Positions 1-64,000 of a stretch of 64,000 nt of DNA are shown piece after piece (within the stretch, counting starts at the first letter, position 1; the number at the start of each line of letters is the position of its first letter). The notes below the pieces were generated by a model. The model had not been told where the DNA came from, ran no database searches, and was given only the letters and a program-made list of their open reading frames with translations. Source of the stretch: Roseateles puraquae (lineage in GTDB: Bacteria; Pseudomonadota; Gammaproteobacteria; Burkholderiales; Burkholderiaceae_C); the NCBI RefSeq assembly GCF_002205845.1, contig NZ_NISI01000002.1:558001-622000 (forward strand), given 5' to 3'. Made by a program: the position numbers and the translations under genes.

Positions 1-1642
1 CGGTAGGCGTCGTCACCAGCACCCGGGTCGGCAGTGGCAGGGCTGTTGCAGGGCTGGCGCGGCGCACGCGGCCCACCAGCGCGACCACGACCCAGCCGCT
101 GAGCAGCAGCGCCGCCGCACGGCCGACCCAGTCGCCCCAGCGCACCATCAGCGTCGGTGCCGGATCGCGTGCGGGCAGCTCGCCGATCACCAGGGTGCGC
201 TCGCCCATGCGCGAGGTGGCCAGCAACGCGCCGCGTGCGTCGATCACCGCGCTCAGCCCGTTGGTCGTGACGCGGAATTGCGGCAGGCCCGTCTCGATGC
301 TGCGAAAGGCCGCGACCGCCTGGTGCAGCGCTGCGCCCTGCGGGTGGGCGGTGAACCATTCGTCGTTGGACATCGTCAGGATGAGCTGCGCACCGAGCCG
401 TGCGCCGTCGATGGCCAGGCGCGGGTCGGTGTCGTCCAGGCAGATCAGCGGCAGCACCGGCACCTCGCGGCCACCGCGCAGGCGCAGTGCCAGCACCCGG
501 GCGCCATCGCCCGCGCGCCAGTGGCCCGCGCCGGGCAGGGCGGCCCGCACGGCCGGGGTGTCCAGCCAGGCGGGCAAGGCCTCGGTGAAGGGGAATAGCC
601 GCGTCTTGCGGTAGCGAGCCACGCGGGGCTCGCCGGGCTGCACGAGGGCCGCGGCGTTGTATTCGCCGTCACCGTCGCGGTCGTAGGTGCCGAAGATGAA
701 GGGCACGCCGGCCGCGTCGACGATGGTGCGGATCTCGGCATCCAGCGCTGCGCCGGCCTCGCTCTTGGGATGGCCGAAGGTGGTGGGGTAGACCGTCTCC
801 GACCACAGCACCGCATCGGCGCCGCGGCGCTCGATGGCGTCGTAGCTCATCGCGAAGTGGGTGTCCAACACCTCGCGCACCACGGCAGCCGCGCCGTCCT
901 CGCGGCGGCGGCGCTCGTAGTCGGTGATGTTGGCCTGCACCAGGCCCAGGCGGACCGGGGTGGCGCCGTCGAGATCGGGCGGCGTGTGCAGACGCCAGGC
1001 GCCGTAGGCGGCCGTCAGCAACGGGAGCAGGGCCGCCACGGCCAGGGCGGGCAGCCGTGCGCGCGCGCCTTGCGGGCGACGCGAGAGGGCCTGGCTCAGC
1101 GCTTCGTTGGCGAGCAGCAGCAGCGCGGTCAGGCCGGTCGCGCCGACGAGCTCCGCGGCCTGGCGCAGCCAGGGCGCGGGGTACAGGCCGTGGCCCAGGG
1201 TGTCGCCCAGGCCGTGCGGCGCCAGCCATTCAGTCGCCACCCAGGCGGCCGTGGCGAGCAGGGCCGACAGGGCCGGTCCATGCGCGCGCCGCGCGAGGTG
1301 GCGCACCAGCGCGAAGCTGAGGAACTGTGGCTGCAGCAAGGGCGCTGCCAGCAGCAGCCCGGCGAGGCCCAGCCCCGTGCCGATCTGCGTGTACTGGCCG
1401 AGCGCCGCGCCGAACCAGTAGAAGACCGCCAGCGTGAACCCGACCGACATCGCCCAGGCCGCCAGCAGCGCCCGGCCGAGGCTGCCCGCGCTGTCGAGCC
1501 CGCGCAGCCACGGCACCAGGGCCACCAAGCCCAGCCACCAGCCCGGCCCGCCTTGGGCATACAGGCCGCACAGCGCGGCGCTGGCCATGACACCGAGCCA
1601 CCGGCTGTGCGCCAGCCGGGTCAGCAGAGCGCGGGGGCTCAA
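1..1642 (-). CDS. lnt: Apolipoprotein N-acyltransferase (3' end outside window)
   Basis: Inner-membrane enzyme that transfers the third acyl chain onto the N-terminal cysteine of lipoproteins. About 547 codons are visible and the stop lies beyond base 1. The N-terminal half is a series of hydrophobic helices. The C-terminal half is a nitrilase-type domain with the expected triad in order: Glu in WSETVYPTT, Lys in YRKTRLFPF and Cys in PLICLDDTDP. The cysteine box reads ICLDD rather than the common ICYED. The chosen start is a TTG at 1640-1642 that overlaps the stop of the upstream gene (translational coupling); an in-frame ATG lies at 1586-1588. The family is clear, but a paralogue role cannot be excluded. 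Confidence 0.85.
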   Translation of the reverse strand, partial: MSPRALLTRLAHSRWLGVMASAALCGLYAQGGPGWWLGLVALVPWLRGLDSAGSLGRALLAAWAMSVGFTLAVFYWFGAALGQYTQIGTGLGLAGLLLAAPLLQPQFLSFALVRHLARRAHGPALSALLATAAWVATEWLAPHGLGDTLGHGLYPAPWLRQAAELVGATGLTALLLLANEALSQALSRRPQGARARLPALAVAALLPLLTAAYGAWRLHTPPDLDGATPVRLGLVQANITDYERRRREDGAAAVVREVLDTHFAMSYDAIERRGADAVLWSETVYPTTFGHPKSEAGAALDAEIRTIVDAAGVPFIFGTYDRDGDGEYNAAALVQPGEPRVARYRKTRLFPFTEALPAWLDTPAVRAALPGAGHWRAGDGARVLALRLRGGREVPVLPLICLDDTDPRLAIDGARLGAQLILTMSNDEWFTAHPQGAALHQAVAAFRSIETGLPQFRVTTNGLSAVIDARGALLATSRMGERTLVIGELPARDPAPTLMVRWGDWVGRAAALLLSGWVVVALVGRVRRASPATALPLPTRVLVTTPT

Positions 1643-2295
1643 CGCGGGCCGTCCACCGGGGCCGGCACCACGATGCGGCGCACCGTGAGGCCGGCGGGCG
1701 CCAACTCGGGCGTCACGATGCGGTCGGCCGGCACCGCCACGCGGCGGCCGTTGACCACGATCGTCTGCACATCCGGCGAGAACATCAGCATCGGCTCGAT
1801 GCGCTGGCCGTCGTCGGTGGCCTGGTAGTGGCGCACATAGCCCGCCGGCAGCGGGAAGTCCTCCGGCACGGCCAGCCCGACCATCGGCGGGCGGGTGCCG
1901 GGTGGCTGGAAGGCGCCCAGGCCGGTGCGCACGCCAGCGGCGTGCAGGCGTTGGATCACTTCAGACATGGTCGGGCGCTCACCGGGGTTCACGTAATCGG
2001 CGAGATCAGGCGTGAGGTCGCCGTTCGGGTCACGCAGCCGGGGGATCTGCCGCGGCGCCGAAGCGGCCGAGGCCGGGGCAGCCGCAGTCTCGGCCTTGGT
2101 GGGTGAAACCGCGGGTGCCGCCTCGGGCAGCGGCAGTGCCGCCACGGGTGTCGCGATGGCGGCGACGGCGGGCGCCGGCTCGGCCGCTGGCCACCACCAG
2201 GCCAGGCCCGCGGCCACGCCGGCCAGCACGAGGGCCAGCGTCCAGGGCGAGGGGCCCCAGTGCGTGCTCCGGTGCGAGTCCAGGCGTGGCTTCAT
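1639..2295 (-). CDS. Membrane-anchored Ala/Pro-rich hypothetical protein
   Basis: 218-residue protein of unknown function. Residues 18-35 form one hydrophobic segment (signal anchor or uncleaved signal peptide), followed by an Ala/Pro-rich linker to about residue 85. A compact C-terminal domain of about 130 residues contains YVNPGERPTMSEVIQRLHAA and ends VVPAPVDGPR. Its stop codon overlaps the TTG start of lnt, so the two are probably translated together and the product may act in the periplasm. No catalytic motif is recognised. Confidence 0.7.
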   Translation of the reverse strand: MKPRLDSHRSTHWGPSPWTLALVLAGVAAGLAWWWPAAEPAPAVAAIATPVAALPLPEAAPAVSPTKAETAAAPASAASAPRQIPRLRDPNGDLTPDLADYVNPGERPTMSEVIQRLHAAGVRTGLGAFQPPGTRPPMVGLAVPEDFPLPAGYVRHYQATDDGQRIEPMLMFSPDVQTIVVNGRRVAVPADRIVTPELAPAGLTVRRIVVPAPVDGPR

Positions 2296-2307
2296 GCGGC
2301 GCTTGCC

Positions 2308-3411
2308 TCAGGGTGCCGCCGGGTTGGACGTGGAGATCGCCCAGCCCATGCGCTCATGCCCGTACTGATTCCAGATCGGGCTCTTGCCGTTCGTGAACGA
2401 GGTGTAGCGCGCCGCGCCCGAGCCGGTGGTGCCGCCGAACAGGCCGGCCGACACCGTGCCGCCGCTGTAGGTGGGGTGGGTGTCGTCGGACTGGATGTAG
2501 TCGTAGCTGCTGCTGGCCGACACGAACTTGGCGTTGGCGTCCCGGATGGTGCTCTTGAGCGTGCCGGTGATGCGCGCCACGTAGCTGGCCTCGCTCTCGC
2601 CGGCTACGAAGCGCAGGCCGTCGGAGTCGATGACGCCGTCACCGTTGCTGTCGTAGTCAGCCCCCATGTACTGGGCAAAGTTGTCGGCACAGACAAAGCC
2701 CTTCTGGCGCGCGTATTCGCACATCCAGTAGTTCATCTGCGCGAGCTTGGGCAGGAAGCGGTCCCGCAGGTTGACCGTGGCGCCGGTGGTGGCGTCCTTG
2801 CAGCTGCTCTGCACGTTGTCGGCGTTGTAGCCGGGGTAATGCAGGTTGGAGATCACCTTCAGCTTCACGCCCGAGTAGGCATTGGCGTTGATGAAGTCCA
2901 TGGCCGAGGCGACATAGGTCTTGCAGCTGGCCACGGCGGCGTCCATGCCGGCGTAGTTGCAGGTGCCGGTCTGGCTCTTGAAGGCCGAGCGGGCCTGCAG
3001 GCCGTCGTTGCCGCACATCTCGAAGGTCACCACGCGGGTGGAGGCCGCCTGCATGTAGGACTTCTCGGCCACGATCTTGTTGTTGTAGACGTCCGAGGCC
3101 ACCGCCCCTGACTTGGCGCGGCGCACGCTTTCGATGCTGGCGTTCCACTTGGCGGCCAGGTATTCGGCATCCACCGTCGGGGCCGAGTACTTGGCGGCAC
3201 TCGTGACCGAGCCGTTGTAGCCGGCGTAGATGGAATCGCCATAGGCCACGATGCGGTACTTGGCGGTGGTGCCGGCGCGGTCGATGGTCCAGGACACGTT
3301 CTGGGTGAGCGTGCTGGCCGCGGCCGGCCCGGCCAGGCACAGGGCGGCGAGCAAGGGCAGGCCAAGGCGGCCGCAGACCCGGCTGAGCGCCGAGCGGTGG
3401 AACGTTCTCAT
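2308..3411 (-). CDS. Secreted GDSL/SGNH-family esterase or lipase
   Basis: 367-residue exported hydrolase. A signal peptide covers roughly residues 1-32 (arginine-rich start, hydrophobic core, AAAS cleavage region). The SGNH blocks are visible: block I GDSIYAG with the nucleophilic Ser near residue 60, block III GND near residue 135, and block V DDTHPTY with the catalytic Asp and His near residue 312. Residues near 250 contain a calcium-loop-like DYDSNGDGVIDSDG. Family members hydrolyse acyl or acetyl esters; the substrate cannot be read from the sequence. The gene stands alone, with a 12-bp gap before the downstream hypothetical gene. Confidence 0.85.
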   Translation of the reverse strand: MRTFHRSALSRVCGRLGLPLLAALCLAGPAAASTLTQNVSWTIDRAGTTAKYRIVAYGDSIYAGYNGSVTSAAKYSAPTVDAEYLAAKWNASIESVRRAKSGAVASDVYNNKIVAEKSYMQAASTRVVTFEMCGNDGLQARSAFKSQTGTCNYAGMDAAVASCKTYVASAMDFINANAYSGVKLKVISNLHYPGYNADNVQSSCKDATTGATVNLRDRFLPKLAQMNYWMCEYARQKGFVCADNFAQYMGADYDSNGDGVIDSDGLRFVAGESEASYVARITGTLKSTIRDANAKFVSASSSYDYIQSDDTHPTYSGGTVSAGLFGGTTGSGAARYTSFTNGKSPIWNQYGHERMGWAISTSNPAAP

Positions 3412-3574
3412 CGATGTCTCCTTGTGGGGTCTTCTTGGCGGGGAACGATCAGTGCGCCTGACATGGCCGGCAGGGCGGCCGCTCCCAGACGCAGCCAGTC
3501 ACGCTAGCACCCGCTTTGCGGGGTGCCTTGCGGAAATTCCCTCTGTGTGCGCTGCAGCATGTTGCTGCGCGCCA

Positions 3575-5203
3575 TCAGTACAGCCGCAGACCCGAGTCGA
3601 AGTGCCAGGTGCGGCGGATCTCGATCACGTCGTATTCGCGCGCGAGGGCCGGCGGGAAGGCCGGGTAGTTGGCCTGGGCTTCGATGAGGCGGCGGATGGC
3701 ATCGTCCACCGCCGGCACGCCGCTGGAGCGCACCACCGTGATCGACTCCACCGTGCCGTCGGCCCGGATGGCCACGGTCACCAGCGCGTCGCTGTGCGGC
3801 TGGCGCACCACGTCGCGGATCAGCTCGAAGGCGTTGCCCAGCTGCAGCTTGCGCGCCCAGGCCTCCGCATAGAGCACCATCTCGGCATTCGCATCGGCGC
3901 GGCCGAACAGCCGCCCGCGGCGCAGCGTGCTCCAGGACGACGGCAGGTTGGACTGCGCCTGGCGTGCGGCATCGCGCCGGGCGGCCTCTTCATTGAGCTG
4001 CTGGCCGATGGCGCGCAGGCGCGCTTCACGCTGCTCTTCGGCAGCCTTGGCCTCCGCCAGCCGGGCGGCTTGCGCACGGGCAGCCTCCTCCCGGAGCGCG
4101 GCCTGACGTGCGGCTTCCTGGCGCAGCGCCTCTTGTCGGGCGAACTCTTGCCGGGCGGCTTCCTGTCGCGCCGCCTCCTGCCGCAGCGCCTGCTGGCGGG
4201 CCGCCTCGGCCTGGGCGGCCTCCCGGCGTGCGGCCTCCTGCTGGGCTTGTTGGGCTTGTTGGGCGGCCTCCCGCCGCGCTGCCTCCTGGCGCTCGGTCTC
4301 CTGGCGGGCGGCGGCCTGACGGGCCTGGGCCAGGCGTTCAGCCTCCAGCCGCTGGGCTTCCTGGCGGGTCGCCTCCTGCCGGGCGGCCTCCGCGCGCGCT
4401 GCCGCCTGCTGTTCAGCTGCCAGCCGCTCGGCGGCCTGCTGGGCCGCGAGCTTTTGCTCAGCCAGCTTCTGCTCGGCCAGCCGTTGTTCAGCGGCCTTCT
4501 GCTCCGCCGCCAGGCGCGTGGCTTCCTGCCGCTCGGCCTCGGCCTGGGCGCGGGCCGTCACCAGACGCTGGGCCTGCTGCCGCTGTTCCTGCGCCAGTTG
4601 CTCGGCCTCGCCGCGGGCGCGGTCGAGCTGGGCGAGGTCGGCCGTGCGACTGGCCGGGTCACGCGGCGCGAGGGGCTCGCGCACCGCGCGCAGCCGGGTC
4701 AGCTCGCCGGTGGCGCTGGACGCGGCCTCGAAGGCGGCCACCACCGGTGCCGAGGCAGGCAGCGCGGCAGGCACCGTCCAGCGCGGGTCGGCCGCCTTGG
4801 CCACGGCGATCAGGTCGGGCGCCGAGACGGTCTCGGGTGCGGCAAGCGTCGGCGGCGCGGGGGTGTCGGCTGGGTCGTTCGTGGCGGGCCCGGTCGGCGC
4901 GGGGGCGGGGATGTCGGCCGTGGTGGTCGGGGGCGTGGGGGCGGGGTCAGCGGGCGGCTGGGCCGGCATGTCGGTCGGCATGGCAGTCGGCTCCTCGGGC
5001 GCCACCAGCACCACCCGCAGGTCGGGCACCTCGGCGCGGCGCGCCTGCCAGGGCAGGGTCAGGCCGGGCAGGCCCAGGCGTTCACCGCCGAAGGTCAGGC
5101 TCAGCAGCAGCCCGTGCAGGGCCAGCGAGACCAGCAGCGCCCGCGTCGGGCCGGGCGACTGGCGCCGGGCCCGGGCGACCGGGGCGGTCGACCAGCGGCT
5201 CAA
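3575..5203 (-). CDS. TolA/TonB-like energy-transducing envelope protein
   Basis: 542-residue protein with the classic TolA/TonB layout. It has a short cytoplasmic N-terminus and one membrane segment (about residues 22-40, ALLVSLALHGLLLSL), then a Pro-rich stretch. A very long Ala/Gln/Glu/Arg helical region follows (about 200-420, repeating EAARQEAARR-type heptads). The C-terminus is a TonB-type domain (about 450-535, VTVAIRADGTVESITVVRSS). It should span the periplasm and couple proton-motive force from an ExbBD/TolQR-type motor to outer-membrane partners. No exbB/exbD or tolB/pal lies nearby, so its partner system is unknown. The repetitive helix creates long spurious reading frames on the opposite strand. 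Confidence 0.8.
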   Translation of the reverse strand: MSRWSTAPVARARRQSPGPTRALLVSLALHGLLLSLTFGGERLGLPGLTLPWQARRAEVPDLRVVLVAPEEPTAMPTDMPAQPPADPAPTPPTTTADIPAPAPTGPATNDPADTPAPPTLAAPETVSAPDLIAVAKAADPRWTVPAALPASAPVVAAFEAASSATGELTRLRAVREPLAPRDPASRTADLAQLDRARGEAEQLAQEQRQQAQRLVTARAQAEAERQEATRLAAEQKAAEQRLAEQKLAEQKLAAQQAAERLAAEQQAAARAEAARQEATRQEAQRLEAERLAQARQAAARQETERQEAARREAAQQAQQAQQEAARREAAQAEAARQQALRQEAARQEAARQEFARQEALRQEAARQAALREEAARAQAARLAEAKAAEEQREARLRAIGQQLNEEAARRDAARQAQSNLPSSWSTLRRGRLFGRADANAEMVLYAEAWARKLQLGNAFELIRDVVRQPHSDALVTVAIRADGTVESITVVRSSGVPAVDDAIRRLIEAQANYPAFPPALAREYDVIEIRRTWHFDSGLRLY

Positions 5204-5386
5204 GCCGGCTCCACGCCGGGCCGCCCGCGCACCGGGGAGGGCTGAAGCGGGGCGGGCAGGGATTGAGGGCGCATGTCGCCATTGTCGTCACCCGGCGCCC
5301 CCTCAAATGCGGGTGGCCCGCAAGCAGGGTGTCGCTTTCCGGGGCCGGATGTCGTCTATTCAGACAAGCCCGTCACGGAGGCCCTC

Positions 5387-5662
5387 ATGAAGTCGATGAA
5401 CATCTCCCGCCGCCTGCCCTCCCTCCAAGCGTTCCTGGCCCGCCGCCCTTCGCGCGAGCGCCACGACCCGAGCCTGGACACCTGCATGCCGGACGATGCC
5501 GAGCTGGCCGACCTGCAGCGCCTGGCCCAGTCGCTGCGCCAACCCCGGTCGTCGGCGCATCCGAGGCCGCTGAGCCGGCAGGACATCGAGCTCGCGCTGG
5601 ACGCCGGCACCCGGCGCTACTTCCCGCCGCGTGGTGAGACGGAGGTGCTGGAGCGCCACTGA
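5387..5662 (+). CDS. Small hypothetical protein (91 aa)
   Basis: Begins at an ATG preceded by GGAG about 7 bases upstream. The product is 91 residues, basic at the N-terminus (MKSMNISRRLPSLQAF) and hydrophilic throughout, with no signal peptide or membrane segment. It lies between two minus-strand genes and is therefore transcribed separately. Codon usage and the ribosome site support a real gene. The function is not recognised. Confidence 0.55.
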   Translation: MKSMNISRRLPSLQAFLARRPSRERHDPSLDTCMPDDAELADLQRLAQSLRQPRSSAHPRPLSRQDIELALDAGTRRYFPPRGETEVLERH

Positions 5663-5686
5663 CCCGGGCACGGCCGGGCTGCCGGC

Positions 5687-6619
5687 TCAGACCGGCGTCA
5701 GCAGGGCATCGCCCCGCGCCAGCGCGTCGACGTTGGCGATGAAGTTCACCACCGTCGCCCGGATGGCCTGGGGCGACCAGCCGGCCACGTGCGGTGTCAG
5801 GATGACGTTGTCCAGGCCGAGCAGGGCCTGGGGCGGCGAAGGCTCGCCTTCATAGACATCGAGCGCCGCGCCGGCAATCGCGCCCGCGCGCAGGGCCGCA
5901 GCCAGCGCCTCGGTATCCACACAGCTGCCGCGGGCGATGTTGACCACATGCCCGCCCGGCCCCAGAGCCTGCAGGACAGCCGCATTCACGAGGTGCTTCG
6001 TGCCCGCACCGCCCGGCGTGGCGACGACGAGGTCGTCGGCCCAGGCGGCCAGCGACAGCGGGCTGTCGAACCACGTGGCCGTGCCGGCGTCGTCGCGCGG
6101 GCGGCGGTTGTGATAACCGATGACCATGCCGAAGGCCTCGGCACGGCGCGCGATCTTGCGGCCGATACCGCCCAGGCCCACGATGCCCAGGCGCCGCCCG
6201 CCGAACTGCGGGTACAGCGGCAGTGCGTCCCGCCACAGGCCAGCGCGCACCGCCGCGCCTTGCTGCGGCAGCGCACGCACGCTGGCCAGCAACAGGGCCA
6301 GCGTGTGGTCGGCCACGCAGTCGTCGTTGGTGCCGGCGCCATTGCACACCGGGATGCCGCGCGCGCGGGCGGCGGCCACGTCCAGGTTCTCGTAGCCGGC
6401 GCCCTGGGCCGCCAGCAGCTTCAGGCGGGGCAGGGCTGCGATCTCGTCGGCCCGAAAGCCGGTCGCGCCGTTGGTCAGCACCAGTTCGATCTCGTCGGCA
6501 TGGGCCGCGATGGCGGCCGCGCGGCGGGGCGCGTCGGGGGCGTCGATGACGCGAAAGCGTTCGTGCAGCAGGGCCTTGTGGTCTTCGGCAATCGACACGA
6601 GCAGCAGCAGGGTGGTCAT
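5687..6619 (-). CDS. D-isomer-specific 2-hydroxyacid dehydrogenase (glyoxylate/hydroxypyruvate reductase type)
   Basis: 310-residue NAD(P)-dependent oxidoreductase. The start at MTTLLLL gives the normal family length; longer upstream starts add non-conserved sequence. The Rossmann motif GLGGIGRKIARRAEAFG lies near residue 150, the substrate Arg region VVNIARGS near 235, and the catalytic Glu/His pair in DVYEGEP and LTPHVAGWS near 260-285. Family members interconvert 2-keto and D-2-hydroxy acids such as glyoxylate, hydroxypyruvate or phenylpyruvate; the exact substrate is uncertain. It is divergent from the M13 peptidase gene, sharing a promoter region of about 100 bp. Confidence 0.88.
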   Translation of the reverse strand: MTTLLLLVSIAEDHKALLHERFRVIDAPDAPRRAAAIAAHADEIELVLTNGATGFRADEIAALPRLKLLAAQGAGYENLDVAAARARGIPVCNGAGTNDDCVADHTLALLLASVRALPQQGAAVRAGLWRDALPLYPQFGGRRLGIVGLGGIGRKIARRAEAFGMVIGYHNRRPRDDAGTATWFDSPLSLAAWADDLVVATPGGAGTKHLVNAAVLQALGPGGHVVNIARGSCVDTEALAAALRAGAIAGAALDVYEGEPSPPQALLGLDNVILTPHVAGWSPQAIRATVVNFIANVDALARGDALLTPV

Positions 6620-6719
6620 GGTCAGGCAGGTCGGTTCAGCAAGCCCGACATCATGGCCGAAGGCACTGCCTCTCCGCGGCTCGCACCACAATGTCACCAC
6701 TGCATTGCCTTCAACACCC

Positions 6720-8786
6720 ATGAAACGACTGCTGCTCCCTGCGCTGCTGGCCGCCACCCTGGCCCACGCGTCCGGCCCCTCACCCCAGGACACGCCGCTC
6801 CAGACCCTGCCCTACACCCCCACGCTGGACGTGACGGTCATGGACCGTACGGTCGACCCGTGCGAGGACCTCTACCGCTTCGCGTGCGGGGCCTGGTCCA
6901 AGACCAACCCCATCCCGGCGGACGAGTCGCGCTGGTCGGTCTACGCCAAGATGGCCCGCGACAACCAGCGCTACCTGTGGGGCGTGCTGAACACGCTGGC
7001 CGCACCGGCACCCGCGGCGGGCGAGCGTTCGGTCAACCAGGCCAAGCTCGGCGACTACTTCGCCAGCTGCATGGACGAGACCGCGGTGCAGGCCGCCGGC
7101 CTCAAGCCGCTGCAGCCACTGCTGGCGCGCATCGACGGCCTGAAGGACCGTCGCGAGCTGCCCGCCCTGCTGGCCGAGCTGCACCTGGCCGCCGGCAATG
7201 AGCGTCTGTTCTTCGGCTTCAGCGCCGGGCAGGACTTTGCCGACGCCACACGCCAGATCGCCTTCGCCTACGCGGGCGGCCTGGGCCTGCCCGACCGCGA
7301 CTACTACCTCAAGCGCGACGCCAAGACCCTGCAGATCCGCACCGCCTACGAGGCGCATGTGGCGCGTACCTTCGAGCTGCTGGGCGAGACGCCCGCCGCC
7401 GCCAAGGCCGCCGCACGCAGCGTGCTGGCCACCGAGACGGTGCTGGCGCGGGCGTCGCTGTCCAAGGTCGACAAGCGTGACCCCTACAAGACCTTCCATG
7501 TGGTGGATGCCCGCGGCCTGCAGGCGCTGATGCCCGGCTTCGACTGGGCCGCCTACCAGACCGCGCTGGGCACCCCGCCCGGCCAGGCGCGCTACAACGT
7601 GACCGAGCCGGCCTTCTTCAAGGCGTTGGGTGCCCGGCTGCAGCGGCTGCCGCTCGCCGAGCTCAAGACCTATCTGCGCTGGCAACTCACCAGCAGCCTG
7701 AGCCCCGCGCTGGACAACGGCTTCGTGCAGGCCAACTTCGACTTCTACGGCCAGGCCCTGACCGGCACGCCGCAGCTCAAGGCGCGATGGAAGCGCTGCG
7801 TGGAGCTGGTGGACGTGCAGCTCGGCGAGGCCCTTGGCCAGGAGTTCGTGGCGCGCAACTTCACGCCCGACCTGAAGGCCGCCACCGTGCAGATGACCGA
7901 CGAGATCGAGGCCGCCATGGCGCGCAGCATCGACAGCCTCGGCTGGATGAGCGCCGAAACCAAGGCGCGCGCCCAGGCCAAGCTCAAGGCCATCGTCAAC
8001 AAGGTGGGCTACCCCGAGCGCTGGCGCGACTACGGCAGCTACGCGGTGCAGCGCGGCGACTTCCTCGGCAACGTGGTGCGTGGCAACGTGTTCGAAGCCC
8101 GGCGTCGCCTGGCCAAGATCGGCCAGCCCCTGGACCGCGGCGAATGGAACATGACCCCGCAGACGGTCAATGCCTACTACGACGCGCAGATGAACGACAT
8201 CAACTTCCCGGCCGCCGTGCTGCTGCCGCCGCTGTACGACCCGCGCATGGACGAGGCGCCCAACTACGGCAATACCGGCGGCACCATCGGCCATGAGCTC
8301 ACCCACGGCTTCGACGACGAAGGCCGGCAGTTCGATGCCCAGGGCAACCTCAAGAACTGGTGGACGAAGAAGGACGGCCAGCAGTTCGAAAAGCGCGCCG
8401 CCTGCGTGGCCGACCAGTACGCGACCTACACCGTGGTTGACGACATCAAGATCAATTCCAAGCTGACGCTGGGCGAAGACCTGGCTGACCTGGGCGGCCT
8501 GGTGCTGGCCTGGGAAGCCTGGAAGTCGCACATGAAGGGCCGAACGCTGGAGAACCGTGACGGCATGACGCCTGAGCAGCGCTTCTTCGTGGGCTTTGCG
8601 CAGTGGGACTGCGGCGAGGCCCGCCCCGAGGCCCTGCGCGTGAAGGCCCGCATCGACCCGCACTCGCCGTCGCAATGGCGCATCAACGGCGTGGTGGTCA
8701 ACATGCCGGAGTTCGAGCAGGCCTTCGCGTGCAAGCCGGGCGCCAAGCTCGTGAAGAAGCCGGGCGAGCACTGCAAGGTGTGGTGA
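6720..8786 (+). CDS. M13-family zinc metallopeptidase (neprilysin/PepO-like)
   Basis: 688-residue exported endopeptidase. The signal peptide is MKRLLLPALLAATLAHAS, which fixes the start at this ATG. M13 hallmarks are in order: the Cys-rich PCEDLYRFACG near residue 50, NAYYDAQMNDINFPAA near 485, the zinc site GHELTHGFDDEG near 523, the third-ligand motif GEDLADLGG near 583, and the terminal CKVW. Length and order match a full-length M13 enzyme. It should cleave short peptides in the periplasm or at the cell surface. It is monocistronic. Confidence 0.93.
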   Translation: MKRLLLPALLAATLAHASGPSPQDTPLQTLPYTPTLDVTVMDRTVDPCEDLYRFACGAWSKTNPIPADESRWSVYAKMARDNQRYLWGVLNTLAAPAPAAGERSVNQAKLGDYFASCMDETAVQAAGLKPLQPLLARIDGLKDRRELPALLAELHLAAGNERLFFGFSAGQDFADATRQIAFAYAGGLGLPDRDYYLKRDAKTLQIRTAYEAHVARTFELLGETPAAAKAAARSVLATETVLARASLSKVDKRDPYKTFHVVDARGLQALMPGFDWAAYQTALGTPPGQARYNVTEPAFFKALGARLQRLPLAELKTYLRWQLTSSLSPALDNGFVQANFDFYGQALTGTPQLKARWKRCVELVDVQLGEALGQEFVARNFTPDLKAATVQMTDEIEAAMARSIDSLGWMSAETKARAQAKLKAIVNKVGYPERWRDYGSYAVQRGDFLGNVVRGNVFEARRRLAKIGQPLDRGEWNMTPQTVNAYYDAQMNDINFPAAVLLPPLYDPRMDEAPNYGNTGGTIGHELTHGFDDEGRQFDAQGNLKNWWTKKDGQQFEKRAACVADQYATYTVVDDIKINSKLTLGEDLADLGGLVLAWEAWKSHMKGRTLENRDGMTPEQRFFVGFAQWDCGEARPEALRVKARIDPHSPSQWRINGVVVNMPEFEQAFACKPGAKLVKKPGEHCKVW

Positions 8787-8852
8787 GGCGGCGCGCAGAC
8801 GCACGGCTGCGGCATGCCGCTGACACCTGGGGAGTCAGCCGGCGGCCGCGCG

Positions 8853-9134
8853 TCACGTCGGCTCGGTCACCAGTACCTCGACATGCAGCCCGGCATCCAC
8901 AGCCATGTTGACCAGGGCATCCAGGCTGAACTGGTTGATCTTGCCGCGCAGCAGGTCGGAGATGCGGGGCTGAGACACGCCGAGTCGACGTGCGGCCTCG
9001 ATCTGCGTCCAGCCGCGCGCCTTGATCTGCGTTTCCAGCGCGATCATGAGCGAGGACCGCAGCTTCATGTTCTCGGCCTCGGCCGGCGACTCGGAAAGAG
9101 CATCCCAGACGTTGGTGAAGGTCTTGTCGGTCAT
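8853..9134 (-). CDS. XRE/HigA-type antitoxin
   Basis: 93-residue helix-turn-helix protein. The HTH is near residues 40-62 (WTQIEAARRLGVSQPRISDL), followed by the HigA-type sequence FSLDALVNMAVDAG and a short tail. It overlaps the preceding toxin gene by 4 bp (ATGA), giving toxin-first order as in higBA modules. Proteins of this family neutralise the toxin and repress their own promoter; the candidate operator lies upstream of the toxin gene. Confidence 0.85.
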   Translation of the reverse strand: MTDKTFTNVWDALSESPAEAENMKLRSSLMIALETQIKARGWTQIEAARRLGVSQPRISDLLRGKINQFSLDALVNMAVDAGLHVEVLVTEPT

Positions 9135-9460
9135 GGCCTCAACTCCTGCATGAGTTCACGGTAACGCTTCTGCGCCAGCGCCAAGTCGGCCCGGCTGGTC
9201 GCCTGCGTCTTCTTCTGGAAACAGTGAAGCACGTAAACGCCGGCGCTGAACTTGGCGACATAGACCACCCGGAATGCGCCGGCCTGATCTTGAATCCGAA
9301 TCTCCATCACGCCGGCCCCGACCGTGCTCATCGGCTTCCAATCATGCGGCTCCTCGCCGAGCTGGATGCGATTGAGCTGGTAGCCCGCTTCGCGCATCGC
9401 CGAACCAGGAAACGCTTTCAGGTCCGCCAGTGAACTGCCTTTGAAGGTGAGTGGCTTCAT
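9131..9460 (-). CDS. RelE/HigB (Gp49-like) toxin
   Basis: 109-residue protein of the phage-derived Gp49-like/HigB group. It contains the conserved strand region VMEIRIQDQAGAFRVVYVA and the C-terminal helix VLHCFQKKTQATSRADLALA, whose Phe-Gln-Lys-Lys-Thr motif is typical. Such toxins are ribosome-dependent mRNA interferases. It is the first gene of a two-gene operon with the HTH antitoxin and is of normal length, so the pair looks intact. Confidence 0.85.
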   Translation of the reverse strand: MKPLTFKGSSLADLKAFPGSAMREAGYQLNRIQLGEEPHDWKPMSTVGAGVMEIRIQDQAGAFRVVYVAKFSAGVYVLHCFQKKTQATSRADLALAQKRYRELMQELRP

Positions 9461-9472
9461 CGCGCGCTTGCA

Positions 9473-9495
9473 GCATATCGGTTTTTGTATATTGC
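9473..9495. promoter_or_regulatory. Candidate HigBA operator/promoter
   Basis: An imperfect inverted repeat (GCATAT ... ATATTGC around a T-run) lies 12-35 bp upstream of the toxin start, in a locally AT-rich patch within GC-rich surroundings. Position and symmetry fit autoregulation by the HTH antitoxin. This is inferred from position only. Confidence 0.35.
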
Positions 9496-9611
9496 CTCAA
9501 GCTGGGCTTTGTCGCTGCTCCTCCCGTTGTTTGCGTGCCGCTTGCCAGGCGCCAGGTCTGGAGCAGAAGTGATTCGCTTCGGGGCGTTGGCGCCGGCCCG
9601 CGGATGCCGTG

Positions 9612-10775
9612 TCAGGCCTGCACGAGGTTGCGCCCCTGGCTCTTCGCGCGGTAGAGCGCCGCATCGGCCCGGGCCAGCACGGCGCGGGCGTCGGCGTCCC
9701 CAGGCTCGGCCTCGGCAATGCCGAAGCTCGCGCTCAGGGGCCAGTCCTGCGCCGCCCAGCGCAGCGGGGCCTCTTCCACCAGCATGCGCATGCGCTCGGC
9801 CACCAGGGCGGCGCCGGTGAGGTCGGTGTCGGTCAGCAGCAGGCAGAACTCCTCGCCGCCCAGGCGGCCGAAGCGGTCCACCTCGCGGATGCAGGGGCGC
9901 AGTTCCTCCACCATCTGGCGCAGCGCGGCGTCGCCTGCTGCATGACCCAGGGTGTCGTTGAGGTGCTTGAAACGGTCCATGTCGATCATGACCAGGGCGT
10001 AGCCGCGACCGCGCAGGAAGCCCGCATGGGCCTGCTCCAGCGCGGCATCGAAGGCGCGGCGGTTGAGGGTGCCGGTGAGCGGGTCGCGCTCCAGCAGGCG
10101 CTCGATGCGCAGGATGAGCCGCATCATCACCATGAAGGCCGCGGTCGCGTTCTGCAGCAGGGTCAGCACCAGCGAGCCCCACAGGAAGACGAGGTTGAAC
10201 CCGGTCGGCACCCGCATGTCCGGCGTGTGGCCGGGGTTGATGAAGGTCTCCACCGCGCGGGCGCCCATCAGCACCGCGATCAGGAACAGGGGGAGCGTCA
10301 GCGGCGCGGGCGACAGCCGGCCGTCCGTGCGGTGGCCCAGTGAGCGGCGGGCCCGCAGGCCTGCCATCAGCGCCAGGCTGGCACCCGCCACGCTGACGAT
10401 GCGGGACTGCCATCGCAGGTCGCCTTCATAGGGCAATTGCAGCAGCGCAAGGGCGGCGATCAGCACGACGGCGGCGCTCGCCCGCCAGGCCAGTCGTCGT
10501 GTGGTGATGTCTGATACGGCCGCCCCCAGCAGCGCGAACGACGTGATGATCAGCAGGTCGCTTGGCCAGTAGGTGAAGGTATCGGGCAACTGGCCGCGCA
10601 GCGCGTGCAGCGTCAGCGAGCCGGCCGCGGCGGCATTGCTGCAGGCCAGGGCGAGCGAGGCCCGCGGTGCCACCCGCGCGACCAGGGCCATGGCCAGCCA
10701 GACGATGGTGGCGGTGGCGGCGATCAGGATGACGCCGGCCAGCAGCGTCAGGGTCTGGGCGGACGTCACCGTCAT
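9612..10775 (-). CDS. Membrane diguanylate cyclase (GGDEF), second of a tandem pair
   Basis: 387-residue protein. The first 200 residues hold about six hydrophobic helices (a membrane sensor of unknown signal), followed by a GGDEF domain. The active-site loop reads GGEEF, preceded five residues upstream by the inhibitory I-site REVD. The substrate-site helix DPLTGTLNRRAFDAAL and the FKHLNDTLGHAAGD segment are intact. It should make cyclic di-GMP from two GTP with product inhibition. The ATG overlaps the stop of the upstream paralogue (ATGA), so the two are coupled. Confidence 0.9.
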   Translation of the reverse strand: MTVTSAQTLTLLAGVILIAATATIVWLAMALVARVAPRASLALACSNAAAAGSLTLHALRGQLPDTFTYWPSDLLIITSFALLGAAVSDITTRRLAWRASAAVVLIAALALLQLPYEGDLRWQSRIVSVAGASLALMAGLRARRSLGHRTDGRLSPAPLTLPLFLIAVLMGARAVETFINPGHTPDMRVPTGFNLVFLWGSLVLTLLQNATAAFMVMMRLILRIERLLERDPLTGTLNRRAFDAALEQAHAGFLRGRGYALVMIDMDRFKHLNDTLGHAAGDAALRQMVEELRPCIREVDRFGRLGGEEFCLLLTDTDLTGAALVAERMRMLVEEAPLRWAAQDWPLSASFGIAEAEPGDADARAVLARADAALYRAKSQGRNLVQA

Positions 10776-11962
10776 GCAGGCCCCGGCGTCGGTTGATCGG
10801 CCACGCAGACCCGGTTGCGGCCCTCGGCCTTGGCGCGGTAGAGCTCGGCGTCGGCACGTGCCAGCACCCCTTCGCCCCGGGCATCGCCCACCCCCGGCAG
10901 TGCGACCCCGAAGCTGGCGGTGAGGGGCAGGTCTTGCGACTGCCACCGCAGCGGGCTGGCTTCCAACCGGGCGCGCAGCCGCTCGGCAATCATCGCGGCA
11001 GCGGCCTGGTCGCGCGGCGAGGACAGCGGCAGCAGCACGCAGAACTCCTCGCCGCCCAGCCGCCCGAGGCGGTCCAGCTCACGCAGGCTGGCCTGCCACA
11101 GCGCCACGCAATGCAGCAGGGCGGCGTCGCCCGCCGCATGGCCATGGGCATCGTTGACGCGCTTGAAGTGGTCGATGTCGATCATGATCAACGCGAAGCC
11201 CCGGCCGCGGGCCAGCTGCGCCTGGGCCTCCGCCAGGGCCTGCTCGAAGGCGCGCCGGTTGAGTGCGCCGGTCAGCGGGTCGCGGTGCGTCAGGTGCTGG
11301 ATGCGCATGATCAGCCGCCAGATCATCAGTGCGATCAGGCTGAGGCTGATGCCCACGGTCAGCATCAGGCCCAGCGCCGCCCGCCAGGGGCCGGGCAGCG
11401 GGTTGGCCAGCAGCCGCTCGCCCCAGCCGGGCACCAGGATGAGCAGGCTGGCCTGCAGCAGGCTCAGCACGAACAGTGCCGCGAAGGGCAGGGCGGTGCA
11501 GACGGTGATGCCGGTCGAGAGCCGATCACCCACGCCGCGCCAGATCTCGCGCACGGCCAGCGCGGCCAGCACCGCCACGGTCAGCAGGTTGACGCCTTGC
11601 GGCGCGATGGCGGAGCCGCTGGCCATGCCCGCCACGATGCCCACGGCCCCGGCGCCGCTGATCCAGGCGATGTGGCGCGGCCGCACCCGGCTGCCCAGCA
11701 TGCGGCGCAGGGCCAGCAGCAACAGCACGATGCTGGCCAGCAGCAGCAGTTCGGTGAGGCCAAGTCGCACGGCGGCCGGCCAGCCCACCATGCAGTCGCC
11801 GCAACTCAGGTGCGGGACGCGGGCGAGATGGCTGGCCACCATTAGCCAGCTGGCGCGCGGCGCGATGCGAAAGGCCTTGGCCAGCACGAGCCAGGCCAGC
11901 GCCGCCATCAGGTTGAAGGCCGTGCTGATCTGCAGCAGGGTCGGGACGTCGAGGAATTTCAT
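10772..11962 (-). CDS. Membrane diguanylate cyclase (GGDEF), first of a tandem pair
   Basis: 396-residue paralogue of the downstream gene with the same plan: six or more hydrophobic helices (about residues 8-215), then a GGDEF domain. The active site is GGEEF, the I-site is RELD, and the conserved DPLTGALNRRAFEQAL and FKRVNDAHGHAAGD segments are present, so it should be an active, feedback-inhibited c-di-GMP synthase. The chosen start is MKFLDV; longer versions add non-conserved sequence. It is divergent from the SDR gene with only about 33 bp between starts. Confidence 0.9.
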   Translation of the reverse strand: MKFLDVPTLLQISTAFNLMAALAWLVLAKAFRIAPRASWLMVASHLARVPHLSCGDCMVGWPAAVRLGLTELLLLASIVLLLLALRRMLGSRVRPRHIAWISGAGAVGIVAGMASGSAIAPQGVNLLTVAVLAALAVREIWRGVGDRLSTGITVCTALPFAALFVLSLLQASLLILVPGWGERLLANPLPGPWRAALGLMLTVGISLSLIALMIWRLIMRIQHLTHRDPLTGALNRRAFEQALAEAQAQLARGRGFALIMIDIDHFKRVNDAHGHAAGDAALLHCVALWQASLRELDRLGRLGGEEFCVLLPLSSPRDQAAAAMIAERLRARLEASPLRWQSQDLPLTASFGVALPGVGDARGEGVLARADAELYRAKAEGRNRVCVADQPTPGPA

Positions 11963-11995
11963 GAACAGCCTCACATCATCTCCGACAACCTGACA

Positions 11996-12745
11996 ATGCC
12001 ACGCATGTCGAACTGGATCTTGATCACCGGCGGCTCCCGCGGCATTGGCGCAGCCACCGCGCTGCGTTGTGCCCAAGCCGGCTGGGATGTGGCCATCAAC
12101 TACGCCCGCGACGCCGCCGCCGCCGAGGCGGTGGCCGCGAAGGTGCGAGCCCTGGGCCGGCAAGCCCTGTCGCTGCGGGCGGATGTGGCCGACGAGGCGC
12201 AAGTGCAGGCGTTGTTCAGCCAGCTGGATGCCGCAGGCGGCCGGCTGGCGGGCTTGGTGAACAACGCCGGCATCGTCGCCCCGGCGGCCCGGCTGGAGGC
12301 CATGACACCGGCGCGCTGGCGGCGCCTGTTCGACGTGAACGTCGTGGGCACGCTGCTGTGCTGCCAGCAGGCGGCGCAGCGCATGAGCACCGCCCGCATT
12401 GGCCAGGGGGGCGCGATCGTCAACCTCAGCTCACGGGCGGCGGAGTTCGGCTCCGCCGGCATCTATGTGGACTACGCCGCCACCAAGGGCGCGGTGGACA
12501 CGCTGACCAAGGGCCTGGCGCGTGAGCTCATCACCGAGGGCATTCGCGTCAACGGGGTGCGCCCAGGCGTCATCGAGACGGAGATCCATGCCGACAGCGG
12601 CCTGGACCCGCAGAGCGTGGCGGCCACCATCCCCATCCAGCGCCTGGGCCGGCCCGAAGAGATCGCCGAGGCCATCGTGTGGCTGCTGGGTGATGGGGCG
12701 AGCTACACCGTGGGCGCCATCCTGGACGTGGCCGGGGGGCGTTAG
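11996..12745 (+). CDS. Short-chain dehydrogenase/reductase (SDR)
   Basis: 249-residue NAD(P)-dependent oxidoreductase. It has the Gly-rich cofactor motif TGGSRGIGAA near residue 12, the NNAG motif near 91, and catalytic Ser/Tyr/Lys in NLSSRAAEFGSAGIYVDYAATKGA (Tyr-x3-Lys near 160). The C-terminal LGRPEEIAEAIVWLLGDGA is typical of FabG-like classical SDRs. The substrate is unknown. A second in-frame ATG at 12005 (MSNWILITGG) is equally plausible. The gene converges on rlpA with a 10-bp gap. Confidence 0.88.
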   Translation: MPRMSNWILITGGSRGIGAATALRCAQAGWDVAINYARDAAAAEAVAAKVRALGRQALSLRADVADEAQVQALFSQLDAAGGRLAGLVNNAGIVAPAARLEAMTPARWRRLFDVNVVGTLLCCQQAAQRMSTARIGQGGAIVNLSSRAAEFGSAGIYVDYAATKGAVDTLTKGLARELITEGIRVNGVRPGVIETEIHADSGLDPQSVAATIPIQRLGRPEEIAEAIVWLLGDGASYTVGAILDVAGGR

Positions 12746-12755
12746 TGCCCCAGGC

Positions 12756-13676
12756 TTAGCGTTTCTCTACCAGCGTGGTGTCCAGCCCCCGCGTCTCGCG
12801 CAGGCGAGTGGCGGTGCTGCGAGCCTCGTCAGCCGTGGGGAAGGGGCCGGCGCGCAGGCGGTGCAGGCCGGCTTCTCGCACGATGGTGAGCAGTGGCAGC
12901 AGCGTGAGATCGGCCTCGGCCACGTACTGGCGCAGGGCTTCGGCGCCGTCGAGCTTGCCGAAGGCGCCGAACTGCAGCCAGTACGTGACCGCCGCGCCCG
13001 GCGTGGTCTCGCGCACGGGGCCGCCCGGAGGCGTGTCAGGCACATAGACCGGCGCCGGCTCGTTGGCGGGCAGCTGCCAGTTGCCCGCGCGGATCTCGGC
13101 GTAGGTGATGCGCTTCACCTCCACCGGGGCCACGCCGCGCAGCAGGTCGAGCTTGAGGGCGGCGGTGTAGCTCAGGTCGATGATGCGGCCCTTGTGAAAG
13201 GGCCCGCGGTCGTTGATGCGCACGATGATTTCGCGGCCGTTGGCCGGGTTGCGCACGCGGGCGTAGCTCGGGATGGGCAACGTCGCGTGCGCGGCCGTCA
13301 TCGCGTACATGTTGTAGACCTCGCCGCTGGCGGTGGGCCGGCCGTGGAACTTGCGGCCGTACCAGGAGGCCAGGCCTCGGTCGGCGTAGGGCGCGTCTGT
13401 CGCGATGGGTTCGTAGCGCTCGCCGAGCACCTCGTAGGGCTTGTTGGGCCCCCCGATGCGGATGGGCTCCAGCCGCGGCACGGCGTCAGGCACGCGGCTC
13501 AGGTCGGCGGGCGGGTTGGGTAGCGGGCCGTCGCGGTCGGTGGGTGCGCTGCTCGATGGTGCGCTTGCCGGCGCCGGCGACCGCGTGGCGCAGCCGGTCA
13601 TCAGCGCCAGCAGCGTCAGGGCCATCGCCAGCCCAGTATGCTGCGCGCTGTCTTTGCATCGTCCAAGCCATGCCAT
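12756..13676 (-). CDS. rlpA: RlpA-type septal lytic transglycosylase lipoprotein with SPOR domain
   Basis: 306-residue predicted outer-membrane lipoprotein (hydrophobic stretch ending LMTGC, lipidated Cys near residue 29). The double-psi beta-barrel domain shows GLASWYGRKFHGRPTASGE, THATLP-like AHATLPIPSYARV and the catalytic region VRINDRGPF. The C-terminal 70 residues form a SPOR peptidoglycan-binding domain (YWLQFGAFGKLDGAEALRQY). RlpA cleaves denuded glycan strands at the division septum. With this start the ATG overlaps the divergent neighbour's ATG by two bases; an internal ATG at 13625 would leave 50 bp between genes but a very short signal. Confidence 0.85.
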   Translation of the reverse strand: MAWLGRCKDSAQHTGLAMALTLLALMTGCATRSPAPASAPSSSAPTDRDGPLPNPPADLSRVPDAVPRLEPIRIGGPNKPYEVLGERYEPIATDAPYADRGLASWYGRKFHGRPTASGEVYNMYAMTAAHATLPIPSYARVRNPANGREIIVRINDRGPFHKGRIIDLSYTAALKLDLLRGVAPVEVKRITYAEIRAGNWQLPANEPAPVYVPDTPPGGPVRETTPGAAVTYWLQFGAFGKLDGAEALRQYVAEADLTLLPLLTIVREAGLHRLRAGPFPTADEARSTATRLRETRGLDTTLVEKR

Positions 13677-14373
13677 GAGCAATTTCGTCTTCCCTCCGGC
13701 CGAGATTCCCAGCGCCGCCGTCCGTGGCACGGACGCGCGCTACGCGGTGCGCCGCATCTTCTGCGTCGGCCGCAACTATGCCGATCATGCCCGCGAGATG
13801 GGCGCCGACCCGACGCGCGAGCCGCCCTTCTATTTCACCAAACCCGCCCATGCGCTGACGCCCTCCGGCGCCACCGTGCCGTATCCGACGGAAACTAAGA
13901 ACTACCACTACGAGATGGAGCTGGTGCTCGCCCTGGGTGCGCCGGTGTTCAAGGTCACGCCGGAGGCGGCGGTGGCCGCCATCTGGGGCTATGCCGCGGG
14001 CCTGGACATGACCCGGCGCGACCTGCAGGCCGCCGCCAAGGCCGCCGGCAAGCCCTGGGACACTGCCAAGGGCTTCGACCAATCCGCCATCCTGGGCGAC
14101 ATCGTGCGCGTGAGCGACGTGGGCCGCCTGGACAAGGGCGCCATCACGCTGTCGGTCAACGGCGTGGAGAAGCAGCATGGCGACCTGGCCGACATGATCT
14201 GGAACGCCGCCGAGATCGTCTCCAACCTGAGCCACCTCTATCACCTGCACCCGGGCGACCTGATCTACACCGGCACGCCCGCCGGCGTGGGCGCGGTGGT
14301 GCCGGGCGATGTGCTGGTGGGCCGTATCGAGGGCCTGGGCGACATCACGCTGACCGTGGGGCAGCCCGAGTGA
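13675..14373 (+). CDS. Fumarylacetoacetate hydrolase-family protein
   Basis: 232-residue enzyme of the FAH superfamily. It shows FCVGRNYADHAREMG near residue 28, the metal-binding acidic cluster HYEMELVLALG near 82, GYAAGLDMTRRDLQ near 108, GKGFDQSA-like AKGFDQSAILGD, and GDLIYTGTPAGVG near 200. Relatives act as acylpyruvases, oxaloacetate decarboxylases or fumarylpyruvate hydrolases; the length fits the acylpyruvase/fumarylpyruvate group. Its TGA overlaps the ATG of nadC, indicating coupled expression. Confidence 0.88.
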   Translation: MSNFVFPPAEIPSAAVRGTDARYAVRRIFCVGRNYADHAREMGADPTREPPFYFTKPAHALTPSGATVPYPTETKNYHYEMELVLALGAPVFKVTPEAAVAAIWGYAAGLDMTRRDLQAAAKAAGKPWDTAKGFDQSAILGDIVRVSDVGRLDKGAITLSVNGVEKQHGDLADMIWNAAEIVSNLSHLYHLHPGDLIYTGTPAGVGAVVPGDVLVGRIEGLGDITLTVGQPE

Positions 14374-15242
14374 TGTTTGCCGAGGAGACCCTGGCCGAGG
14401 CGCGTGCGCGCAACATCCAGGATGCGCTGGCCGAGGACATCGGCCGCTGCGACTGGACGGCGCAGCTGGTGCCCGCCGGCCGTCGCGTGGCGGCGCAAGT
14501 GAAGGTGCGCGAGGCCGCGGTGCTGTGCGGCCGTGACTGGTTCGACGGCGTGTTCGCCGCGCTGGACGCCACCACCCGCATCGAGTGGCTGTACGACGAA
14601 GGCGCTGCGATGACGCCGGACAGCCTGGTCTGCCGCATCCAGGCCGATGGCCGCGCGCTGCTGAGTGCGGAGCGCCCGGCGCTGAACTTTCTGCAGCTGC
14701 TCTCCGGCACCGCCACGATCACCCGCGCCCATGTGGACGCGGTAGCCGGCGCCAGTCCCAACCCGCGCGGCTGCGCCATCCTGGACACCCGCAAGACCCT
14801 GCCCGGCCTGCGCCTGGCGCAGAAGTACGCGGTGCGTGTGGGCGGTGGGCAGAACCAGCGCCTGGCGCTGTATGCCGGCATCCTGATCAAGGAGAACCAC
14901 ATCGCGGCGGCGGGTGGCGTGGGTGCGGCTCTGCGTGCGGCCCAGGCGCTGAACGCAGGCGTGGACATCCAGGTCGAGGTGGAGACCATCGAGCAATTGC
15001 GCGAGGCGCTGGACGCCGGTGCGGTGAGCGTGCTGCTGGACAACTTCACCGAGCCGCAGATGCGCGAAGCCGTCGCCGTGAACGCCGGGCGTGCGCTGCT
15101 GGAGGTGTCGGGCGGCGTGGCGCTGGACCAGTTGCGCTGGATTGCGGCGACTGGGGTGGACCGCATCTCCATCGGCCGCCTGACCAAGGACGTGCGCGCG
15201 GTGGACTACTCCATGCGCGTGCTCGGGCCGATCGCGGGCTGA
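14373..15242 (+). CDS. nadC: Nicotinate-nucleotide pyrophosphorylase (carboxylating)
   Basis: 289-residue enzyme of de novo NAD synthesis, converting quinolinate and PRPP to nicotinate mononucleotide, CO2 and PPi. Recognisable segments are EDIGRCDWTAQLV, ERPALNFLQLLSGTAT, DTRKTLPGLRLAQKYAVRVGGG (PRPP/quinolinate site), KENHI, VEVETIEQLREAL and LLDNF, and the GGVALDQLRWIAATGVDRIS barrel end. The length is normal. A GTG one codon earlier is possible; the ATG overlapping the upstream stop (TGATG) is preferred. No nadA or nadB lies in the window. Confidence 0.95.
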   Translation: MFAEETLAEARARNIQDALAEDIGRCDWTAQLVPAGRRVAAQVKVREAAVLCGRDWFDGVFAALDATTRIEWLYDEGAAMTPDSLVCRIQADGRALLSAERPALNFLQLLSGTATITRAHVDAVAGASPNPRGCAILDTRKTLPGLRLAQKYAVRVGGGQNQRLALYAGILIKENHIAAAGGVGAALRAAQALNAGVDIQVEVETIEQLREALDAGAVSVLLDNFTEPQMREAVAVNAGRALLEVSGGVALDQLRWIAATGVDRISIGRLTKDVRAVDYSMRVLGPIAG

Positions 15243-15252
15243 GCCGGCCCGA

Positions 15253-16134
15253 TCAGCCCATCAGGTGCGCCCTCACGCGCGCCGCTGCGTCGGCCGGGTC
15301 CTGCTGCATGAAGCAGTGCCCACCGGCCGTCACCTGCACGTGCACCTGCGACGGGTTGTGCCGCTGCGCGCGGGCACAGCCCACGGCCACGAAGGGCATC
15401 GTCTCGCGGCCATGCAGCAGCAGGGTCGGCACGGGGATGCGGCGCATGCGGGACCAGAGTTGTGACGGCATGGTGCTGAAAATCGTCGCCTCCAGCTCGG
15501 GGGCGCACTTGAGCTCGACGCTGCCGGTGGGCGTGTCGCGCAGCGCGTGCGTGGTGAAGGCTTCGAGCGCAGGCTCCGTCCAGCCGCGGTAGGTGCCGCG
15601 GCCCCGCAGGCGGTCGCGGGCTTCGTCACGGCTGGGCCATTCGCGGCGGCGCTTGCGGGAGGCTCGGGCCAAGGGGTTGGCGAAGCCGGCGCCGAGCCGA
15701 CCGATGACCTGGGCGGTCAGCAGCATGGGCGGCGGAAAGAGCACCGGGTCCAGCAGCACGGCACGCCGGAAGGGCTGGCCGGGTTCGGCCAGCAGCAGCC
15801 CCGTCTGCACGCCGCCGAAACTGTGGCCCAGCGCCAAGCAGGGCACGTCGCCATAGGCGCCGCGCCCGGTCTGGAACGCCTCCAGCGCCGCGTCGGCGCA
15901 GGTGTTCCAGCCGGGAAAGCGCGGCGCGGGTTCGCTGTCGCCATGCCCCGGGGCATCGGTCAGCCACAGGTCGAAATCGGCCGCCAGCAAGGCCAGCATC
16001 GGCTCATACACCCGCCCGCAGAAGCCATTGCCGTGCAGGAAATGCAGCAGCGGCTTGCCGCTGGGCGCGCTGCGCCAGCCGCGCAGCACGGTGCCGGTGA
16101 CGGGAGAGGCGTGGGCCCAGCATTCCAGGTTCAT
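15253..16134 (-). CDS. Alpha/beta-fold hydrolase
   Basis: 293-residue serine hydrolase-like protein without a signal peptide. The oxyanion region HFLHGNGFCG lies near residue 32, the nucleophile elbow GHSFGG near 105, the acid region TLLLHGRET near 240, and the catalytic His in AGGHCFMQQDP near 272. The substrate is unknown. It converges on nadC with a 10-bp gap. Upstream lies the hairpin-rich spacer that follows the Anbu gene. Confidence 0.82.
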   Translation of the reverse strand: MNLECWAHASPVTGTVLRGWRSAPSGKPLLHFLHGNGFCGRVYEPMLALLAADFDLWLTDAPGHGDSEPAPRFPGWNTCADAALEAFQTGRGAYGDVPCLALGHSFGGVQTGLLLAEPGQPFRRAVLLDPVLFPPPMLLTAQVIGRLGAGFANPLARASRKRRREWPSRDEARDRLRGRGTYRGWTEPALEAFTTHALRDTPTGSVELKCAPELEATIFSTMPSQLWSRMRRIPVPTLLLHGRETMPFVAVGCARAQRHNPSQVHVQVTAGGHCFMQQDPADAAARVRAHLMG

Positions 16135-16235
16135 GTCGAGAGGTTGAGTCGAGTTCTTCGGGCCAAGCGCCGGGCCGCCCCAAGCCGGCCCGGCGGGCGA
16201 CGTGCGCGCGGCTCAATGCCGCACGCGTCGCCGTC

Positions 16236-16363
16236 CCCCCGGGGGCTGAGGCCGGACGCGGTGAGCCCAGTGGGCTCACCGGGCCTGCCGAAGAGCAGCA
16301 GGCTAGCCTGCTGCGCGGTCTGCAAGACCGACCAGCCGCGCGGGCGTGCAGCCCCGCGAGGCT
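16236..16363. repeat. Array of five consecutive intergenic hairpins
   Basis: The 247-bp spacer between the Anbu and hydrolase genes carries five back-to-back inverted repeats: CCCCC/GGGGG at 16236-16245; a 10-bp perfect stem with AGT loop at 16259-16281; a perfect 20-bp palindrome at 16295-16314; a 6-bp stem with GCA loop at 16316-16330; and a bipartite stem (AGCC and CGCGGG arms) at 16334-16363. None has a T-tract. It could be a REP-like dispersed repeat or a transcript-stabilising/terminating structure. Confidence 0.75.
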
Positions 16364-16381
16364 GGGCGAGGGGCACCCGGT

Positions 16382-17125
16382 TCACGCGTCGAACCACGGT
16401 TCGTTGGGCAGGTCGTCAAAGACTTTGCGCAGGCCCGCGCTCCAGCCGTCGCGCAGCGCCAGGAAGTAGGGGTCGTCGCGCTCGATGCGGTGCGGCGGCT
16501 TCATGGCCTGCTCGAACTGGTTGGCGCGCAGCATCAGGATGTCGATGGGCAGGCCGACCGACAGGTTGGAGCGGATGGTGGAGTCAAAGCTCACCAGGGT
16601 GCACTTGGCGGCTTCGTCCAGCGGCGTGGTGTCGTAGCGCACCACGCGGTCGATGATGGGTTTGCCGTACTTGCTCTCGCCGATCTGGAAGTAGGGCGTG
16701 TCTTCCGTCGCCTCGATGAAGTTGCCCTGCGGGTAGATGTGGAAGAGCCGCGGGCCCTCGCCCTGGATCTGGCCGCCGAGCAGGAAGTTGGCGCCGAAGT
16801 CCACGCCCTGGCGCTGGCTGCCGCCTTCCGCGTCGCGGGCCACCACCTCCTTGAGCGTGCGCCCGAGCAGCACGGCGGCGTCGTAGAGGCTCGGCACGTT
16901 GAGCAGATGCTCGCCTTCGCCCTGCAGCCGAGCGTTCAGCAGCGAGAGGACCGACTGCGTCGTCGCCAGGTTCCCGGCTGTCAGGATGACGATCTCACGC
17001 TGGTGCGGGATCTGGAACTGGTACATCTTGCGGAAGCTCGCGATGTGGTCGATGCCCGCGTTGGTGCGGGTGTCGGACGCGAACAGCAGGCCTGAGCGCA
17101 GGCGCATCGCAACGCAATAAGTCAT
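16382..17125 (-). CDS. Anbu-type proteasome-like peptidase
   Basis: 247-residue member of the Ntn-hydrolase proteasome superfamily, Anbu (ancestral beta subunit) type. It opens MTYCVAMRL, putting a Thr directly after Met as the expected N-terminal nucleophile. The conserved GLLFASDTRTNAGIDHI and LTAGNLATTQSVLSLL segments follow, then GANFLLGGQ and the KCTLVSFDSTIRSNLSVG region. Anbu proteins assemble into ring- or helix-like oligomers; their physiological substrate is unsettled. The alpha-E, transglutaminase and ATP-grasp genes usually found with Anbu are absent here. Instead its ATG overlaps the upstream epimerase stop. Confidence 0.85.
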   Translation of the reverse strand: MTYCVAMRLRSGLLFASDTRTNAGIDHIASFRKMYQFQIPHQREIVILTAGNLATTQSVLSLLNARLQGEGEHLLNVPSLYDAAVLLGRTLKEVVARDAEGGSQRQGVDFGANFLLGGQIQGEGPRLFHIYPQGNFIEATEDTPYFQIGESKYGKPIIDRVVRYDTTPLDEAAKCTLVSFDSTIRSNLSVGLPIDILMLRANQFEQAMKPPHRIERDDPYFLALRDGWSAGLRKVFDDLPNEPWFDA

Positions 17126-18156
17126 GGGAATGTGGCAGGCAGATGACGCGCCGGATTATCGCGACCGGCTTGGCCACTGATCGCGGGCAGGCAGCCCAGG
17201 CCGTGCAGCGCCGCTGCCACGGCGTCGTCCAGCGGCGTGTGCGGTTCCCGACCCAGCACCCGGGCCAACCCCGTGCCGGCCAGTCGCACCGGGCGTTGCC
17301 AGAGGTAGCGCATTTCGCGCATTTCATGGAAGGTCTTGACGAAGGGCGAAGCGAGCGTGAGCAGCCACCACGGGAAGCGGGCGATGCGTGGCACTTGACT
17401 GGTCTCGCGGGCCACCACGCGTTGGATGGCCTCTGCCATCTCTCGGCCGGTCGCGTCCCAGTGACCGTTCATGTGGAAGTTGTTGAACGGCGGCAGCGTG
17501 TCGCGCCGCTCGATCAGCTCGACCATGGCCTGCGCCACGTCCGGCAGATACGCCCACTGGTGGCCGACACCCGGCGCAGGCGGATTGGCGATGGACTTCA
17601 CCGGCCGCCCCACCTTGACCATGCCCTGCGAGAACCAGCTGTTGCGCGCCTGGGGCCCGAAGAAGTCGCCTGCCCGCACGATGATGACGCGCAGCCCCGC
17701 GCCACTGGCCGCTCGCAGCCGCCCCTCCATCTCGGCGCGGATGGCGCCCTTGCGCGTGACCGGATGCTGCGGGCTGTCCTCGGCCAGTGTGGGGAAGGCA
17801 TCAGGCCCGTAGTTGTAGACCGTGCCGGGCAGGACCACGGTGGCGCCTTCGGCATGCGCGGCGGCCACCGTGTGGTCGAGCATGGGCAGCACGACACGGT
17901 CCCAGTCGCGGTAGCCAGGCGGGTTCACGGCATGCACGATGACGCTGCAGCCGCGGGCGGCCTGGCGCACGTCGGTCGCGTTCAGCGCGTCGCCGCGCAG
18001 CCAGTGCAGGCCTTCGCGGAGCTCGTGAGCAGAGGCAAGGCCTCGCCTGAGGGCCTTCACCGTCCACCCTGCATCGCGCAGCCGCCGCGCCACTTCGCCA
18101 CCAATGCCGCCACTCGCACCCAGCACCAGGGCCGTCTTCGTCTTGCCTTGCATCAT
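17122..18156 (-). CDS. NAD(P)-dependent epimerase/NmrA-like Rossmann protein
   Basis: 344-residue extended-SDR/atypical Rossmann protein. The cofactor motif LVLGASGGIGGEVARRL is at residues 10-26, the HAVNPPGYRDWDRVV segment near 75, and VLPGTVYNYGP near 107 (Tyr in the SDR-like position, no following Lys), then GDFFGP. Predicted soluble NAD(P)-binding protein of unknown substrate. It is first in a two-gene operon with the Anbu gene (4-bp overlap) and divergent from the LysR gene, which may control it. Confidence 0.75.
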   Translation of the reverse strand: MMQGKTKTALVLGASGGIGGEVARRLRDAGWTVKALRRGLASAHELREGLHWLRGDALNATDVRQAARGCSVIVHAVNPPGYRDWDRVVLPMLDHTVAAAHAEGATVVLPGTVYNYGPDAFPTLAEDSPQHPVTRKGAIRAEMEGRLRAASGAGLRVIIVRAGDFFGPQARNSWFSQGMVKVGRPVKSIANPPAPGVGHQWAYLPDVAQAMVELIERRDTLPPFNNFHMNGHWDATGREMAEAIQRVVARETSQVPRIARFPWWLLTLASPFVKTFHEMREMRYLWQRPVRLAGTGLARVLGREPHTPLDDAVAAALHGLGCLPAISGQAGRDNPARHLPATFP

Positions 18157-18248
18157 CGCGCTCCAGTCGTTGTCGATGGCACGGATTCTGGAAAGCGGCG
18201 GCCTGGTTTGGAATTGCTGAGCATGATGGTTCGGCTATACATTTGTGT

Positions 18249-19142
18249 ATGGCCTCCACGCTGCCTTGGGAACTGCTGCGCACCTTTCTCGGGGTGCTCC
18301 GCGAGGGCTCGTTGTCGGGCGCCGCGCGCACCCTGGGCCTGACCCAGCCGACCGTCGGCCGCCATGTCGCCGCGCTGGAGCAAGCACTCGGCCAGCCGCT
18401 GTTCACCCGTTCGTCCACGGGCCTGCTGCCGACCGAGGCGGCGCGGGGTCTGCGCGGCTATGCCGAGCAGATGGAAACTGCCGCGGCGGCCTTGCAACGC
18501 GCGGCCACCGCGCGCGACGAAGGTGTCCACGGCACCGTGCGCGTGACGGCGAGCGAAGTCGTGGGCGTGGAGGTGCTGGCGCCGGTCTTTGCCGATCTCC
18601 GCAAGCGCCATCCCGGTGTCGTGCTGGAACTGGCCCTGAGCAATCAACTGCAGGACCTGCTGCGTCGCGAGGCCGACATCGCGGTGCGCATGACGGCGCC
18701 TGAACAGGGGCAGCTCATCGCGCGGCGCGTCGGCGATATCGAACTGGGCTTCTTCGCCCGGCCCGACTACCTGGACCGCCAAGGCCGGCCCGCCACGCTG
18801 GCCGAGTTGCGTGGCCATACCCTGATCGGCTTCGACACCGTCACGCCCTTCATTCGGGCCGGTGCCAAGCGCCTGGGTGGCATCACCCGGGAGACGTTTT
18901 CGGTGCGCTGCGATTCCGACCTCGCCCAGCTGGCGTTGCTGCGCGCGGGGGCCGGCATCGGCGTGTGCCAGGTGCCACTGGCGGCCCGCGAGCCGGCCCT
19001 GGAGCGCCTGCTGGCCGACCAGTTCAGCTGGCCGCTGCAGACCTGGGTCGCCATGCATGAGGACCTGCGCCAGAACGCCGCCTGCCGCGTGGTGTTCGAC
19101 GCGCTCGTCGAGGCGCTGTCGCGCCACGTGGCGGCGGCTTGA
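18249..19142 (+). CDS. LysR-family transcriptional regulator
   Basis: 297-residue regulator. The N-terminal winged HTH (about residues 5-62) contains GSLSGAARTLGLTQPTVGRHVAAL, and the substrate-binding domain runs from about 90 to 290. The ATG is chosen; a TTG two codons earlier is possible. It is divergent from the epimerase/Anbu operon with a 92-bp intergenic region, the usual arrangement for a LysR protein controlling its neighbour. The inducer is unknown. Confidence 0.9.
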   Translation: MASTLPWELLRTFLGVLREGSLSGAARTLGLTQPTVGRHVAALEQALGQPLFTRSSTGLLPTEAARGLRGYAEQMETAAAALQRAATARDEGVHGTVRVTASEVVGVEVLAPVFADLRKRHPGVVLELALSNQLQDLLRREADIAVRMTAPEQGQLIARRVGDIELGFFARPDYLDRQGRPATLAELRGHTLIGFDTVTPFIRAGAKRLGGITRETFSVRCDSDLAQLALLRAGAGIGVCQVPLAAREPALERLLADQFSWPLQTWVAMHEDLRQNAACRVVFDALVEALSRHVAAA

Positions 19143-19193
19143 TTCGCGGCGGTTCAGCGCCACCGCCGCGCGGCCACGGTGCCGGCCTTGCCT

Positions 19194-21005
19194 TCAGGGC
19201 CGATGGCGCCGCGCACGGGTCCACGCCGCTGCCGTGAGCGCGGCCAGCACCAGCAGCCCCGCGGCCGGTTCCGGCACGCCGTGGGCATCCAGGGCCATCA
19301 GGCTGAGGCGAACGGCGTCAGCGTCGATGGTCAGGACATAGCGGAAGAAGGGGTCGAGGTTCTCGATGGAGAACAGTGATTCGTTCAGGCCGTCGAGCGA
19401 GCCCGCGAGGATCAGGTCAAACGCCAACCCATCCATGAAGTCGAAGTCGCGATCGAAAGCCACGGTGACGTACTGCAGGCCGTCGAATGCGGCCCGGCCG
19501 GTGACATCAAACGCGCCGTAGTCCGACGGCGTGCCGATCAGGAAACGGAGGTGATCGGTGCTGACCGCCAGTTGTTGGCTCTTCACTTGATGCGCCACCT
19601 GGATGGCATCGGGGGCTGTCAGTGCCAGCGCGCCGTCAACGTCCATCGTCGAGTCGATGGTGAGACGGGTGCCCGCTGACAGTGAAGCGTGGCTGCTGGT
19701 GCTGACGGGGCCGACGACCGAGAGCGTGGCGCCCCCTGCGGCTGTGACGACGCCCTCGAAGGTGGTCGCGCCGAGGGTCAGCCCCACGCCGGCGGAGAGG
19801 TCCGTGCCGCGCCCCGCCCGGATCGTGCCGGACAGGTGAAGATCGTTCCCCGCGACGGCGCTGAAGTTCTGCGTGGCGTTGAGAGGCCCGCTGAAGCTCA
19901 GGTCGGTGCCCGCGGTCATGCCGATGCTCGTTCCTGCCGCCATGGAGGAATTGGTGATGTGGATGCCTTCAGCCGCCTGGAAGTTGATGGCCTGGCCTGC
20001 GCTGACGACGCTGCCGCTGAGCGCCAAGGACCTGTCTGCGAAAGCGCCGAGGTGGGTGCCGGCCGTGATGGAGGCACGGCTGCCGGTCACGTCGGTGCCG
20101 GCGGCGATGGTCAGCGTGTTGCCGACATTCAGGCTTGAGTTGATCGCCAGGCTGGTGCCGGCCGACAGCGATGCCTGGCCGCTCGCGGTGACCGGGCCGA
20201 TGACGGCCATCGTTGTGCCCGCCGTTGCGGCGACGCCGCCCTGAAAGGTGGCGGCGTCCAGTGTCAGCGACAAGCCGGCCGTGAGCGTGGTGCCGCGGCC
20301 GGTCTGGATGCTGCCGGACAGCCGCAGGTCGTGGGCGGCCGTGGCACTGAAGACTTGAGCGGCGTCGACTTGCCCATCGAAGGTCAGGTTCGTGCCGGCC
20401 GTCATGCCGATGCTGGTCCCGGCCGTGAAGGCCGAGCCCGTGAGGCTCATGCTGTTGCCCGCGTCGAGCGAGATCGACCGGGCGGCCGTGGTGATGCTCT
20501 CACTCAATTCGAGCGCGCCGCCCGCGACGTAGCTCGCGCTGGTGCCGGCGGTGACCATCGCGCGATGGCCGTTCAGGGCGGTGCCCGCGGAGAGCGCCAA
20601 GCCCGTGCCGGCCGAGAGCGCGCCACCCATCTGCAGCATGTCGCCCGCGCTCAGCACCGTGCTCGCGCCCGATACCAGCGACCGCGACACCAACAGATTC
20701 TGGCCCGCCGTGACGGTGAGGTTGTTGTAGATGGTGAGATCGCCGACAGCGACGTTGCGACCGGCCGTCAGCGCGCCGTTGCCTGTCGCGACATTCACAC
20801 CTGAGGTGCCCAGGTCGCGCCCGGCTTCAGCCGTCAGGTGTCCGCTGACATGGACCGACGACAGCAGCAGATCGACCGGCGAGGTGTAGACCACGTCGGC
20901 CTGCGCTGCCGGGAGCAGGGCCCACACGGCCAAGAGTGATGCCATCCGGCGCAGGAGGACCAACGGGCAGGGTACGGCCTTGTAAGAGTTGCAGTGAGCG
21001 CTCAT
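19194..21005 (-). CDS. PEP-CTERM protein with haemagglutinin-like repeats
   Basis: 603-residue exported protein. The signal peptide ends ALLPAAQA near residue 36. Most of the chain is Ala/Gly/Ser/Thr-rich beta-helix-like repeats with recurring TAGTS, SAGT and TLTAG motifs reminiscent of filamentous haemagglutinins. The C-terminus has the PEP-CTERM sorting signal: VPEP, a hydrophobic helix and an Arg tail (RARRHRP). Residues about 190-295 and 360-465 are near-duplicates. It is probably processed by an exosortase and exposed in the extracellular matrix; no exosortase lies in the window. It converges on the LysR gene. Confidence 0.85.
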   Translation of the reverse strand: MSAHCNSYKAVPCPLVLLRRMASLLAVWALLPAAQADVVYTSPVDLLLSSVHVSGHLTAEAGRDLGTSGVNVATGNGALTAGRNVAVGDLTIYNNLTVTAGQNLLVSRSLVSGASTVLSAGDMLQMGGALSAGTGLALSAGTALNGHRAMVTAGTSASYVAGGALELSESITTAARSISLDAGNSMSLTGSAFTAGTSIGMTAGTNLTFDGQVDAAQVFSATAAHDLRLSGSIQTGRGTTLTAGLSLTLDAATFQGGVAATAGTTMAVIGPVTASGQASLSAGTSLAINSSLNVGNTLTIAAGTDVTGSRASITAGTHLGAFADRSLALSGSVVSAGQAINFQAAEGIHITNSSMAAGTSIGMTAGTDLSFSGPLNATQNFSAVAGNDLHLSGTIRAGRGTDLSAGVGLTLGATTFEGVVTAAGGATLSVVGPVSTSSHASLSAGTRLTIDSTMDVDGALALTAPDAIQVAHQVKSQQLAVSTDHLRFLIGTPSDYGAFDVTGRAAFDGLQYVTVAFDRDFDFMDGLAFDLILAGSLDGLNESLFSIENLDPFFRYVLTIDADAVRLSLMALDAHGVPEPAAGLLVLAALTAAAWTRARRHRP

Positions 21006-21128
21006 CGGCAGAGTCTCGCGACCCCGATGCCGTGCGTCATCGCCTGGATGGCGAGGGTCATGCCCCCGGGTGTGTGGGGGAGGGGCATGTCCGGTTTTCA
21101 GGCCAGACGGTGCCGTTGCGGCACGGCC

Positions 21129-21162
21129 AAAGAAAAAGCACCTGGCCGCGAGGCGAGGTGCT
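21129..21162 (-). terminator. Rho-independent terminator after tRNA-Arg
   Basis: Read on the minus strand, AGCACCT and AGGTGCT form a 7-bp stem with a 12-base loop, followed directly by TTTTTCTTT. It lies about 40 bp past the tRNA 3' end. Confidence 0.75.
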
Positions 21163-21200
21163 TGATGCAGCAGTTGGCCGCGAGGCTAAGTGCTTGATGC
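21144..21200. repeat. Two 25-bp direct repeats downstream of tRNA-Arg
   Basis: 21144-21168 and 21176-21200 match at 23 of 25 positions with a 32-bp period. One copy forms the loop and one stem arm of the tRNA terminator. This may be a small duplication or a relic of integration beside the tRNA. Confidence 0.7.
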
Positions 21201-21203
21201 GTC

Positions 21204-21279
21204 TGGCGCGCCCGGCTGGGATCGAACCAGCAACCCCTGCCTTCGGAGGGCAGTACTCTATCCATTGAGCTACGGGCGC
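21204..21279 (-). tRNA. tRNA-Arg (anticodon CCG)
   Basis: A full cloverleaf is visible on the minus strand: acceptor arms GCGCCCG/CGGGCGC, D-stem GCTC/GAGT, anticodon stem CTGCC/GGCAG around loop CTCCGAA (anticodon CCG, reading CGG), T-stem GCTGG/CCAGC with TTCGATC loop, and an encoded discriminator G plus CCA at 21204-21207. It closely resembles enterobacterial tRNA-Arg(CCG). Confidence 0.97.
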
Positions 21280-21338
21280 AGAGCGGCGCATTCTAGCAGT
21301 CGGGGTCTGCCCCGGGCGGAGGTGTGTGGGGGCCTGCC

Positions 21339-21344
21339 TATAAT
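21339..21344 (+). promoter_or_regulatory. Candidate -10 box for the cytochrome gene
   Basis: A perfect TATAAT lies about 100 bp upstream of the cytochrome c start in a GC-rich setting. No clear -35 TTGACA is seen 16-18 bp upstream, so this is tentative. Confidence 0.4.
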
Positions 21345-21444
21345 TCGGCGGTTTTTTGTGCCGCACCCGGGTGCTGGCGCAGAGCCCAAGTCCCGACCGA
21401 TCCAGCCCGTCCATCCAGCCCTGCTGGGGAGCCAAGAGGAATCC

Positions 21445-21984
21445 ATGAGCGCCAGCCAAGATCACGACCACGACGACGCCCACACCGGCCCGATCAAGAC
21501 CCCCAAGCAACTCGCGTGGGCGGTGCTGTTTGCCTTCGTGGTGCCGGTGGTGGTCATCATCCTGCTGGCCAATTACGTGAGCACGGCCGCCAAGCCGGCG
21601 GCCGGCACCGAGGCCTTCGAGGCCCAGGCCGTGGCGGCGCGCATCGCGCCGGTGGGTCATGTTGAGGTCAAGGACGCCAACGACGCCGCCTCGATGAAGA
21701 CCGGCGAGCAGGTGTTCCAGGCCCAGTGCGCGGCCTGCCACGCCAGCGGTGCCGCCGGCGCGCCCAAGTTCGGTGATGCGGGCGCCTGGGGCCCGCGCAT
21801 CAAGACGGGCCTGGAGACGCTCGTGAACTCGGCCCTGAAGGGCAAGGGCAACATGGGCCCGCAAGGCGGTGGCGACTTCAGCGATTTCGAGATCGCCCGT
21901 GCCGTGGTCTACATGGCCAACAACGGTGGTGCCAAGTTTGACGAGCCGAAGATGCCCGCACCGGCCGCTTCTGCCGCGCAGTAA
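21445..21984 (+). CDS. Membrane-anchored cytochrome c5-like protein
   Basis: 179-residue electron carrier. A hydrophilic His/Asp-rich N-terminus (DHDHDDAH) is followed by one membrane anchor (about residues 24-46, AVLFAFVVPVVVIILLANYV). The periplasmic class I cytochrome c domain has the haem site CAACH near residue 94 and the distal methionine probably in GNMGPQGGG near 136. The length and GAPKFGDAGAWGPRI match the cytochrome c5 group that shuttles electrons between respiratory complexes. The start is set by AAGAGGA upstream of the ATG; a strong terminator follows. Confidence 0.9.
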   Translation: MSASQDHDHDDAHTGPIKTPKQLAWAVLFAFVVPVVVIILLANYVSTAAKPAAGTEAFEAQAVAARIAPVGHVEVKDANDAASMKTGEQVFQAQCAACHASGAAGAPKFGDAGAWGPRIKTGLETLVNSALKGKGNMGPQGGGDFSDFEIARAVVYMANNGGAKFDEPKMPAPAASAAQ

Positions 21985-22004
21985 GCACACCTTCCCGCCT
22001 CGAC

Positions 22005-22029
22005 AAGGGCTGCCTCGGCAGCCCTTTTT
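22005..22029 (+). terminator. Rho-independent terminator of the cytochrome gene
   Basis: A perfect 10-bp stem (AAGGGCTGCC/GGCAGCCCTT) with a 2-base loop, continuing into a T-run, 20 bp after the cytochrome stop. Confidence 0.9.
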
Positions 22030-22053
22030 CATGCCCGTTCGCGGGCGCCCGCC

Positions 22054-23238
22054 TCAGGGGCAGGGTGGCTGGCCCGGCATCTGCTGCAGCAAGTCGATGC
22101 GGGGCCCCGCAGCGAGTACCTTCAGGTCGGGCGTGAAGCGCAGCAGCCGGCTGCTGTCGATCTGGCGCAGCGGCCAGCCGAGGGTGCGCAGCGCCTGGGC
22201 GGTCAGCCGCCCGCGGGCGACGCCCGTGCTGCCACTGAAGTTCACGGCCATGCTGACTTGCTGGCCGCCCTGCTGACCGCTGACCTGGGCATTGACCACA
22301 TGGCTGCTGCCGGGGGCGGGCGGTTTGTCGAGCTGCACTTCGAAGCTGAGTGCCACGGCCTGTACGCAGTTCGCGCCCATCTCCGGGGTCATGCCGATGA
22401 AGCGAAGTTGCGCCTCGGCGCTGGCCACGTCGACCGACTGGGTCAGCACCAGTGGTGCGCGGTCGGGCTGAGGCTGCCACTGCACCTCGATGCGATGCAT
22501 GCCGGTCTGCGCGGGTTGCCACTGGGCGAAGAAGACGCCGGGCTCGATGACGGCCTGGGGGCCGGACGGCGTGGGCAGCCGCGCATCTGCGGTGGTGTCG
22601 ATGACGGCCTGGCCGCGGGCGTCCAGCACCCGCACCGCAAGCGTCGGGCGCTGGGTGATTGTGTCGCCCATGTCGTAGGCGCGCAGCGTCAGCAGCTGCG
22701 GCTGACCCACGCCCGGCGCGGCGGGTTGGGTCCAGAGGGCGAGTGAGAAGCGAGGATTGACCCGGTAGGTGAACAGCAGCCGGGCCGCGCGTGCATCCGT
22801 GGCCGTGCGTTCCAGCACCAGTTGCCAACGGCCCGCGGCAGGGTTGAGCACCGGGGGCAGTTGATAGGCGTCGCCCAGCTCGGGCTGCTTGATCTCGGCG
22901 GCCGGCTGGCGGTTCAGTTGCTGCGGTGTGCGGCGCCAGACGGTGCGGCCACCGGGGTCGATCAGCGACAGCGCCGCCAGGCTGGCGGTGGTGCGGAGTT
23001 CGCTGAAGCCGAGGTAGCCATCCACCCGGGCGGGCACCTCCAGCGGGATGACGTGTCGCGCCTGCGTCGGCAGCGCCTGCTGCACGAGGATGGCGGGTGG
23101 CGAGGGCGGCACGAGCGTGGGCAGGCCGGGCGGAGAGGTCTGTGCCGCCGCCCAAGTCACTGCGCCACCCATCAGGCTGAGGAGGGCGACGCGGCGCAGG
23201 CGGAGGGTCAGTTCTTGGGGCAGGCGCCGGCTGAACAT
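22054..23238 (-). CDS. Exported beta-sandwich protein, related to the upstream dockerin protein
   Basis: 394-residue protein with a signal peptide (MFSRRLPQELTLRLRR then a hydrophobic core ending AAAQ, near residue 33). The mature part appears to be repeated beta-sandwich domains. The first (about 55-160, LSLIDPGGRTVWRR) parallels TLTLIDPSGTPRLLP in the upstream 570-residue protein, and a second repeat (LTLRAYDMGDTITQRPTLAV) follows the same pattern. It lacks the dockerin tail. The start overlaps the end of the upstream gene by 31 bp, so it belongs to the same transcript. The function is unknown. Confidence 0.75.
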   Translation of the reverse strand: MFSRRLPQELTLRLRRVALLSLMGGAVTWAAAQTSPPGLPTLVPPSPPAILVQQALPTQARHVIPLEVPARVDGYLGFSELRTTASLAALSLIDPGGRTVWRRTPQQLNRQPAAEIKQPELGDAYQLPPVLNPAAGRWQLVLERTATDARAARLLFTYRVNPRFSLALWTQPAAPGVGQPQLLTLRAYDMGDTITQRPTLAVRVLDARGQAVIDTTADARLPTPSGPQAVIEPGVFFAQWQPAQTGMHRIEVQWQPQPDRAPLVLTQSVDVASAEAQLRFIGMTPEMGANCVQAVALSFEVQLDKPPAPGSSHVVNAQVSGQQGGQQVSMAVNFSGSTGVARGRLTAQALRTLGWPLRQIDSSRLLRFTPDLKVLAAGPRIDLLQQMPGQPPCP

Positions 23239-24920
23239 TGGCGGTTCACAATCTCGCGGGCATCGAGCAGGTCGATTTTGCCGTCGCCGTTGATGTCTCG
23301 GCGGTCGCCCGGGATGCGCGGCACCTGGCCGCGTGACTGCAGCACGATGTCGCGGTCAGCGGCCCCGACGGCGCCGTCGCCGTTGAGGTCGCTGGTGATG
23401 GTCGGGAAGAACTGCCAGCGCGAGAAGTCGCTCGCGGTCACCGGCACGCGCGAGGCCTGGGCGCTGCGGCCCCCGCTGACCACCAGCACGGAGTCGATCG
23501 TGAACGGGCCGTCGCTGCTTTGCAGCCGGTTCGCCAGCACGCTGGCCGAGACGTTGTTGCTGCCCACGGCGAGGTTCGGGCTGAGACCGAACTGCCCCAC
23601 TTCCACCCCCTTGTTGTCGATGACCTTGAACGACACCTGGTAGGCGCCCGCGGTGGTCACGCGGATGGGCAGTGTGAAGTCGAGCTGGCCGATGAACTTG
23701 CCCCGCAGTGGCGCGGCCACGGTGGCGCTGGCGTTGATCTCGATCGGGTCGGCGCACAGCTGGCTAAGCGCAATGCTCGGGAAGCTGTACGCACTGGCCT
23801 TGCGCAGTTCCAGCCAGGGCTGGCCGCTGATGAAGTTGAGCACGTCCAGCGGGTCGACCGTGAACACGCCACCCTCGGCCAGCTGGGTGCGGATCTCGGC
23901 CGCCGTGAAGCGGGTGCTGGTGTTCAACGCGCCAGGCGCCGTGAGCGTGGCGCCGGTGCGCTTGACGACGGTCTTGCCGCTGGGGCTGCGCAGCGTGGCC
24001 ACCGTGGCGTAGTCGCCCGCGAGGCTGGCGCTGCCGGCGGTGTTCACGTCCAGCGAGGCCACGCAGTTGGCGGTGCCGCGGTTGATGACGCCGCTGATGC
24101 TGCCGAAGGTGTAGTTGGCCGGCACGATGTCGATGCTGGCCTGCGCGGAGCGCCGCGCCAGTTGGCCACCCGGCAGCAGGATGCTCGCCTCGCCCAGCAC
24201 CTGGTAGTTGCCGGGTTCGGTGAAGGTCGTGCCCTTGCTGTAGATGCCGTCGCCGGCCTTGCCGTCGAAGTCGGTCGCCTGGCCGGAGTCCACGGCCTGC
24301 AGCACGGTGGTGGGCGAGCCGGGCTTGCTGATGGTGAGCGTGGGTGACAGGCCGCCGATCGGCTGACCGTTGTTGACTGCCAGCAGACCCAGCGGCACCG
24401 GCTGGCCGACGCGGAAGACCTGGCCCGTCAGGGCCAGGCCGACCTGCACCGGGGTGCGGCTCAGCACGGTCACGACGGCTGCTGTGGCGTGGGGCGAGGC
24501 CGGGAAGTCGAAGCGCAGCGTCCAGTCGCCATCGGCCGGGTTGGTGATCTCGGGGGTCAGGAACTGCCGGCCCGGCAGCGGCGGGCTGAGCGTGCTCCCC
24601 TCCAGCAGCGCGACGCCGGCATCACCCGGCAGCAGCCGCGGCGTACCGCTGGGGTCGATGAGGGTCAGCGTCACGTCCGGCACCGGCACCGTGGCCTGCA
24701 GCCGGAAACCGTCCAGCGCCGAGACCGGCAGCGTGAACTGCACCGAGGTCTGGCCGCTGACGATGGTGGCGCCCAGCGTGACCGGGGCGCCGACGTTGAT
24801 CTGGGCGCTCTTGCCCGTCTGCGCCAGCGCCGGTGTGGCGTGGAAGGCCAGCGGGAGGCAGGAGAGGGCCACCGCGACCGCGATGCGGCCACGGGACAGT
24901 GGCTTGCTTTGCTTGCTCAT
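23208..24920 (-). CDS. Exported protein with C-terminal type I dockerin
   Basis: 570-residue secreted protein (signal peptide ends PALAQ near residue 34). The bulk is beta-sandwich-like sequence with a calcium-type loop DFDGKAGDGIYSKG near 220. The last 55 residues form a dockerin: two calcium loops, DLNGDGAVGAAD and DINGDGKIDLLD, spaced about 25 residues apart, ending REIVNRQCSAGACPKN. Dockerins bind cohesin domains with high affinity, and a cohesin gene sits two genes upstream in the same direction. The role is probably structural in a surface complex; no catalytic site is recognised. Confidence 0.85.
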   Translation of the reverse strand: MSKQSKPLSRGRIAVAVALSCLPLAFHATPALAQTGKSAQINVGAPVTLGATIVSGQTSVQFTLPVSALDGFRLQATVPVPDVTLTLIDPSGTPRLLPGDAGVALLEGSTLSPPLPGRQFLTPEITNPADGDWTLRFDFPASPHATAAVVTVLSRTPVQVGLALTGQVFRVGQPVPLGLLAVNNGQPIGGLSPTLTISKPGSPTTVLQAVDSGQATDFDGKAGDGIYSKGTTFTEPGNYQVLGEASILLPGGQLARRSAQASIDIVPANYTFGSISGVINRGTANCVASLDVNTAGSASLAGDYATVATLRSPSGKTVVKRTGATLTAPGALNTSTRFTAAEIRTQLAEGGVFTVDPLDVLNFISGQPWLELRKASAYSFPSIALSQLCADPIEINASATVAAPLRGKFIGQLDFTLPIRVTTAGAYQVSFKVIDNKGVEVGQFGLSPNLAVGSNNVSASVLANRLQSSDGPFTIDSVLVVSGGRSAQASRVPVTASDFSRWQFFPTITSDLNGDGAVGAADRDIVLQSRGQVPRIPGDRRDINGDGKIDLLDAREIVNRQCSAGACPKN

Positions 24921-24928
24921 GGCGGGCC

Positions 24929-26455
24929 TCAGCGCAGGGAAATGGTCTTGTCCAGGATCTTGCGAACGTTGTCGGCGTTCTTGACCGTGGTGTGGTTGGT
25001 GTTGGCGTTGTTGCCCAGCGGCGTGCCCCAGCCGGGGTTGGCGCTGGTGATGCCGACGACCACGTCATTCGGGTTGGGCCCCGGCGCGGCGGTCACGGCA
25101 TAGGTCAGGACCGTGATGAAGGGGCGGTTGGGGTCGAAGGTCTGGATCATTTCCAGTTGCACCTGCGTGGCCGAGGCATACGTGCAGATCGACTGGTAGG
25201 CCATGCGCAGGCGGTTGTAGACGTAGCCGCCCAGCAGGGGCACGGACGACGCCGGGTTCATCGGGTCGATCTGCGCATCGGTGGGTGGGCCGCTGCACTG
25301 CGGGCCGGCGTCGGCGCCGAAGGTGAAGGTGTTGTTGACGTTGCCGCGCAGCCCCGCGTTGCGAGCGTCGATGGCAGCCCAGGAGGTCAGGTCGTTCAGG
25401 CCCGGAGGCTGCGGCCCACCGGCGCCGGTGTTGCTGAACAGGCCCGCCACCGTGCTGCTGACGAACTGCTGGGCGAAGTCGTTGGAGGCGCCGCCCTGGC
25501 GGGTGTAGATGTCAGCCACCTGGCGCTGCAGCAGCGTCAGGTCAGCGACCACCGAGCCCCAGTGCGGCGTGGACAGCGTGCCCAGCGACAGCACCTCGAA
25601 GGGGGGCGCCGCGGCCGCGAGGGCCTGGCTGTCCAGGCCGCCCTTGCTGTGCGCGATGAGGTTGACCTTCTTGGCCTTGTAGGGCGACAGATAGGCCTGG
25701 ATCTGGCCGCGCAGGTTGGCCGCGTTGGTGCCTACGGCGCCGTTGGGGTTGGCGGTGGAGAAGCGCTCGTACACCACGCCCGCCTCGTCCAGGGTCTTGA
25801 GCACGCCGGGCGAATCCTTGTCGAGCCAGGTGTCGCGGTTGGAGGCAATGCCGTGGGCCAGCACGTAGGGGAAGGCGGCGTCGAACTCGATGCCCACCCA
25901 GTCGATGCTCATGCACCAGACCTCGTCGCTGTTGGCGGTGTCGATGTCGACCCGGAACTCATTGACCGCATCGACCGCCTTCTCGCGCCCAGCGAACTTC
26001 ACCTTGGCGATGTCGATCTCGAAGCTGTCGTTCACCCACGTGTTGTTGAAGCCGGACAGCGTCTTGATGAAGTCGCCGTTCCAGGACAGGCGGTCGATCT
26101 CGGGCTCGTAGGTGCCGTCGGTCACCGCCTTGTCGTCGATGTCGTACACCGGGAAGGAGATCTTGGCGCGTGCGCCCACCACCTTGTCGGCGATCAGCTT
26201 GCCCAGCTTGTCTTGCAGGATGTAGCCGTTGCCGTCGAGCATGGTGTCGTTGACCGGAGCCGGCACCTTGAACTGCACGATGAGCGGGCCGCCGCCGCGG
26301 TAGGTGCAGCCGGTGTCCAGGCCGCCGCCGCTGTTCTTCACGTACTTGCCCATGTCCTCGCTCGGGGGCGGGAAGGGCGACGAGGTCTGGGCATGGCTTG
26401 CGCACACGCAAGCTCCCAGCAGCCAGGCGGCGAGCGCCTGCAGGCTAGGCTTCAT
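24929..26455 (-). CDS. Secreted lipase/esterase (alpha/beta hydrolase)
   Basis: 508-residue exported hydrolase (signal peptide ends CASHA, near residue 22). The N-terminal 190 residues form a beta-rich region. The hydrolase core begins FPYVLAHGIASNRDTW near residue 197 (oxyanion His-Gly), with the nucleophile elbow IAHSKGGLDS near 258 and LSLGTLSTPHWGS following, as in triacylglycerol lipases and PGAP1-like esterases. The start has a GGAG-type ribosome site. It lies between the cohesin and dockerin genes in one direction. No dockerin is seen in its own C-terminus. Confidence 0.85.
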   Translation of the reverse strand: MKPSLQALAAWLLGACVCASHAQTSSPFPPPSEDMGKYVKNSGGGLDTGCTYRGGGPLIVQFKVPAPVNDTMLDGNGYILQDKLGKLIADKVVGARAKISFPVYDIDDKAVTDGTYEPEIDRLSWNGDFIKTLSGFNNTWVNDSFEIDIAKVKFAGREKAVDAVNEFRVDIDTANSDEVWCMSIDWVGIEFDAAFPYVLAHGIASNRDTWLDKDSPGVLKTLDEAGVVYERFSTANPNGAVGTNAANLRGQIQAYLSPYKAKKVNLIAHSKGGLDSQALAAAAPPFEVLSLGTLSTPHWGSVVADLTLLQRQVADIYTRQGGASNDFAQQFVSSTVAGLFSNTGAGGPQPPGLNDLTSWAAIDARNAGLRGNVNNTFTFGADAGPQCSGPPTDAQIDPMNPASSVPLLGGYVYNRLRMAYQSICTYASATQVQLEMIQTFDPNRPFITVLTYAVTAAPGPNPNDVVVGITSANPGWGTPLGNNANTNHTTVKNADNVRKILDKTISLR

Positions 26456-26505
26456 GGAGGATCTCCGGTGAAGGAAAAGGGTGGCCTGATGTCTTCAGGC
26501 CGGGG

Positions 26506-27438
26506 TCAGGTGGCGGAGAAGGTCGGGGCGTTGACCTTGATGACGTCGCCCTTGGGCACCGCTTCGCCGCGCAGGCGCTGGCCGACCTTGTCGGGCGTCA
26601 GTGCCGGGCCTACGCTGACCCAGAACTCGCGGCCATCTTCCGCCCGCACCTTGGCACGGGTGCCGGCCACCTCCACCACGCGCACGTCGATGGGTGTGGG
26701 TTGGGCGGGCGTGTCGGCCTTGGTCTGGGCCTGGCTGGCCAGCGGTGCGGCCAGGGCCAGGCTCAGCGCCAGCGCTGCACGGCGTTGGCGGCCGCTGCGA
26801 CGGCGCGCCCAGCCGGCCCCGGCAAGGGCCGCCAGGGCCAGCGCGGGAGCGCCGGGTTCGGGCACCGTGTTCTCGCCACCGCCACCTTGCGGGTCGATGA
26901 TGAGCAGGGCCCGGGCGCTGCCGAAATCCATCGTGATCGGCCGCCCGTTGGCGTCGGAGAACGTGAGCAGCGGGTCTGCGAGATCGATGGCCAGCGCCGT
27001 GCCGCTGCTGGCCTGCAGGGCCACGAAGCTCAAGGTCAGGAAGTCGAAGCCGTCCGGCTGCTGCGCGTCGAGCACGGCGGCCGAGTTGCCGCTCAGGCCG
27101 AAGGCGTCGACGATGCCACCCGCCGCCGCGGCATCCCCGAAGAAGCCGAGGCTGCCCACCTCGGGCAGGTCCAGCGCATTGGCGCCTGTGGCGGCGTCCA
27201 GGAAGCCGAAGCTCTGGAAGCTCAGCAGACTGTTGTCGTACTGCAGGTCGAGGTCGAAGCCCGCCAGCGAGCCGACGCCTCCCTGATGCAGCCCCGACAC
27301 CGCGAAGGTCAGCGTGACCACCTGCCCGACCGACACGCGGTTGCTGGAACTGGACACGTTCACCGTGGCCGCCGACACCACGCCAACCCAGCACATCACT
27401 GCGCAGGCAGCGATGCGACGAAGACCCTTCAGCCGCAT
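26506..27438 (-). CDS. Cohesin-domain PEP-CTERM protein with unusual C-terminal extension
   Basis: 310-residue protein. The signal peptide ends GVVSAA near residue 24. A cohesin domain spans about 25-180: VNVSSSSNRVSVGQVVTLTF, then GFDLDLQYDNSLLSFQSFGF. A PEP-CTERM signal follows near 205 (VPEPGAPALALAALAGAGWA, then RRR). Unusually the protein continues for about 95 residues: a second hydrophobic stretch (AALALSLALAAPLASQA) and a small soluble domain ending VNAPTFSAT. The start is fixed by GGGAGGAACTC before the ATG. It is the first gene of the cohesin-lipase-dockerin run. The cohesin could anchor the dockerin protein at the surface. Confidence 0.85.
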   Translation of the reverse strand: MRLKGLRRIAACAVMCWVGVVSAATVNVSSSSNRVSVGQVVTLTFAVSGLHQGGVGSLAGFDLDLQYDNSLLSFQSFGFLDAATGANALDLPEVGSLGFFGDAAAAGGIVDAFGLSGNSAAVLDAQQPDGFDFLTLSFVALQASSGTALAIDLADPLLTFSDANGRPITMDFGSARALLIIDPQGGGGENTVPEPGAPALALAALAGAGWARRRSGRQRRAALALSLALAAPLASQAQTKADTPAQPTPIDVRVVEVAGTRAKVRAEDGREFWVSVGPALTPDKVGQRLRGEAVPKGDVIKVNAPTFSAT

Positions 27439-27580
27439 GAGTTCCTCCCGTCGTGCCGCATCGGATGGGCAGCACGCGAGTCCATCTTCCTGGCGGCGCA
27501 TGAGCCGCAGCCATCCCTAGATCACCGCCCGCCCCCGAGTCGCGGGGGGCGCCTCGCGCAGAAGGGAGGAGAGGCCGCGG

Positions 27581-28105
27581 TCAGCGTTGCGGCGGTTGCG
27601 GACGGGTCACGAAACCGTAACGCTGCGGTAGGTCGGCCGCGGCCACTTCAGCGGGCGCCCAGCGTCCCTGCTCCACGGCGTCGGCGGCGAGCGCCATGTC
27701 GGCGGTATGCACCAGGCCCAGGCCGAGGTCGGTGGCGAGATACAGCCGCCCAGCTTCGTCCAGCAGGCTGGCCTGCACCTGCGCGGCCATGCCGGTGTGG
27801 CTGAGCACCCGGCCGTCGGGCTGCAGGCGCCAGACCCAGGGCGTGGCTTCGAGTTCCACATAGACGCGCTGCGGCCCGTTCTGGAAAAACCAGCAGCCGG
27901 CGTCGTCATGCGCGTAGTTGCGGCCGATGAAGGCCAGCAGCTTGTCGTGCTCGATGCGGCTGCCCTTGACCTGCGGGAAGGGCCCGGCGTGCTGGATGCG
28001 CTCGTCACGCATGTACCAGTCGCCGCGGGCGTCGAGCGCCAGCCAGCCGTAGCAGTGCGGCACGTTGGGCCACTTCTTGAGGGCGGCGGCGACGAGGGCG
28101 TCCAT
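27581..28105 (-). CDS. Conserved hypothetical protein (DUF-type, 174 aa)
   Basis: Soluble protein beginning MDALVAAALKKWPNVPHCYGW, Trp/Tyr-rich, with the pattern LALDARGDWYMRDER, IGRNYAHDDAGCWFFQNGPQ and VYVELEATPWVWRL. This resembles a widespread proteobacterial family of unknown function whose number I cannot state safely. Its ATG overlaps the stop of the hydrolase gene by one base (TGATG), so the two are co-translated. Confidence 0.75.
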   Translation of the reverse strand: MDALVAAALKKWPNVPHCYGWLALDARGDWYMRDERIQHAGPFPQVKGSRIEHDKLLAFIGRNYAHDDAGCWFFQNGPQRVYVELEATPWVWRLQPDGRVLSHTGMAAQVQASLLDEAGRLYLATDLGLGLVHTADMALAADAVEQGRWAPAEVAAADLPQRYGFVTRPQPPQR

Positions 28106-29070
28106 CAGGCGTGCCTGCCGAGCCAGTCGCAGACCTGCTCGGGCATGGTCAGCAGATGCCCCGGCAAGGTTCCTGCCGGGAAGCCCACATGGCCGCCATG
28201 CCCCGGCTGCCACAGCGTGACATGGGTGCCCACCTCGGCCGCATGCGGCAGGCTGTGGCCGGGCACGAAGGGGTCGTTGCGTGCGTTCAGCACCAGCGCC
28301 GGGATGCGGATGCGGTGCAGGTGCGGCTTGGCGGCGGCGCGGGTCCAGTAGTCCTCGGTGTTCTTGAAACCGTGCAGCGGTGCGGTGAAGAGGTTGTCGA
28401 ACTCGTAGATGGTGTTCACGCGCTTCAGGCGCTCTCCGTCGAACAGGCCCGGATGCTGCTGCAGCTTGCGCAGTGCCTTGGGGATCATGGTGCGCAGGAA
28501 GCGCCGGGCGTAGACCGCCTTGTTGAAGCCGCGGTCGATGGCCGCACCGGCGGCGGCCAGGTCGATGGGCGAGCAGATGGAACACACCGCATGCGCCACG
28601 GCCGACGCGCTGTGCCCGGCTTCTTCCGCCCAGCGCAGCAGGGCATTGCCGCCGAGCGACACGCCCGCCACGCGCAGCGGCGCGCCATGGCGCTCGCGCA
28701 GGCGCTGCAGGATCCAGCCGACCTCTTCATAGTCGCCCGAGTGGTAGGCCCGCGGCGCGCGGTTGAGCTCGCCCGAGCAGCCGCGAAAGTGCGGCAGCGC
28801 CATCGCCCAGCCGCGCGCCCGGGCGGCGCTGGCGAAGGCCACGCTGGAGTGGCTCGTGCGGTCGCCCTCCAGGCCATGGAAGAGCACCAGCAGCGGCGCG
28901 CCAGCCGGTGCATCCGCCAGGAAGTCGACGTCGATGAAGTCGCCGTCGGGCGTGTCCCAGCGTTCGCGCGTCCAGCGCGGCGGCGGGCCGTCGTGCTGGC
29001 GGCTGAACAACGCGGGCCAGATGGTCTGGGCATGGCCGCCGGGCAGCCAGCGAGGGGCGCGGTACTGCAT
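28105..29070 (-). CDS. yheT: YheT-family alpha/beta hydrolase
   Basis: 321-residue hydrolase of the YheT/EMB8 group. It begins with the diagnostic WLPGGHAQTIWPALF, then LLVLFHGLEGDRTSHSS (oxyanion region near residue 66), HFRGCSGELNRAPRAYHSGD near 98, the nucleophile elbow GVSLGGNALLRW near 140, NARNDPF (acid) near 262 and the His in GHGGHVGF near 290. Cellular substrates of this family are not well defined. It is the first gene of a pair with the downstream 174-residue protein. Confidence 0.88.
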   Translation of the reverse strand: MQYRAPRWLPGGHAQTIWPALFSRQHDGPPPRWTRERWDTPDGDFIDVDFLADAPAGAPLLVLFHGLEGDRTSHSSVAFASAARARGWAMALPHFRGCSGELNRAPRAYHSGDYEEVGWILQRLRERHGAPLRVAGVSLGGNALLRWAEEAGHSASAVAHAVCSICSPIDLAAAGAAIDRGFNKAVYARRFLRTMIPKALRKLQQHPGLFDGERLKRVNTIYEFDNLFTAPLHGFKNTEDYWTRAAAKPHLHRIRIPALVLNARNDPFVPGHSLPHAAEVGTHVTLWQPGHGGHVGFPAGTLPGHLLTMPEQVCDWLGRHA

Positions 29071-29084
29071 GCGCTGGGGTGCGG

Positions 29085-29540
29085 CTAGTGAAGGATGCCG
29101 GCGTCGGCCACCAGTTCCTGCACGTCACCCGCATTGCCGGGGCTGGCGTGGTGCAGCACCAGGCGCCAGCCCAGGGTGGTCTTGAGGTAGACGTTGGTGG
29201 CAATCACCCAGGCGGTCGGCGGGTGGGCGGTGTCTTCCGTGGGCAACTGCACCCGCTCCAGCACGTGGTGGATGGCGCAGTCGCCGCTTTGCAGGCGCCG
29301 CACGCGCTCGGGGTGCACATGCACCGCGCCGCGCTGGAAGACGGCCTCGAAGGCGGCGCGAATGGCCGCCACGCCCACCAGGCGCGGGCCGCCGGGGTGC
29401 ACGCAGGCCACCTCTTCATCGTCAGCCCACAGGGCCATGAGGTGATCGAGGTCGGCGTGCTGCAGCGCCTCGTAGAACTGGGCCTCGGTGTCGTCGGGGG
29501 AGGCGAGCAGGGCGGCGGTCTTGGCGGCGGATGGCGGCAT
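29085..29540 (-). CDS. SnoaL/NTF2-like domain protein
   Basis: 151-residue small alpha+beta-barrel-type protein. The start MPPSAAKTAALL is preferred. Features typical of the YybH/SnoaL group are AQFYEALQHADLDHLMALWADDEEVACVHPGG, followed by FEAVFQRG and a C-terminal strand TLGWRLVLHHASP. Such domains bind small ligands or act as isomerase-like enzymes; the function is unassigned. It sits 14 bp upstream of yheT in the same direction. Confidence 0.8.
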   Translation of the reverse strand: MPPSAAKTAALLASPDDTEAQFYEALQHADLDHLMALWADDEEVACVHPGGPRLVGVAAIRAAFEAVFQRGAVHVHPERVRRLQSGDCAIHHVLERVQLPTEDTAHPPTAWVIATNVYLKTTLGWRLVLHHASPGNAGDVQELVADAGILH

Positions 29541-29634
29541 GAGGGGGATTGTAGGAAGTCGGTCGACCGCTGGCATTGGCTACATTGCGCCCCTGAGTTG
29601 GTCCGTCAGTCTTCCCCCTTGCCGCTACCTGCCC

Positions 29635-31599
29635 ATGACCCGATTCAAGCCTGTTGCCCTGCTGCTCCTTGCCCTGCTGCTGTCTGCCTGCGGTGGCGGT
29701 GGGGGCGGCGGTGACGGCGGCTCGGCGCCCGGCGGAGGCGGGGTGCCGCCGCTGTCGACCCAGTGCCAGACCGGCTCGGTAGCGCAGCTGGCCTTGCCGA
29801 GCGGCGCGGTGGCTGGCCGCAACCAGGAAGTGGCGCTGCTGGCCTGCCCGGGTGCGCAGATCGCCAGCGTCCAGTGGCGCCAGGTCGACGGCCCGACCCT
29901 GCCGCTGCAGTCGGCGCGCTCGCAGGTCCTGAGCATCACACCACCGACCGCCGGCCGGTATGCCTTCAACGTGGAGTTCACCGACGCGAGCGGCCGCAGC
30001 GCCAGTGGCCAGGCGGAGTTCACCGCGGGCGCGCCCGCAGCCTCGGCGCTGGTCATCCGCGGTGAGCCGTCGGTCTGGGTGGGCGGGCAGACCTCGCTTC
30101 GCGCCTGGGTCGAGGGCCTGCCTGTGGCCGACTACGCCACGGCTCGCGTGACCTGGCGCCGCATCGACGGCCCCGCCATCACGCTCGACGACGCCTCGCA
30201 GTGGCGTCTCATCTTCACCGCCCCGAACGTCATGCAGGACAGCATGCTGCGCCTGCGCGCCGACGTGACCCTGGCCGACGGCCGCAGCCTCAGCCAGGAC
30301 TTCAACCTGCTGGTGCAGCCGCCGCCCGGCGCCGTGGTCAACTTGCTGTTCGGCAGCGGCAACCGCTCGTCGCGCGTCTACCCCTATGTGGCCAGCAGCC
30401 CTCACGCCGCCGCGCTGCGTGACTGCATCTACACGCCCGCGCTGACCTCGGACACGCTCTGCACCCTGGGCCGCCTGCCACTGCTCGGGGCCGAAACCCG
30501 CGGCGATCTGCCCACGGTGGAGCAGGTGATGGCGCGGGTGCTGGTGTCCAACGACTGGATGGGCCAGCGCTTCGAGGCTTTCCTGCGCGAGCAGGACGCC
30601 CATGGCGATTTCCGCCGCCTGCTCAACGCCACCACGGCCATCGTCATCGGCGGCCGGGTGCGGCCGGCCTTCTACTGGAGTGCCACCGGGGCCATCTACC
30701 TGGATGCGGACTATCTCTGGCAGACGGCCGCCGAGCGCGACACGGTCAGCGAGGCGCCCGACCCGCGCAGCGACTACGGCAACGACCTGGCCTACGCCAC
30801 GCTGTGGCGCTATGTGCAGGCCAACCAGTCGGCAGGCGGTCGCCCGCCGGTGCTGGAGCGGGCCTCACGCACCACGGCTGAGCTGATCCCGGCGTTGGGG
30901 CGGCTGCTGTATCACGAGCTGACGCATGCCAACGACTTCCTGCCGCCGCGCAGCCATCTGCTGCTGAACTCGTCGCTGCGGGTCTACCAGGCGGTGCCGA
31001 CCGGCACGGCGTCGGAGCAGTTGCAGGCGCAGCTGCCCTTCTTCTCGCAGGAGATGGTCGACCTGGGCCGGGTGCAGTTCTTTGGCGTGGCCTCCACGGC
31101 CGCGCAGCGGGCCTACCAGCCGGCCGACATCGTGCGCTTCTTCAGCACCGACCGCGTGACTGACGACTACAGCTATTCGCTTCCCACGGGCCAGACCGTG
31201 CCGCGGGAAGACGCCGCCATGCTGGCCGAGGAGGCGTTGATGCAACTGCGCCACGGCGTGCTGCGCGACGTGGCCATCACGCCGCAGTTCCTGAGCGGGT
31301 CGAGCGCTGACGCGGTGGTGACCTGGGGCCAGCGCGGCCGTGTGGGCGATGCAGCCATCAAGCCCCGTGTGGCGCTGGTGCTGGCGCAGACCATGCCGTG
31401 GCTGCCGGCCGGATTTGTCGACGGCCTGGCGGCGCCGCAGCCGCTGCGCGCCGGGCTGACCTGGGGCCAGAACCTCAACCAGGCGGCACTGGCTGCCGGC
31501 CGCGTGCAGTCGATGTCAGCCACCGAGCGGGCGCTGGAAGTCGACCTGGAGCAACAGCGCCGTGGCGGCCGGCAGCGGGCAGCGGCGCTGATGCGTTGA
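29635..31599 (+). CDS. Lipoprotein with Ig-like repeats and HELTH zinc-peptidase motif
   Basis: 654-residue predicted lipoprotein. The signal MTRFKPVALLLLALLLSAC is followed by a Gly-rich linker. Two PKD/Ig-like repeats lie near residues 50-135 and 140-235 (VQWRQVDGPTLPLQS and VTWRRIDGPAITLDD). The C-terminal domain (about 240-650) contains LLYHELTHANDFLPP near residue 425, a match to the HExxH zincin motif, suggesting a surface metallopeptidase. I do not recognise the third zinc ligand or the peptidase family. It is monocistronic, and the start is set by the lipobox. Confidence 0.75.
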   Translation: MTRFKPVALLLLALLLSACGGGGGGGDGGSAPGGGGVPPLSTQCQTGSVAQLALPSGAVAGRNQEVALLACPGAQIASVQWRQVDGPTLPLQSARSQVLSITPPTAGRYAFNVEFTDASGRSASGQAEFTAGAPAASALVIRGEPSVWVGGQTSLRAWVEGLPVADYATARVTWRRIDGPAITLDDASQWRLIFTAPNVMQDSMLRLRADVTLADGRSLSQDFNLLVQPPPGAVVNLLFGSGNRSSRVYPYVASSPHAAALRDCIYTPALTSDTLCTLGRLPLLGAETRGDLPTVEQVMARVLVSNDWMGQRFEAFLREQDAHGDFRRLLNATTAIVIGGRVRPAFYWSATGAIYLDADYLWQTAAERDTVSEAPDPRSDYGNDLAYATLWRYVQANQSAGGRPPVLERASRTTAELIPALGRLLYHELTHANDFLPPRSHLLLNSSLRVYQAVPTGTASEQLQAQLPFFSQEMVDLGRVQFFGVASTAAQRAYQPADIVRFFSTDRVTDDYSYSLPTGQTVPREDAAMLAEEALMQLRHGVLRDVAITPQFLSGSSADAVVTWGQRGRVGDAAIKPRVALVLAQTMPWLPAGFVDGLAAPQPLRAGLTWGQNLNQAALAAGRVQSMSATERALEVDLEQQRRGGRQRAAALMR

Positions 31600-31636
31600 G
31601 CGACGTGAGGCCGGGGCCGCGCGGCCCCGCGCCGCC

Positions 31637-31852
31637 TCAGTGGTGGCCGCCGACGACCTCGCCCGCCTTCAACTTGTAGACCGTGCCGCAGTAGGGGCAC
31701 TGGCCCTGGCCGTTGTGGCTCAGGTCGATGAAGACGCGCGGATGGTTGCTCCACAGCGCCATCTTGGGGTTGGGGCAGAAGACGGTGCCGTTGTGCTGGC
31801 AGTCCTTGGCGGTGACTTCAACGGTGGCGGCGGAGGCTTGCGTGGTGCTCAT
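31637..31852 (-). CDS. Zinc-finger CHCC-type small protein
   Basis: 71-residue protein with the zf-CHCC pattern related to the NDUFS6 complex I accessory domain: CQHNGTVFCPNP, a histidine in WSNHPRVFIDL, and CPYCGTVYKL. In proteobacteria such proteins are commonly encoded beside ilvE, as here, with a 10-bp gap downstream of ilvE. Its biochemical role is not established. Confidence 0.88.
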   Translation of the reverse strand: MSTTQASAATVEVTAKDCQHNGTVFCPNPKMALWSNHPRVFIDLSHNGQGQCPYCGTVYKLKAGEVVGGHH

Positions 31853-31862
31853 GGTCTTGTTC

Positions 31863-32795
31863 TCAAACTGCGGTAAGCCATTCGGCGTATTTGGGGTTGC
31901 GGCCGTTGACGATGTCGAAGAAGGCCGACTGGATCTTCTCGGTGATCGGGCCGCGTGAGCCGCTGCCGATCTCGACGCGGTCCAGCTCGCGGATCGGCGT
32001 GACTTCAGCGGCCGTGCCGGTGAAGAAGGCCTCGTCGGCGATGTAGACCTCGTCGCGGGTGATGCGCTTCTCAACCAGCTTCAGGCCCAGGTCCTGGCAG
32101 ATCGCGAAGATGGTGTTGCGGGTGATGCCGTTGAGCGCGCCAGCCGACAGGTCGGGCGTGTACACCACACCGTTCTTGATGACGAAGAGGTTCTCGCCCG
32201 CGCCTTCCGACACGAAGCCCGAGGCGTCCAGCAGCAGGGCCTCGTCGTAGCCGTCGTCGGTGGCTTCCATGTTGGCCAGGATGGAGTTGGTGTAGTTGGA
32301 CACCGTCTTGGCCTGCGTCATGGTGATGTTGACGTGGTGGCGGGTGTAGGAGCTGGTCTTGACGCGGATGCCGCGCTTCAGGCCTTCTTCGCCCAGGTAG
32401 GCGCCCCAGTGCCAGGCGGCCACCATCAGGTGCACGGTGTTGCCCTTGGGGCTCACGCCGAGCTTCTCGGAGCCGATCCAGATCAGCGGGCGGATGTAGG
32501 CGCTCTTGAGGTTGTTGGCCTTCACCACGGCGCGCTGGGCCTCGTTCACCTGCTCGATGGAGAAGGGGATCTTCATGCGCAGGATCTTGCCGCTGTTGAA
32601 CAGGCGCTGCGTGTGCTCCTGCAGGCGGAAGATGGCGGTGCCGTTGACCGTGTCGTAGGCGCGCACGCCCTCGAAGGCGCCGCAGCCGTAATGCAGGGTG
32701 TGGGTCAGCACGTGGATCTTGGCGTCGCGCCAGTCGACGAGCTCGCCATCCATCCAGATCTTGCCGTCGCGGTCGTGCAGGGGGGCGGGAACCAT
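31863..32795 (-). CDS. ilvE: Branched-chain amino acid aminotransferase
   Basis: 310-residue fold-type IV PLP enzyme that interconverts Leu, Ile and Val with their 2-keto acids. Diagnostic segments are WMDGELVDWRDAKIHVLTHT, the substrate loop YGCGAFEGVRAY, the PLP lysine in TQAKTVSNY near residue 162, the DEALLLDASGFVSEGAGENLF block, NGITRNTIFAI, and DEAFFTGTAAEVTPI. The length is normal. The start ATG lies 36 bp downstream of the next upstream gene's stop, so it may be co-transcribed with that membrane protein gene. Confidence 0.96.
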   Translation of the reverse strand: MVPAPLHDRDGKIWMDGELVDWRDAKIHVLTHTLHYGCGAFEGVRAYDTVNGTAIFRLQEHTQRLFNSGKILRMKIPFSIEQVNEAQRAVVKANNLKSAYIRPLIWIGSEKLGVSPKGNTVHLMVAAWHWGAYLGEEGLKRGIRVKTSSYTRHHVNITMTQAKTVSNYTNSILANMEATDDGYDEALLLDASGFVSEGAGENLFVIKNGVVYTPDLSAGALNGITRNTIFAICQDLGLKLVEKRITRDEVYIADEAFFTGTAAEVTPIRELDRVEIGSGSRGPITEKIQSAFFDIVNGRNPKYAEWLTAV

Positions 32796-32831
32796 CGTTG
32801 CTCCAGGGGCGGGTGAAGAAAGCCCGCGATT

Positions 32832-33218
32832 TTACGGAGTGGCCGGCGCCCCGTCTGCGCGTACCAGACGCCATTCGGCGAGCTTGCCTTTGCGCAGCAC
32901 CACCTCCACCGCGTCGCCGCCGGCGTCACGCCACACGAAAGTCTCTTCGCCCGCCTTGACGCCCAGGCTGCCGGTGAGCTTGATCAGGTCCACGAGCTTC
33001 ATGCCGGCGTGCAGCTTGCTGCTGAGCATGACGGCGTTCACCACCGAGCCCATGGGCGCCGCGCCCGCCACCCGCATGAGGCGCATCAGGCGCGACATCT
33101 GCAGCAGCAGCCAGAACACGATGCCGGTCACGGCGAAGATCACGCCGTACACGCCCAGCAGCGCGCCACCCAGGAACAGCGCCAGCAGCGCCAGGCCGAT
33201 GCCAATCCAGGGGTTCAT
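32832..33218 (-). CDS. Small membrane protein of unknown function
   Basis: 128-residue protein. The first 45 residues form two closely spaced hydrophobic helices (GIGLALLALFLGGALLGVYGVIFAVTGIVFWLLL), followed by a basic segment and a soluble C-terminal domain with LHAGMKLVDLIKLTGSLG and FVWRDAGGDAVEVVLRKGKL. No known motif. It lies directly upstream of ilvE in the same direction. Confidence 0.7.
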   Translation of the reverse strand: MNPWIGIGLALLALFLGGALLGVYGVIFAVTGIVFWLLLQMSRLMRLMRVAGAAPMGSVVNAVMLSSKLHAGMKLVDLIKLTGSLGVKAGEETFVWRDAGGDAVEVVLRKGKLAEWRLVRADGAPATP

Positions 33219-33367
33219 GGCATGCGCTCCGCATGCGACGCGGGGTGCGGGCCGCCAGGTGCGGCGCAGCGGGTCGGCAGGCCGAAGGCGGCCGGCGGTC
33301 GGGGCAACAGGATCATGGGTTCAACCAGGGCGGGCGGTGCGTGGGGCGGCGCGCATCCTGCCATGGT

Positions 33368-33778
33368 TCAGAGCCGGGTGATCTCCACGCTCTCGGCCGA
33401 GCGGCGGGTGGGGCCGTGGTAGACGGCCTCGATGTTGTTGCCGTCGGGGTCGAGCACGAAGGCGCCGTAGTAGCCCGCGTGGTAGTGCCGTGGGCCCGGG
33501 GCGCCGTTGTCGCGGCCGCCGGCGGCCAGGGTCAGGGCATGGAAGCGCTGGACTTCGTCTGGGCTGCCGGCCTGGAAGGCGAGGTGCACCCGCGACACCG
33601 GGGCGCCCGGGTCGGCGGCGTCCACGTAGAGCTCGTCGGCGAAGAAGCAGCCGGGCGCCTCGCCCAGGGCATCAAGGCGCCCCAGGGCCTCAAGCGCAGC
33701 GCGGTAGAAGCGCCGGCTGGCCGCCAGGTCGCGCACGCGCAGGTGCACATGGTCGAGCAGGCGCCCGACGTGGTCCAT
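33368..33778 (-). CDS. VOC-family (glyoxalase/bleomycin-resistance fold) protein
   Basis: 136-residue vicinal-oxygen-chelate domain. The N-terminal metal-ligand strand is LLDHVHLRVRDLAASRRFY, the central strand is SRVHLAFQAGSPDEVQRFH, and the terminal metal-ligand segment is YGAFVLDPDGNNIEAVYHG. It fits the small lactoylglutathione-lyase-like group. The substrate is unknown. The start ATG lies 1 bp from the upstream PilZ gene's stop, so they form one operon. Confidence 0.85.
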   Translation of the reverse strand: MDHVGRLLDHVHLRVRDLAASRRFYRAALEALGRLDALGEAPGCFFADELYVDAADPGAPVSRVHLAFQAGSPDEVQRFHALTLAAGGRDNGAPGPRHYHAGYYGAFVLDPDGNNIEAVYHGPTRRSAESVEITRL

Positions 33779-33779
33779 G

Positions 33780-34211
33780 TCAGCCAGGCACCTTCAGCAG
33801 CACGCAGCGCACCCAGTGGCCGTTCTCCAGCTCCATCTGGTGCCCCTTGAGGAACTGCTCGGCGGTGGAATTGCGCGCCGTGAAGCACATGCCATGCAGG
33901 ATGCCCATGCGCGGCACCGGGCGCGACCATTTGCGCTCCACGACGCCGTTGAACCAGGACACCTGCTCCTCCTCGTCATCGACGTCGGAGCGGCCGAGCA
34001 GCAGCACGACTTCGTACTTGGCTTCGGTCAGGGGCTCGTTGGCGCTGGTCAGCACCTGCAGGCCGCCGTCGCTCATGTTCAGCACCAGGCCGGCGGGGCC
34101 ATGGCTGAACTGCACCGGCTTGAACACCCAGCCGGGCAAGGAGTCGGCGTCATGCTGGGCGGCAAGAAAGTCGATGCGTTTGTGCTGCCTGAGGTCTTCC
34201 GGGTTGGCCAT
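33780..34211 (-). CDS. PilZ-like c-di-GMP-binding domain protein
   Basis: 143-residue single-domain protein. The N-terminus carries RQHKR (matching RxxxR) and, after a 48-residue spacer, NMSDGG (matching [D/N]xSxxG), the two signatures of PilZ cyclic di-GMP receptors. A beta-barrel-like remainder follows. It is a plausible effector for the diguanylate cyclases at 9.6-12.0 kb. It is transcribed ahead of the VOC gene. Confidence 0.72.
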   Translation of the reverse strand: MANPEDLRQHKRIDFLAAQHDADSLPGWVFKPVQFSHGPAGLVLNMSDGGLQVLTSANEPLTEAKYEVVLLLGRSDVDDEEEQVSWFNGVVERKWSRPVPRMGILHGMCFTARNSTAEQFLKGHQMELENGHWVRCVLLKVPG

Positions 34212-34298
34212 GGGTGCTCCTCCTGAATGGGTGACATCCTAAGCAGAGTTTCGCTGCAGAGGCATGAGATATCCCTGATGTGCCGATTCAGCGCAGCG

Positions 34299-35663
34299 TC
34301 AGCTCAGGCCGCGCAGCACCTCGATGGCCTGCTCCACCCGCTCGATGGCATGGATGGTCAGCCCCTCGATCGGCTTCTTGGGCGCATTGGCCTTGGGCAC
34401 CACGGCCACGCTGAACCCCAGCTTGGCGGCTTCCTTCAGCCGCTCCTGTCCGCGGGGTGCCGGGCGCACCTCGCCGGCCAGGCCGATTTCGCCAAAGGCG
34501 ATGAAGCCCTTGGGCAGGGCCCGGCCGCGCAGCGAGCTCTGGATGGCCAGCAGCACGGCCAGGTCGGCTGCCGGCTCGGTGATGCGCACGCCGCCCACGG
34601 CGTTGACGAACACGTCCTGGTCGCCCGTGGCCACCCCGGCATGGCGGTGCAGCACGGCCAGCAGCATGGCCAGGCGGTCGCGGTCCAGGCCGACCGACAG
34701 CCGCCGCGGGCTGACGCCGCCGCTGTCGACCAGCGCCTGCAGCTCCACCAGCAGCGGCCGCGTGCCCTCCAGCGTGACCAGCACGCAGCTGCCCGGCACC
34801 GGCTCGGTGTGGGTGCTCAGGAAGATGGCGCTCGGGTTGGCCACGCCCTTCAGGCCCTTCTCGGTCATGGCGAACACGCCGATCTCGTTGACCGCCCCAA
34901 AGCGGTTCTTGATGGCCCGCACCAGGCGGAAACTGCTGTGCGTGTCGCCCTCGAAGTACAGCACCGTGTCGACGATGTGCTCCAGCACCCGCGGCCCGGC
35001 CAGCGCGCCTTCCTTGGTGACGTGGCCCACCAGCACCATCGCGCAGCCACGCGCCTTGGCGGTGCGGGTGAGCTGCGCCGCGCATTCGCGCACCTGCGCG
35101 ACCGAGCCCGGGGCCGAGGTCAGCTGCTCCGAGTAGAGCGTCTGGATGGAGTCGATGACGCAGAAGTCGGGCTGCTCGGCCTCGATGGTGGCCAGGATCT
35201 TCTCCAGCCCGATCTCGGCCAGCACCCGCACCTTGTCCCCCGCCAGGCCCAGCCGGCGCGAGCGCATGGCGACCTGGGCGCCGCTTTCCTCGCCGGTCAC
35301 ATACAGCACCTTGACGGTTTGCGACAGCGACTCCACCGCCTGCAGCAGCAGGGTGGACTTGCCGATGCCCGGGTCGCCGCCGATCAGCACCACGCCGCCG
35401 GCCACGATGCCGCCGCCCAGCACGCGGTCCAGCTCTTCCTGGCCGGTGGGGGTGCGGTCGTAGTCACTGGCCTCGATCTCGCTGAGGGTGGCCACCGGCT
35501 GGCTCTTGGCCAGGGCCTGGTAGCGGTTCTTGCCACCGCCCGCGGGTTCGGCGGCGGTTTCGGTCAGGGTGTTCCAGGCGCCGCAGTGCGGGCATTTGCC
35601 CAGCCATTTGGCGTTGGTGCCGCCGCACTCGGTGCAGGTGTAGATGCTTTTGCTTGTGGCCAT
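34299..35663 (-). CDS. radA: DNA repair protein RadA
   Basis: 454-residue RecA-like branch-migration protein for recombinational repair. The start MATSKSIYTC is chosen. A Cys4 zinc finger lies at residues 9-28 (CTECGG and CPHCGAW), Walker A GGDPGIGKSTLLLQ near 95, Walker B-like FCVIDSIQTL near 175, the RadA-specific IKNRFG near 252, and a Lon-protease-like C-terminal domain. Full length. The upstream gene lies only 13 bp away in the same direction. Confidence 0.97.
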   Translation of the reverse strand: MATSKSIYTCTECGGTNAKWLGKCPHCGAWNTLTETAAEPAGGGKNRYQALAKSQPVATLSEIEASDYDRTPTGQEELDRVLGGGIVAGGVVLIGGDPGIGKSTLLLQAVESLSQTVKVLYVTGEESGAQVAMRSRRLGLAGDKVRVLAEIGLEKILATIEAEQPDFCVIDSIQTLYSEQLTSAPGSVAQVRECAAQLTRTAKARGCAMVLVGHVTKEGALAGPRVLEHIVDTVLYFEGDTHSSFRLVRAIKNRFGAVNEIGVFAMTEKGLKGVANPSAIFLSTHTEPVPGSCVLVTLEGTRPLLVELQALVDSGGVSPRRLSVGLDRDRLAMLLAVLHRHAGVATGDQDVFVNAVGGVRITEPAADLAVLLAIQSSLRGRALPKGFIAFGEIGLAGEVRPAPRGQERLKEAAKLGFSVAVVPKANAPKKPIEGLTIHAIERVEQAIEVLRGLS

Positions 35664-35676
35664 GCGGCCATTGTCG

Positions 35677-36381
35677 TCAGTGCGCGCGCCACAGCCGCAC
35701 CGCATGCGGCAGCGACTCGGCCTGCGGCACCCAGCGGTCCAGCGCGGCGCCCAGGCCCACGCCCAGCGCGATCATCAGCAGCGCGCCGACCCAGGTGTGC
35801 TGCAGCGCGCAGCGCAGCCAGCCGTCGCGCGCGAACTGCCGTTGGTGCCGCCACGCGATGCCGCCGGCCAGCGCCGCCAGCGCGACCTCCACCGACACCG
35901 CCAGCAGCACCTCCACCCCGAACAGCAGCGTCAGGCCCAGGCCGAGCACCGCCGCCAGCGCCAGCACCACGGCCACCACCGCGGCGATCGGCAGCAGCAC
36001 CACGGCGCCTTCGTCCGCGCCCGCGGCCAGGTCCACTACATCCAATGCATGGCCACCGGCCCGTGCGCCCGTGCTCGCGATGTCCAGCCCCAGGTCCACC
36101 ACGTCCACCACATCGGCCGCATCGCCCTCGCTGCGGCTCAACAGATAGGCGGCCCACAGCCGCAGCAGGCCCAGGTAGAGCAAGTAGGTCACCCCCAGGC
36201 TCAGCCCGAAGCGCAGCGCCAGCGACTCCGCGCCCGCCACCCGCAGCAGCGCGCCGCTGAGCCACAGGCAGCCGAGGCAGCACAGCGCGATGAGCGTCAC
36301 ATGCAGCCGCAGCCAGCGGTGGCGCTTGAGCCACTCGCGCGTGCGCAGGCCTTCACGGTAGAGGGAGGGGGTGGCGCTCAT
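35677..36381 (-). CDS. Multi-spanning membrane protein of unknown function
   Basis: 234-residue protein starting MSATPSLYREGL, with about five or six hydrophobic helices (near 25-48, 52-75, 120-150, 155-175, 190-210). An Asp/Val-rich loop (DAADVVDVVDLGLDI and LDVVDLAAGADEG) separates helices 2 and 3. No known family recognised. It is 13 bp upstream of radA and probably co-transcribed with it. Confidence 0.65.
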   Translation of the reverse strand: MSATPSLYREGLRTREWLKRHRWLRLHVTLIALCCLGCLWLSGALLRVAGAESLALRFGLSLGVTYLLYLGLLRLWAAYLLSRSEGDAADVVDVVDLGLDIASTGARAGGHALDVVDLAAGADEGAVVLLPIAAVVAVVLALAAVLGLGLTLLFGVEVLLAVSVEVALAALAGGIAWRHQRQFARDGWLRCALQHTWVGALLMIALGVGLGAALDRWVPQAESLPHAVRLWRAH

Positions 36382-36479
36382 GCCCACGATTCTGGCCCGG
36401 CCACCGGCATGACGACCGGCGCCCCGCAGGCGCCTCGGGCACACTGGCGAGCTTTGCTGTAAACGCTCCGGAGCCCCGC

Positions 36480-37109
36480 ATGGAATTCGCCACCTGGTTG
36501 ACCCTCTTCGCTGCCTGCTGGGCGATCAGCCTGTCGCCGGGCGCGGGCGCGGTGGCCGCCATGAGCGCCGGCCTGAGCCATGGCTTCAAGCGCGGTTACT
36601 TCATGACCTTCGGCCTGATCCTGGGCATCCTGACCCAGGTGCTGTTCGTGAGTGCCGGGCTGGGGGCGCTGATTGCCGCGTCCGAGACCGCCTTTGCCGT
36701 CATCAAGTGGGCGGGCGTGGCCTACCTGATCTGGCTGGGTATTCAGCAGTGGCGCGCGCCTGCCAAGCCGCTGGCTGCGGCGGGCGATGCCGGTGTGCCG
36801 GTCACACGGCAGCAACTGGTGTTGCGCGGCTGGGGCATCAATGCGGTCAACCCCAAGGGCACGGTCTTCCTGCTGGCCGTGGTGCCGCAGTTCCTGAACC
36901 TGCAAGCCCCGCTGGCACCGCAATACCTCGTCATCGGCGCCACGCTGGCCTTCACCGACCTCGTCGTGATGGGCGGCTACACCGCGCTCGCCGCACGTGT
37001 GCTGGCGGCACTGAAGAGCGAGAGCCACATCAAGACGCTCAATCGCGTGTTCGGCTCGCTGTTCGTGACGGCCGGCGTGCTGCTGGCCAGCTTCAAGCGC
37101 GCCGCCTGA
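36480..37109 (+). CDS. LysE/RhtB-family amino-acid exporter
   Basis: 209-residue inner-membrane exporter with six hydrophobic helices. The LysE signature is near the start (WAISLSPGAGAVAAMSAGLSHG), and the family segment NAVNPKGTVFLLAVVPQF lies near residue 122. Relatives export homoserine, threonine, lysine or related metabolites; the substrate is not predictable. Its stop overlaps the start of the truncated EamA gene (TGATG). Confidence 0.9.
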   Translation: MEFATWLTLFAACWAISLSPGAGAVAAMSAGLSHGFKRGYFMTFGLILGILTQVLFVSAGLGALIAASETAFAVIKWAGVAYLIWLGIQQWRAPAKPLAAAGDAGVPVTRQQLVLRGWGINAVNPKGTVFLLAVVPQFLNLQAPLAPQYLVIGATLAFTDLVVMGGYTALAARVLAALKSESHIKTLNRVFGSLFVTAGVLLASFKRAA

Positions 37110-37393
37110 TGCCAGGCGACAAGACGACCCGTCGCATCCCCACCTGGCTGCTCTTCCTGGCCCCGGTGGCGATCTGGGCGAGCACCTGGCACGTCATCCT
37201 TTACCAACTGGCCTCGCCGGTGCCGGCGCTCACCTCCGTGGGCTGGCGCTTCCTGATCTCGGCTGCGCTGCTGGCCGCCTTCGCGCGCTGGCAGGGCCAG
37301 TCGCTGAAGCTGCCGCTCCAGGCGCACGGCTTTGCGATGGCCACCGGCGTCATCCAGTACGCCGGCAACTACTGGTCCATTACCTGCGAATAA
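37109..37393 (+). pseudogene. EamA/DMT-family transporter, truncated by the mobile element
   Basis: The first 90 or so codons encode the N-terminal part of a DMT permease (LLFLAPVAIWASTWHVILYQ, then GWRFLISAALLAAFARWQGQ). The reading frame stops after GNYWSITCE, whereas full-length EamA proteins have about 300 residues and ten helices. The homology and GC-rich composition end together near 37385, where the AT-richer recombinase module begins, so it is an insertion-disrupted gene. The missing 3' part is not present elsewhere in the window. Confidence 0.85.
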
Positions 37394-37406
37394 ACCCTCA
37401 TGGACG

Positions 37407-37444
37407 CACACTTCCATTAACACAACCATGGACATGGAAGTGTG
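37407..37444. repeat. Inverted repeat at the left end of the element
   Basis: Perfect 11-bp arms CACACTTCCAT and ATGGAAGTGTG flank a 16-bp centre, 14-50 bp inside the EamA breakpoint and ahead of the first recombinase gene. CATGGAC motifs repeat nearby. It is a likely recombinase-binding/crossover site, though it could also act in expression control. Confidence 0.6.
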
Positions 37445-37507
37445 AGGCTGCTGCTCTCGTCTTGACTGTGTTTAAGCCACACGCGCCTCTTTCCATGGGA
37501 GGGTGTC

Positions 37508-38770
37508 TTGGCTCGCTTAGACCTTTGCTTATTCGAACCCTGGCAATTTGCAGCAGCTGACTCTGGTCCGTCTGAATGGACTCGAGCCGTCCAAAGGAAG
37601 TCCATACCACGCCTTCCGCAGATATTTTGGAACGGCGGCAGGGGCTGGGCCGAGCCGAATCTGTGGGCGCTGGACGAGTTCGTTAAGCCTCGTGCCGTCG
37701 AACAGACGATCCTTACCAAGATGCGGCACGTACTTTCGTACGCCAATTTTCTCGAAGAGAACGAACTGGATTGGCGTCAATTTCCTATGCGTGTTGACGA
37801 GCGCGCACTGATCAAGTTTCGTGGCTGTCTATTGCGGAAGGTTGAAATGGGCGAGCTCGCAATAACTACTGCCACTGCCCGAATGTCTGCCGTGATTCTC
37901 TTCTACAGATTCGCGCAGTCGAAAAATTTGGTGTCTACACAGGTGCCGATGTGGGAAGAGCGACGAGTCGTTGTTCGATACGTCGACTCGGTTGGATTTG
38001 GTCGGAGTATGGCGCGCGCGTCCACGGATCTTCATATTCCGATGCGGAGGCGCGTTGGTAATTCTCTTGAGGACGGGCTTTATCCTCTGTCCGCGACAGA
38101 TGTCAGGGCGCTCTTTGCCTACCTAAAGAGTAATCAGACGACTGAGCTCGCTTTGATGTTGCTCATTGGCCTGTATACAGGCGCTCGGATTGGAACGATA
38201 ACGACACTTGGAAAAAGAAACCTTCGCGCTGCTAGGCCAGATCCGCAGCTTAAAGACATACACCTAATTCGGATAGGACCCGGAACAAGTGTGAAAACGA
38301 AGTTCGATGTCAGTGGCGATCTAATGGTCCCAACAGAATTGTTGCTCCGGCTTGTGGCCTACAGCGAGAGTACGGAAAGACTCAAGAGAGAAGCGCGAGC
38401 GGATGACAAAGATAAGAATATATTGTTTTTGACGCGGCGAGCGAAACGATATTCAGTTAACACGGTTGATCGGCTGGTCGAAAAAATGCGCGCCGAGGCC
38501 ATTCGGCAAGGTCTGCAATTTATGGATTCCTTCAGATTCCACCAAACGCGGGCGACTTTCGGTACTCAGCTCATGAGAATGTTACTCGGTGTAATGAGTG
38601 CCACGAATGCGCTTGATTTTGTTCGCAGTGCAATGCTCCATAAATCCGAAGCGACCACGATGCGCTATATCAAATTCATTGAAAACTCGAAGGCTAAGCA
38701 AGAACTCTCTAGCGAATACAGCAGGCTCTTTACCGGGGTCGAGGAAAAGTGGGGCGGACGTGAACCGTGA
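37508..38770 (+). CDS. Tyrosine recombinase 1 of the trio
   Basis: 420-residue site-specific recombinase. It has a SAM-like core-binding region (about residues 60-150) and a C-terminal catalytic domain: Arg I in LYTGARIGTITTL near 222, His/Arg II in FRFHQTRATFG near 345, and His III with the Tyr nucleophile in LHKSEATTMRYIKF near 380-388. All catalytic residues appear present. It is the first gene of the element and probably performs strand exchange with the two larger partners. Confidence 0.9.
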   Translation: MARLDLCLFEPWQFAAADSGPSEWTRAVQRKSIPRLPQIFWNGGRGWAEPNLWALDEFVKPRAVEQTILTKMRHVLSYANFLEENELDWRQFPMRVDERALIKFRGCLLRKVEMGELAITTATARMSAVILFYRFAQSKNLVSTQVPMWEERRVVVRYVDSVGFGRSMARASTDLHIPMRRRVGNSLEDGLYPLSATDVRALFAYLKSNQTTELALMLLIGLYTGARIGTITTLGKRNLRAARPDPQLKDIHLIRIGPGTSVKTKFDVSGDLMVPTELLLRLVAYSESTERLKREARADDKDKNILFLTRRAKRYSVNTVDRLVEKMRAEAIRQGLQFMDSFRFHQTRATFGTQLMRMLLGVMSATNALDFVRSAMLHKSEATTMRYIKFIENSKAKQELSSEYSRLFTGVEEKWGGREP

Positions 38771-40430
38771 AGGCCCCTCCGGCTTGATCCCTGACTTGAC
38801 CTTTCCGGGGGTGGAGTTTGCTGCGATGGCCACGCCGTGGGACTTGACCGGGATGCTATACCGTGGGAATAGTGGTTTGGGGGTCCGTGAAGCCGCTGCA
38901 CAAATTGCGGCGCGCTCCGCTGGCCCACCAATCATGTCTAGGCTTCCGGTAGTGCAGGCGTTTCATCGCTTCTTCCTCGGGCAGATCGCGAGCGGGATTT
39001 CAAAGACCTCGGTGGGTATTGCAATATCTCGAGCTCGCAACTTTGTGGCGTACGTGGATAGGGTTGGTCTGCCTTTCGACATGCAATCCGTGGAAAAGAC
39101 ATTTTTGCACTGGGCCGATTGCCTAGTCCATCGACATCAAGTTGTCAAAGACCTCTCCCCGGATTCGGCATATCAGTTTGCGGCATCTATCTCCAAGATC
39201 TTGGATCAAGTGCTTGAGCGCTCATCTCCGCTAGTCACCGCAACACGATTGAAGCCCAAAAGGTTGCATCGCACCGCAGTTGGAGTGAAGGCTGAGAAGC
39301 AATCGCTGACTGAAACATTCGAATTTGGGCATTTCTTGGCTGATATTTGCGGCGCACTGACCGTGGATAGTATTATGAATAGGGGCCTCCCAGTACAAAT
39401 TGACCTGCGATCTGGAGGGGTATGGCTGCATTGGTGTGGATGGCATGAGAAGCATTTTCAACGGACGTTTGAAATCTATGAGGCTGACAAAAGTCTGAGA
39501 ATTCGATATCCGCTGGTAAATCTCCGGATAGAGGCAGAGCTTCTCATGTTTATTGGTCAAACAGGGATAAACTGCACACAGGCGCTGCGCATGCGATTGT
39601 CGCGGTTTCAATATGCATCGCACATCGATGGCTATCTGGTTCGAGAATACAAGCCGCGTCGGAAAGGCCCTGTGCTATTTGAGATCTTCAAGGAATATCG
39701 TCCGCATTTTGAGCGATATCTCAAATGGCGCGATGAGCTTTTTCCAGATTCTCAAATGCTCTTTCCATTTGTGCGAACTGGGGGCGGGCTTGAATCTGAT
39801 AGGCCAACTTGGCGTATCAAGAAGAAGTGTCCCTCCCTTGGCTTGACGTTCGTTTCGCCTAGGGAACTCCGTAACACGCGCGTGAATTGGCTGCTTCGGA
39901 GGAGCTCGGACCCCGACTTGACGGCAGAGATGGCCCAGCACACGCGCGAGACATTGCTGGAGGTCTACGACCGTCCAAGTCAGCAACGTGCAGGTGTTGA
40001 GGTTCTCCGCTTTTGGTCCAAGCATGACCCTGCGCTCAGCATGACCACCCCGATAGCACCCGGGAAGTGCGATGGTCAACCCGAGCCGGTCAAAGGCATT
40101 CCAATATCGGCGCCACAGCCTGACTGCATTCGCCCTTCCGGCTGTCTATGGTGTTCGCACCACAGAGACGTTGACGACTTCGATTACGTGTGGGCGCTCG
40201 TGTGCTTCGGGCTGCTCAAAGAGTACGAGATGAACCGCCGTCACCCATCCCAAGGTGGCCAGCCAACCGCAGCCGAGCTTTCCATGGGCCGCATTCGAGC
40301 CAAGCTCAAATGGTTCGCTGAGTCCAATCCAGCACGCCTTGCCTGGGTAGAAGAAGCCCATGTGCGCGTCGAAGAAGGCAATTACCACCCTTCATGGAAA
40401 CGTTTGATTCACCAATTCAACTCGCGATGA
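38760..40430 (+). CDS. Tyrosine recombinase 2 of the trio (atypical)
   Basis: About 556 residues from a GTG at 38760, which overlaps the end of recombinase 1; an ATG at 38826 is an alternative. The C-terminal third resembles a recombinase catalytic domain: TGINCTQALRMRLSRF near 290 (Asn where Arg I is expected), LRNTRVNWLLRR near 385 (Arg II), and AQHTRETLLEVYDRP near 405 (His III and candidate Tyr). A Cys/His cluster (CIRPSGCLWCSHH) follows near 465. Its C-terminal coding sequence overlaps recombinase 3 by 37 bp. It may be a non-catalytic or modified partner. Confidence 0.8.
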   Translation: MNREGPSGLIPDLTFPGVEFAAMATPWDLTGMLYRGNSGLGVREAAAQIAARSAGPPIMSRLPVVQAFHRFFLGQIASGISKTSVGIAISRARNFVAYVDRVGLPFDMQSVEKTFLHWADCLVHRHQVVKDLSPDSAYQFAASISKILDQVLERSSPLVTATRLKPKRLHRTAVGVKAEKQSLTETFEFGHFLADICGALTVDSIMNRGLPVQIDLRSGGVWLHWCGWHEKHFQRTFEIYEADKSLRIRYPLVNLRIEAELLMFIGQTGINCTQALRMRLSRFQYASHIDGYLVREYKPRRKGPVLFEIFKEYRPHFERYLKWRDELFPDSQMLFPFVRTGGGLESDRPTWRIKKKCPSLGLTFVSPRELRNTRVNWLLRRSSDPDLTAEMAQHTRETLLEVYDRPSQQRAGVEVLRFWSKHDPALSMTTPIAPGKCDGQPEPVKGIPISAPQPDCIRPSGCLWCSHHRDVDDFDYVWALVCFGLLKEYEMNRRHPSQGGQPTAAELSMGRIRAKLKWFAESNPARLAWVEEAHVRVEEGNYHPSWKRLIHQFNSR

Positions 40431-42478
40431 AGATGCTGCAGGAGCTGAGCTTGGCTTGGGCCGTACCGGGCGTTGGGCCGGATTGTGTGAGCTATCGACC
40501 GCCAAAATGGCCACCGCCGGTTGACTGGCCTGTCAGTTTAGATTCCACGCTGACTCCCGTTTCTTTTTACGGCGAAGACATTTGGGATTTTACTTATTGG
40601 GTTGGCTCGCCGTATAAGCTTAACTTCACCGGGGGGCAAAAGGGATCTAGAGCCGCGATTATCGATAAAGGTAACGCCGAGTTGCTAAAGCTCGTAATGG
40701 CGTGGTTTATTTGGGGTAAGTTTGCGGCAAACAAACCGTCGACTTTGACCTACTACTTCACAACGATCCGTCCGTTGTTTGTTGTGGCTTCCCGGAACGG
40801 AATATTGGCAACCGACTTGATGCGCTTTCCCAAGGTCCTTGATGCGCTCAAGAAGGTGCAAAAGGATAGCAGTTTGGAGAGTTTGCCGCTATTGCTTCAT
40901 AGGCTATGGGATAGTCGGGAAGATTTGGGCATCGTTTTACTCGATTCTTCGAGAATTCAAACTCTGGCTGAAATAGCTTGCAGCCACGATAGAAAGCAGA
41001 CGCCGTACATTCCGCCAAGAATCTGGTCCTATCAAGTTGGGCGCTTGAAGGAGTGTCTGGATGATTACATGTCGCATAGGGCGGCGATCGAGGCTTGCTT
41101 TAACTATTGTGTTGATGCGTACGCACAAATCCACGGCTCGCTTGAGCGGGCCATGATCTTGACGGGCAATAAATCCCCGAGTAAGAAGCCATTTTCAAAC
41201 CAGCCGCAGTCAGCGCATGCAAATAATCTGACGCTGTGTTGTGGAAAATTTGTCGACGTGGCAAGCCGCTATGGCCTACGAGAGTTGTTGGAAAAGTGGG
41301 TGGCGCGAATTGGGAATGAGACGAAGCTGACAGTATCAGACTTCAGTCAATATTTGACTCTTTGCCAGAGAGTCAGTTACGCATACATTTTGAATTTTAC
41401 GGTTCAACGGAAAGGCGAAGCAGCATCACTTCGTACAAGCTGCTTGCTGTGGGAGGACGATCCGCTCGGCAGGATCCCCATGATCTGCGGTGAGACTACT
41501 AAGACCACCACGGACAGCGATGCGCGGTGGCCGACTAGCCCCAGTGCCGTGGTAGCTATTGAAGTCGGAACGAGTATTGCTCAACTGAGGATGAGATGCG
41601 CAGCCGCTCATCCGGAGGTCAACGTGACTGATGCTGACCGTGCAGATCCGTATCTCTTTCATCGCGTCTTCGAGCCTTTTGGCAACGCAACTGATCGTTC
41701 TGTACGTTATTCGATTCTGCCCCAAACTTCTGGCTATTTAAGAACGCTCGAATACTTTCCTCGGCTATTTGATCCTGAACAATTGCGGATAACTCAAGAA
41801 GATAGGCGCATTGCATTAATGTTCACGCCTTGGCTCGATGAAGATGATGATTTCTCAGTGGGGAAGGTGTGGCCTCTTGGTTGGCATCAATTGCGTCGAA
41901 CTTCAGCCGTCAACATGTTTGCATCAGAGCTCTTGAGTGACAGTAGCGTTCAATTTCTCATGAAACATTCTGCTGCAAGCATGAGCCGGTACTACGGGCG
42001 CGGCAGGGGCAGGCTCCGGATCAATGAAGTGGCCACGAAAGTTGTGATTACCTCTATGTACGAAGTGAGGGCGGAAGAGGCGAAGGGGTTGCAATCAGAC
42101 AGGTACGTGTCCCCACTTGGATTCGAGCGAATAAGGGAAGATGTCGTCGACTTGATTGCCAAGAAGGATGCGAAGGCACTCGCGAAGGCTGGCGGGAATG
42201 GCCAGGTGTTCTTTCGCCTAATTCGGCTCGGCGCGTGCACTTCTCAGAGTGACTGTCAGTACGGAGGCATCGAATCCGTTGCGCACTGCGGAGGTGGAGA
42301 GACCGGGAAGCCCTGCTCTGAAGTGCTTTTCGATCGCGAAAAGGAAGTTTCAATCACCGAGGAGTTGCAGGAGTTAGAACTCGAGATTTCTACGCTGCCT
42401 CCGGGCACACCCAGGCACAAGGCGCTTGCCCATGAACGCACCGCACTCGAGAACTATCTGAATGTCATCGCAGAATAA
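40394..42478 (+). CDS. Tyrosine recombinase 3 of the trio (large)
   Basis: 694-residue protein. The N-terminal 330 residues are unassigned; the recombinase domain follows: Arg I in TVQRKGEAASLRTSCLLW near 345, the His-x-x-Arg box in LGWHQLRRTSAVNMF near 497, and His III/Tyr in MKHSAASMSRYYGRG near 525. A Cys-rich segment (CTSQSDCQYGG, then AHCGGGETGKPC) near 615 could bind zinc. It is encoded in the same overlapping unit as its partners. It resembles the large recombinase of Tn554-type or GMT-type elements. Confidence 0.85.
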   Translation: METFDSPIQLAMKMLQELSLAWAVPGVGPDCVSYRPPKWPPPVDWPVSLDSTLTPVSFYGEDIWDFTYWVGSPYKLNFTGGQKGSRAAIIDKGNAELLKLVMAWFIWGKFAANKPSTLTYYFTTIRPLFVVASRNGILATDLMRFPKVLDALKKVQKDSSLESLPLLLHRLWDSREDLGIVLLDSSRIQTLAEIACSHDRKQTPYIPPRIWSYQVGRLKECLDDYMSHRAAIEACFNYCVDAYAQIHGSLERAMILTGNKSPSKKPFSNQPQSAHANNLTLCCGKFVDVASRYGLRELLEKWVARIGNETKLTVSDFSQYLTLCQRVSYAYILNFTVQRKGEAASLRTSCLLWEDDPLGRIPMICGETTKTTTDSDARWPTSPSAVVAIEVGTSIAQLRMRCAAAHPEVNVTDADRADPYLFHRVFEPFGNATDRSVRYSILPQTSGYLRTLEYFPRLFDPEQLRITQEDRRIALMFTPWLDEDDDFSVGKVWPLGWHQLRRTSAVNMFASELLSDSSVQFLMKHSAASMSRYYGRGRGRLRINEVATKVVITSMYEVRAEEAKGLQSDRYVSPLGFERIREDVVDLIAKKDAKALAKAGGNGQVFFRLIRLGACTSQSDCQYGGIESVAHCGGGETGKPCSEVLFDREKEVSITEELQELELEISTLPPGTPRHKALAHERTALENYLNVIAE

Positions 42479-42893
42479 GAATAGCGCCGAGGGCCGCTTC
42501 ACTGAAGCGTTTGAGCGCTTAAAGGCTGGGAAGCCAACGCTTCTGCCGGTTGGGTCAAAAGTCAGCCAAAACAATATTGCAAAAGAGGCGGGGCTCGACC
42601 CTTCGGCTCTTAAAAAGTCGCGATTTCCGAGTCTGATTCAAAAGATTCAGGAGTACATCAAGGCAGCTGCCGAGGCAGACGGACCATCGGGACGCCAGTT
42701 AAAGGCCCAGGCAAAGTCTGAGAGATTGACAGCGGATCGGGATAGGAAGGTCTTGAGGGCTGAAAGGGACGACGCGCAATCGCAGTTGCTGAGCGCCCAG
42801 CGGGCCGTGCTAGAACTACTCCAAGAGAACAGTGACCTTCGAACGAGACTCGCGAAGTTCTCGGGGGAGGTGAAAGAGTTTCCGCCGACCTAG
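42462..42893 (+). CDS. Small HTH/coiled-coil accessory protein of the element
   Basis: 143-residue hydrophilic protein overlapping recombinase 3 by 17 bp. Residues 30-55 (VSQNNIAKEAGLDPSALKKS) look like a helix-turn-helix. Residues 75-130 form a charged coiled coil ending in a heptad-like ELLQENSDLRTRLAKF. Size, position and composition match the small last gene of Tn554-like (TnpC) and gamma-mobile-trio (GmtX) units, where the protein modulates excision or orientation. The assignment by analogy is moderate. Confidence 0.75.
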   Translation: MSSQNKNSAEGRFTEAFERLKAGKPTLLPVGSKVSQNNIAKEAGLDPSALKKSRFPSLIQKIQEYIKAAAEADGPSGRQLKAQAKSERLTADRDRKVLRAERDDAQSQLLSAQRAVLELLQENSDLRTRLAKFSGEVKEFPPT

Positions 42894-43081
42894 CGGTCAG
42901 ACGGGAAAACGAGCATGGCGGGCCAGGTCGCTCGACGACGTACGGGCTCGCCGCGTCGTTCAATATAGTCCGCAGCCATCCCGAGCCGGCTGAAGCGCTT
43001 GCGCCAGGCATAGATCGTGGACTGGCTGACTCTTTGCGTCTGGTCGCCTTTGCCACCTGCGCCAAGGGACACGCCTTGCAT
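42890..43081 (-). pseudogene. Transposase OrfA-like fragment
   Basis: Minus-strand fragment with the helix-turn-helix VSQSTIYAWRKRFSRLG typical of the small OrfA/TnpA of IS3- or IS66-type elements. The upstream half of the motif (PLAQVAKA) is found in a neighbouring frame, so a frameshift separates them. No inverted repeats or OrfB are seen. It lies immediately after the last recombinase-module gene. Confidence 0.55.
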
Positions 43082-43325
43082 GACCAGCTCAGGTCGTTGG
43101 CCCCGGCCTTCGCGATCTCCGTCCAGGCTGCTGCTGTCAGCACTGCCGCCGTTGCTCAGGACGCGTCAGACCAACTCACCTTGAACTCCGTGTGCACGAG
43201 GTCGTTCTCGACGTGCGGCAGACCAGCTGATCACAGCGCGGCGCGAACAGCTGCCCGCGCAAAAGAAAAAACGCTGGCATCGCCACGGGGCATCAACCGG
43301 CAGAACCTGCCTGGGCGCGTGCAGC

Positions 43326-43769
43326 AGCATTCAGGATCTGCCCTTCGAGGACAGGTTTTCCATGCTCGTCGACGCCGAAATCTCTCGGCGCGAGAGCGGC
43401 CGCATGGCCCGGCTGCTCAAGTTGTCGCGGCTTAAGGTGTCGGCCACTCCAGAGGATGTCGACTTCCGAGCAGAGCGTGGGCTGAACAAGAGGAAGTTCA
43501 GCAATCGGCTCAACTGTGACTGGATCGGTAAGCAGCACCTCGTCGTTACAGGCCCTACGGCTGTGGGGAAGACCTGGTTGACCTGTGCCCTTGGGCATCA
43601 GGCCATTCGCAAAGGCATGCCAGTGCTGTACCGACGCTTCAGCAAGCTGCATGAGGAGTTTGAAGTATGTCGCGCCGATGGAAGCCTGCCAAAGCTCAGG
43701 GGGGCAGTTGGCAAAGGCGCGGATGCTGAAGGGCGAATCCATGCGCAAGCAGTCCAAACGTTAGGGTAG
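43326..43769 (+). pseudogene. IS21-type istB ATPase fragment
   Basis: The reading frame shows IstB sequence: IQDLPFEDRFSMLVDAEISR, RLKVSATPEDVDFRAERGL, then the Walker A LVVTGPTAVGKTWLTCALGH and VLYRRFSKLHEEF. Homology stops near 43705 (LPKLRG), before Walker B, and the N-terminus and the istA transposase are missing. It is therefore a dead insertion-sequence remnant marking rearrangement behind the recombinase module. Confidence 0.8.
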
Positions 43770-43847
43770 GCATCGCAGTTGAGCCTTCGTCGTCCAGATG
43801 AGTGCGAGGGCAATTGTCTCACTGCCTTGAGGTTGAACGTGGCAGCG

Positions 43848-44231
43848 TCAGCGATGCCGCCGTGGGCGACGTTGGCGTGAACGCTCATAGAGCTGCTTCA
43901 CAGCTGCCCTCAGCTCCAGTTGCCGGCGAAACGATAAGCGCTGGGTCGCCGGGCGCCAAAACTGCTCATCGCCAACCGCGGGCATACCGTCCCACGCCAG
44001 GTCTTCCAGCCGCTGCTCGATCGCATCGACCCATGCGTTGATGGGTCCTAGTCGGACCGCGCACGCGGTTCCGACGTGTTCGAGCAGCGCACCGAGCAGT
44101 GCCAGGCGTTGCTCTTCATCAAGGCAGAGTTTGCCTCCTGACATCTCGATGCACCCTGGCAGGCCGTCATGTCGCGACATCTCCTCTGCTGTCCAGCTTC
44201 TGTCCCACAAGCGAATATCCAGGTCCTTCAT
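43848..44231 (-). CDS. Unknown protein, third gene of a three-gene operon
   Basis: 127-residue soluble protein, MKDLDIRLWDRSWTAEEMS at the start. It contains an acidic/helical middle (EEQRLALLGALLEHVGTACA) and a basic C-terminus ending RRPRRHR, which could contact nucleic acid. It starts 5 bp after the preceding gene's stop. Not recognised; no catalytic motif. Confidence 0.6.
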   Translation of the reverse strand: MKDLDIRLWDRSWTAEEMSRHDGLPGCIEMSGGKLCLDEEQRLALLGALLEHVGTACAVRLGPINAWVDAIEQRLEDLAWDGMPAVGDEQFWRPATQRLSFRRQLELRAAVKQLYERSRQRRPRRHR

Positions 44232-44236
44232 CGCGC

Positions 44237-44641
44237 TCAACCTCGGCTGTTGCCTTCGCCGCCTCCGCTGGCTTCGTGCATCTGCGCCCAGAGCTGTGCG
44301 CTGATGTCGATGCCAGCCGCCAGACCAAGCTGGGCCGCGCCGTTGCGAATCGCCATGCACTCCAGGGAGCGGCTTTCGGGAGGCCCCATGAGCAAATAGC
44401 GGCGGCCCGATGCCGTCGTGACCGCTCTAGCAGCCATGTCGAACGCAGCCAGGGCCGACGTAAGGCGCACGACGGCACGACCGCGCTTGGGGTCTCTGAG
44501 CGTGCCGAGGTGAAGCTCGCCGGACGGTGCCTTGATCAGGCGCCAGGAATAGACCTCCATGCTCGGCTCGTCTTGAGCCGCCGGCGCGTCTCGAACGTTG
44601 ACGAAAGTGATGCCTGTGCTGCCCGGATCTGCCTCGTTCAC
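44237..44641 (-). CDS. Unknown protein, second gene of a three-gene operon
   Basis: 134-residue soluble protein. It has a beta-rich start (SMEVYSWRLIKAPSGELHLGTL) and a helical second half with SALAAFDMAARAVTTASGRRYLL and GAAQLGLAAGID. Its ATG overlaps the upstream gene's stop by 4 bp (ATGA), strong evidence for a real operon. The function is not recognised. Confidence 0.6.
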   Translation of the reverse strand: MNEADPGSTGITFVNVRDAPAAQDEPSMEVYSWRLIKAPSGELHLGTLRDPKRGRAVVRLTSALAAFDMAARAVTTASGRRYLLMGPPESRSLECMAIRNGAAQLGLAAGIDISAQLWAQMHEASGGGEGNSRG

Positions 44642-45147
44642 GCGCTGACCTTCCGGGCTTTGGCGCGCCGCGTGCGCCGGCTGGGGATGGTGCGATGGCG
44701 CTGCCGTTGCTTTGTCGGCTCAATGCGCAAAACGAGGTCTCGCTCGATCGGCTGCTCATGGTCCGACACCATGCCACCGTCGAACCTTTCACCGGCCGTG
44801 TCCACCAGCGCGATGCTGTGGCCGGTGGCCGACCTGCAGCGCCATACCTCGCTGATCTCTCGCGATGTCCATTGTCCCGTTGCCGACTGCCACGCCGGCA
44901 TCATGCAGACGATGCCTTTCACCCGGTTTGGTTCCATCGTGCTGACCAGTTCAGCCAGGTCGGTATCCCAGGCAATGCAAAGCGTACGAGTGATGCGGCA
45001 GTCCGGGTGTTCGCCGTCGGCGATTTCCACCGACAGGAGGAACCAGGGTGCATGCAGGGTCAGTTCGACGACGCGCCAATGCTGGCTGCCTGGATGGGTC
45101 AGTCCGGGAGGAAACGGAAACTCGAATTCCGGCTGGGAAACGAACAT
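44638..45147 (-). CDS. Unknown protein, first gene of a three-gene operon
   Basis: 169-residue protein opening MFVSQPEFEFPFPPGL, with a beta-rich core (HWRVVELTLHAPWFLLSVEI and RITRTLCIAWDTDLAELV) and a very basic tail (RRTRRAKARKVSA). No signal peptide. It is divergent from the XRE gene, with an intergenic inverted repeat. The family is not recognised. Confidence 0.6.
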   Translation of the reverse strand: MFVSQPEFEFPFPPGLTHPGSQHWRVVELTLHAPWFLLSVEIADGEHPDCRITRTLCIAWDTDLAELVSTMEPNRVKGIVCMMPAWQSATGQWTSREISEVWRCRSATGHSIALVDTAGERFDGGMVSDHEQPIERDLVLRIEPTKQRQRHRTIPSRRTRRAKARKVSA

Positions 45148-45223
45148 GTCGTTGTTGCCGTGAACAGTGCTGGGCTCACGGGCTCGATTGTTGAACTCAA
45201 ACGAATTGTTCTGACAGCTTCGT

Positions 45224-45244
45224 CATATCCAAATTCTTGATATG
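45224..45244. promoter_or_regulatory. Candidate operator between unknown operon and XRE gene
   Basis: The inverted repeat CATATC-N9-GATATG lies in an AT-rich pocket between divergent genes, 39 bp upstream of the XRE start. It fits a dimeric HTH site. Positional inference only. Confidence 0.35.
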
Positions 45245-45282
45245 GCGACGGGTCAGCTACGGTGCGAAGCTGAGAGATCCCC

Positions 45283-45660
45283 ATGTTCAAAAGTCTGCAC
45301 AGCCGCCACAACAAGATCTACCTGGACAAGCTCCGCCAGCTGCGGGAGTCCCGCCAGCTCCGTCAGGCCGACCTCGGCAAGCTGCTGGGCCGCAGCCAGG
45401 GATGGGTGAGCTACGTCGAATGCGGTGAGACCACCCTCGACATCATCGAACTTCGCCAGTGGCTCGACGCGCTGGACTACAAGTTCCTGCGCTTCGTGCG
45501 GGAACTCGATGCTGAGCTTCGCGAGCTGGAGAAGCTGCGCCTGCGCGTCAAGCCAGGTGAGCGGCGCCCCCGCGGCGCCTTGCAACAACTCCTTCAAGCC
45601 ATTCCGAGAGAGAAGGCTGCCGTCGTGCCGGCTCGCATCCGCAAGGAGCCCAAGGGCTGA
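45283..45660 (+). CDS. XRE-family transcriptional regulator
   Basis: 125-residue protein. The HTH is near residues 15-45 (LRQLRESRQLRQADLGKLLGRSQGWVSYVE), followed by a helical region and a basic, Pro-containing tail. It probably regulates itself and the divergent three-gene operon. The downstream BPSL0761-like gene starts 7 bp later in the same direction. Confidence 0.82.
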   Translation: MFKSLHSRHNKIYLDKLRQLRESRQLRQADLGKLLGRSQGWVSYVECGETTLDIIELRQWLDALDYKFLRFVRELDAELRELEKLRLRVKPGERRPRGALQQLLQAIPREKAAVVPARIRKEPKG

Positions 45661-45667
45661 CCCCGAG

Positions 45668-45967
45668 ATGACGACACCGGAAGAGCGACAGCGCAACTTG
45701 ATCTGGGGACGCGAGACTCTGACCGAGCTCGCGCAAGACGAAGCCTTGCCCCCGGCCTGGCGAAGCGAGGCGACGAGCTTGCTCAATGACTACCCGCCGT
45801 TGGTTCGCCTACAGCAGACCGATGCCGACGGCCTTGCAGCTCTCCAGGACGAGTTCGTCAGAGTCCTATCGGAGGCCCGATGGTTCTTCATGCGCGTGCG
45901 CAGCCACCCGTCCAGCACCGATCAGCGCAGGTACAGCCTGACCGTCGTGCTCAGGCACTTCGCTTGA
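45668..45967 (+). CDS. BPSL0761-like small protein
   Basis: 99-residue protein beginning MTTPEERQRNLIWGRETLTE, resembling the BPSL0761 family found in Burkholderiales, typically as small accessory genes on islands. The sequence is helical: ELAQDEALPPAWRSEATSLL. The family function is unknown. It is co-directional with the XRE gene just upstream. Confidence 0.65.
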   Translation: MTTPEERQRNLIWGRETLTELAQDEALPPAWRSEATSLLNDYPPLVRLQQTDADGLAALQDEFVRVLSEARWFFMRVRSHPSSTDQRRYSLTVVLRHFA

Positions 45968-45985
45968 GAGGGCACCGCCGCCCGG

Positions 45986-46279
45986 TCAATGGTTGTCTTC
46001 GACGTCGTCAGGCCGCAACAGGCCTGGAAGCTGGTTGCTACGGATGCGCTTGTCCAGGCGCTTCACGAATCTCTCGAGGGTCGTCCCGCAGGCTTGGCAC
46101 CACAGTGCCAGTTCGAACACGTCTAGGCGCCGCTTCCCCGACTCGGCGCGGCTGACTAGGTCCTGGCCAATGCCGAGTTCGGCCGCCAACGCGCGCTGAT
46201 TCCAGCCTTTGCGCTTCCTCAGTTCCTGGAGCTCTTCCAGCAGGAAAGCGTATTTCTCGTTGTGAAGCGGGCTTCTCAT
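45986..46279 (-). CDS. XRE-family regulator (second)
   Basis: 97-residue HTH protein starting MRSPLHNEKYAFLLEELQEL. The HTH is near residues 20-45 (WNQRALAAELGIGQDLVSRAESG). The C-terminus is acidic (DDVEDNH). It converges on the BPSL0761-like gene with an 18-bp gap. Its target is unknown. Confidence 0.8.
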   Translation of the reverse strand: MRSPLHNEKYAFLLEELQELRKRKGWNQRALAAELGIGQDLVSRAESGKRRLDVFELALWCQACGTTLERFVKRLDKRIRSNQLPGLLRPDDVEDNH

Positions 46280-46517
46280 CCTGCGCGGTTGCCTATGCAA
46301 CCGCGCAGGATCAGAGAGATTTCGAAATATGGGAAAACGCCATCAAGCTGGTCGCCTTGGCGGGGACCAGCTACCGAGTGTCGGCTGGAGTGCCGTGACG
46401 TTAGGACGCGCCGGCCGTCTCGCGACTACCAACCCTAGCGGTTTTCCGCCGTGAGTGCGTGGCGCGGCGTCGAAACCGGATGCTGGAGCCCGAGCTCGCG
46501 GTAGATGAGATGCCTGG

Positions 46518-47216
46518 CTACTTGGGCTGAGGCGCTGGCGCCGATGGCGGCGGCGGCGCGGGCCGAATTGGGGCGCTGGGCACGATGCCTGGCGACGGTA
46601 GGCCGCGACGATCGGGAACAGTGTTGGAAGGTTGCGCAAGATTCTTCACTTCATGGGCCCTTTGCAGGTTGATCGCGACAAACAAGGTGGTCAACGAGAC
46701 GCCAGCGATGAAGCTGGCGCCGGAGGCGCGGTTCATCCAGATCACAAACTGGTCCCAAGGATTGGGTTTGTCGTGAGCCTCTCCGCGTCGGTAGTGGCCC
46801 TCGGCAATAGCCTGTTGGAACTCCTGCGCCCGCATGCTGGCCAGAAAGGACAACATGGTGATCACCGTGGCGGCCGTCAGGAGCCCCCACGAGGCATAGA
46901 GCATCCACGCACCCATCGCCTGCCCGATGGGGATGAAATCCTTCAAGAATGCCAGTGAGACGGCGAGGCCGCTCGTGGACAGGGTGAGGACCGACTTGTC
47001 GAAGTTCTCGGAGGCGGAAACCTGGCGTTTGCGCACCTCTGCCGTGAAGTCGGCCAACAGTTTCTCGCTCTGGTCGCCCGGAACAAAGGGGGCCTTGCCA
47101 CACTCTGCCGTATCGACAGCCGGGACAGGAGCCGTCGCTGGCATCGTGGACAGTTTGATCCGCTCCCGAGTGAACTTCAGACGCTGCCGCGCCGAATCGA
47201 GATGACCCACGCTCAC
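46518..47216 (-). CDS. Membrane protein with Pro-rich tail
   Basis: 232 residues from a GTG that overlaps the stop of the broken upstream gene (GTGA); an internal ATG gives MPATAPVPAVD. A cytoplasmic helix with NFDKSVLTLSTSGLAVSLAFL leads into hydrophobic helices near 75-95, 100-125 and 160-185. The last 40 residues are Pro-rich (RPAPPPPSAPAPQPK). The ASENFDKSVLTLS helix followed by two close helices recalls small membrane effectors of phage-defence systems, but no defence enzyme is adjacent. The function is not assigned. Confidence 0.65.
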   Translation of the reverse strand: MSVGHLDSARQRLKFTRERIKLSTMPATAPVPAVDTAECGKAPFVPGDQSEKLLADFTAEVRKRQVSASENFDKSVLTLSTSGLAVSLAFLKDFIPIGQAMGAWMLYASWGLLTAATVITMLSFLASMRAQEFQQAIAEGHYRRGEAHDKPNPWDQFVIWMNRASGASFIAGVSLTTLFVAINLQRAHEVKNLAQPSNTVPDRRGLPSPGIVPSAPIRPAPPPPSAPAPQPK

Positions 47217-47404
47217 TTTGGCGCTGGTGCGGGGGGCGGCGGCGGGGGCGAGCGCGGAATGATCGCCGGCGACGTCACGCCTCCGTTGGGCTTAGGCGTG
47301 AACGTCTGCGGGCGATTGCCTGAAGGCGGAATGGACGGACGTTGTACCAAGGGCTGCCCCTCTGGATGTATCACACGCCAAATTCTAGGTGTGCTCGGCC
47401 AACC
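47213..47404 (-). pseudogene. Remnant of a gene with Pro-rich C-terminus
   Basis: A 63-codon open stretch with no convincing start ends at a stop overlapping the next gene's GTG. Its sequence (RPQTFTPKPNGGVTSPAIIP followed by a Pro run and APAPK) parallels the tail of the downstream membrane protein. It looks like the 3' end of a once-coupled gene whose 5' part is lost. Confidence 0.5.
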
Positions 47405-47924
47405 TCAGCAGCGTGTCGCCGGTCCCACCGTCCGCCATTCAGCCGCTGGTCGCCGCGGTGAAAGCGAGGCTCCGCGTCTATCGCAATCCAGTCCGCTTTC
47501 GGTGCATCCTCAAATCGGCGATCAGCTTTGATTGGAGGGCGCGGGACCGCGTGCCCTCAATATCGCCATCTGCCCATCTGTAGCTGCTGGCCCAGGCCCA
47601 AAGAGATCCTGATCAGCAGCCGTGCGCACTGGCCATCCAGTCGGTCGCCGCCTTGGACTCCTTGCCCAGCAGGAAGATCGAGTTTAAGTGGCCGCCTGCG
47701 AAGTTGAGGTGGACCGCCCTCGGACGGAAAACGAGCGATCCAGAGGCCATCTGATTAGACGGTTAGCTTGCGCGTGCCTGTCGTCAGCTGTTCGCCCGTG
47801 CAAGATTTCCTCAATCGAATGACCGCCTTCGGTGGAAGTGTTGAACTGATATCGCCTACTCGGTAACGTGGCAAATCTAGCAATTTGCGGGGCGGTTCGT
47901 CGCGCAGCAACCTTAAGGCGCCAC
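47405..47924. other. 520-bp stretch without a convincing gene
   Basis: No supported ORF, RNA or repeat was seen. It separates the scarred island from the chemotaxis receptor gene and contains the receptor's upstream region, with no recognisable sigma-70 or sigma-28 promoter. Confidence 0.5.
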
Positions 47925-49481
47925 ATGTTCATCAACCTCAAGATCGGGTCCCGTCTAGCTCTTGGCTTCGGGCTTGTCCTGGCCATGCTCTGCGGCGTTG
48001 CGGGGGTCGGCGCGTATGAAACGTATCGCATCAACACGGAGGTCGTTGAGCTTGCGGACGACTGGCTGCCGAGCGTTCGCGAACTCGGCAACCTTCGCTC
48101 GGAAGCGAACACCGCTCGCCGCACCTCGCTCAGGCACCTGCTCGAAGAATCCAAGGCAGGTAAGGACCAGCAGGCGGCCCTGCACGCCGAGGTCGTGAAC
48201 AAGGCGATTCCCGAAATCTTGGCGGGCTACGAAAAGCTCGTGTCCTCGCCTGCCGAAGCGGAGTTGCTTCAACAGATCAAGTCGCAATGGGCGGCGTACC
48301 TGGTCCAGGATCGAGCGCTCATGGATCTTTCGAGCAAGGGGGAAGAAAGCTTCCAAGATGCCCGGCATCTTGCGGCAGGGGAAGCCGCTAGCTCATTCGC
48401 AGCCGTGCTCCACACGATCGAGAAGGCCGTACAACTCAACGCTCAAGGGGCGGCTGCAAGTGGCAAGTCAGCTGCAGCCACGTACAGCTCCGTCATGATG
48501 GTCTACGCAGTGGTGGTTGCGATTTCACTGGTGGCTGGCATCTCATTTGCAGTCGGCATCACCCGCACGATCACGCGCCCGCTGCACCGCGCCGTCGAAG
48601 TAGCCTCAGCTGTCGCGGAGGGAGATCTCACCTCCAGCATTACTGTTCAAGGGCGCGACGAGACAGCGCAGCTGATGCGCGCACTGGGCAACATGAACGA
48701 CAGCCTGACCCGAATCGTGAGCCAGGTTCGCAACAGCAGCGACAGCATCGCAACCGGCTCTTCACAGATTGCTACAGGCAACCAGGACCTCAGCCAGCGG
48801 ACAGAAGCTCAAGCAAGCAACCTCCAAGAAACCGCGGCCTCCATGGAGGAGCTCGCCAGCACCGTTCGCAACAACGCGGATACGGCCAGGCAGGCAAATA
48901 GCTTGGCTCAGGAGGCGTCATCGGCGGCAGTCCAGGGGGGTGACGCTGTGGGCGCTGTTGTCACAACAATGCAGGAGATCTCCACCGCCTCGCAAAAGGT
49001 CGCCGACATCATCGGCGTCATTGACGGCATTGCCTTTCAGACAAACATCCTGGCGCTCAACGCTGCGGTCGAAGCAGCGCGTGCCGGCGAGCAGGGCCGC
49101 GGGTTTGCGGTGGTAGCCGGTGAAGTGCGCAGCCTGGCGCATCGGGCGGCGGACGCGGCCAAAGAGATCAAATCGCTGATCGGAACAAGCGTTGAGAAGG
49201 TCGAGGCCGGCATGCGGCAAGTTGACGAGGCTGGCACTTCGATGCAGGGCATCGTGACACGCGTGCGGCATGTCACGGACCTCATCTCGGAGATCGCGAA
49301 CGCCACTGACGAGCAGTCGCGCGGCATCACTCAGGTGGGTCACGCGGTGACTCAACTTGATCAGGTGACGCAGCAGAATGCGGCGCTTGTGGAGGAGAGT
49401 GCAGCAGCGGCGGAAAGCCTACAGCAGCAGGCAAACAAGCTCGCGGATGCGGTGAGCGTATTTAAAGTGGCGCACGCCTAA
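47925..49481 (+). CDS. Methyl-accepting chemotaxis protein
   Basis: 518-residue receptor. TM1 is near residues 10-30, a four-helix-bundle periplasmic sensor domain spans about 35-185, TM2 is near 190-212 and a HAMP domain near 213-265. The cytoplasmic signalling domain has the conserved tip IDGIAFQTNILALNAAVEAA near 375 followed by ARAGEQGRGFAVVAGEVR. There is no C-terminal NWETF-type CheR tether. It relays a ligand signal to CheA/CheW; the ligand is unknown, though the position beside metal genes is suggestive. The start at MFINLKIGSRL is typical of the family. Confidence 0.93.
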   Translation: MFINLKIGSRLALGFGLVLAMLCGVAGVGAYETYRINTEVVELADDWLPSVRELGNLRSEANTARRTSLRHLLEESKAGKDQQAALHAEVVNKAIPEILAGYEKLVSSPAEAELLQQIKSQWAAYLVQDRALMDLSSKGEESFQDARHLAAGEAASSFAAVLHTIEKAVQLNAQGAAASGKSAAATYSSVMMVYAVVVAISLVAGISFAVGITRTITRPLHRAVEVASAVAEGDLTSSITVQGRDETAQLMRALGNMNDSLTRIVSQVRNSSDSIATGSSQIATGNQDLSQRTEAQASNLQETAASMEELASTVRNNADTARQANSLAQEASSAAVQGGDAVGAVVTTMQEISTASQKVADIIGVIDGIAFQTNILALNAAVEAARAGEQGRGFAVVAGEVRSLAHRAADAAKEIKSLIGTSVEKVEAGMRQVDEAGTSMQGIVTRVRHVTDLISEIANATDEQSRGITQVGHAVTQLDQVTQQNAALVEESAAAAESLQQQANKLADAVSVFKVAHA

Positions 49482-49522
49482 GTCCGCGATGCACAGAAGC
49501 GGCTGAGTCCGGCCGGCAGCAA

Positions 49523-49900
49523 TTGGTACGTACCTTGGATCACAAAACTGCCCAAACGACTATTGACGCTCTCCAAGATGTCGTTGATGCGCTCAATTGC
49601 CTCTGTAGCAGGCTTAGCTTGAACTCAGAGCCGATCGACCCGAAGCACTACGATCGTCTCGCTCAGCTGGTAGCTTCCATGCTGAGCGATGCTGAACGGC
49701 TTTGCAGTTCAGCTCGCTCGCTTGATTCCCGGTCAGTCGCGCATACCGAAAGAATTCCTGTGGCAACGTTTGTTCAACTCAGCGAAGCCCTGGAGCAAAC
49801 CCGGTCCGCTGCGCGGCATCTGCTGGTGCGACGGCGGCCGTCCTCCCTGGATATGGCTGCTTTCGAGATTGCCCGTAAGCGTGCAGCAAAGTCAGGTTGA
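49523..49900 (+). CDS. Hypothetical helical protein
   Basis: 125 residues from a TTG start (another TTG lies at 49535). Predicted all-helical: KTAQTTIDALQDVVDALNCL and HYDRLAQLVASMLSDAERLC. No signal peptide or known motif. The weak start and absence of a clear ribosome site lower confidence. Confidence 0.4.
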   Translation: MVRTLDHKTAQTTIDALQDVVDALNCLCSRLSLNSEPIDPKHYDRLAQLVASMLSDAERLCSSARSLDSRSVAHTERIPVATFVQLSEALEQTRSAARHLLVRRRPSSLDMAAFEIARKRAAKSG

Positions 49901-49940
49901 CGTGCGGTGACGGCCAAGTCGATGGCTGTCGGCGGTTGGT

Positions 49941-50174
49941 CTATTTGGGTGGTCCGACGGCGCCGCTCTCTAGGTGGACAGCAACCGGCAGACCGATGAA
50001 GATCGCTGCATAGATCAGCAGTGCCACCGCCGCCGCAGCGATGAAGCCGTGCGCCATGGCCAGCCAATCCGGGATTACCGCGCCGCGCAGTCTCACGCCC
50101 AGCATCACAAGGCCGCCCAGGCCGGTCAGCGCCAGCACCAGCACCGCTGAGGTCACGATCGTCTGGGGATTCAT
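49941..50174 (-). CDS. Small two-helix membrane protein
   Basis: 77 residues from MNPQTIVTSAVL, with AAGG-like purines upstream. Two hydrophobic helices (TSAVLVLALTGLGGLVMLGV and AHGFIAAAAVALLIYAAIFI) flank a short RLRGAVIPDWL loop. A longer form from 50270 would add a signal-like N-terminus but would run through the terminator hairpin of the upstream Cys-rich gene, so the short form is preferred. The function is unknown. Confidence 0.55.
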   Translation of the reverse strand: MNPQTIVTSAVLVLALTGLGGLVMLGVRLRGAVIPDWLAMAHGFIAAAAVALLIYAAIFIGLPVAVHLESGAVGPPK

Positions 50175-50265
50175 GCCAGCCCTTTCTGCAGAAGCGGCCT
50201 CCTGCGCAAAGGCGCGCAGCGGGAAGACCGACGATGCAGCCAGAGCAAGGCGGATGCCCGGCTCA

Positions 50266-50294
50266 AACAAAAAGGCCGGCGCAAGCGCCGGCCT
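50266..50294 (-). terminator. Rho-independent terminator of the Cys-rich genes
   Basis: On the minus strand, AGGCCGGCGC-TT-GCGCCGGCCT makes a perfect 10-bp stem followed by TTTTGTTTG, 19 bp after the stop of the 42-residue Cys-rich gene. Confidence 0.9.
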
Positions 50295-50312
50295 CCGTGA
50301 GGGCGTCAGGCT

Positions 50313-50441
50313 TTAGAAGCAGCAGAGCAGCTGCTGAAGACAGCAGGCGACATCGCCGCAGCAGGACTGCGCAGCAAAGACAGCAGCCGAGGCGCTGAGC
50401 ATCAGCAGCGCGGCGGTGGATTTGACGATCGTGGATTTCAT
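50313..50441 (-). CDS. 42-residue exported Cys-rich peptide
   Basis: MKSTIVKSTAALLMLSASAA is a clean signal peptide (cleavage near AVFA, residue 24). The mature part of about 18 residues contains three Cys-Cys pairs (QSCCGDVACCLQQLLCCF). The ATG has AGGA upstream, and a strong terminator follows. Its size, export signal and thiol content suggest periplasmic metal (Cu, Hg, Cd or Zn) binding within the metal-homeostasis cluster. No named family recognised. Confidence 0.7.
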   Translation of the reverse strand: MKSTIVKSTAALLMLSASAAVFAAQSCCGDVACCLQQLLCCF

Positions 50442-50487
50442 GAGAGGTCCTCTTAGGTTGAACGTAGGTGATGGAGCAGTCCCGCAC

Positions 50488-50769
50488 CTAGTCTGGAGGG
50501 CGCCATGGAACCTCGGCAGCGCCGGGAGCGAAGTCGACACTCGCTATCAGCCAGGCCTTCGCAGCCAGCCTGATCTTGGGCGTAGTGCCGCCCATCGGGG
50601 CTGAGTGCGGTGCTGCGCAACTCTGGCAAGCGTCTGAGGCACAGTGAACCATGCCGTGGCATCCATGCACGCAGCAATCGCTGTATCGCGCCTTCGAATT
50701 CGCTGAGGACTGACCGACATAGGCCAGGCAGCCGACGAGCACGATGAGCAGAGCGAGCAGCTTGTTCAC
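50488..50769 (-). CDS. Exported small Cys/His-rich protein
   Basis: 93 residues from a GTG. The signal peptide is NKLLALLIVLVGCLAYVGQS. The mature region is dense in metal ligands: SDCCVHGCHGMVHCASDAC followed by QSCAAPHSAPMGG. The Pro-rich C-terminus is less convincing as a folded domain. It lies 46 bp upstream of the 42-residue Cys-rich gene, same direction, and ahead of the same terminator. A role in periplasmic metal capture is inferred from composition and neighbours. Confidence 0.6.
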   Translation of the reverse strand: MNKLLALLIVLVGCLAYVGQSSANSKARYSDCCVHGCHGMVHCASDACQSCAAPHSAPMGGTTPKIRLAAKAWLIASVDFAPGAAEVPWRPPD

Positions 50770-50844
50770 GGTCGAGATGATACCGAGCGCGAGTACCAGG
50801 CTGAAGCCGCACCGTCGCGTGCTCTGGCCGGACGGGCACGGTTC

Positions 50845-51060
50845 TCAGGTGGCCTCAAGCCCTTGGATCAGCGCTTCGATGGCTGACCTGCTGACAGGCT
50901 TGACCAGGTGCCCATCAAAGCCCGCCTGCTCGGAGGCCAGGCGATATTGCTCGCCTCCATAGCCGCTGACTGCGGCGATGGACGAGCGGGGATTCGGGCT
51001 GGCCGGGACCGAGGTCGTGCACGACGGCATCGGCGCTCGCACATGCCGCCAGGCTTGGTT
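50845..51060 (-). pseudogene. Receiver-domain (CheY-like) remnant
   Basis: The 3' end of a response-regulator receiver domain is recognisable: IAAVSGYGGEQYRLASEQAG then DGHLVKPVS (the beta4/beta5 Thr/Ser and Lys region). The phospho-acceptor strand (DAVVHDLG) appears one frame away, so a frameshift near 50990-51005 breaks the gene, and no upstream kinase part remains. Confidence 0.65.
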
Positions 51061-51157
51061 CTGCCGACCTGTTGCTGGGTCTGAGGCCTCCAGGTATCGA
51101 GAGCCCGCCTGGGCGAGGGACTCCGCGCCAGGCTGCACTCGCGAATAGGATGAAGCG

Positions 51158-51883
51158 ATGTGCAACCTGTACAACGTGTCGCCCAAGGGCGACGTGGCCA
51201 CCTTCATCGCGCGCCATGCGGCACGCTGGATGGTTCCTGACTACGAGCTGCGCACGGTTGGACCTAACCAGAACGGCCTCTACTTCCGCGCGAGCGGTGC
51301 GGAGGTGGTCGGCCAGGTGGGGCAGTGGGGCCTGATCCGGCCAGGCCAGCCCGACCGGCTGGACTTCCTGCCCAACAAAGTCCCGGGCAAGCGCGGCCGG
51401 CCGCGCTCGACGAACAACGCGCGGATTGAAACCGTGTCCACGCGGCCGACGTTCCGCGACGCCTGGCGAGCTGGCCGGCGCTGCCTGGTGCCGGCCAGCT
51501 GGTACCAGGAACCGAACTGGGAGACGGGCAAGAACATCTGGTGGCAGCTCAAACGAGCCGACGGCGACCCGTGGATGCTCGCTGGGCTGTGGTCGGAGTG
51601 GACCGACCCCAAGACCGGTGAGATCGTGCCGAACTTCACCATGATCACGACCAACTGCGACAGCCACCCGCTGCTCAACCGTCTGCACAAGCCTGACCCG
51701 GAGCTGCCGGCCGACAAGCAGGACAAGCGGTCGCTCGTGAACGTCGCGCCGTTCAGCTGGGAGCAGTGGCTACGGGGCACGGTCGAAGAGGCACTGCAGC
51801 TCGTTGTGCCGCCGCCGGTCGGGGAGTTCGACCTGGCGGATGCAGTTCGGACGGACCATGCGCTGGCGGCCCTCAAGAAGTAG
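51158..51883 (+). CDS. SOS response-associated peptidase family protein (SRAP/HMCES-YedK)
   Basis: 241-residue protein. The initiator Met is followed by the catalytic Cys2 (MCNLYNV), which forms a thiazolidine cross-link with abasic sites in single-stranded DNA. NNARIETV near residue 88 supplies the conserved Asn/Glu, and CLVPASWYQEPNW and HPLLNRLHKPDPEL (His in the active site) follow. It shields abasic sites during replication. Full length, transcribed alone. Confidence 0.93.
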   Translation: MCNLYNVSPKGDVATFIARHAARWMVPDYELRTVGPNQNGLYFRASGAEVVGQVGQWGLIRPGQPDRLDFLPNKVPGKRGRPRSTNNARIETVSTRPTFRDAWRAGRRCLVPASWYQEPNWETGKNIWWQLKRADGDPWMLAGLWSEWTDPKTGEIVPNFTMITTNCDSHPLLNRLHKPDPELPADKQDKRSLVNVAPFSWEQWLRGTVEEALQLVVPPPVGEFDLADAVRTDHALAALKK

Positions 51884-52139
51884 GGCTTGCAGGTCGGATT
51901 GAGCGGCCGTTCCATGCTTCGAGCAGCTGCTTTTCCCTCCCTCGGCAGACGGATCCGGCCGACGCCTCGATTAACGGAATGGGCCGGGAACCGGTCGTAC
52001 GGCGCAACGCTTAGCGACCGGGGCCGCTGCAAATCCGGCAACTAGCGGTGCGACGGCCGCTTAAGGCTGATCTGAGTCGTTCGCCTGTCGATACCTGAGC
52101 GGCAGCAGTCACCAAAACCGGTCGTTGACGGGGCCCGGG

Positions 52140-53228
52140 TCAGACGAGTTGGCGGGCACCTTCGAAGCCAACGTAAAGGCCAACAAGTAGGATCAACGCG
52201 CCAGAGAAGTACGGAGCCTTGCGCGCAAACTCGCCGAACCCGCTCCAGCGCTTCGACACGTGCTTGATGCTGAGGGCAGCCATTGCACCGGACGCCACCA
52301 TCGTCAGCGCCAGTCCGATGCTGAAACACAGCACCAGCGCGGCGCCTAGCGTGAACTGCTTCAACTGCAGACACAGCAACAGGACCGTGATCGAGGCCGG
52401 GCACGGAATGAGGCCGCCGGTGAGACCGAAGATGATGATCTGCGGCGTCGTGACCTCGCGGTTGGCAAATCGACGCTTGATGTCGTTGGCATGTGCCCGC
52501 TCGTGCGCATCCTGGTAATCCTGGTCGCCAACGTCGAGCCCCTCATGGTCATGCCCGTGCTCGGTGAACGCCAGGTCGAAGTCGTGGCGATGGCCTTCGT
52601 GTACCAGGCTCAGCCGCGCTTCGAATTCATGCGGCTCAGGAATCTCCTCGATGGACTCCAGATAGCCGTTGCCCGCTGAGAAGCGGAACGTCTGGCTGGC
52701 CCCGTCAGGACGGGTTGTCGTGACCTCAACCTCGCTGGCCGACCAGTGATGGCCGCTCTCGGTATGGAGGCGAAATCGCGGCGGCACGCCGGTCTCGAAG
52801 ACTTCCAGCCGGACCGTTCCGTGACCCGTGTCGACCCGCTTCGGCTCGTCATGATCATGAGGGTGGTCATGGTCATGTCCATGCCAATGCTGGTCGCGCC
52901 AGGTGCGCCACAGCATCCAGGCCGCAACGCCGACGATGAGTACGGCAGAGGCCACCTGGAAATACGGCTCCGTGGCCTCGGCGTTCCAGTGGCGGCCGAA
53001 GTAGAGGCCAGCGAGCGCGACCAGCCAGACGACGGCGGTGTGGGACACCGTCGCCGACAGCCCCAGCAGAACGGCCTGCGTCAGCGTGCCGCGGATGGCC
53101 ACGATGAAGGCGGCCATCATGGTCTTTGAATGACCAGGCTCCAGGCCATGAAGCGCGCCGAGCAAGATGGCGCTGGGCACGAAGAGCCAGGCATTGCCTT
53201 GCTGCAGAAGGGATGCGAAGTCGGTCAT
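52140..53228 (-). CDS. rcnA: Nickel/cobalt efflux protein RcnA (NicO family)
   Basis: 362-residue inner-membrane exporter. It has HGLEPGHSKTMMAAF near residue 27, about six to seven helices, and a central cytoplasmic/periplasmic loop rich in His and Asp (HWHGHDHDHPHDHDEP near 115, and EHGHDHEG near 225) for metal binding. The second conserved segment, GLTGGLIPCPASITVLLL, lies near 272. It lowers cytoplasmic Ni2+ and Co2+. Divergent from rcnR with twin operators in the 85-bp spacer. Confidence 0.93.
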   Translation of the reverse strand: MTDFASLLQQGNAWLFVPSAILLGALHGLEPGHSKTMMAAFIVAIRGTLTQAVLLGLSATVSHTAVVWLVALAGLYFGRHWNAEATEPYFQVASAVLIVGVAAWMLWRTWRDQHWHGHDHDHPHDHDEPKRVDTGHGTVRLEVFETGVPPRFRLHTESGHHWSASEVEVTTTRPDGASQTFRFSAGNGYLESIEEIPEPHEFEARLSLVHEGHRHDFDLAFTEHGHDHEGLDVGDQDYQDAHERAHANDIKRRFANREVTTPQIIIFGLTGGLIPCPASITVLLLCLQLKQFTLGAALVLCFSIGLALTMVASGAMAALSIKHVSKRWSGFGEFARKAPYFSGALILLVGLYVGFEGARQLV

Positions 53229-53255
53229 GAAATACGCCTGTTGATGAGTGCTTCT

Positions 53256-53297
53256 GGTACTCCACCCCAGTACCTTTAGGTACTCTACCCCAGTACC
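53256..53297. promoter_or_regulatory. Twin RcnR operator sites
   Basis: Two palindromic boxes, GGTACTCCACCCCAGTACC (53256-53274) and GGTACTCTACCCCAGTACC (53279-53297), are repeated with a 23-bp period between divergent rcnA and rcnR. On the other strand they read TACT-GGGG...-AGTA, matching the known RcnR TACT-G-tract-AGTA operator. Confidence 0.9.
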
Positions 53298-53313
53298 CTG
53301 ATAAAGTCAGTCC

Positions 53314-53595
53314 ATGTCCCACACAGTCACCGGTCAAAAGAGTCTTCTTGCACGCGTGCGCCGCATCAAAGGCCAGGCTGACGGCCTCGAACGCCTCATC
53401 GAGGCCGGGGAGGACCTGGATTGCGGCAAGGTGCTGCAGCAGATCGCAGCCATCCGAGGAGCGGTTGCAGGCTTGATGGCAGAAGTTCTGGAAGGCCATC
53501 TGCGCGAGCATGTGGCGGCAGAGCACATCACGCCCGAGCAGCGTCAGGAAGAAATCGAAGAAGTCGTCTCCGTGCTTCGCACCTACCTGAAGTAG
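53314..53595 (+). CDS. rcnR: Ni/Co-responsive repressor RcnR
   Basis: 93-residue all-helical member of the CsoR/RcnR family. The metal-site residues follow the RcnR pattern: His3 (MSHT), Cys37, His62 and His66 (EGHLREH), offset by two from E. coli RcnR (3, 35, 60, 64). QQIAAIRGAVAGLMAEV is the family core. The apo-protein should repress rcnA and itself via the adjacent twin operators, releasing with Ni2+ or Co2+. Confidence 0.93.
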   Translation: MSHTVTGQKSLLARVRRIKGQADGLERLIEAGEDLDCGKVLQQIAAIRGAVAGLMAEVLEGHLREHVAAEHITPEQRQEEIEEVVSVLRTYLK

Positions 53596-53647
53596 CGCTG
53601 ACCTGCTCCGGGCTCCTTGAGTCCAACGTCAAGCGATAATCCCGCCG

Positions 53648-53795
53648 TCATTGGGGAGTAGCCGCTCTTCGCTCGAAGAGGCTGACGTCAACACACTTGG
53701 CCCGCAGGCCGTGGCGTCAGCAGTTTCCCGACCTGGCAAGACCTTTGACCACTTCGCCTCCGCACTGGCCGGGGAAGCGATGTGGTCATTCGTCT
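53648..53795 (+). ncRNA. yybP-ykoY manganese riboswitch
   Basis: The leader of the GDT1-type gene contains the family's conserved blocks in order: TTGGGGAGTAGCC at its 5' end, a variable hairpin (CGCTCTTCGCTCGAAGAGG), GTCAACA near 53688, the central GACCTGGCAAGACCTTTGACC, and the closing GCCGGGGAAGC near 53770. This class binds Mn2+ and activates expression of Mn exporters. The boundaries are approximate. Confidence 0.88.
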
Positions 53796-53817
53796 GTGAG
53801 CCGGCCGTGGAACATTC

Positions 53818-54396
53818 GTGGAAGCACTCTTCGTCTCAACTGGTGTCGTCGCTCTCGCCGAGATTGGCGACAAGACCCAACTCCTCGCCTTCATCCTGGC
53901 CGCACGGTTCAAGAAGCCGTGGCCCATCATTGCCGGCATCCTGTGCGCCACCATCGTGAATCACGGGTTCGCCGGCGCCTTGGGTGCCTGGATCACCTCA
54001 GCAGTCTCCCCTGAAATCCTCCGCTGGGTGCTGGGGGCCTCGTTCATCGGCATGGCCATCTGGACCCTGATCCCCGACAAGATCGAGGAGGAAGAGACGC
54101 AGGTTGCCAAGCGCTTCGGCGTCTTCGGCGCGACGCTGATGACCTTCTTCCTGGCCGAGATGGGCGACAAGACGCAGATCGCCACCGTGGCTCTGGCGGC
54201 TCACTATGCCAACCCGGTCTGGGTGGTCGTCGGAACGACACTGGGCATGCTCCTGGCGGACGTGCCGGCCGTGTTCATCGGCGACAAGCTTGCGAACCGC
54301 ATTCCGATGAAGCTGGTGCACACCATCGCTGCGGGAATCTTCGCCGTGCTGGGCGTCGCGACGCTTCTGGGCGCGGGATCAGGCCTCGGCTTCTGA
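53818..54396 (+). CDS. GDT1/TMEM165 (UPF0016) family manganese exporter
   Basis: 192-residue six-helix membrane protein from a GTG start. It carries the two family signature repeats EIGDKTQ (near residue 15) and EMGDKTQ (near 117) in two homologous halves separated by a charged loop (DKIEEEETQVAKR). Bacterial relatives (MneA-type) export Mn2+. A Mn2+-sensing riboswitch directly upstream supports this role and its induction by excess manganese. Confidence 0.92.
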   Translation: MEALFVSTGVVALAEIGDKTQLLAFILAARFKKPWPIIAGILCATIVNHGFAGALGAWITSAVSPEILRWVLGASFIGMAIWTLIPDKIEEEETQVAKRFGVFGATLMTFFLAEMGDKTQIATVALAAHYANPVWVVVGTTLGMLLADVPAVFIGDKLANRIPMKLVHTIAAGIFAVLGVATLLGAGSGLGF

Positions 54397-54473
54397 AGTG
54401 CTCCCCAAGCGCCCTTGAGTGCCAGCACAGTTTCTGAACTGGCGTCGATGCCGAAGCAGCGATCGAAGCGCCA

Positions 54474-54743
54474 TCAGAGGTACTTCGAGATGGCCTTGAA
54501 CTCCTGGATGGCGTCCCGGGCGCTTTGCTTGCCCTCGTGCACGGCCTTGTCCAGGCAATGGTCGATGTGGTCGTGAATCAATGCCCGCTTGGCATTGGTG
54601 ATCGCGCTCTCCACGGCCTGCAGTTGCTGGGCGATGTCGAGGCAGCTGCGCTCCTCCTCCAGCATGGTGACGATGCTCTTCAGATGCCCCTGAGCCCGCT
54701 TGAGGCGCTTGAGTACATCGGGATGCGTAGTGTGAATCGTCAT
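54474..54743 (-). CDS. CsoR-family copper-type metal-sensing repressor
   Basis: 89 residues from MTIHTTHPDVLKRL. The ligand pattern is Cys34, His59 and Cys63 (C-x24-H-x3-C), the Cu(I)-CsoR fingerprint, unlike the His3/Cys/His/His set of RcnR encoded nearby. The core RLKRAQGHLKSIVTML and AKRALIHDHIDHCL are typical. A palindrome lies 8 bp upstream of its start codon. It may control itself and genes on the other side; the target and metal (Cu versus Ni in NreA-like relatives) are inferred. Confidence 0.85.
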   Translation of the reverse strand: MTIHTTHPDVLKRLKRAQGHLKSIVTMLEEERSCLDIAQQLQAVESAITNAKRALIHDHIDHCLDKAVHEGKQSARDAIQEFKAISKYL

Positions 54744-54751
54744 GATTCGCA

Positions 54752-54771
54752 TCCTATCCGGGAGGATAGGA
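54752..54771. promoter_or_regulatory. Palindromic operator of the CsoR-type repressor
   Basis: A perfect inverted repeat TCCTATCC-GGGA-GGATAGGA lies immediately upstream of the repressor start. CsoR-family tetramers bind G-tract palindromes of this kind, so autoregulation is expected. Confidence 0.75.
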
Positions 54772-55058
54772 AATTTCGTTGACATGGTTGATTTTGCAAT
54801 GCAACAATTTCGGCATTCCCACTTCGGAGCCCAGTGCGTGGACAGTGCCAGTTGTTGCAGCGATTCCGTGCGTGCCGTGATGGCCGCCGCCTGCCAGGCC
54901 TTCTGACGCCCGCTCCGGGCTGCTGGCCTCGCAGGCCGTAGCCCTCGCTATCCCTCCAGTTCGCGAATCGCCTCATGGCGAGGCAGTGGCCTATTGGCCA
55001 GGGCGTCCCATGGTCGCTCACCGTCCGCAGCACGCCTCCAACGTCCAGGAGAGCCGTG

Positions 55059-55229
55059 ATGCGCAAACCTATTCCTGCCGATCCCGTGTATATGCCGTCG
55101 TGCCCGGTCACGACGCTGCGCCGCCCCCAGGCCCGCCATCTCGGCCTTGCCGAGCGCGTGGCGGCGCTGGACCGGCTAACCGCCTGGCCCACTCTGCGGC
55201 TGCGCTGCGCCCTGCGCAGGCCCGGCTGA
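55059..55229 (+). CDS. Leader mini-ORF 1 (Pro-rich start)
   Basis: 56 codons with an AGGAGAG ribosome site 5 bp before the ATG. The start MRKPIPADPVYMPSCP is Pro-dense; the remainder is Arg/Leu-rich and not obviously folded. It is the first of three mini-ORFs, each with its own strong ribosome site, in the long leader of the NRAMP-like gene. It may work by ribosome pausing rather than through its product. Confidence 0.45.
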   Translation: MRKPIPADPVYMPSCPVTTLRRPQARHLGLAERVAALDRLTAWPTLRLRCALRRPG

Positions 55230-55258
55230 ACTCCAACCCCTCTAACCCAGGAGCTGCC

Positions 55259-55360
55259 ATGGACCCCGACCCTAGTTGGCGCCGCTGCGCGCCACCTCGT
55301 CTTGCACTTTCCACTTGTTTTCACAACCCGGCAAAGCCGTGGAGGACTGCTCTCGCCTGA
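55259..55360 (+). CDS. Leader mini-ORF 2 (MDPDP, MgtL-like)
   Basis: 33 codons with AGGAG before the ATG. It begins MDPDPSWRRCAPPRL, closely like the E. coli MgtL leader (MEPDPTPLPRRRLKLF), in which the acidic/Pro start destabilises the translating ribosome at low Mg2+ and switches on mgtA. Here it precedes an NRAMP-like/MgtC gene group. Functional analogy is inferred. Confidence 0.6.
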   Translation: MDPDPSWRRCAPPRLALSTCFHNPAKPWRTALA

Positions 55361-55401
55361 GCGCGACGACGGTGTCTCCGCGCCTGCCGCAGGAGATACC
55401 G

Positions 55402-55539
55402 ATGACCCTCAAGTTCCGCTCGCTGGCAGCAGCCAGCTTCATGGGCCGCCTGCTCCGGCGTGCTCTTCGCCCGGCAGTCCAGCACCCGCAGCATCAGGCC
55501 TTCGGCTTGCTCGTCGCCGGCCCCGGTGCAGAGCGCTGA
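55402..55539 (+). CDS. Leader mini-ORF 3
   Basis: 45 codons with AGGAGAT 6 bp before the ATG, ending 22 bp before the NRAMP-like start. MTLKFRSLAAASFMGRLLRR is a basic, partly hydrophobic helix. It may couple translation into the transporter gene or act as a sensor peptide. Confidence 0.45.
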   Translation: MTLKFRSLAAASFMGRLLRRALRPAVQHPQHQAFGLLVAGPGAER

Positions 55540-55561
55540 ACGCGCCGCGAGGAGGATTCCC

Positions 55562-57235
55562 ATGAATTCCACAAACCTGCTCAACGCGGCGCCTGTGCCG
55601 CCGCACGCCGGCGCAGCACTGGATACGGCGCATGTCGGCAACATCCGAGGCGCGCTCGGAACCATCAAGCTCGGTGAAGCCAGCCACGAGCGCGGCCTGT
55701 TGCGACGCCTCAAGACGCTGCTGGCCATCCTGGGGCCGGGCCTCATCGTGATGGTCGGGGACAACGACGCGGGAGCGTTCTCAACCTATGCACAGGTGGG
55801 GCAGAACTACGGCACCACCTTGCTCTGGACGCTCGCGCTGCTGATCCCGGTGCTCTATGTGAACCAGGAAATGGTGCTGCGCCTGGGCGCGGTGACGGGG
55901 GTGGGCCACGCGCGCCTGATCCTCGAGCGCTTCGGCAAGTTCTGGGGCGCCTTCAGCGTCGTCGATCTGTTCCTGCTGAATGCGTTGACCATCGTCACCG
56001 AGTTCATCGGCATCGCGCTCGGCCTGGACTATCTGGGCATTCCGCGGATCCCGGGCGTCGGCATCGCCGCGGTGTTGGTCATGATGGCGGCGAGCACCGG
56101 AGACTTCCGTCGATTCGAGCGCTTTGCGCTGATCCTGGTGCTGGGCAGCCTCTTGTTGTTGCCACTGTTCGTCATGGTGCATCCCCCGATGGGACAGTTG
56201 GTGCACGACTTCAGTACGGTGCGGATGCCCAAGGAGGGCAAGCTCAGCGACGTGATGTTGCTCATCATCGGCATCGTGGGCACGACGATCGCGCCGTGGC
56301 AGCTGTTTTTCCAGCAGAGCTATGTGATCGACAAGCGCATCACGCCTCGCTTCATCCGCTACGAGCGTCTCGACCTTTGGCTGGGCATCGTGCTGGTGGT
56401 GCTGGGGGCGGTCGCCTTGATCAGTCTCGTGGCCCATTGCTTTGCTGGCAAGCCAGAATTCAGCCAATACACCGACGCTCTGGGCGTCGCCAGGGGCCTG
56501 GGTCAGTACCACGGCCATGGAGCCGGAACGCTGTTTGCTCTTGCGTTGATCGATGCCAGCGTGATCGGCGCAGCGGCGGTGTCGCTGTCCACTGCCTACG
56601 CAGTGGGTGACGTGCTGTCGGTGAATCATTCCCTGCATCGCAAGCCTAGCGAGGCCAAGGGCTTTTATCTCGTCTACTGCGGGCTGATCGTGCTGGCCGC
56701 AGCCCTGGTACTGCTGCCCGGCGTCCCGCTCGGGCTGCTGACCAACGCGGTGCAGACCCTGGCCGGCGTGCTGCTGCCCAGCGCCTCGGTCTTCCTGCTG
56801 CTGCTGTGCAACGACCGCCAGGTGCTGGGCCCGTGGGTCAATGGCCGCTGGACCAACGCCTTCACGTCCGCCGTGGTGGCGGTGCTGGTGATTCTGTCGA
56901 CCGTGCTGACGGCCGCAGTCATCTTCCCCGACATCGGCGAGGACCAGATCGTCACGATCCTGGTCGGCGGCGGCCTGCTGGCCACGCTGATCGGCCTGGC
57001 GACCTTGGCCACGCGGGCCTATCGCGCGGCCGTCAGGCCCCGGCCGCAGCACCATGGGCGGGACTTCAGCACGCGGCAGATGGAGCAGTGGCGTATGCCG
57101 CCTCTGCATCTGCTGAAGCCGGCCCGGCTCACTCCATCAACGCGGCTCTGGATGGGGGTGCTGCGCTTTTATCTGGTGCTGGCAGTCGCGATGGTTGCCG
57201 TGCGCGTCCTGCAACTGGCCTTTGCCCCGGCCTGA
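55562..57235 (+). CDS. NRAMP-family divalent-metal transporter (NRMT-like)
   Basis: 557-residue inner-membrane protein with about eleven helices of the NRAMP fold and AGGAGG ahead of its ATG. The metal-site motifs differ from Mn/Fe transporters: helix 1 reads GDNDAGAFSTY instead of DPGN, and helix 6 has IAPWQLFFQQS instead of the MPH motif. Such changes occur in NRAMP-related Mg2+ transporters. With a MgtL-like leader upstream and mgtC downstream, Mg2+ (possibly Mn2+) uptake is the likely role. The C-terminal 60 residues form a longer cytoplasmic tail than MntH. Confidence 0.85.
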   Translation: MNSTNLLNAAPVPPHAGAALDTAHVGNIRGALGTIKLGEASHERGLLRRLKTLLAILGPGLIVMVGDNDAGAFSTYAQVGQNYGTTLLWTLALLIPVLYVNQEMVLRLGAVTGVGHARLILERFGKFWGAFSVVDLFLLNALTIVTEFIGIALGLDYLGIPRIPGVGIAAVLVMMAASTGDFRRFERFALILVLGSLLLLPLFVMVHPPMGQLVHDFSTVRMPKEGKLSDVMLLIIGIVGTTIAPWQLFFQQSYVIDKRITPRFIRYERLDLWLGIVLVVLGAVALISLVAHCFAGKPEFSQYTDALGVARGLGQYHGHGAGTLFALALIDASVIGAAAVSLSTAYAVGDVLSVNHSLHRKPSEAKGFYLVYCGLIVLAAALVLLPGVPLGLLTNAVQTLAGVLLPSASVFLLLLCNDRQVLGPWVNGRWTNAFTSAVVAVLVILSTVLTAAVIFPDIGEDQIVTILVGGGLLATLIGLATLATRAYRAAVRPRPQHHGRDFSTRQMEQWRMPPLHLLKPARLTPSTRLWMGVLRFYLVLAVAMVAVRVLQLAFAPA

Positions 57236-57265
57236 CTCACGCACTCAGCGGTGATTCACGCCCGA

Positions 57266-57286
57266 TGCGGACTCTCGCAGTCCGCA
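57266..57286 (+). other. Intercistronic hairpin between NRAMP and porin genes
   Basis: Perfect 8-bp stem TGCGGACT/AGTCCGCA with a 5-base loop; an A-run rather than a T-run follows. It could adjust or protect the downstream transcript rather than terminate. Confidence 0.5.
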
Positions 57287-57320
57287 GAGATTTGCCACAA
57301 AAAAATTTTGAATTGAAGAA

Positions 57321-58721
57321 ATGATGATCAAACATCTGTCCAACACGACGCCGCGCCGGGTCGGCGTGCTGGCCTGGCTGGCCTCTGCACTTCTCGGGAT
57401 TGGTCTGACGATGCCGGTGCGGGCGCAGAGGCAGGATGCAAACCTTGCCCCCGCTGCACTGGCCACGGAGGGTGCGAACCGGGAGGACTGGAACTGGCAT
57501 GTGCAGGCGACCAACACGACCCAGCGGCATGGCGGCTTCAACTCGCCCTACGTAGGTCCGAACAGCCTGCCGCCGCACGAAAGTGCCAAGGAGACCGTAG
57601 ACGTCACGCTCTTCCTCGGCCTGCGGCTCTGGAAGGGCGGCGAGTTCTATGTCAACCCTGAGTTCGACCAAGGCTACGGTCTGGCCGGCACCCTGGGCGT
57701 CGCCGGCTTCACCAGCGGCGATGCTTACAAGGTCGGCCACGACAGCGTCTACGGCCGCCTGCCCCGTGCCTTCCTGCGCCAGACCATCGCGCTGGGCGAT
57801 GGCGCCAGCGAAGTCGAGTCCGGTGCCAACCAGCTGGCGGGCACGCGTCCTGATGATCGGCTCACGCTGACGCTGGGCAAGATTTCGGTCGTCGATCTGT
57901 TCGACAGCAACCGCTACGCCCATGATCCGCGGGCGGACTTCCTGAGCTGGTCCATCATCGACGGGGGCGCATTCGACTACGCCGCCGACTCCTGGGGCTT
58001 CAGCTCGGGCGCAACCGTCGAGTGGGTGAGGGGCGATTGGTCGCTGCGAGGCGGCATCTATGCGATGTCCAAGATGCCGAACGGCGAAACCTTGGATGGC
58101 AAGTTCGGTCAACGCCAATGGCTGATCGAGGCCGAGCGCCGTTACAGCTGGATGGGCCGCTCGGGCGCGGTGCGCCTGCTGGGCTTCGCCACCGAGGCGC
58201 GCATGGCGAGCTATGCCGACGCGCTAAGCCAGGCACAAGCCACCGGCCAGATGCCGACGGACCTGGCGCCGCTGCGTAGCTTCCGCCGCAAGCATGGCCT
58301 GGCCTTCAACGCCGAGCAGGAAGTGGCCGAGGGCATCGGCGCCTTCGTTCGCTACAGCTGGAACGACGGCCGCACCGAGGCCTTTGACTTCACCGACATC
58401 AACCGCTCGATCGCGGCAGGCCTGCAGGTCCAAGGCGGCCTTTGGCAACAGCCGGAGCACACGCTGGGCGTGGCCTTGGCGTCGAACAGCTTGTCGAGCC
58501 CGGCACGGCAGTTCTTTGCGGCCGGCGGGGTGGGCCTCCTGGTCGGGGACGGCAGGCTGCCGCACTATGCAAACGAACAGATCCTGGAGGCCTACTACAG
58601 GGTTCCGCTCGGGCGCTTCGTGTCCGTGACCGGCGACTACCAACATGTGCGCAACCCGGCCTACAACACGGACCGTGGACCGGTCTCGGTCTTTGCATTG
58701 CGTCTGCATGCGGAGTACTGA
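57321..58721 (+). CDS. OprB-family (carbohydrate-selective type) outer-membrane porin
   Basis: 466-residue beta-barrel protein. The signal peptide ends PVRAQ near residue 36. The OprB-like features are WNWHVQATNTTQRHGGFNSP, FLGLRLWKGGEFYVNPEFDQ, LGKISVVDLFDSNRYAHDPR near 188, alternating strand patterns throughout, and a C-terminal aromatic residue (LRLHAEY). It ends 3 bp before mgtC. Its placement between NRAMP and MgtC suggests a role in passive cation or solute entry rather than sugars. Confidence 0.88.
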   Translation: MMIKHLSNTTPRRVGVLAWLASALLGIGLTMPVRAQRQDANLAPAALATEGANREDWNWHVQATNTTQRHGGFNSPYVGPNSLPPHESAKETVDVTLFLGLRLWKGGEFYVNPEFDQGYGLAGTLGVAGFTSGDAYKVGHDSVYGRLPRAFLRQTIALGDGASEVESGANQLAGTRPDDRLTLTLGKISVVDLFDSNRYAHDPRADFLSWSIIDGGAFDYAADSWGFSSGATVEWVRGDWSLRGGIYAMSKMPNGETLDGKFGQRQWLIEAERRYSWMGRSGAVRLLGFATEARMASYADALSQAQATGQMPTDLAPLRSFRRKHGLAFNAEQEVAEGIGAFVRYSWNDGRTEAFDFTDINRSIAAGLQVQGGLWQQPEHTLGVALASNSLSSPARQFFAAGGVGLLVGDGRLPHYANEQILEAYYRVPLGRFVSVTGDYQHVRNPAYNTDRGPVSVFALRLHAEY

Positions 58722-58724
58722 TCG

Positions 58725-59441
58725 ATGCAAGCCCTGCACAACCTGAACCTCGAGTCGTTGCTGGACACCCTGTTCAGCGTGAGCGCGGCCTTTGCCCTCG
58801 GGGGCCTGATCGGCCTGGAGCGGCAGTGGCGGCAGCGCACTGCGGGCCTGCGGACCAACGCCCTCGTGGCGGTCGCCGCAGCGATCTTCGTGGACATGGC
58901 CCAACGGCTCGGCGGCAACGACGCTGCCGTGCATGTGGTGGCCTATGTCGTCTCGGGGGTCGGCTTCCTCGGCGCCGGCGCGATCATGAAGGAAGGTGCC
59001 AATGTCATCGGCCTGAACACGGCGGCTACGCTATGGGGCTCGGCAGCCGTCGGCGCCTGTGCCGGGGCGGACCTGCTCGGCGAAGCGATCGTGGCTGCGC
59101 TCTTCGTGCTCGCCAGCAACACCCTGCTACGCCCCGTGGTGAACCGCATCAATCGCCGCCCTGTGCAGGAGGAGACGAGCGAAGCGACCTACGCGGTCTA
59201 CGTGGTTTGCGAGCGCAGCCACCAGGCCGAGGTGCACGAGCGCCTGATCGAGTTGCTGGATGAAGCGAGCTATCCGGTCCGGTCGGTGGATCAGCACCCC
59301 TTCGGACAAAACGATGCCGAGATCGAGGCGATGCTCTACGCCACGGCGGTCGTGCCGGAACAGCTCGACGAGGTCATGACGCGGCTCGAAGCGGTGCCCG
59401 GTGTCGTGCAGGCGTTCTGGAACGCGAGCGCCGACGAGTGA
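58725..59441 (+). CDS. mgtC: MgtC/SapB-family membrane protein
   Basis: 238-residue protein. About five N-terminal helices carry the family signature [22 protein letters not shown] (residues 25-46), then [15 protein letters not shown] and [19 protein letters not shown]. The C-terminal 85 residues are an ACT-like soluble domain. MgtC proteins support growth in low Mg2+ and modulate ATP synthase or phosphate uptake. The start is 3 bp after the porin stop, consistent with a Mg-related operon. Confidence 0.9.
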
Positions 59442-59472
59442 GCGCACTCGAACCTGATGGAAGAACATTGAC

Positions 59473-60417
59473 ATGAGCCTGATGCCCCCAACCCCCGACG
59501 ACACCGAAGACACTGAGCACAGCCCTGCCGAGCGCGCGGCTGCTGCGTCTCGCAGCACCTGGGTCAGCGTGGCGGTCAACCTGGTGTTGACCTCCGTGCA
59601 GATCACAGCGGGCCTGCTGACCAAGTCCCAAGGCTTGGTGGCCGATGGCGTGCATTCCCTTTCAGACCTTATCGCCGACTTTGTCGTGCTGCTGGCCAAC
59701 CACCACAGCCAGAAGGACGCGGACGAGGACCATCCCTATGGCCACCACCGCTACGAGACGGCGGCGTCCCTGGTGCTGGGCCTGCTGCTGCTCGGTGTCG
59801 GCGCGGGCATGTTGTGGTCTTCGATCACGAAGCTGGAGCAGCCCGAGACCATCGCGCAGGTTCATATGGCGGCGCTGTGGGTGGCCCTCGGTGCGCTGAC
59901 CGCCAAGGAGCTGCTGTTCCGCTACATGCTGGCCGTCGCGAAGCGGGTCAAGTCCAGCATGCTGGTGGCCAACGCCTGGCACGCCAGGTCGGATGCGGCG
60001 TCATCGCTGGTGGTCGGCATCGGCATCATCGGCAACCTGGCGGGTTACCCGATCCTGGATCCCATCGCCGCGGCCATCGTCGGATTCATGGTGTCCAAAA
60101 TGGGCTGGGAGTTCGGTTGGGATGCGCTTCACGACCTGATGGACCGGGCGGTGGACGAAGAGGAAGTCGAAGCCATCCGTCGGACTCTGGCGGACACGCC
60201 CGGCATCCAGGGCGTGCATGACATCCGCACGCGCAAGATGGGGGACATGGTCGTGGCGGACGCGCACATCGAGGTCGACGCCTCGCTGAGCGTGGAGGCG
60301 GGACATGAGATCGCCGTTGAAGCGCGGCGACGCGTCATGCAGCGACATCGAGTGCTGAATTTGATGACTCACGTCGACCCTTGGCGCCGACCTGATAGAG
60401 ACCACGACAGGGCCTGA
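59473..60417 (+). CDS. Cation diffusion facilitator (CDF) exporter
   Basis: 314-residue metal/proton antiporter. Six helices carry the metal-site motif LVADGVHSLSDLIADF (Asp and His-x3-Asp) near residue 56 and the second HxxxD in AWHARSDAASSLVV near 160. The cytoplasmic C-terminal domain binds metal (GVHDIRTRKMGDMVVADAHI). Substrates are usually Zn, Fe, Mn or Co. It follows mgtC by 31 bp, probably the same transcript. Confidence 0.92.
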   Translation: MSLMPPTPDDTEDTEHSPAERAAAASRSTWVSVAVNLVLTSVQITAGLLTKSQGLVADGVHSLSDLIADFVVLLANHHSQKDADEDHPYGHHRYETAASLVLGLLLLGVGAGMLWSSITKLEQPETIAQVHMAALWVALGALTAKELLFRYMLAVAKRVKSSMLVANAWHARSDAASSLVVGIGIIGNLAGYPILDPIAAAIVGFMVSKMGWEFGWDALHDLMDRAVDEEEVEAIRRTLADTPGIQGVHDIRTRKMGDMVVADAHIEVDASLSVEAGHEIAVEARRRVMQRHRVLNLMTHVDPWRRPDRDHDRA

Positions 60418-60777
60418 CGCATGGATGCCAGCGTTGGCCAGCTCAGAGAGATTCGAGGTCCGAGAAGGTCCGAGGAACGGATGACGGCTTTGTTGCCGGA
60501 TGCGGCATTTCGACGGCTTACAGGGAATGTCGGCACCCGCTGCAGAACTGCCGTTCGCTAGAGAGCAACACCAGCGCCCTGGTTCAAGAAAGCAGCACCG
60601 ACGGTCAGTGCAGGCCAGCGCCTGCAACTTCGAGGCGAATCGGATACAACGCCTTCGGGCACTCATCAAGAGGCGAGTTATCTTTCGTCATTGCGAACGG
60701 GTACCATGGGCTCAGGGAGTGCCGCGTCGCCAAGGGCCCCTCGCGACGCAGAGCTACGTTCCGAAAGTGAAACACAC
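60418..60777. other. 360-bp stretch without a convincing gene
   Basis: Only short, low-quality reading frames are present; no hairpin with a T-run, RNA or repeat was recognised. It separates the CDF gene from the DUF1993-type gene. Confidence 0.5.
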
Positions 60778-61290
60778 ATGGATTACGCCACGTTCGCACA
60801 AGGCACCTTCGTCAACATGCTCGGCACGCTTGACCGGCTCGCCGCGGCGGCCGAGGAGGCGGGGATCGGCGAAGAGGCGCTCTCGCTCCGGCTCGCCGAC
60901 GACATGTTCCCACTCGAGCTGCAGTTCCGGGTGGCAATGAACCAGGTGCTGCTCGCGCTGGGGCAGGTCGGCAACATGGCGCCGCCGCTGGATGCGGACA
61001 GCTACACCTCGTTCGCCCAGATCCGAGAGCGAATCGCGGCGATTGCAGCGACGCTCGCCGCGGCTGACCCCGCCACTTGGGCGTCCCCCGAGGACACTGT
61101 CGACCTCACCCTGCCCAACGGGGTGCGCTTTGTCATGTCAGCGGCTGAGGACATCCGCGACTGGATCCTGCCCAACTTCTACTTCCACGTAACGATGGCC
61201 TATGCCCTGCTGCGCCGCGAAGGGGTGACCCTAGGCAAGATGGATTTCGTCGCGCACATGGCCTGCCACCGGATCGAGTGCGAGCCCTGA
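60778..61290 (+). CDS. DUF1993-family protein
   Basis: 170-residue soluble protein matching the DUF1993 pattern: MDYATFAQGTFVNMLGTLDR at the start, LADDMFPLELQFRVAMNQV in the middle, and NFYFHVTMAYALLRREGV near the end. The helical bundle resembles DinB-like folds. The function is unknown. The ATG is preferred over the longer frame because similarity begins here. Confidence 0.85.
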   Translation: MDYATFAQGTFVNMLGTLDRLAAAAEEAGIGEEALSLRLADDMFPLELQFRVAMNQVLLALGQVGNMAPPLDADSYTSFAQIRERIAAIAATLAAADPATWASPEDTVDLTLPNGVRFVMSAAEDIRDWILPNFYFHVTMAYALLRREGVTLGKMDFVAHMACHRIECEP

Positions 61291-61487
61291 TTATCCGGGC
61301 TGACGGCGATGTGCGTTGGCCCTGATCCGCGTCCTTCGAGGCGAATTGCTGCCTCTTTTCTTGTCCGGTGTCCGAACGCAGACTCCGTGGTTAAGGTTCG
61401 CTCCGCCAGCTTGCGTAGCCACCCAAGGCGACAACGACGGAGATGAGCATCAAACTGGATCGCTGCGGTTGTCGCCCGTCCGCGTCC

Positions 61488-62540
61488 TCAGTGGTCGTGC
61501 CCGTGATGCACATCCGGCAAATGTGCATGGCTGTGCCGCATCGGGGCGTGTCTGTGGGCATGGCTGTGTGCACCAACGGGCATCACGTCATGGTGATGAT
61601 CGTGGTGGCCGTCATCGTGGCGGTGGGCATGCTCGTGCTCCAATGCCTCATGTTCGTGTTCGTGGTCGTGCGACTCGGCTAGGTGCAGGGCCACGCCCGC
61701 CAGCATCAGCAGGCCGCCCAGCGCCATGCCCCAGCCCGCTGAACGGTCACCGAGCGCGAAGGCCAGCGCAGCGCCAATGAACGGCGCAAAGGCGAAGACT
61801 GAACCGGTGCGTGCAGCGCCGAACTCACGTTGAGCCAAAAGGTAGAAGCGAAGGCTCAGGCCGTAACCTGTGGCGCCCACGGCCATAAGTCCCGCCGCAG
61901 CGCCCCAGGTTGGCATCGGCTCTCCCATGAGGAGCGCCAGTGCCACCGTAGCCGTTGCACCCAGGGCAGCCTTGGCCATGACCACCTGCGCGGGGTCGCG
62001 CTCGGCGAGCGCCCGCGACAGGGTGTTGTCCATGCCCCAGGATGCAGTGGCTGCCAGCACGGCCAGCAAACCCAGCCACTGTCCGCCCGACGCCAAGCCC
62101 TGGTCCAGGATTAGCAGCACCCCGCCCGCAAGCAGCAACAGCATGGCGGCCCAGACACGCCTGTCCATCGTTTCCCCATACAGGCGCCACGCCAGGACGG
62201 CCGTGAACAGGGCTTCCAGTGTCAGCATGAGCGACGCACCGGTTCCGCTGGTCCGCTGCAGGCCCCAGGCCAGAGCCACAGGCCCCAACACGGCGCCGAA
62301 CAGGGCAACCAGCAGCAGACGCGGCACGTCGCTACGCAGAACCCGAGCTTCCTTGCTGACGTGCTGGCGAAGCAAGGCTCCGATGACGGCAGCTCCCAAG
62401 TACAGCAACGCAGCCGTGGTGAAGGGCCCGAGGCCGAGCCCGAGCTTCTGCACCAGCGGGGTGCCCACTCCGAACAGTGCCGCCGCGAGGAGCGCAAGCA
62501 GGCTGCCTCGAAGTGCAGGAAGGGTCAGATGCACAGACAT
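61488..62540 (-). CDS. EamA/DMT transporter with His-rich C-terminal tail
   Basis: 350-residue ten-helix drug/metabolite transporter with two EamA repeats (LLALLAAALFGVGTPLVQKL and LLAVLAATASWGMDNTLSR). The last 55 residues are almost entirely His, Asp and Glu (ESHDHEHEHEALEHEHAHRH and beyond), like RcnA, CzcD or ZIP metal-binding loops. This and the CzcA neighbour suggest metal export or metal-responsive regulation. Full length, in contrast to the truncated EamA gene at 37.1 kb. Confidence 0.88.
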   Translation of the reverse strand: MSVHLTLPALRGSLLALLAAALFGVGTPLVQKLGLGLGPFTTAALLYLGAAVIGALLRQHVSKEARVLRSDVPRLLLVALFGAVLGPVALAWGLQRTSGTGASLMLTLEALFTAVLAWRLYGETMDRRVWAAMLLLLAGGVLLILDQGLASGGQWLGLLAVLAATASWGMDNTLSRALAERDPAQVVMAKAALGATATVALALLMGEPMPTWGAAAGLMAVGATGYGLSLRFYLLAQREFGAARTGSVFAFAPFIGAALAFALGDRSAGWGMALGGLLMLAGVALHLAESHDHEHEHEALEHEHAHRHDDGHHDHHHDVMPVGAHSHAHRHAPMRHSHAHLPDVHHGHDH

Positions 62541-62554
62541 GCTGGGTGCAGCCC

Positions 62555-63073
62555 TCAGGGCTGCCCTCCGTGCCGCACCAGGCGCTTGTGGAAGCCGGTG
62601 ATGGTGACCGTGACGGTGACTGGTTGTTGGCTCTTGTTTTTCCAGAACCAGCCATGGGTGCCCGCGAAGGGCGCGACAAAGGTGCCGGCCCCTTCGCGCT
62701 GAGCGCCTTCGATGTCGTAGCTGGTGTATTCCGACTGAGAGCCGGTTCGCTCACCGTGGAGGTCCACAGCCACATCAGCGCTAGCCGTCCAATGGAACAC
62801 CATGCCCTGGCCCGCGTCGAGCTCGGCCTGCACTTCGGCACCCTTGCCCGGTTTGAGCGTCACGGTCACGGTCTCTGTGCGCGGCGCGGCAGCAGCCGGT
62901 TTGACAGCCTGGGCGTCGAAGCTCTGGCCCTGCTGCTTGCCAAAAGCGACCTCGGCCTTGGCGGCCAGGGTCGCGTTATCTCGCGGCGCCTCGGCTGCCC
63001 AGGCCGTGCCGCTGGCTGCCAGCAAGAAGGCCGCACATTGCCAGCGGTCGATCATGCTCATGGGGGCCTTCAC
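62555..63073 (-). CDS. Periplasmic protein linked to RND metal efflux
   Basis: 172 residues; the start could also be an internal Met. The signal peptide ends SGTAWAA near residue 27. The mature domain is beta-rich with TETVTVTLKPGKGAEVQAEL, VFHWTASADVAVDLHGER and TFVAPFAGTHGWFWKNKSQQ. Similar proteins accompany Czc/Cus-type efflux genes. The ATG overlaps the upstream stop (ATGA). Function unknown. Confidence 0.75.
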   Translation of the reverse strand: MKAPMSMIDRWQCAAFLLAASGTAWAAEAPRDNATLAAKAEVAFGKQQGQSFDAQAVKPAAAAPRTETVTVTLKPGKGAEVQAELDAGQGMVFHWTASADVAVDLHGERTGSQSEYTSYDIEGAQREGAGTFVAPFAGTHGWFWKNKSQQPVTVTVTITGFHKRLVRHGGQP

Positions 63074-63453
63074 TTGACGTTGAACCGCACGGTGGCGGTT
63101 TCGCCTTCGACGTTGTTGAGCACGGCGACAACTTTGGCGCCGGGGGCGATCTTCACGCCGGTGGCGCGCAGCTTGTTGCCTTCGGTGGCCTTCACGTCGA
63201 CCTCGGTCTTCTGCGCGCCATTCAGCACGGTCAACTTGCCCGAGATGCCTTTGGAGGGCATGTCTTCGTCGTGGTCCACCAAGTAGATGGTGGCGCCGTC
63301 AGCCTCCACCACCAACTCGAAATTCACATCGTTGGCGACCTGAACGATGCCCCCGTGACGGGGGGCTGCCGAGCCATGAGCCATCGCAGGGTTCATCGCC
63401 AGGGCGCTAGACCCCAACAGGGCAGCGATCAGCAGTTGCTTGGTCTTCATCAT
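63070..63453 (-). CDS. Small periplasmic protein of the RND metal-efflux locus
   Basis: 127 residues starting MMKTKQLLIAALL, with GGAGAT before the ATG. The signal peptide ends AMAHG near residue 26. The mature domain contains HGGIVQVANDVNFELVVEAD, TIYLVDHDEDMPSKGISGKL and a Lys-rich end. Related to small proteins encoded after CzcCBA/CusCBA pumps. It probably handles metals in the periplasm. It overlaps the next gene by 4 bp. Confidence 0.8.
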   Translation of the reverse strand: MMKTKQLLIAALLGSSALAMNPAMAHGSAAPRHGGIVQVANDVNFELVVEADGATIYLVDHDEDMPSKGISGKLTVLNGAQKTEVDVKATEGNKLRATGVKIAPGAKVVAVLNNVEGETATVRFNVK

Positions 63454-63512
63454 GTTCATCTCCAATCTTTGCGCGGCGCTCTTGCGCAGGCGGCGCCGCA
63501 GGGCCATGAGGG

Positions 63513-64000
63513 TCAAAACGCTTCCTGTACTTGCCCGGCTGGGGCGTGCTCTTCAGGCGCCAGCAGTCGCTCTAGCGGCTTTTCGCCCACCAGCCAGAAG
63601 ATGACAGGCGTGAGGATCGTGTCGAGCAGCGTGGAGCTGACGAGGCCGCCGAAGATGACCACGGCGACCGGGTGCAGGATTTCCTTGCCCGGCTCGTCAC
63701 CGGCCAGCAGCAAGGGCGTCAACGCAAACGCTGCCACCAGCGCCGTCATGAGCACCGGCGTGAGCCGCTCCAGTGAGCCACGCACGATCATGGGCTGGCC
63801 AAAGCGCTCGCCCTCGAAGCGGCACAGGTTGATGTAGTGGCTGACCTTCAGAATGCCGTTGCGGGTGGCGATGCCAGCCAGCGTGATGAAGCCGACCATG
63901 GTGGCCACCGACAGCGTCACACCGGTCAGCCACATCGCCACGACGGCGCCGATCAACGCCAGCGGGATGTTGGCCATGATGACCCCTGCTAGCACTGCCG
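63513..64000 (-). CDS. CzcA/CusA-type RND efflux pump, C-terminal part (5' end outside window)
   Basis: The last 161 or so residues of a heavy-metal RND transporter: ANIPLALIGAVVAMWLTGV, SVATMVGFITLAGIATRNGI (helix 10-11 region) and LTPVLMTALVAAFALTPLLL, ending LLAPEEHAPAGQVQEAF. Full-length pumps have about 1,030 residues. It exports Co/Zn/Cd or Cu/Ag out of the periplasm; the metal cannot be told from this part. The adjacent efflux accessory genes support the assignment. Confidence 0.9.
   Translation of the reverse strand, partial: AVLAGVIMANIPLALIGAVVAMWLTGVTLSVATMVGFITLAGIATRNGILKVSHYINLCRFEGERFGQPMIVRGSLERLTPVLMTALVAAFALTPLLLAGDEPGKEILHPVAVVIFGGLVSSTLLDTILTPVIFWLVGEKPLERLLAPEEHAPAGQVQEAF

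Follow-up and report, generated by a model that had tools for sequence, protein, structure and literature searches.

The gene run examined here raises the question of whether a cohesin and a dockerin, encoded side by side in a betaproteobacterium, build a surface-tethered protein complex outside the cellulosome. The window (the whole 64,000-nucleotide stretch of Roseateles puraquae contig NZ_NISI01000002.1 that was analyzed) carries four compact genes between positions 22054 and 27438, all on the minus strand (Table 1). Checking of the ORF coordinates confirmed the gene run claimed in an earlier sequence-only reading, namely a cohesin protein with a PEP-CTERM signal, a lipase, a protein with a two-loop dockerin and a dockerin-less paralogue. 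The cohesin and lipase genes are separated by 50 nt and the lipase and dockerin genes by 8 nt, while the dockerin and paralogue genes overlap by 31 nt. A scan for promoters and terminators revealed nothing exceeding chance.

Table 1. Features of the cohesin-dockerin locus, in window coordinates.
Feature	Position	Strand	Basis or remark
Cohesin protein with internal PEP-CTERM and tail, 310 aa	26506..27438	-	ORF open to 27501, possible earlier start
N-terminal signal peptide of cohesin protein	27370..27438	-	Hydropathy peak; cleavage site by eye
Cohesin domain, approximate limits	26890..27363	-	PF00963 below cut-off; profile match to PDB scaffoldin cohesins
PEP-CTERM sorting signal (VPEP, hydrophobic stretch, RRR), not C-terminal	26797..26865	-	Pfam, alignment, hydropathy
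Second hydrophobic, signal-peptide-like segment; AxA-like end, SQA/Q by eye	26725..26781	-	Hydropathy; tail profile
Small conserved C-terminal domain, ~72 aa	26509..26724	-	Beta strands in model; no known family
Secreted lipase/esterase with N-terminal extension and AHSKGG nucleophile elbow	24929..26455	-	Motif and signal peptide by eye
Dockerin-bearing Ig-like protein with choice-of-anchor X motif	23208..24920	-	Pfam, NCBIfam, profile, model
Choice-of-anchor X motif, NF041940	24189..24275	-	Above cut-off
Type I dockerin, two Ca-binding loops	23244..23393	-	Pfam, profile, loop reading
Dockerin-less distant paralogue	22054..23238	-	Start overlaps end of dockerin gene

The window domain scored 19.3 bits against the Pfam cohesin model (cut-off 24.1), and a search of the whole genome with that model alone gave no match at E 0.001. 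A profile built from the five window-type cohesin proteins alone found no solved structure. The profile of relatives matched the solved scaffoldin cohesin 3l8q (E 4e-5, or 6.6e-7 with a wider profile), and it is through the relatives that the window domain is identified as a cohesin. The structure model of the protein, for which the window and L008 sequences were the sole input, was poor (pLDDT 42), so that the fold assignment rests on sequence profiles. Within set A3, the Pfam cohesin model matched 9 of 18 proteins and the Pfam PEP-CTERM model only 11 of 18 (E 0.01).

The perfect two-loop dockerin of the sequence-only reading was borne out: both loops read as quoted there, in the tandem DxNxDGxxxxxD calcium-binding pattern of type I dockerins. 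The domain scored 21.8 bits against Pfam (cut-off 22.9), and the dockerin profile of relatives matched the solved cellulosomal dockerin 2y3n_B (E 8e-8). The protein terminates in a two-cysteine tail (C-x4-CP-x-N). Its structure model, again with the window and L008 sequences as input, was weak (pLDDT 55); a fold search returned mostly Ig-like multi-domain proteins, the best being 4kh9, a DUF4785 protein, with TM-scores of 0.31 or less among the 50 matches listed, and was used only for the designation “Ig-like”. Sequence similarity between the dockerin protein and its paralogue is weak (31% over 115 aa; E 5e-4, calculated on the single pair). Each of three profile searches (E cut-offs 1e-5, 1e-8 and 1e-8) detected one cohesin place in the window genome, and all other dockerin matches had E values of 0.299 or worse; the one cohesin place and the one recognizable dockerin both lie in this gene cluster. 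On these numbers, membership of a cellulosome was rejected.

The occurrence of such pairs was then followed across genomes. In the family survey (21 matches in 299 genomes), a dockerin gene was located 26-55 nt upstream in 12 of 12 further genes encoding a cohesin with PEP-CTERM; three of the 21 matches (L054-L056), which are PEP-CTERM proteins lacking a cohesin, and one further match (G036:C32) were set aside. The wider surveys collected, by profile, genes for cohesin proteins that end in a PEP-CTERM or a sequence resembling one, such a resemblance being recognized solely by eye in several cases (VPLP in L083, SAPE in L090, LPTP in L093 and SAPS in L121). The dockerin profile was built exclusively from family-level sequences, such that the class and phylum sequences stood outside it. 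A same-strand dockerin gene was adjacent to, or one gene away from, the cohesin gene in 22 of 23 new places (21 by profile and one by its loop pair): 14 of 15 in the class survey (13 by profile, L096 by loop pair) and 8 of 8 in the phylum survey. Among the class pairs, the L095 dockerin is weak (E 0.007) and the L093 pair has one intervening gene. All 36 tabulated pairs are encoded on one strand. In the control, none of 30 other PEP-CTERM genes, drawn from 13 of the surveyed genomes, had a dockerin beside it. The sequence-only reading had proposed a genome search for co-occurrence, and regarded unlinked homologues with one decayed domain as evidence against its claim; the outcome in these independently found places favours linkage, the exception being L088 (genome G423), in which a cohesin is present and neither dockerin nor exosortase was detected. 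Two loci first met through the dockerin search (L020 and L021) were excluded from these counts, and the family profile missed the L021 cohesin, whereby the surveys must be considered incomplete.

The same surveys qualify the earlier statement that such a pairing is uncommon in a betaproteobacterium. Cohesins of this kind are indeed confined to few genomes (14 of 299 family genomes, 16 of 369 genomes sampled in the class and 10 of 359 sampled in the phylum), yet they recur in 13 other families.

The proteins that carry the dockerins are diverse. Proteases, a collagenase, nucleases, a GDSL hydrolase, and Ig and VWA proteins were found next to the cohesins, and what these cargoes, drawn from different Pfam families, have in common is the dockerin. 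Pfam scans covered 28 of the 36 tabulated dockerin proteins and NCBIfam scans nine, with the second copy of L047, L048, L052 and L089 outside both scans. Exosortases were detected in 26 of 29 cohesin-bearing genomes versus 12 of 29 comparison genomes (Fisher 2e-4), the latter hand-chosen rather than random and the seven new phylum-survey genomes standing outside the count; none was detected in G423, G494 or G582. The window genome itself encodes two, XrtA and XrtB. Distances among the cohesins correlate with those among the dockerins (r 0.72, n=39; r 0.40, n=20 for distant pairs), a relationship that can arise from shared ancestry alone; L082, L088 and L089 were omitted from this test, and the L118 dockerin stretch was wrongly cut.

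Taken together, it is likely that the locus represents one branch of a recurrent two-gene, cargo-swapping, exosortase-sorted cohesin-dockerin display module. In such a module, the cohesin protein would be exported by Sec and retained in the inner membrane through its PEP-CTERM, after which an exosortase (probably XrtA or XrtB) would process it, thus placing the cohesin at the cell surface or in exopolysaccharide. The neighbouring dockerin protein, which would also use Sec and bear no anchor itself, would be captured by calcium-dependent binding of dockerin to cohesin. The cohesin socket would thereby remain constant, while the cargo varies from species to species; in the window branch, the cargo would be a multi-Ig protein encoded together with a lipase, and this Ig protein would probably serve to position the enzyme or its substrate.

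The cellulosomes of Clostridia and ruminococci, in which a cohesin scaffoldin assembles dockerin-bearing enzymes, share with this locus a cohesin and a type I dockerin, a secreted cargo and a likely surface attachment. In contrast, the locus carries one cohesin rather than many, the pair is encoded by neighbouring genes, no glycoside hydrolase or CBM appears among its Pfam matches, and the host is gram-negative, with PEP-CTERM in place of SLH or LPXTG. With the PEP-CTERM/exosortase proteins, as described in Haft 2006 (PMC1569441) and for PepA of Aquincola (PMC9850573), the window protein shares a Sec signal, PEP motif, hydrophobic stretch, basic residues and a genomic exosortase; it differs in bearing a cohesin, by which a second protein could be recruited, and in the internal position of its signal in this branch. 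In the available parts of reports on cohesins and dockerins outside cellulosomes, from ANME archaea (PMC9012536) and Saccharophagus (PMC2386152), these occur as scattered domains, multi-cohesin proteins or S-layer links, and no linked PEP-CTERM-cohesin/dockerin pair with changing cargo is described there. In the literature searched, we found no description of a linked, cargo-swapping display module of this type.

Non-cellulosomal cohesins and dockerins were reportedly treated by Peer in 2009, and to our knowledge the role of PEP-CTERM proteins after sorting is largely open. A PEP-CTERM socket, if real, would provide these proteins with a direct function, i.e., to dock secreted enzymes and adhesins at the surface or in the matrix. 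Assembly by cohesin and dockerin would then reach a wide range of gram-negative bacteria, many naturally matched pairs would become available for engineering, and exosortase output could be tested by a simple binding assay.

The window branch departs from this scheme in one respect. Its signal (17.4 bits against Pfam, cut-off 20.7) comprises the PEP motif, hydrophobic stretch and basic cluster, but is followed by 96 residues, a feature that the sequence-only reading overlooked; the family's 12 sister cohesins carry it at or near the C-terminus. The earlier proposal of an exosortase-anchored scaffold holding the dockerin protein gains from the gene linkage and the two genomic exosortases and is weakened by the internal signal; exosortase anchoring is less certain in this branch than elsewhere, and is not to be assumed. 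In Haft 2006 (PMC1569441), very few PEP-CTERM examples with long tails are mentioned, as possibly non-functional. The tail, a second signal-peptide-like segment followed by a small domain, is conserved with an unbroken reading frame in all five window-type proteins. Relative to L008, it differs in 0.40 of third codon positions versus 0.12 of first and 0.08 of second, an excess which indicates that it is coding; compared with L016 and with L018, all positions differ about equally. Beta strands were modelled in the domain (pLDDT ~70 at residues 251-290), and a search for stand-alone relatives gave five weak matches (E 6.6e-5 to 6.9e-4), unrelated by eye, three of which (L061, L063 and L065) cover apparent signal peptides of other exported proteins. 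In the display interpretation, signal peptidase would remove the second helix and small domain, leaving the sorting signal usable. Much more tentatively, the plug-and-socket display (an exosortase-sorted single-cohesin socket with an exchangeable dockerin cargo as neighbour) might be general in many bacteria of this class, with the frame of the lipase branch yielding two exported proteins, from an internal exosortase signal and then an internal signal peptide with its small domain. In that case the chain would be divided by exosortase together with signal peptidase, and an internal start might serve as a second route in relatives. Whether a PEP-CTERM has to be terminal, as the rule holds, is put to the test by the internal signal.

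Conservation of the tail could also be expected if the PEP-CTERM of this branch had lost its sorting role, with the two hydrophobic segments (modelled as two helices at low confidence) keeping the protein in the inner membrane as a hairpin. Cohesin and tail would then be periplasmic, holding the dockerin protein in the periplasm, where it might aid folding or export of the lipase. Such an arrangement would suit the thin basic cluster of L016 and L017, the VSEP that replaces VPEP in L018 and the presence of tail and lipase in the same 4 of 299 genomes. We nevertheless regard it as rather unlikely, given that VPEP and the hydrophobic stretch, which a dead signal would not need, are kept in four of five proteins, that the sister cohesins carry terminal signals and that sites resembling those of signal peptidase are seen by eye at the end of the second segment. 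The basic cluster is strong in the window and L018, and SEP or AEP is also present in the terminal signals of L047-L049. Translation of the tail as a separate protein with its own ordinary signal peptide, starting within the cohesin gene, is improbable: an in-frame ATG precedes the second segment in four of five (residue 215 in L008, 210 in L016 and L017, 211 in L018) and would give a plausible signal peptide, but no ribosome-binding-like sequence was seen ahead of these four ATGs (by eye), the frame is unbroken throughout, and in the window itself the stretch between the PEP motif and residue 252, beyond the second segment, contains neither ATG nor GTG nor TTG.

The sub-threshold Pfam scores of both window domains would also accord with genes that are co-expressed for some other reason, their domains no longer binding. 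This too appears improbable in view of a linkage that outlasts changes of cargo, a dockerin shared by otherwise different cargoes, and loops that are apparently intact in all six window-type dockerins. Finally, the tail might act as a membrane-bound chaperone of the neighbouring lipase, substituting for the foldase Lif. Burkholderia/Chromobacterium-type lipases require Lif; the window enzyme resembles the solved lipases 1qge and 1cvl of that type (residues 194-307 only), no Lif gene was found beside it, the only Lif match in the genome being on another contig (C9), and tail and lipase co-occur. The tail profile, however, matched no solved structure better than E 0.6, and the dockerin protein suits the position of a foldase gene equally, rendering this the most doubtful of the alternatives. 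The display module remains our preferred interpretation.

Over residues 194-307, the lipase is similar to bacterial family I.1/I.2; formal membership was not adopted, since the Lif gene is not adjacent. The suggestion that the lipase, too, is held at the surface found no support, as no dockerin was detected in it. Tethering could be proposed only from its fixed position: in the four family genomes that encode it, and likewise in L008, the lipase gene always lies between the cohesin and dockerin genes, i.e., in five of five genomes of the window's branch.

The run of four minus-strand genes at positions 22054-27438, in which a sequence-only reading had recognized a cohesin protein, a lipase, a dockerin protein and a paralogue, was confirmed. 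A single cohesin place and a single recognizable dockerin were detected in this 6.06-Mb genome, and the one named relative matching at the locus is the betaproteobacterium Pelomonas sp. Root405.

Genes of the compact four-gene run (coordinates in the window)
Feature	Position	Strand
Cohesin protein	26506-27438	-
Lipase	24929-26455	-
Dockerin protein	23208-24920	-
Short distant paralogue	22054-23238	-

The individual cohesin and dockerin sequences of the window score slightly below the Pfam cut-offs. Profiles of their relatives matched solved scaffoldin cohesins (E 4e-5, and 6.6e-7 with a second profile) and a solved dockerin (E 8e-8); a profile from the window type alone gave no match to solved cohesins. 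In the dockerin protein, a choice-of-anchor X motif scores above its cut-off; the protein is predicted, from a weak model, to be Ig-like. Residues 194-307 of the lipase resemble solved Burkholderia- and Chromobacterium-type lipases.

The central part of the scaffold interpretation proposed earlier, that a cohesin-dockerin pair is combined with a sorting signal, was right; the recurrence of the pair as a module had been overlooked. In the family survey, the cohesin profile detected 21 places in 17 of 299 genomes: four belong to the window type and one is L020; 12 are other cohesin genes with PEP-CTERM, three encode PEP-CTERM proteins lacking a cohesin and one was left unclassified. A dockerin gene was located 26-55 nt upstream of all 12 other cohesin genes, eight being recognized by their loop pattern and four by inspection of the upstream frames. 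These 12 pairs contributed to the dockerin profile; the class and phylum sets did not. The class survey (369 genomes) added 15 cohesin places, 13 of them with a dockerin gene by profile, including L095, whose match is weak (E 0.007), and L093, where one gene of ~240 codons separates the two partners. The dockerin of L096 was recognized by its loop pair, spotted afterwards, and no dockerin gene was found within ~7.5 kb at L088. All eight new places of the phylum survey (359 genomes), each within the window's class, have a dockerin gene. Combined, the two wider surveys placed a dockerin gene at 22 of 23 new cohesin places, and their matches span 13 families besides that of the window. As a control, no dockerin was found within 1.5 kb of 30 other PEP-CTERM genes from 13 of the same genomes; the loci covered were mostly best-scoring matches, and with this flank a dockerin would escape notice if it were encoded at the distal end of a long gene downstream or past a long PEP-CTERM gene.

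The intervening frame of L093 (8259-8987, minus strand) is small, has a signal-peptide-like start and occupies a position like that of the window's lipase. Two tandem dockerin-cohesin pairs occur in one genome at L047 (3515-5988 and 7803-10324), with almost identical dockerins and related but distinct cargo bodies.

All 12 family cohesins terminate in PEP-CTERM, with SEP or AEP replacing PEP in some, and several from wider taxa have ends that are, by eye, only PEP-CTERM-like (e.g., VPLP in L083, SAPE in L090, LPTP in L093 and SAPS in L121). In one set of cohesin proteins (A3, E 0.01), 11 of 18 matched Pfam PEP-CTERM and 9 of 18 Pfam cohesin; a second set (A7, E 0.001) matched 11 NCBIfam families, all of PEP-CTERM type and none named for cohesin. 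An exosortase was present in 26 of 29 cohesin-bearing versus 12 of 29 comparison genomes (Fisher p 2e-4), the latter hand-picked among those listed without a cohesin match and the count leaving out seven new genomes of the phylum sample. The enzyme was not detected in G423, G494 and G582, the last being 85% complete. The cohesin-PEP-CTERM gene of G423 (98% complete) is that of L088, and its lack of both a nearby dockerin and an exosortase possibly marks a decayed or differently sorted case. The window's genome encodes XrtA and XrtB; as 50 PEP-CTERM matches (E 0.01) were counted in it, this sorting system is used heavily there. A 603-aa haemagglutinin-repeat-like protein (window 19194-21005, minus strand) has an ordinary C-terminal PEP-CTERM slightly below the NCBIfam cut-off. 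For PepA, a flocculation protein, the NCBIfam model matched 7 of 25 A7 proteins (best E 7.8e-9) and aligned weakly with most of the window's cohesin protein (residues 43-236, E 0.49); PepA itself may be a distant cohesin relative.

Within the window-type branch, the order cohesin, lipase, dockerin is conserved in L008, L016, L017 and L018. The paralogue comes next in L008; in L016 and L017 it lies in convergent orientation, and the part of L018 that was examined showed no separate copy. The lipase (E 1e-20 or better) occurs in 4 of 299 family genomes, always between the cohesin and dockerin genes, and strong matches to the tail occur in the same four; in a fifth genome (G249, L019), part of a dockerin was found at the edge of a contig. 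All five window-type cohesin proteins continue past the PEP-CTERM with a second hydrophobic segment, which has an AxA-like end (by eye), and a conserved domain, ~72 residues long in the window, whose protein extends 96 residues beyond the Pfam PEP-CTERM match. According to Haft 2006 (PMC1569441), fewer than 10 further residues follow in 87% of PEP-CTERM proteins, and the very small number with long tails may not be functional. The tail of the window type is conserved, and its codon positions 1 and 2 vary less between the window and L008 than those of the cohesin part, which speaks for a function. An in-frame ATG lies directly ahead of the second segment in four of the five, the window being the exception, so that a separate start of a tail product is possible in those four. 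Anchoring in this branch and a role of the lipase are possible within the core interpretation.

Given what is established in general about cohesin-dockerin binding and PEP-CTERM sorting, the simplest reading is a socket and its cargo: the cohesin would be sorted, and presumably cleaved, by the exosortase, and the cargo would be captured through its dockerin. Binding, cleavage, location and tethering of the lipase are all features that we infer. The distances between cohesins are correlated with those between their dockerins (r 0.72 over 39 pairs, 0.40 in 20 distant ones), which common descent alone could explain. An Aquincola PEP-CTERM protein is described in PMC9850573 as having a part in floc formation and as presumably being incorporated into the extracellular polymer; by this precedent, the matrix is a likely location for the socket-and-cargo module.

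In the open-access literature searched, no description was found of PEP-CTERM combined with cohesin and/or dockerin, nor of dockerin with rhombosortase; the only match for exosortase with dockerin concerns methanotrophic archaea. Non-cellulosomal use is already known from ANME archaea, which have such cohesins and dockerins (PMC9012536), and from Saccharophagus, with unpaired dockerin- and cohesin-like motifs (PMC2386152).

The dockerin partners include a subtilase (L087), a GDSL hydrolase (L091), a collagenase M9 (L115), a reprolysin-like protease (L118), a VWA7-like protein (L020), and proteins with sorbosone-dehydrogenase-like (L083), glucuronyl-esterase-like (L116), IgGFc-binding (L053, L084), nuclease (L094, L117, L119, L120) and Ig/PKD (L082, L114) domains; in some others, the domain scan matched the dockerin alone or nothing. 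Dockerins were mostly located at the C-terminus, and internally in L085. Two lie close to the N-terminus of very large frames, one with an RHS-like stretch by eye (L089, 1-5553, minus strand) and one Ig-rich (L082, 8432-16000, plus strand). The dockerin protein has a cysteine-pair end in 24 of 36 pairs; this ending, after the second loop (e.g., KCTRPxCA), recurs in L043 and L121, among others, and may be characteristic of this group of dockerins.
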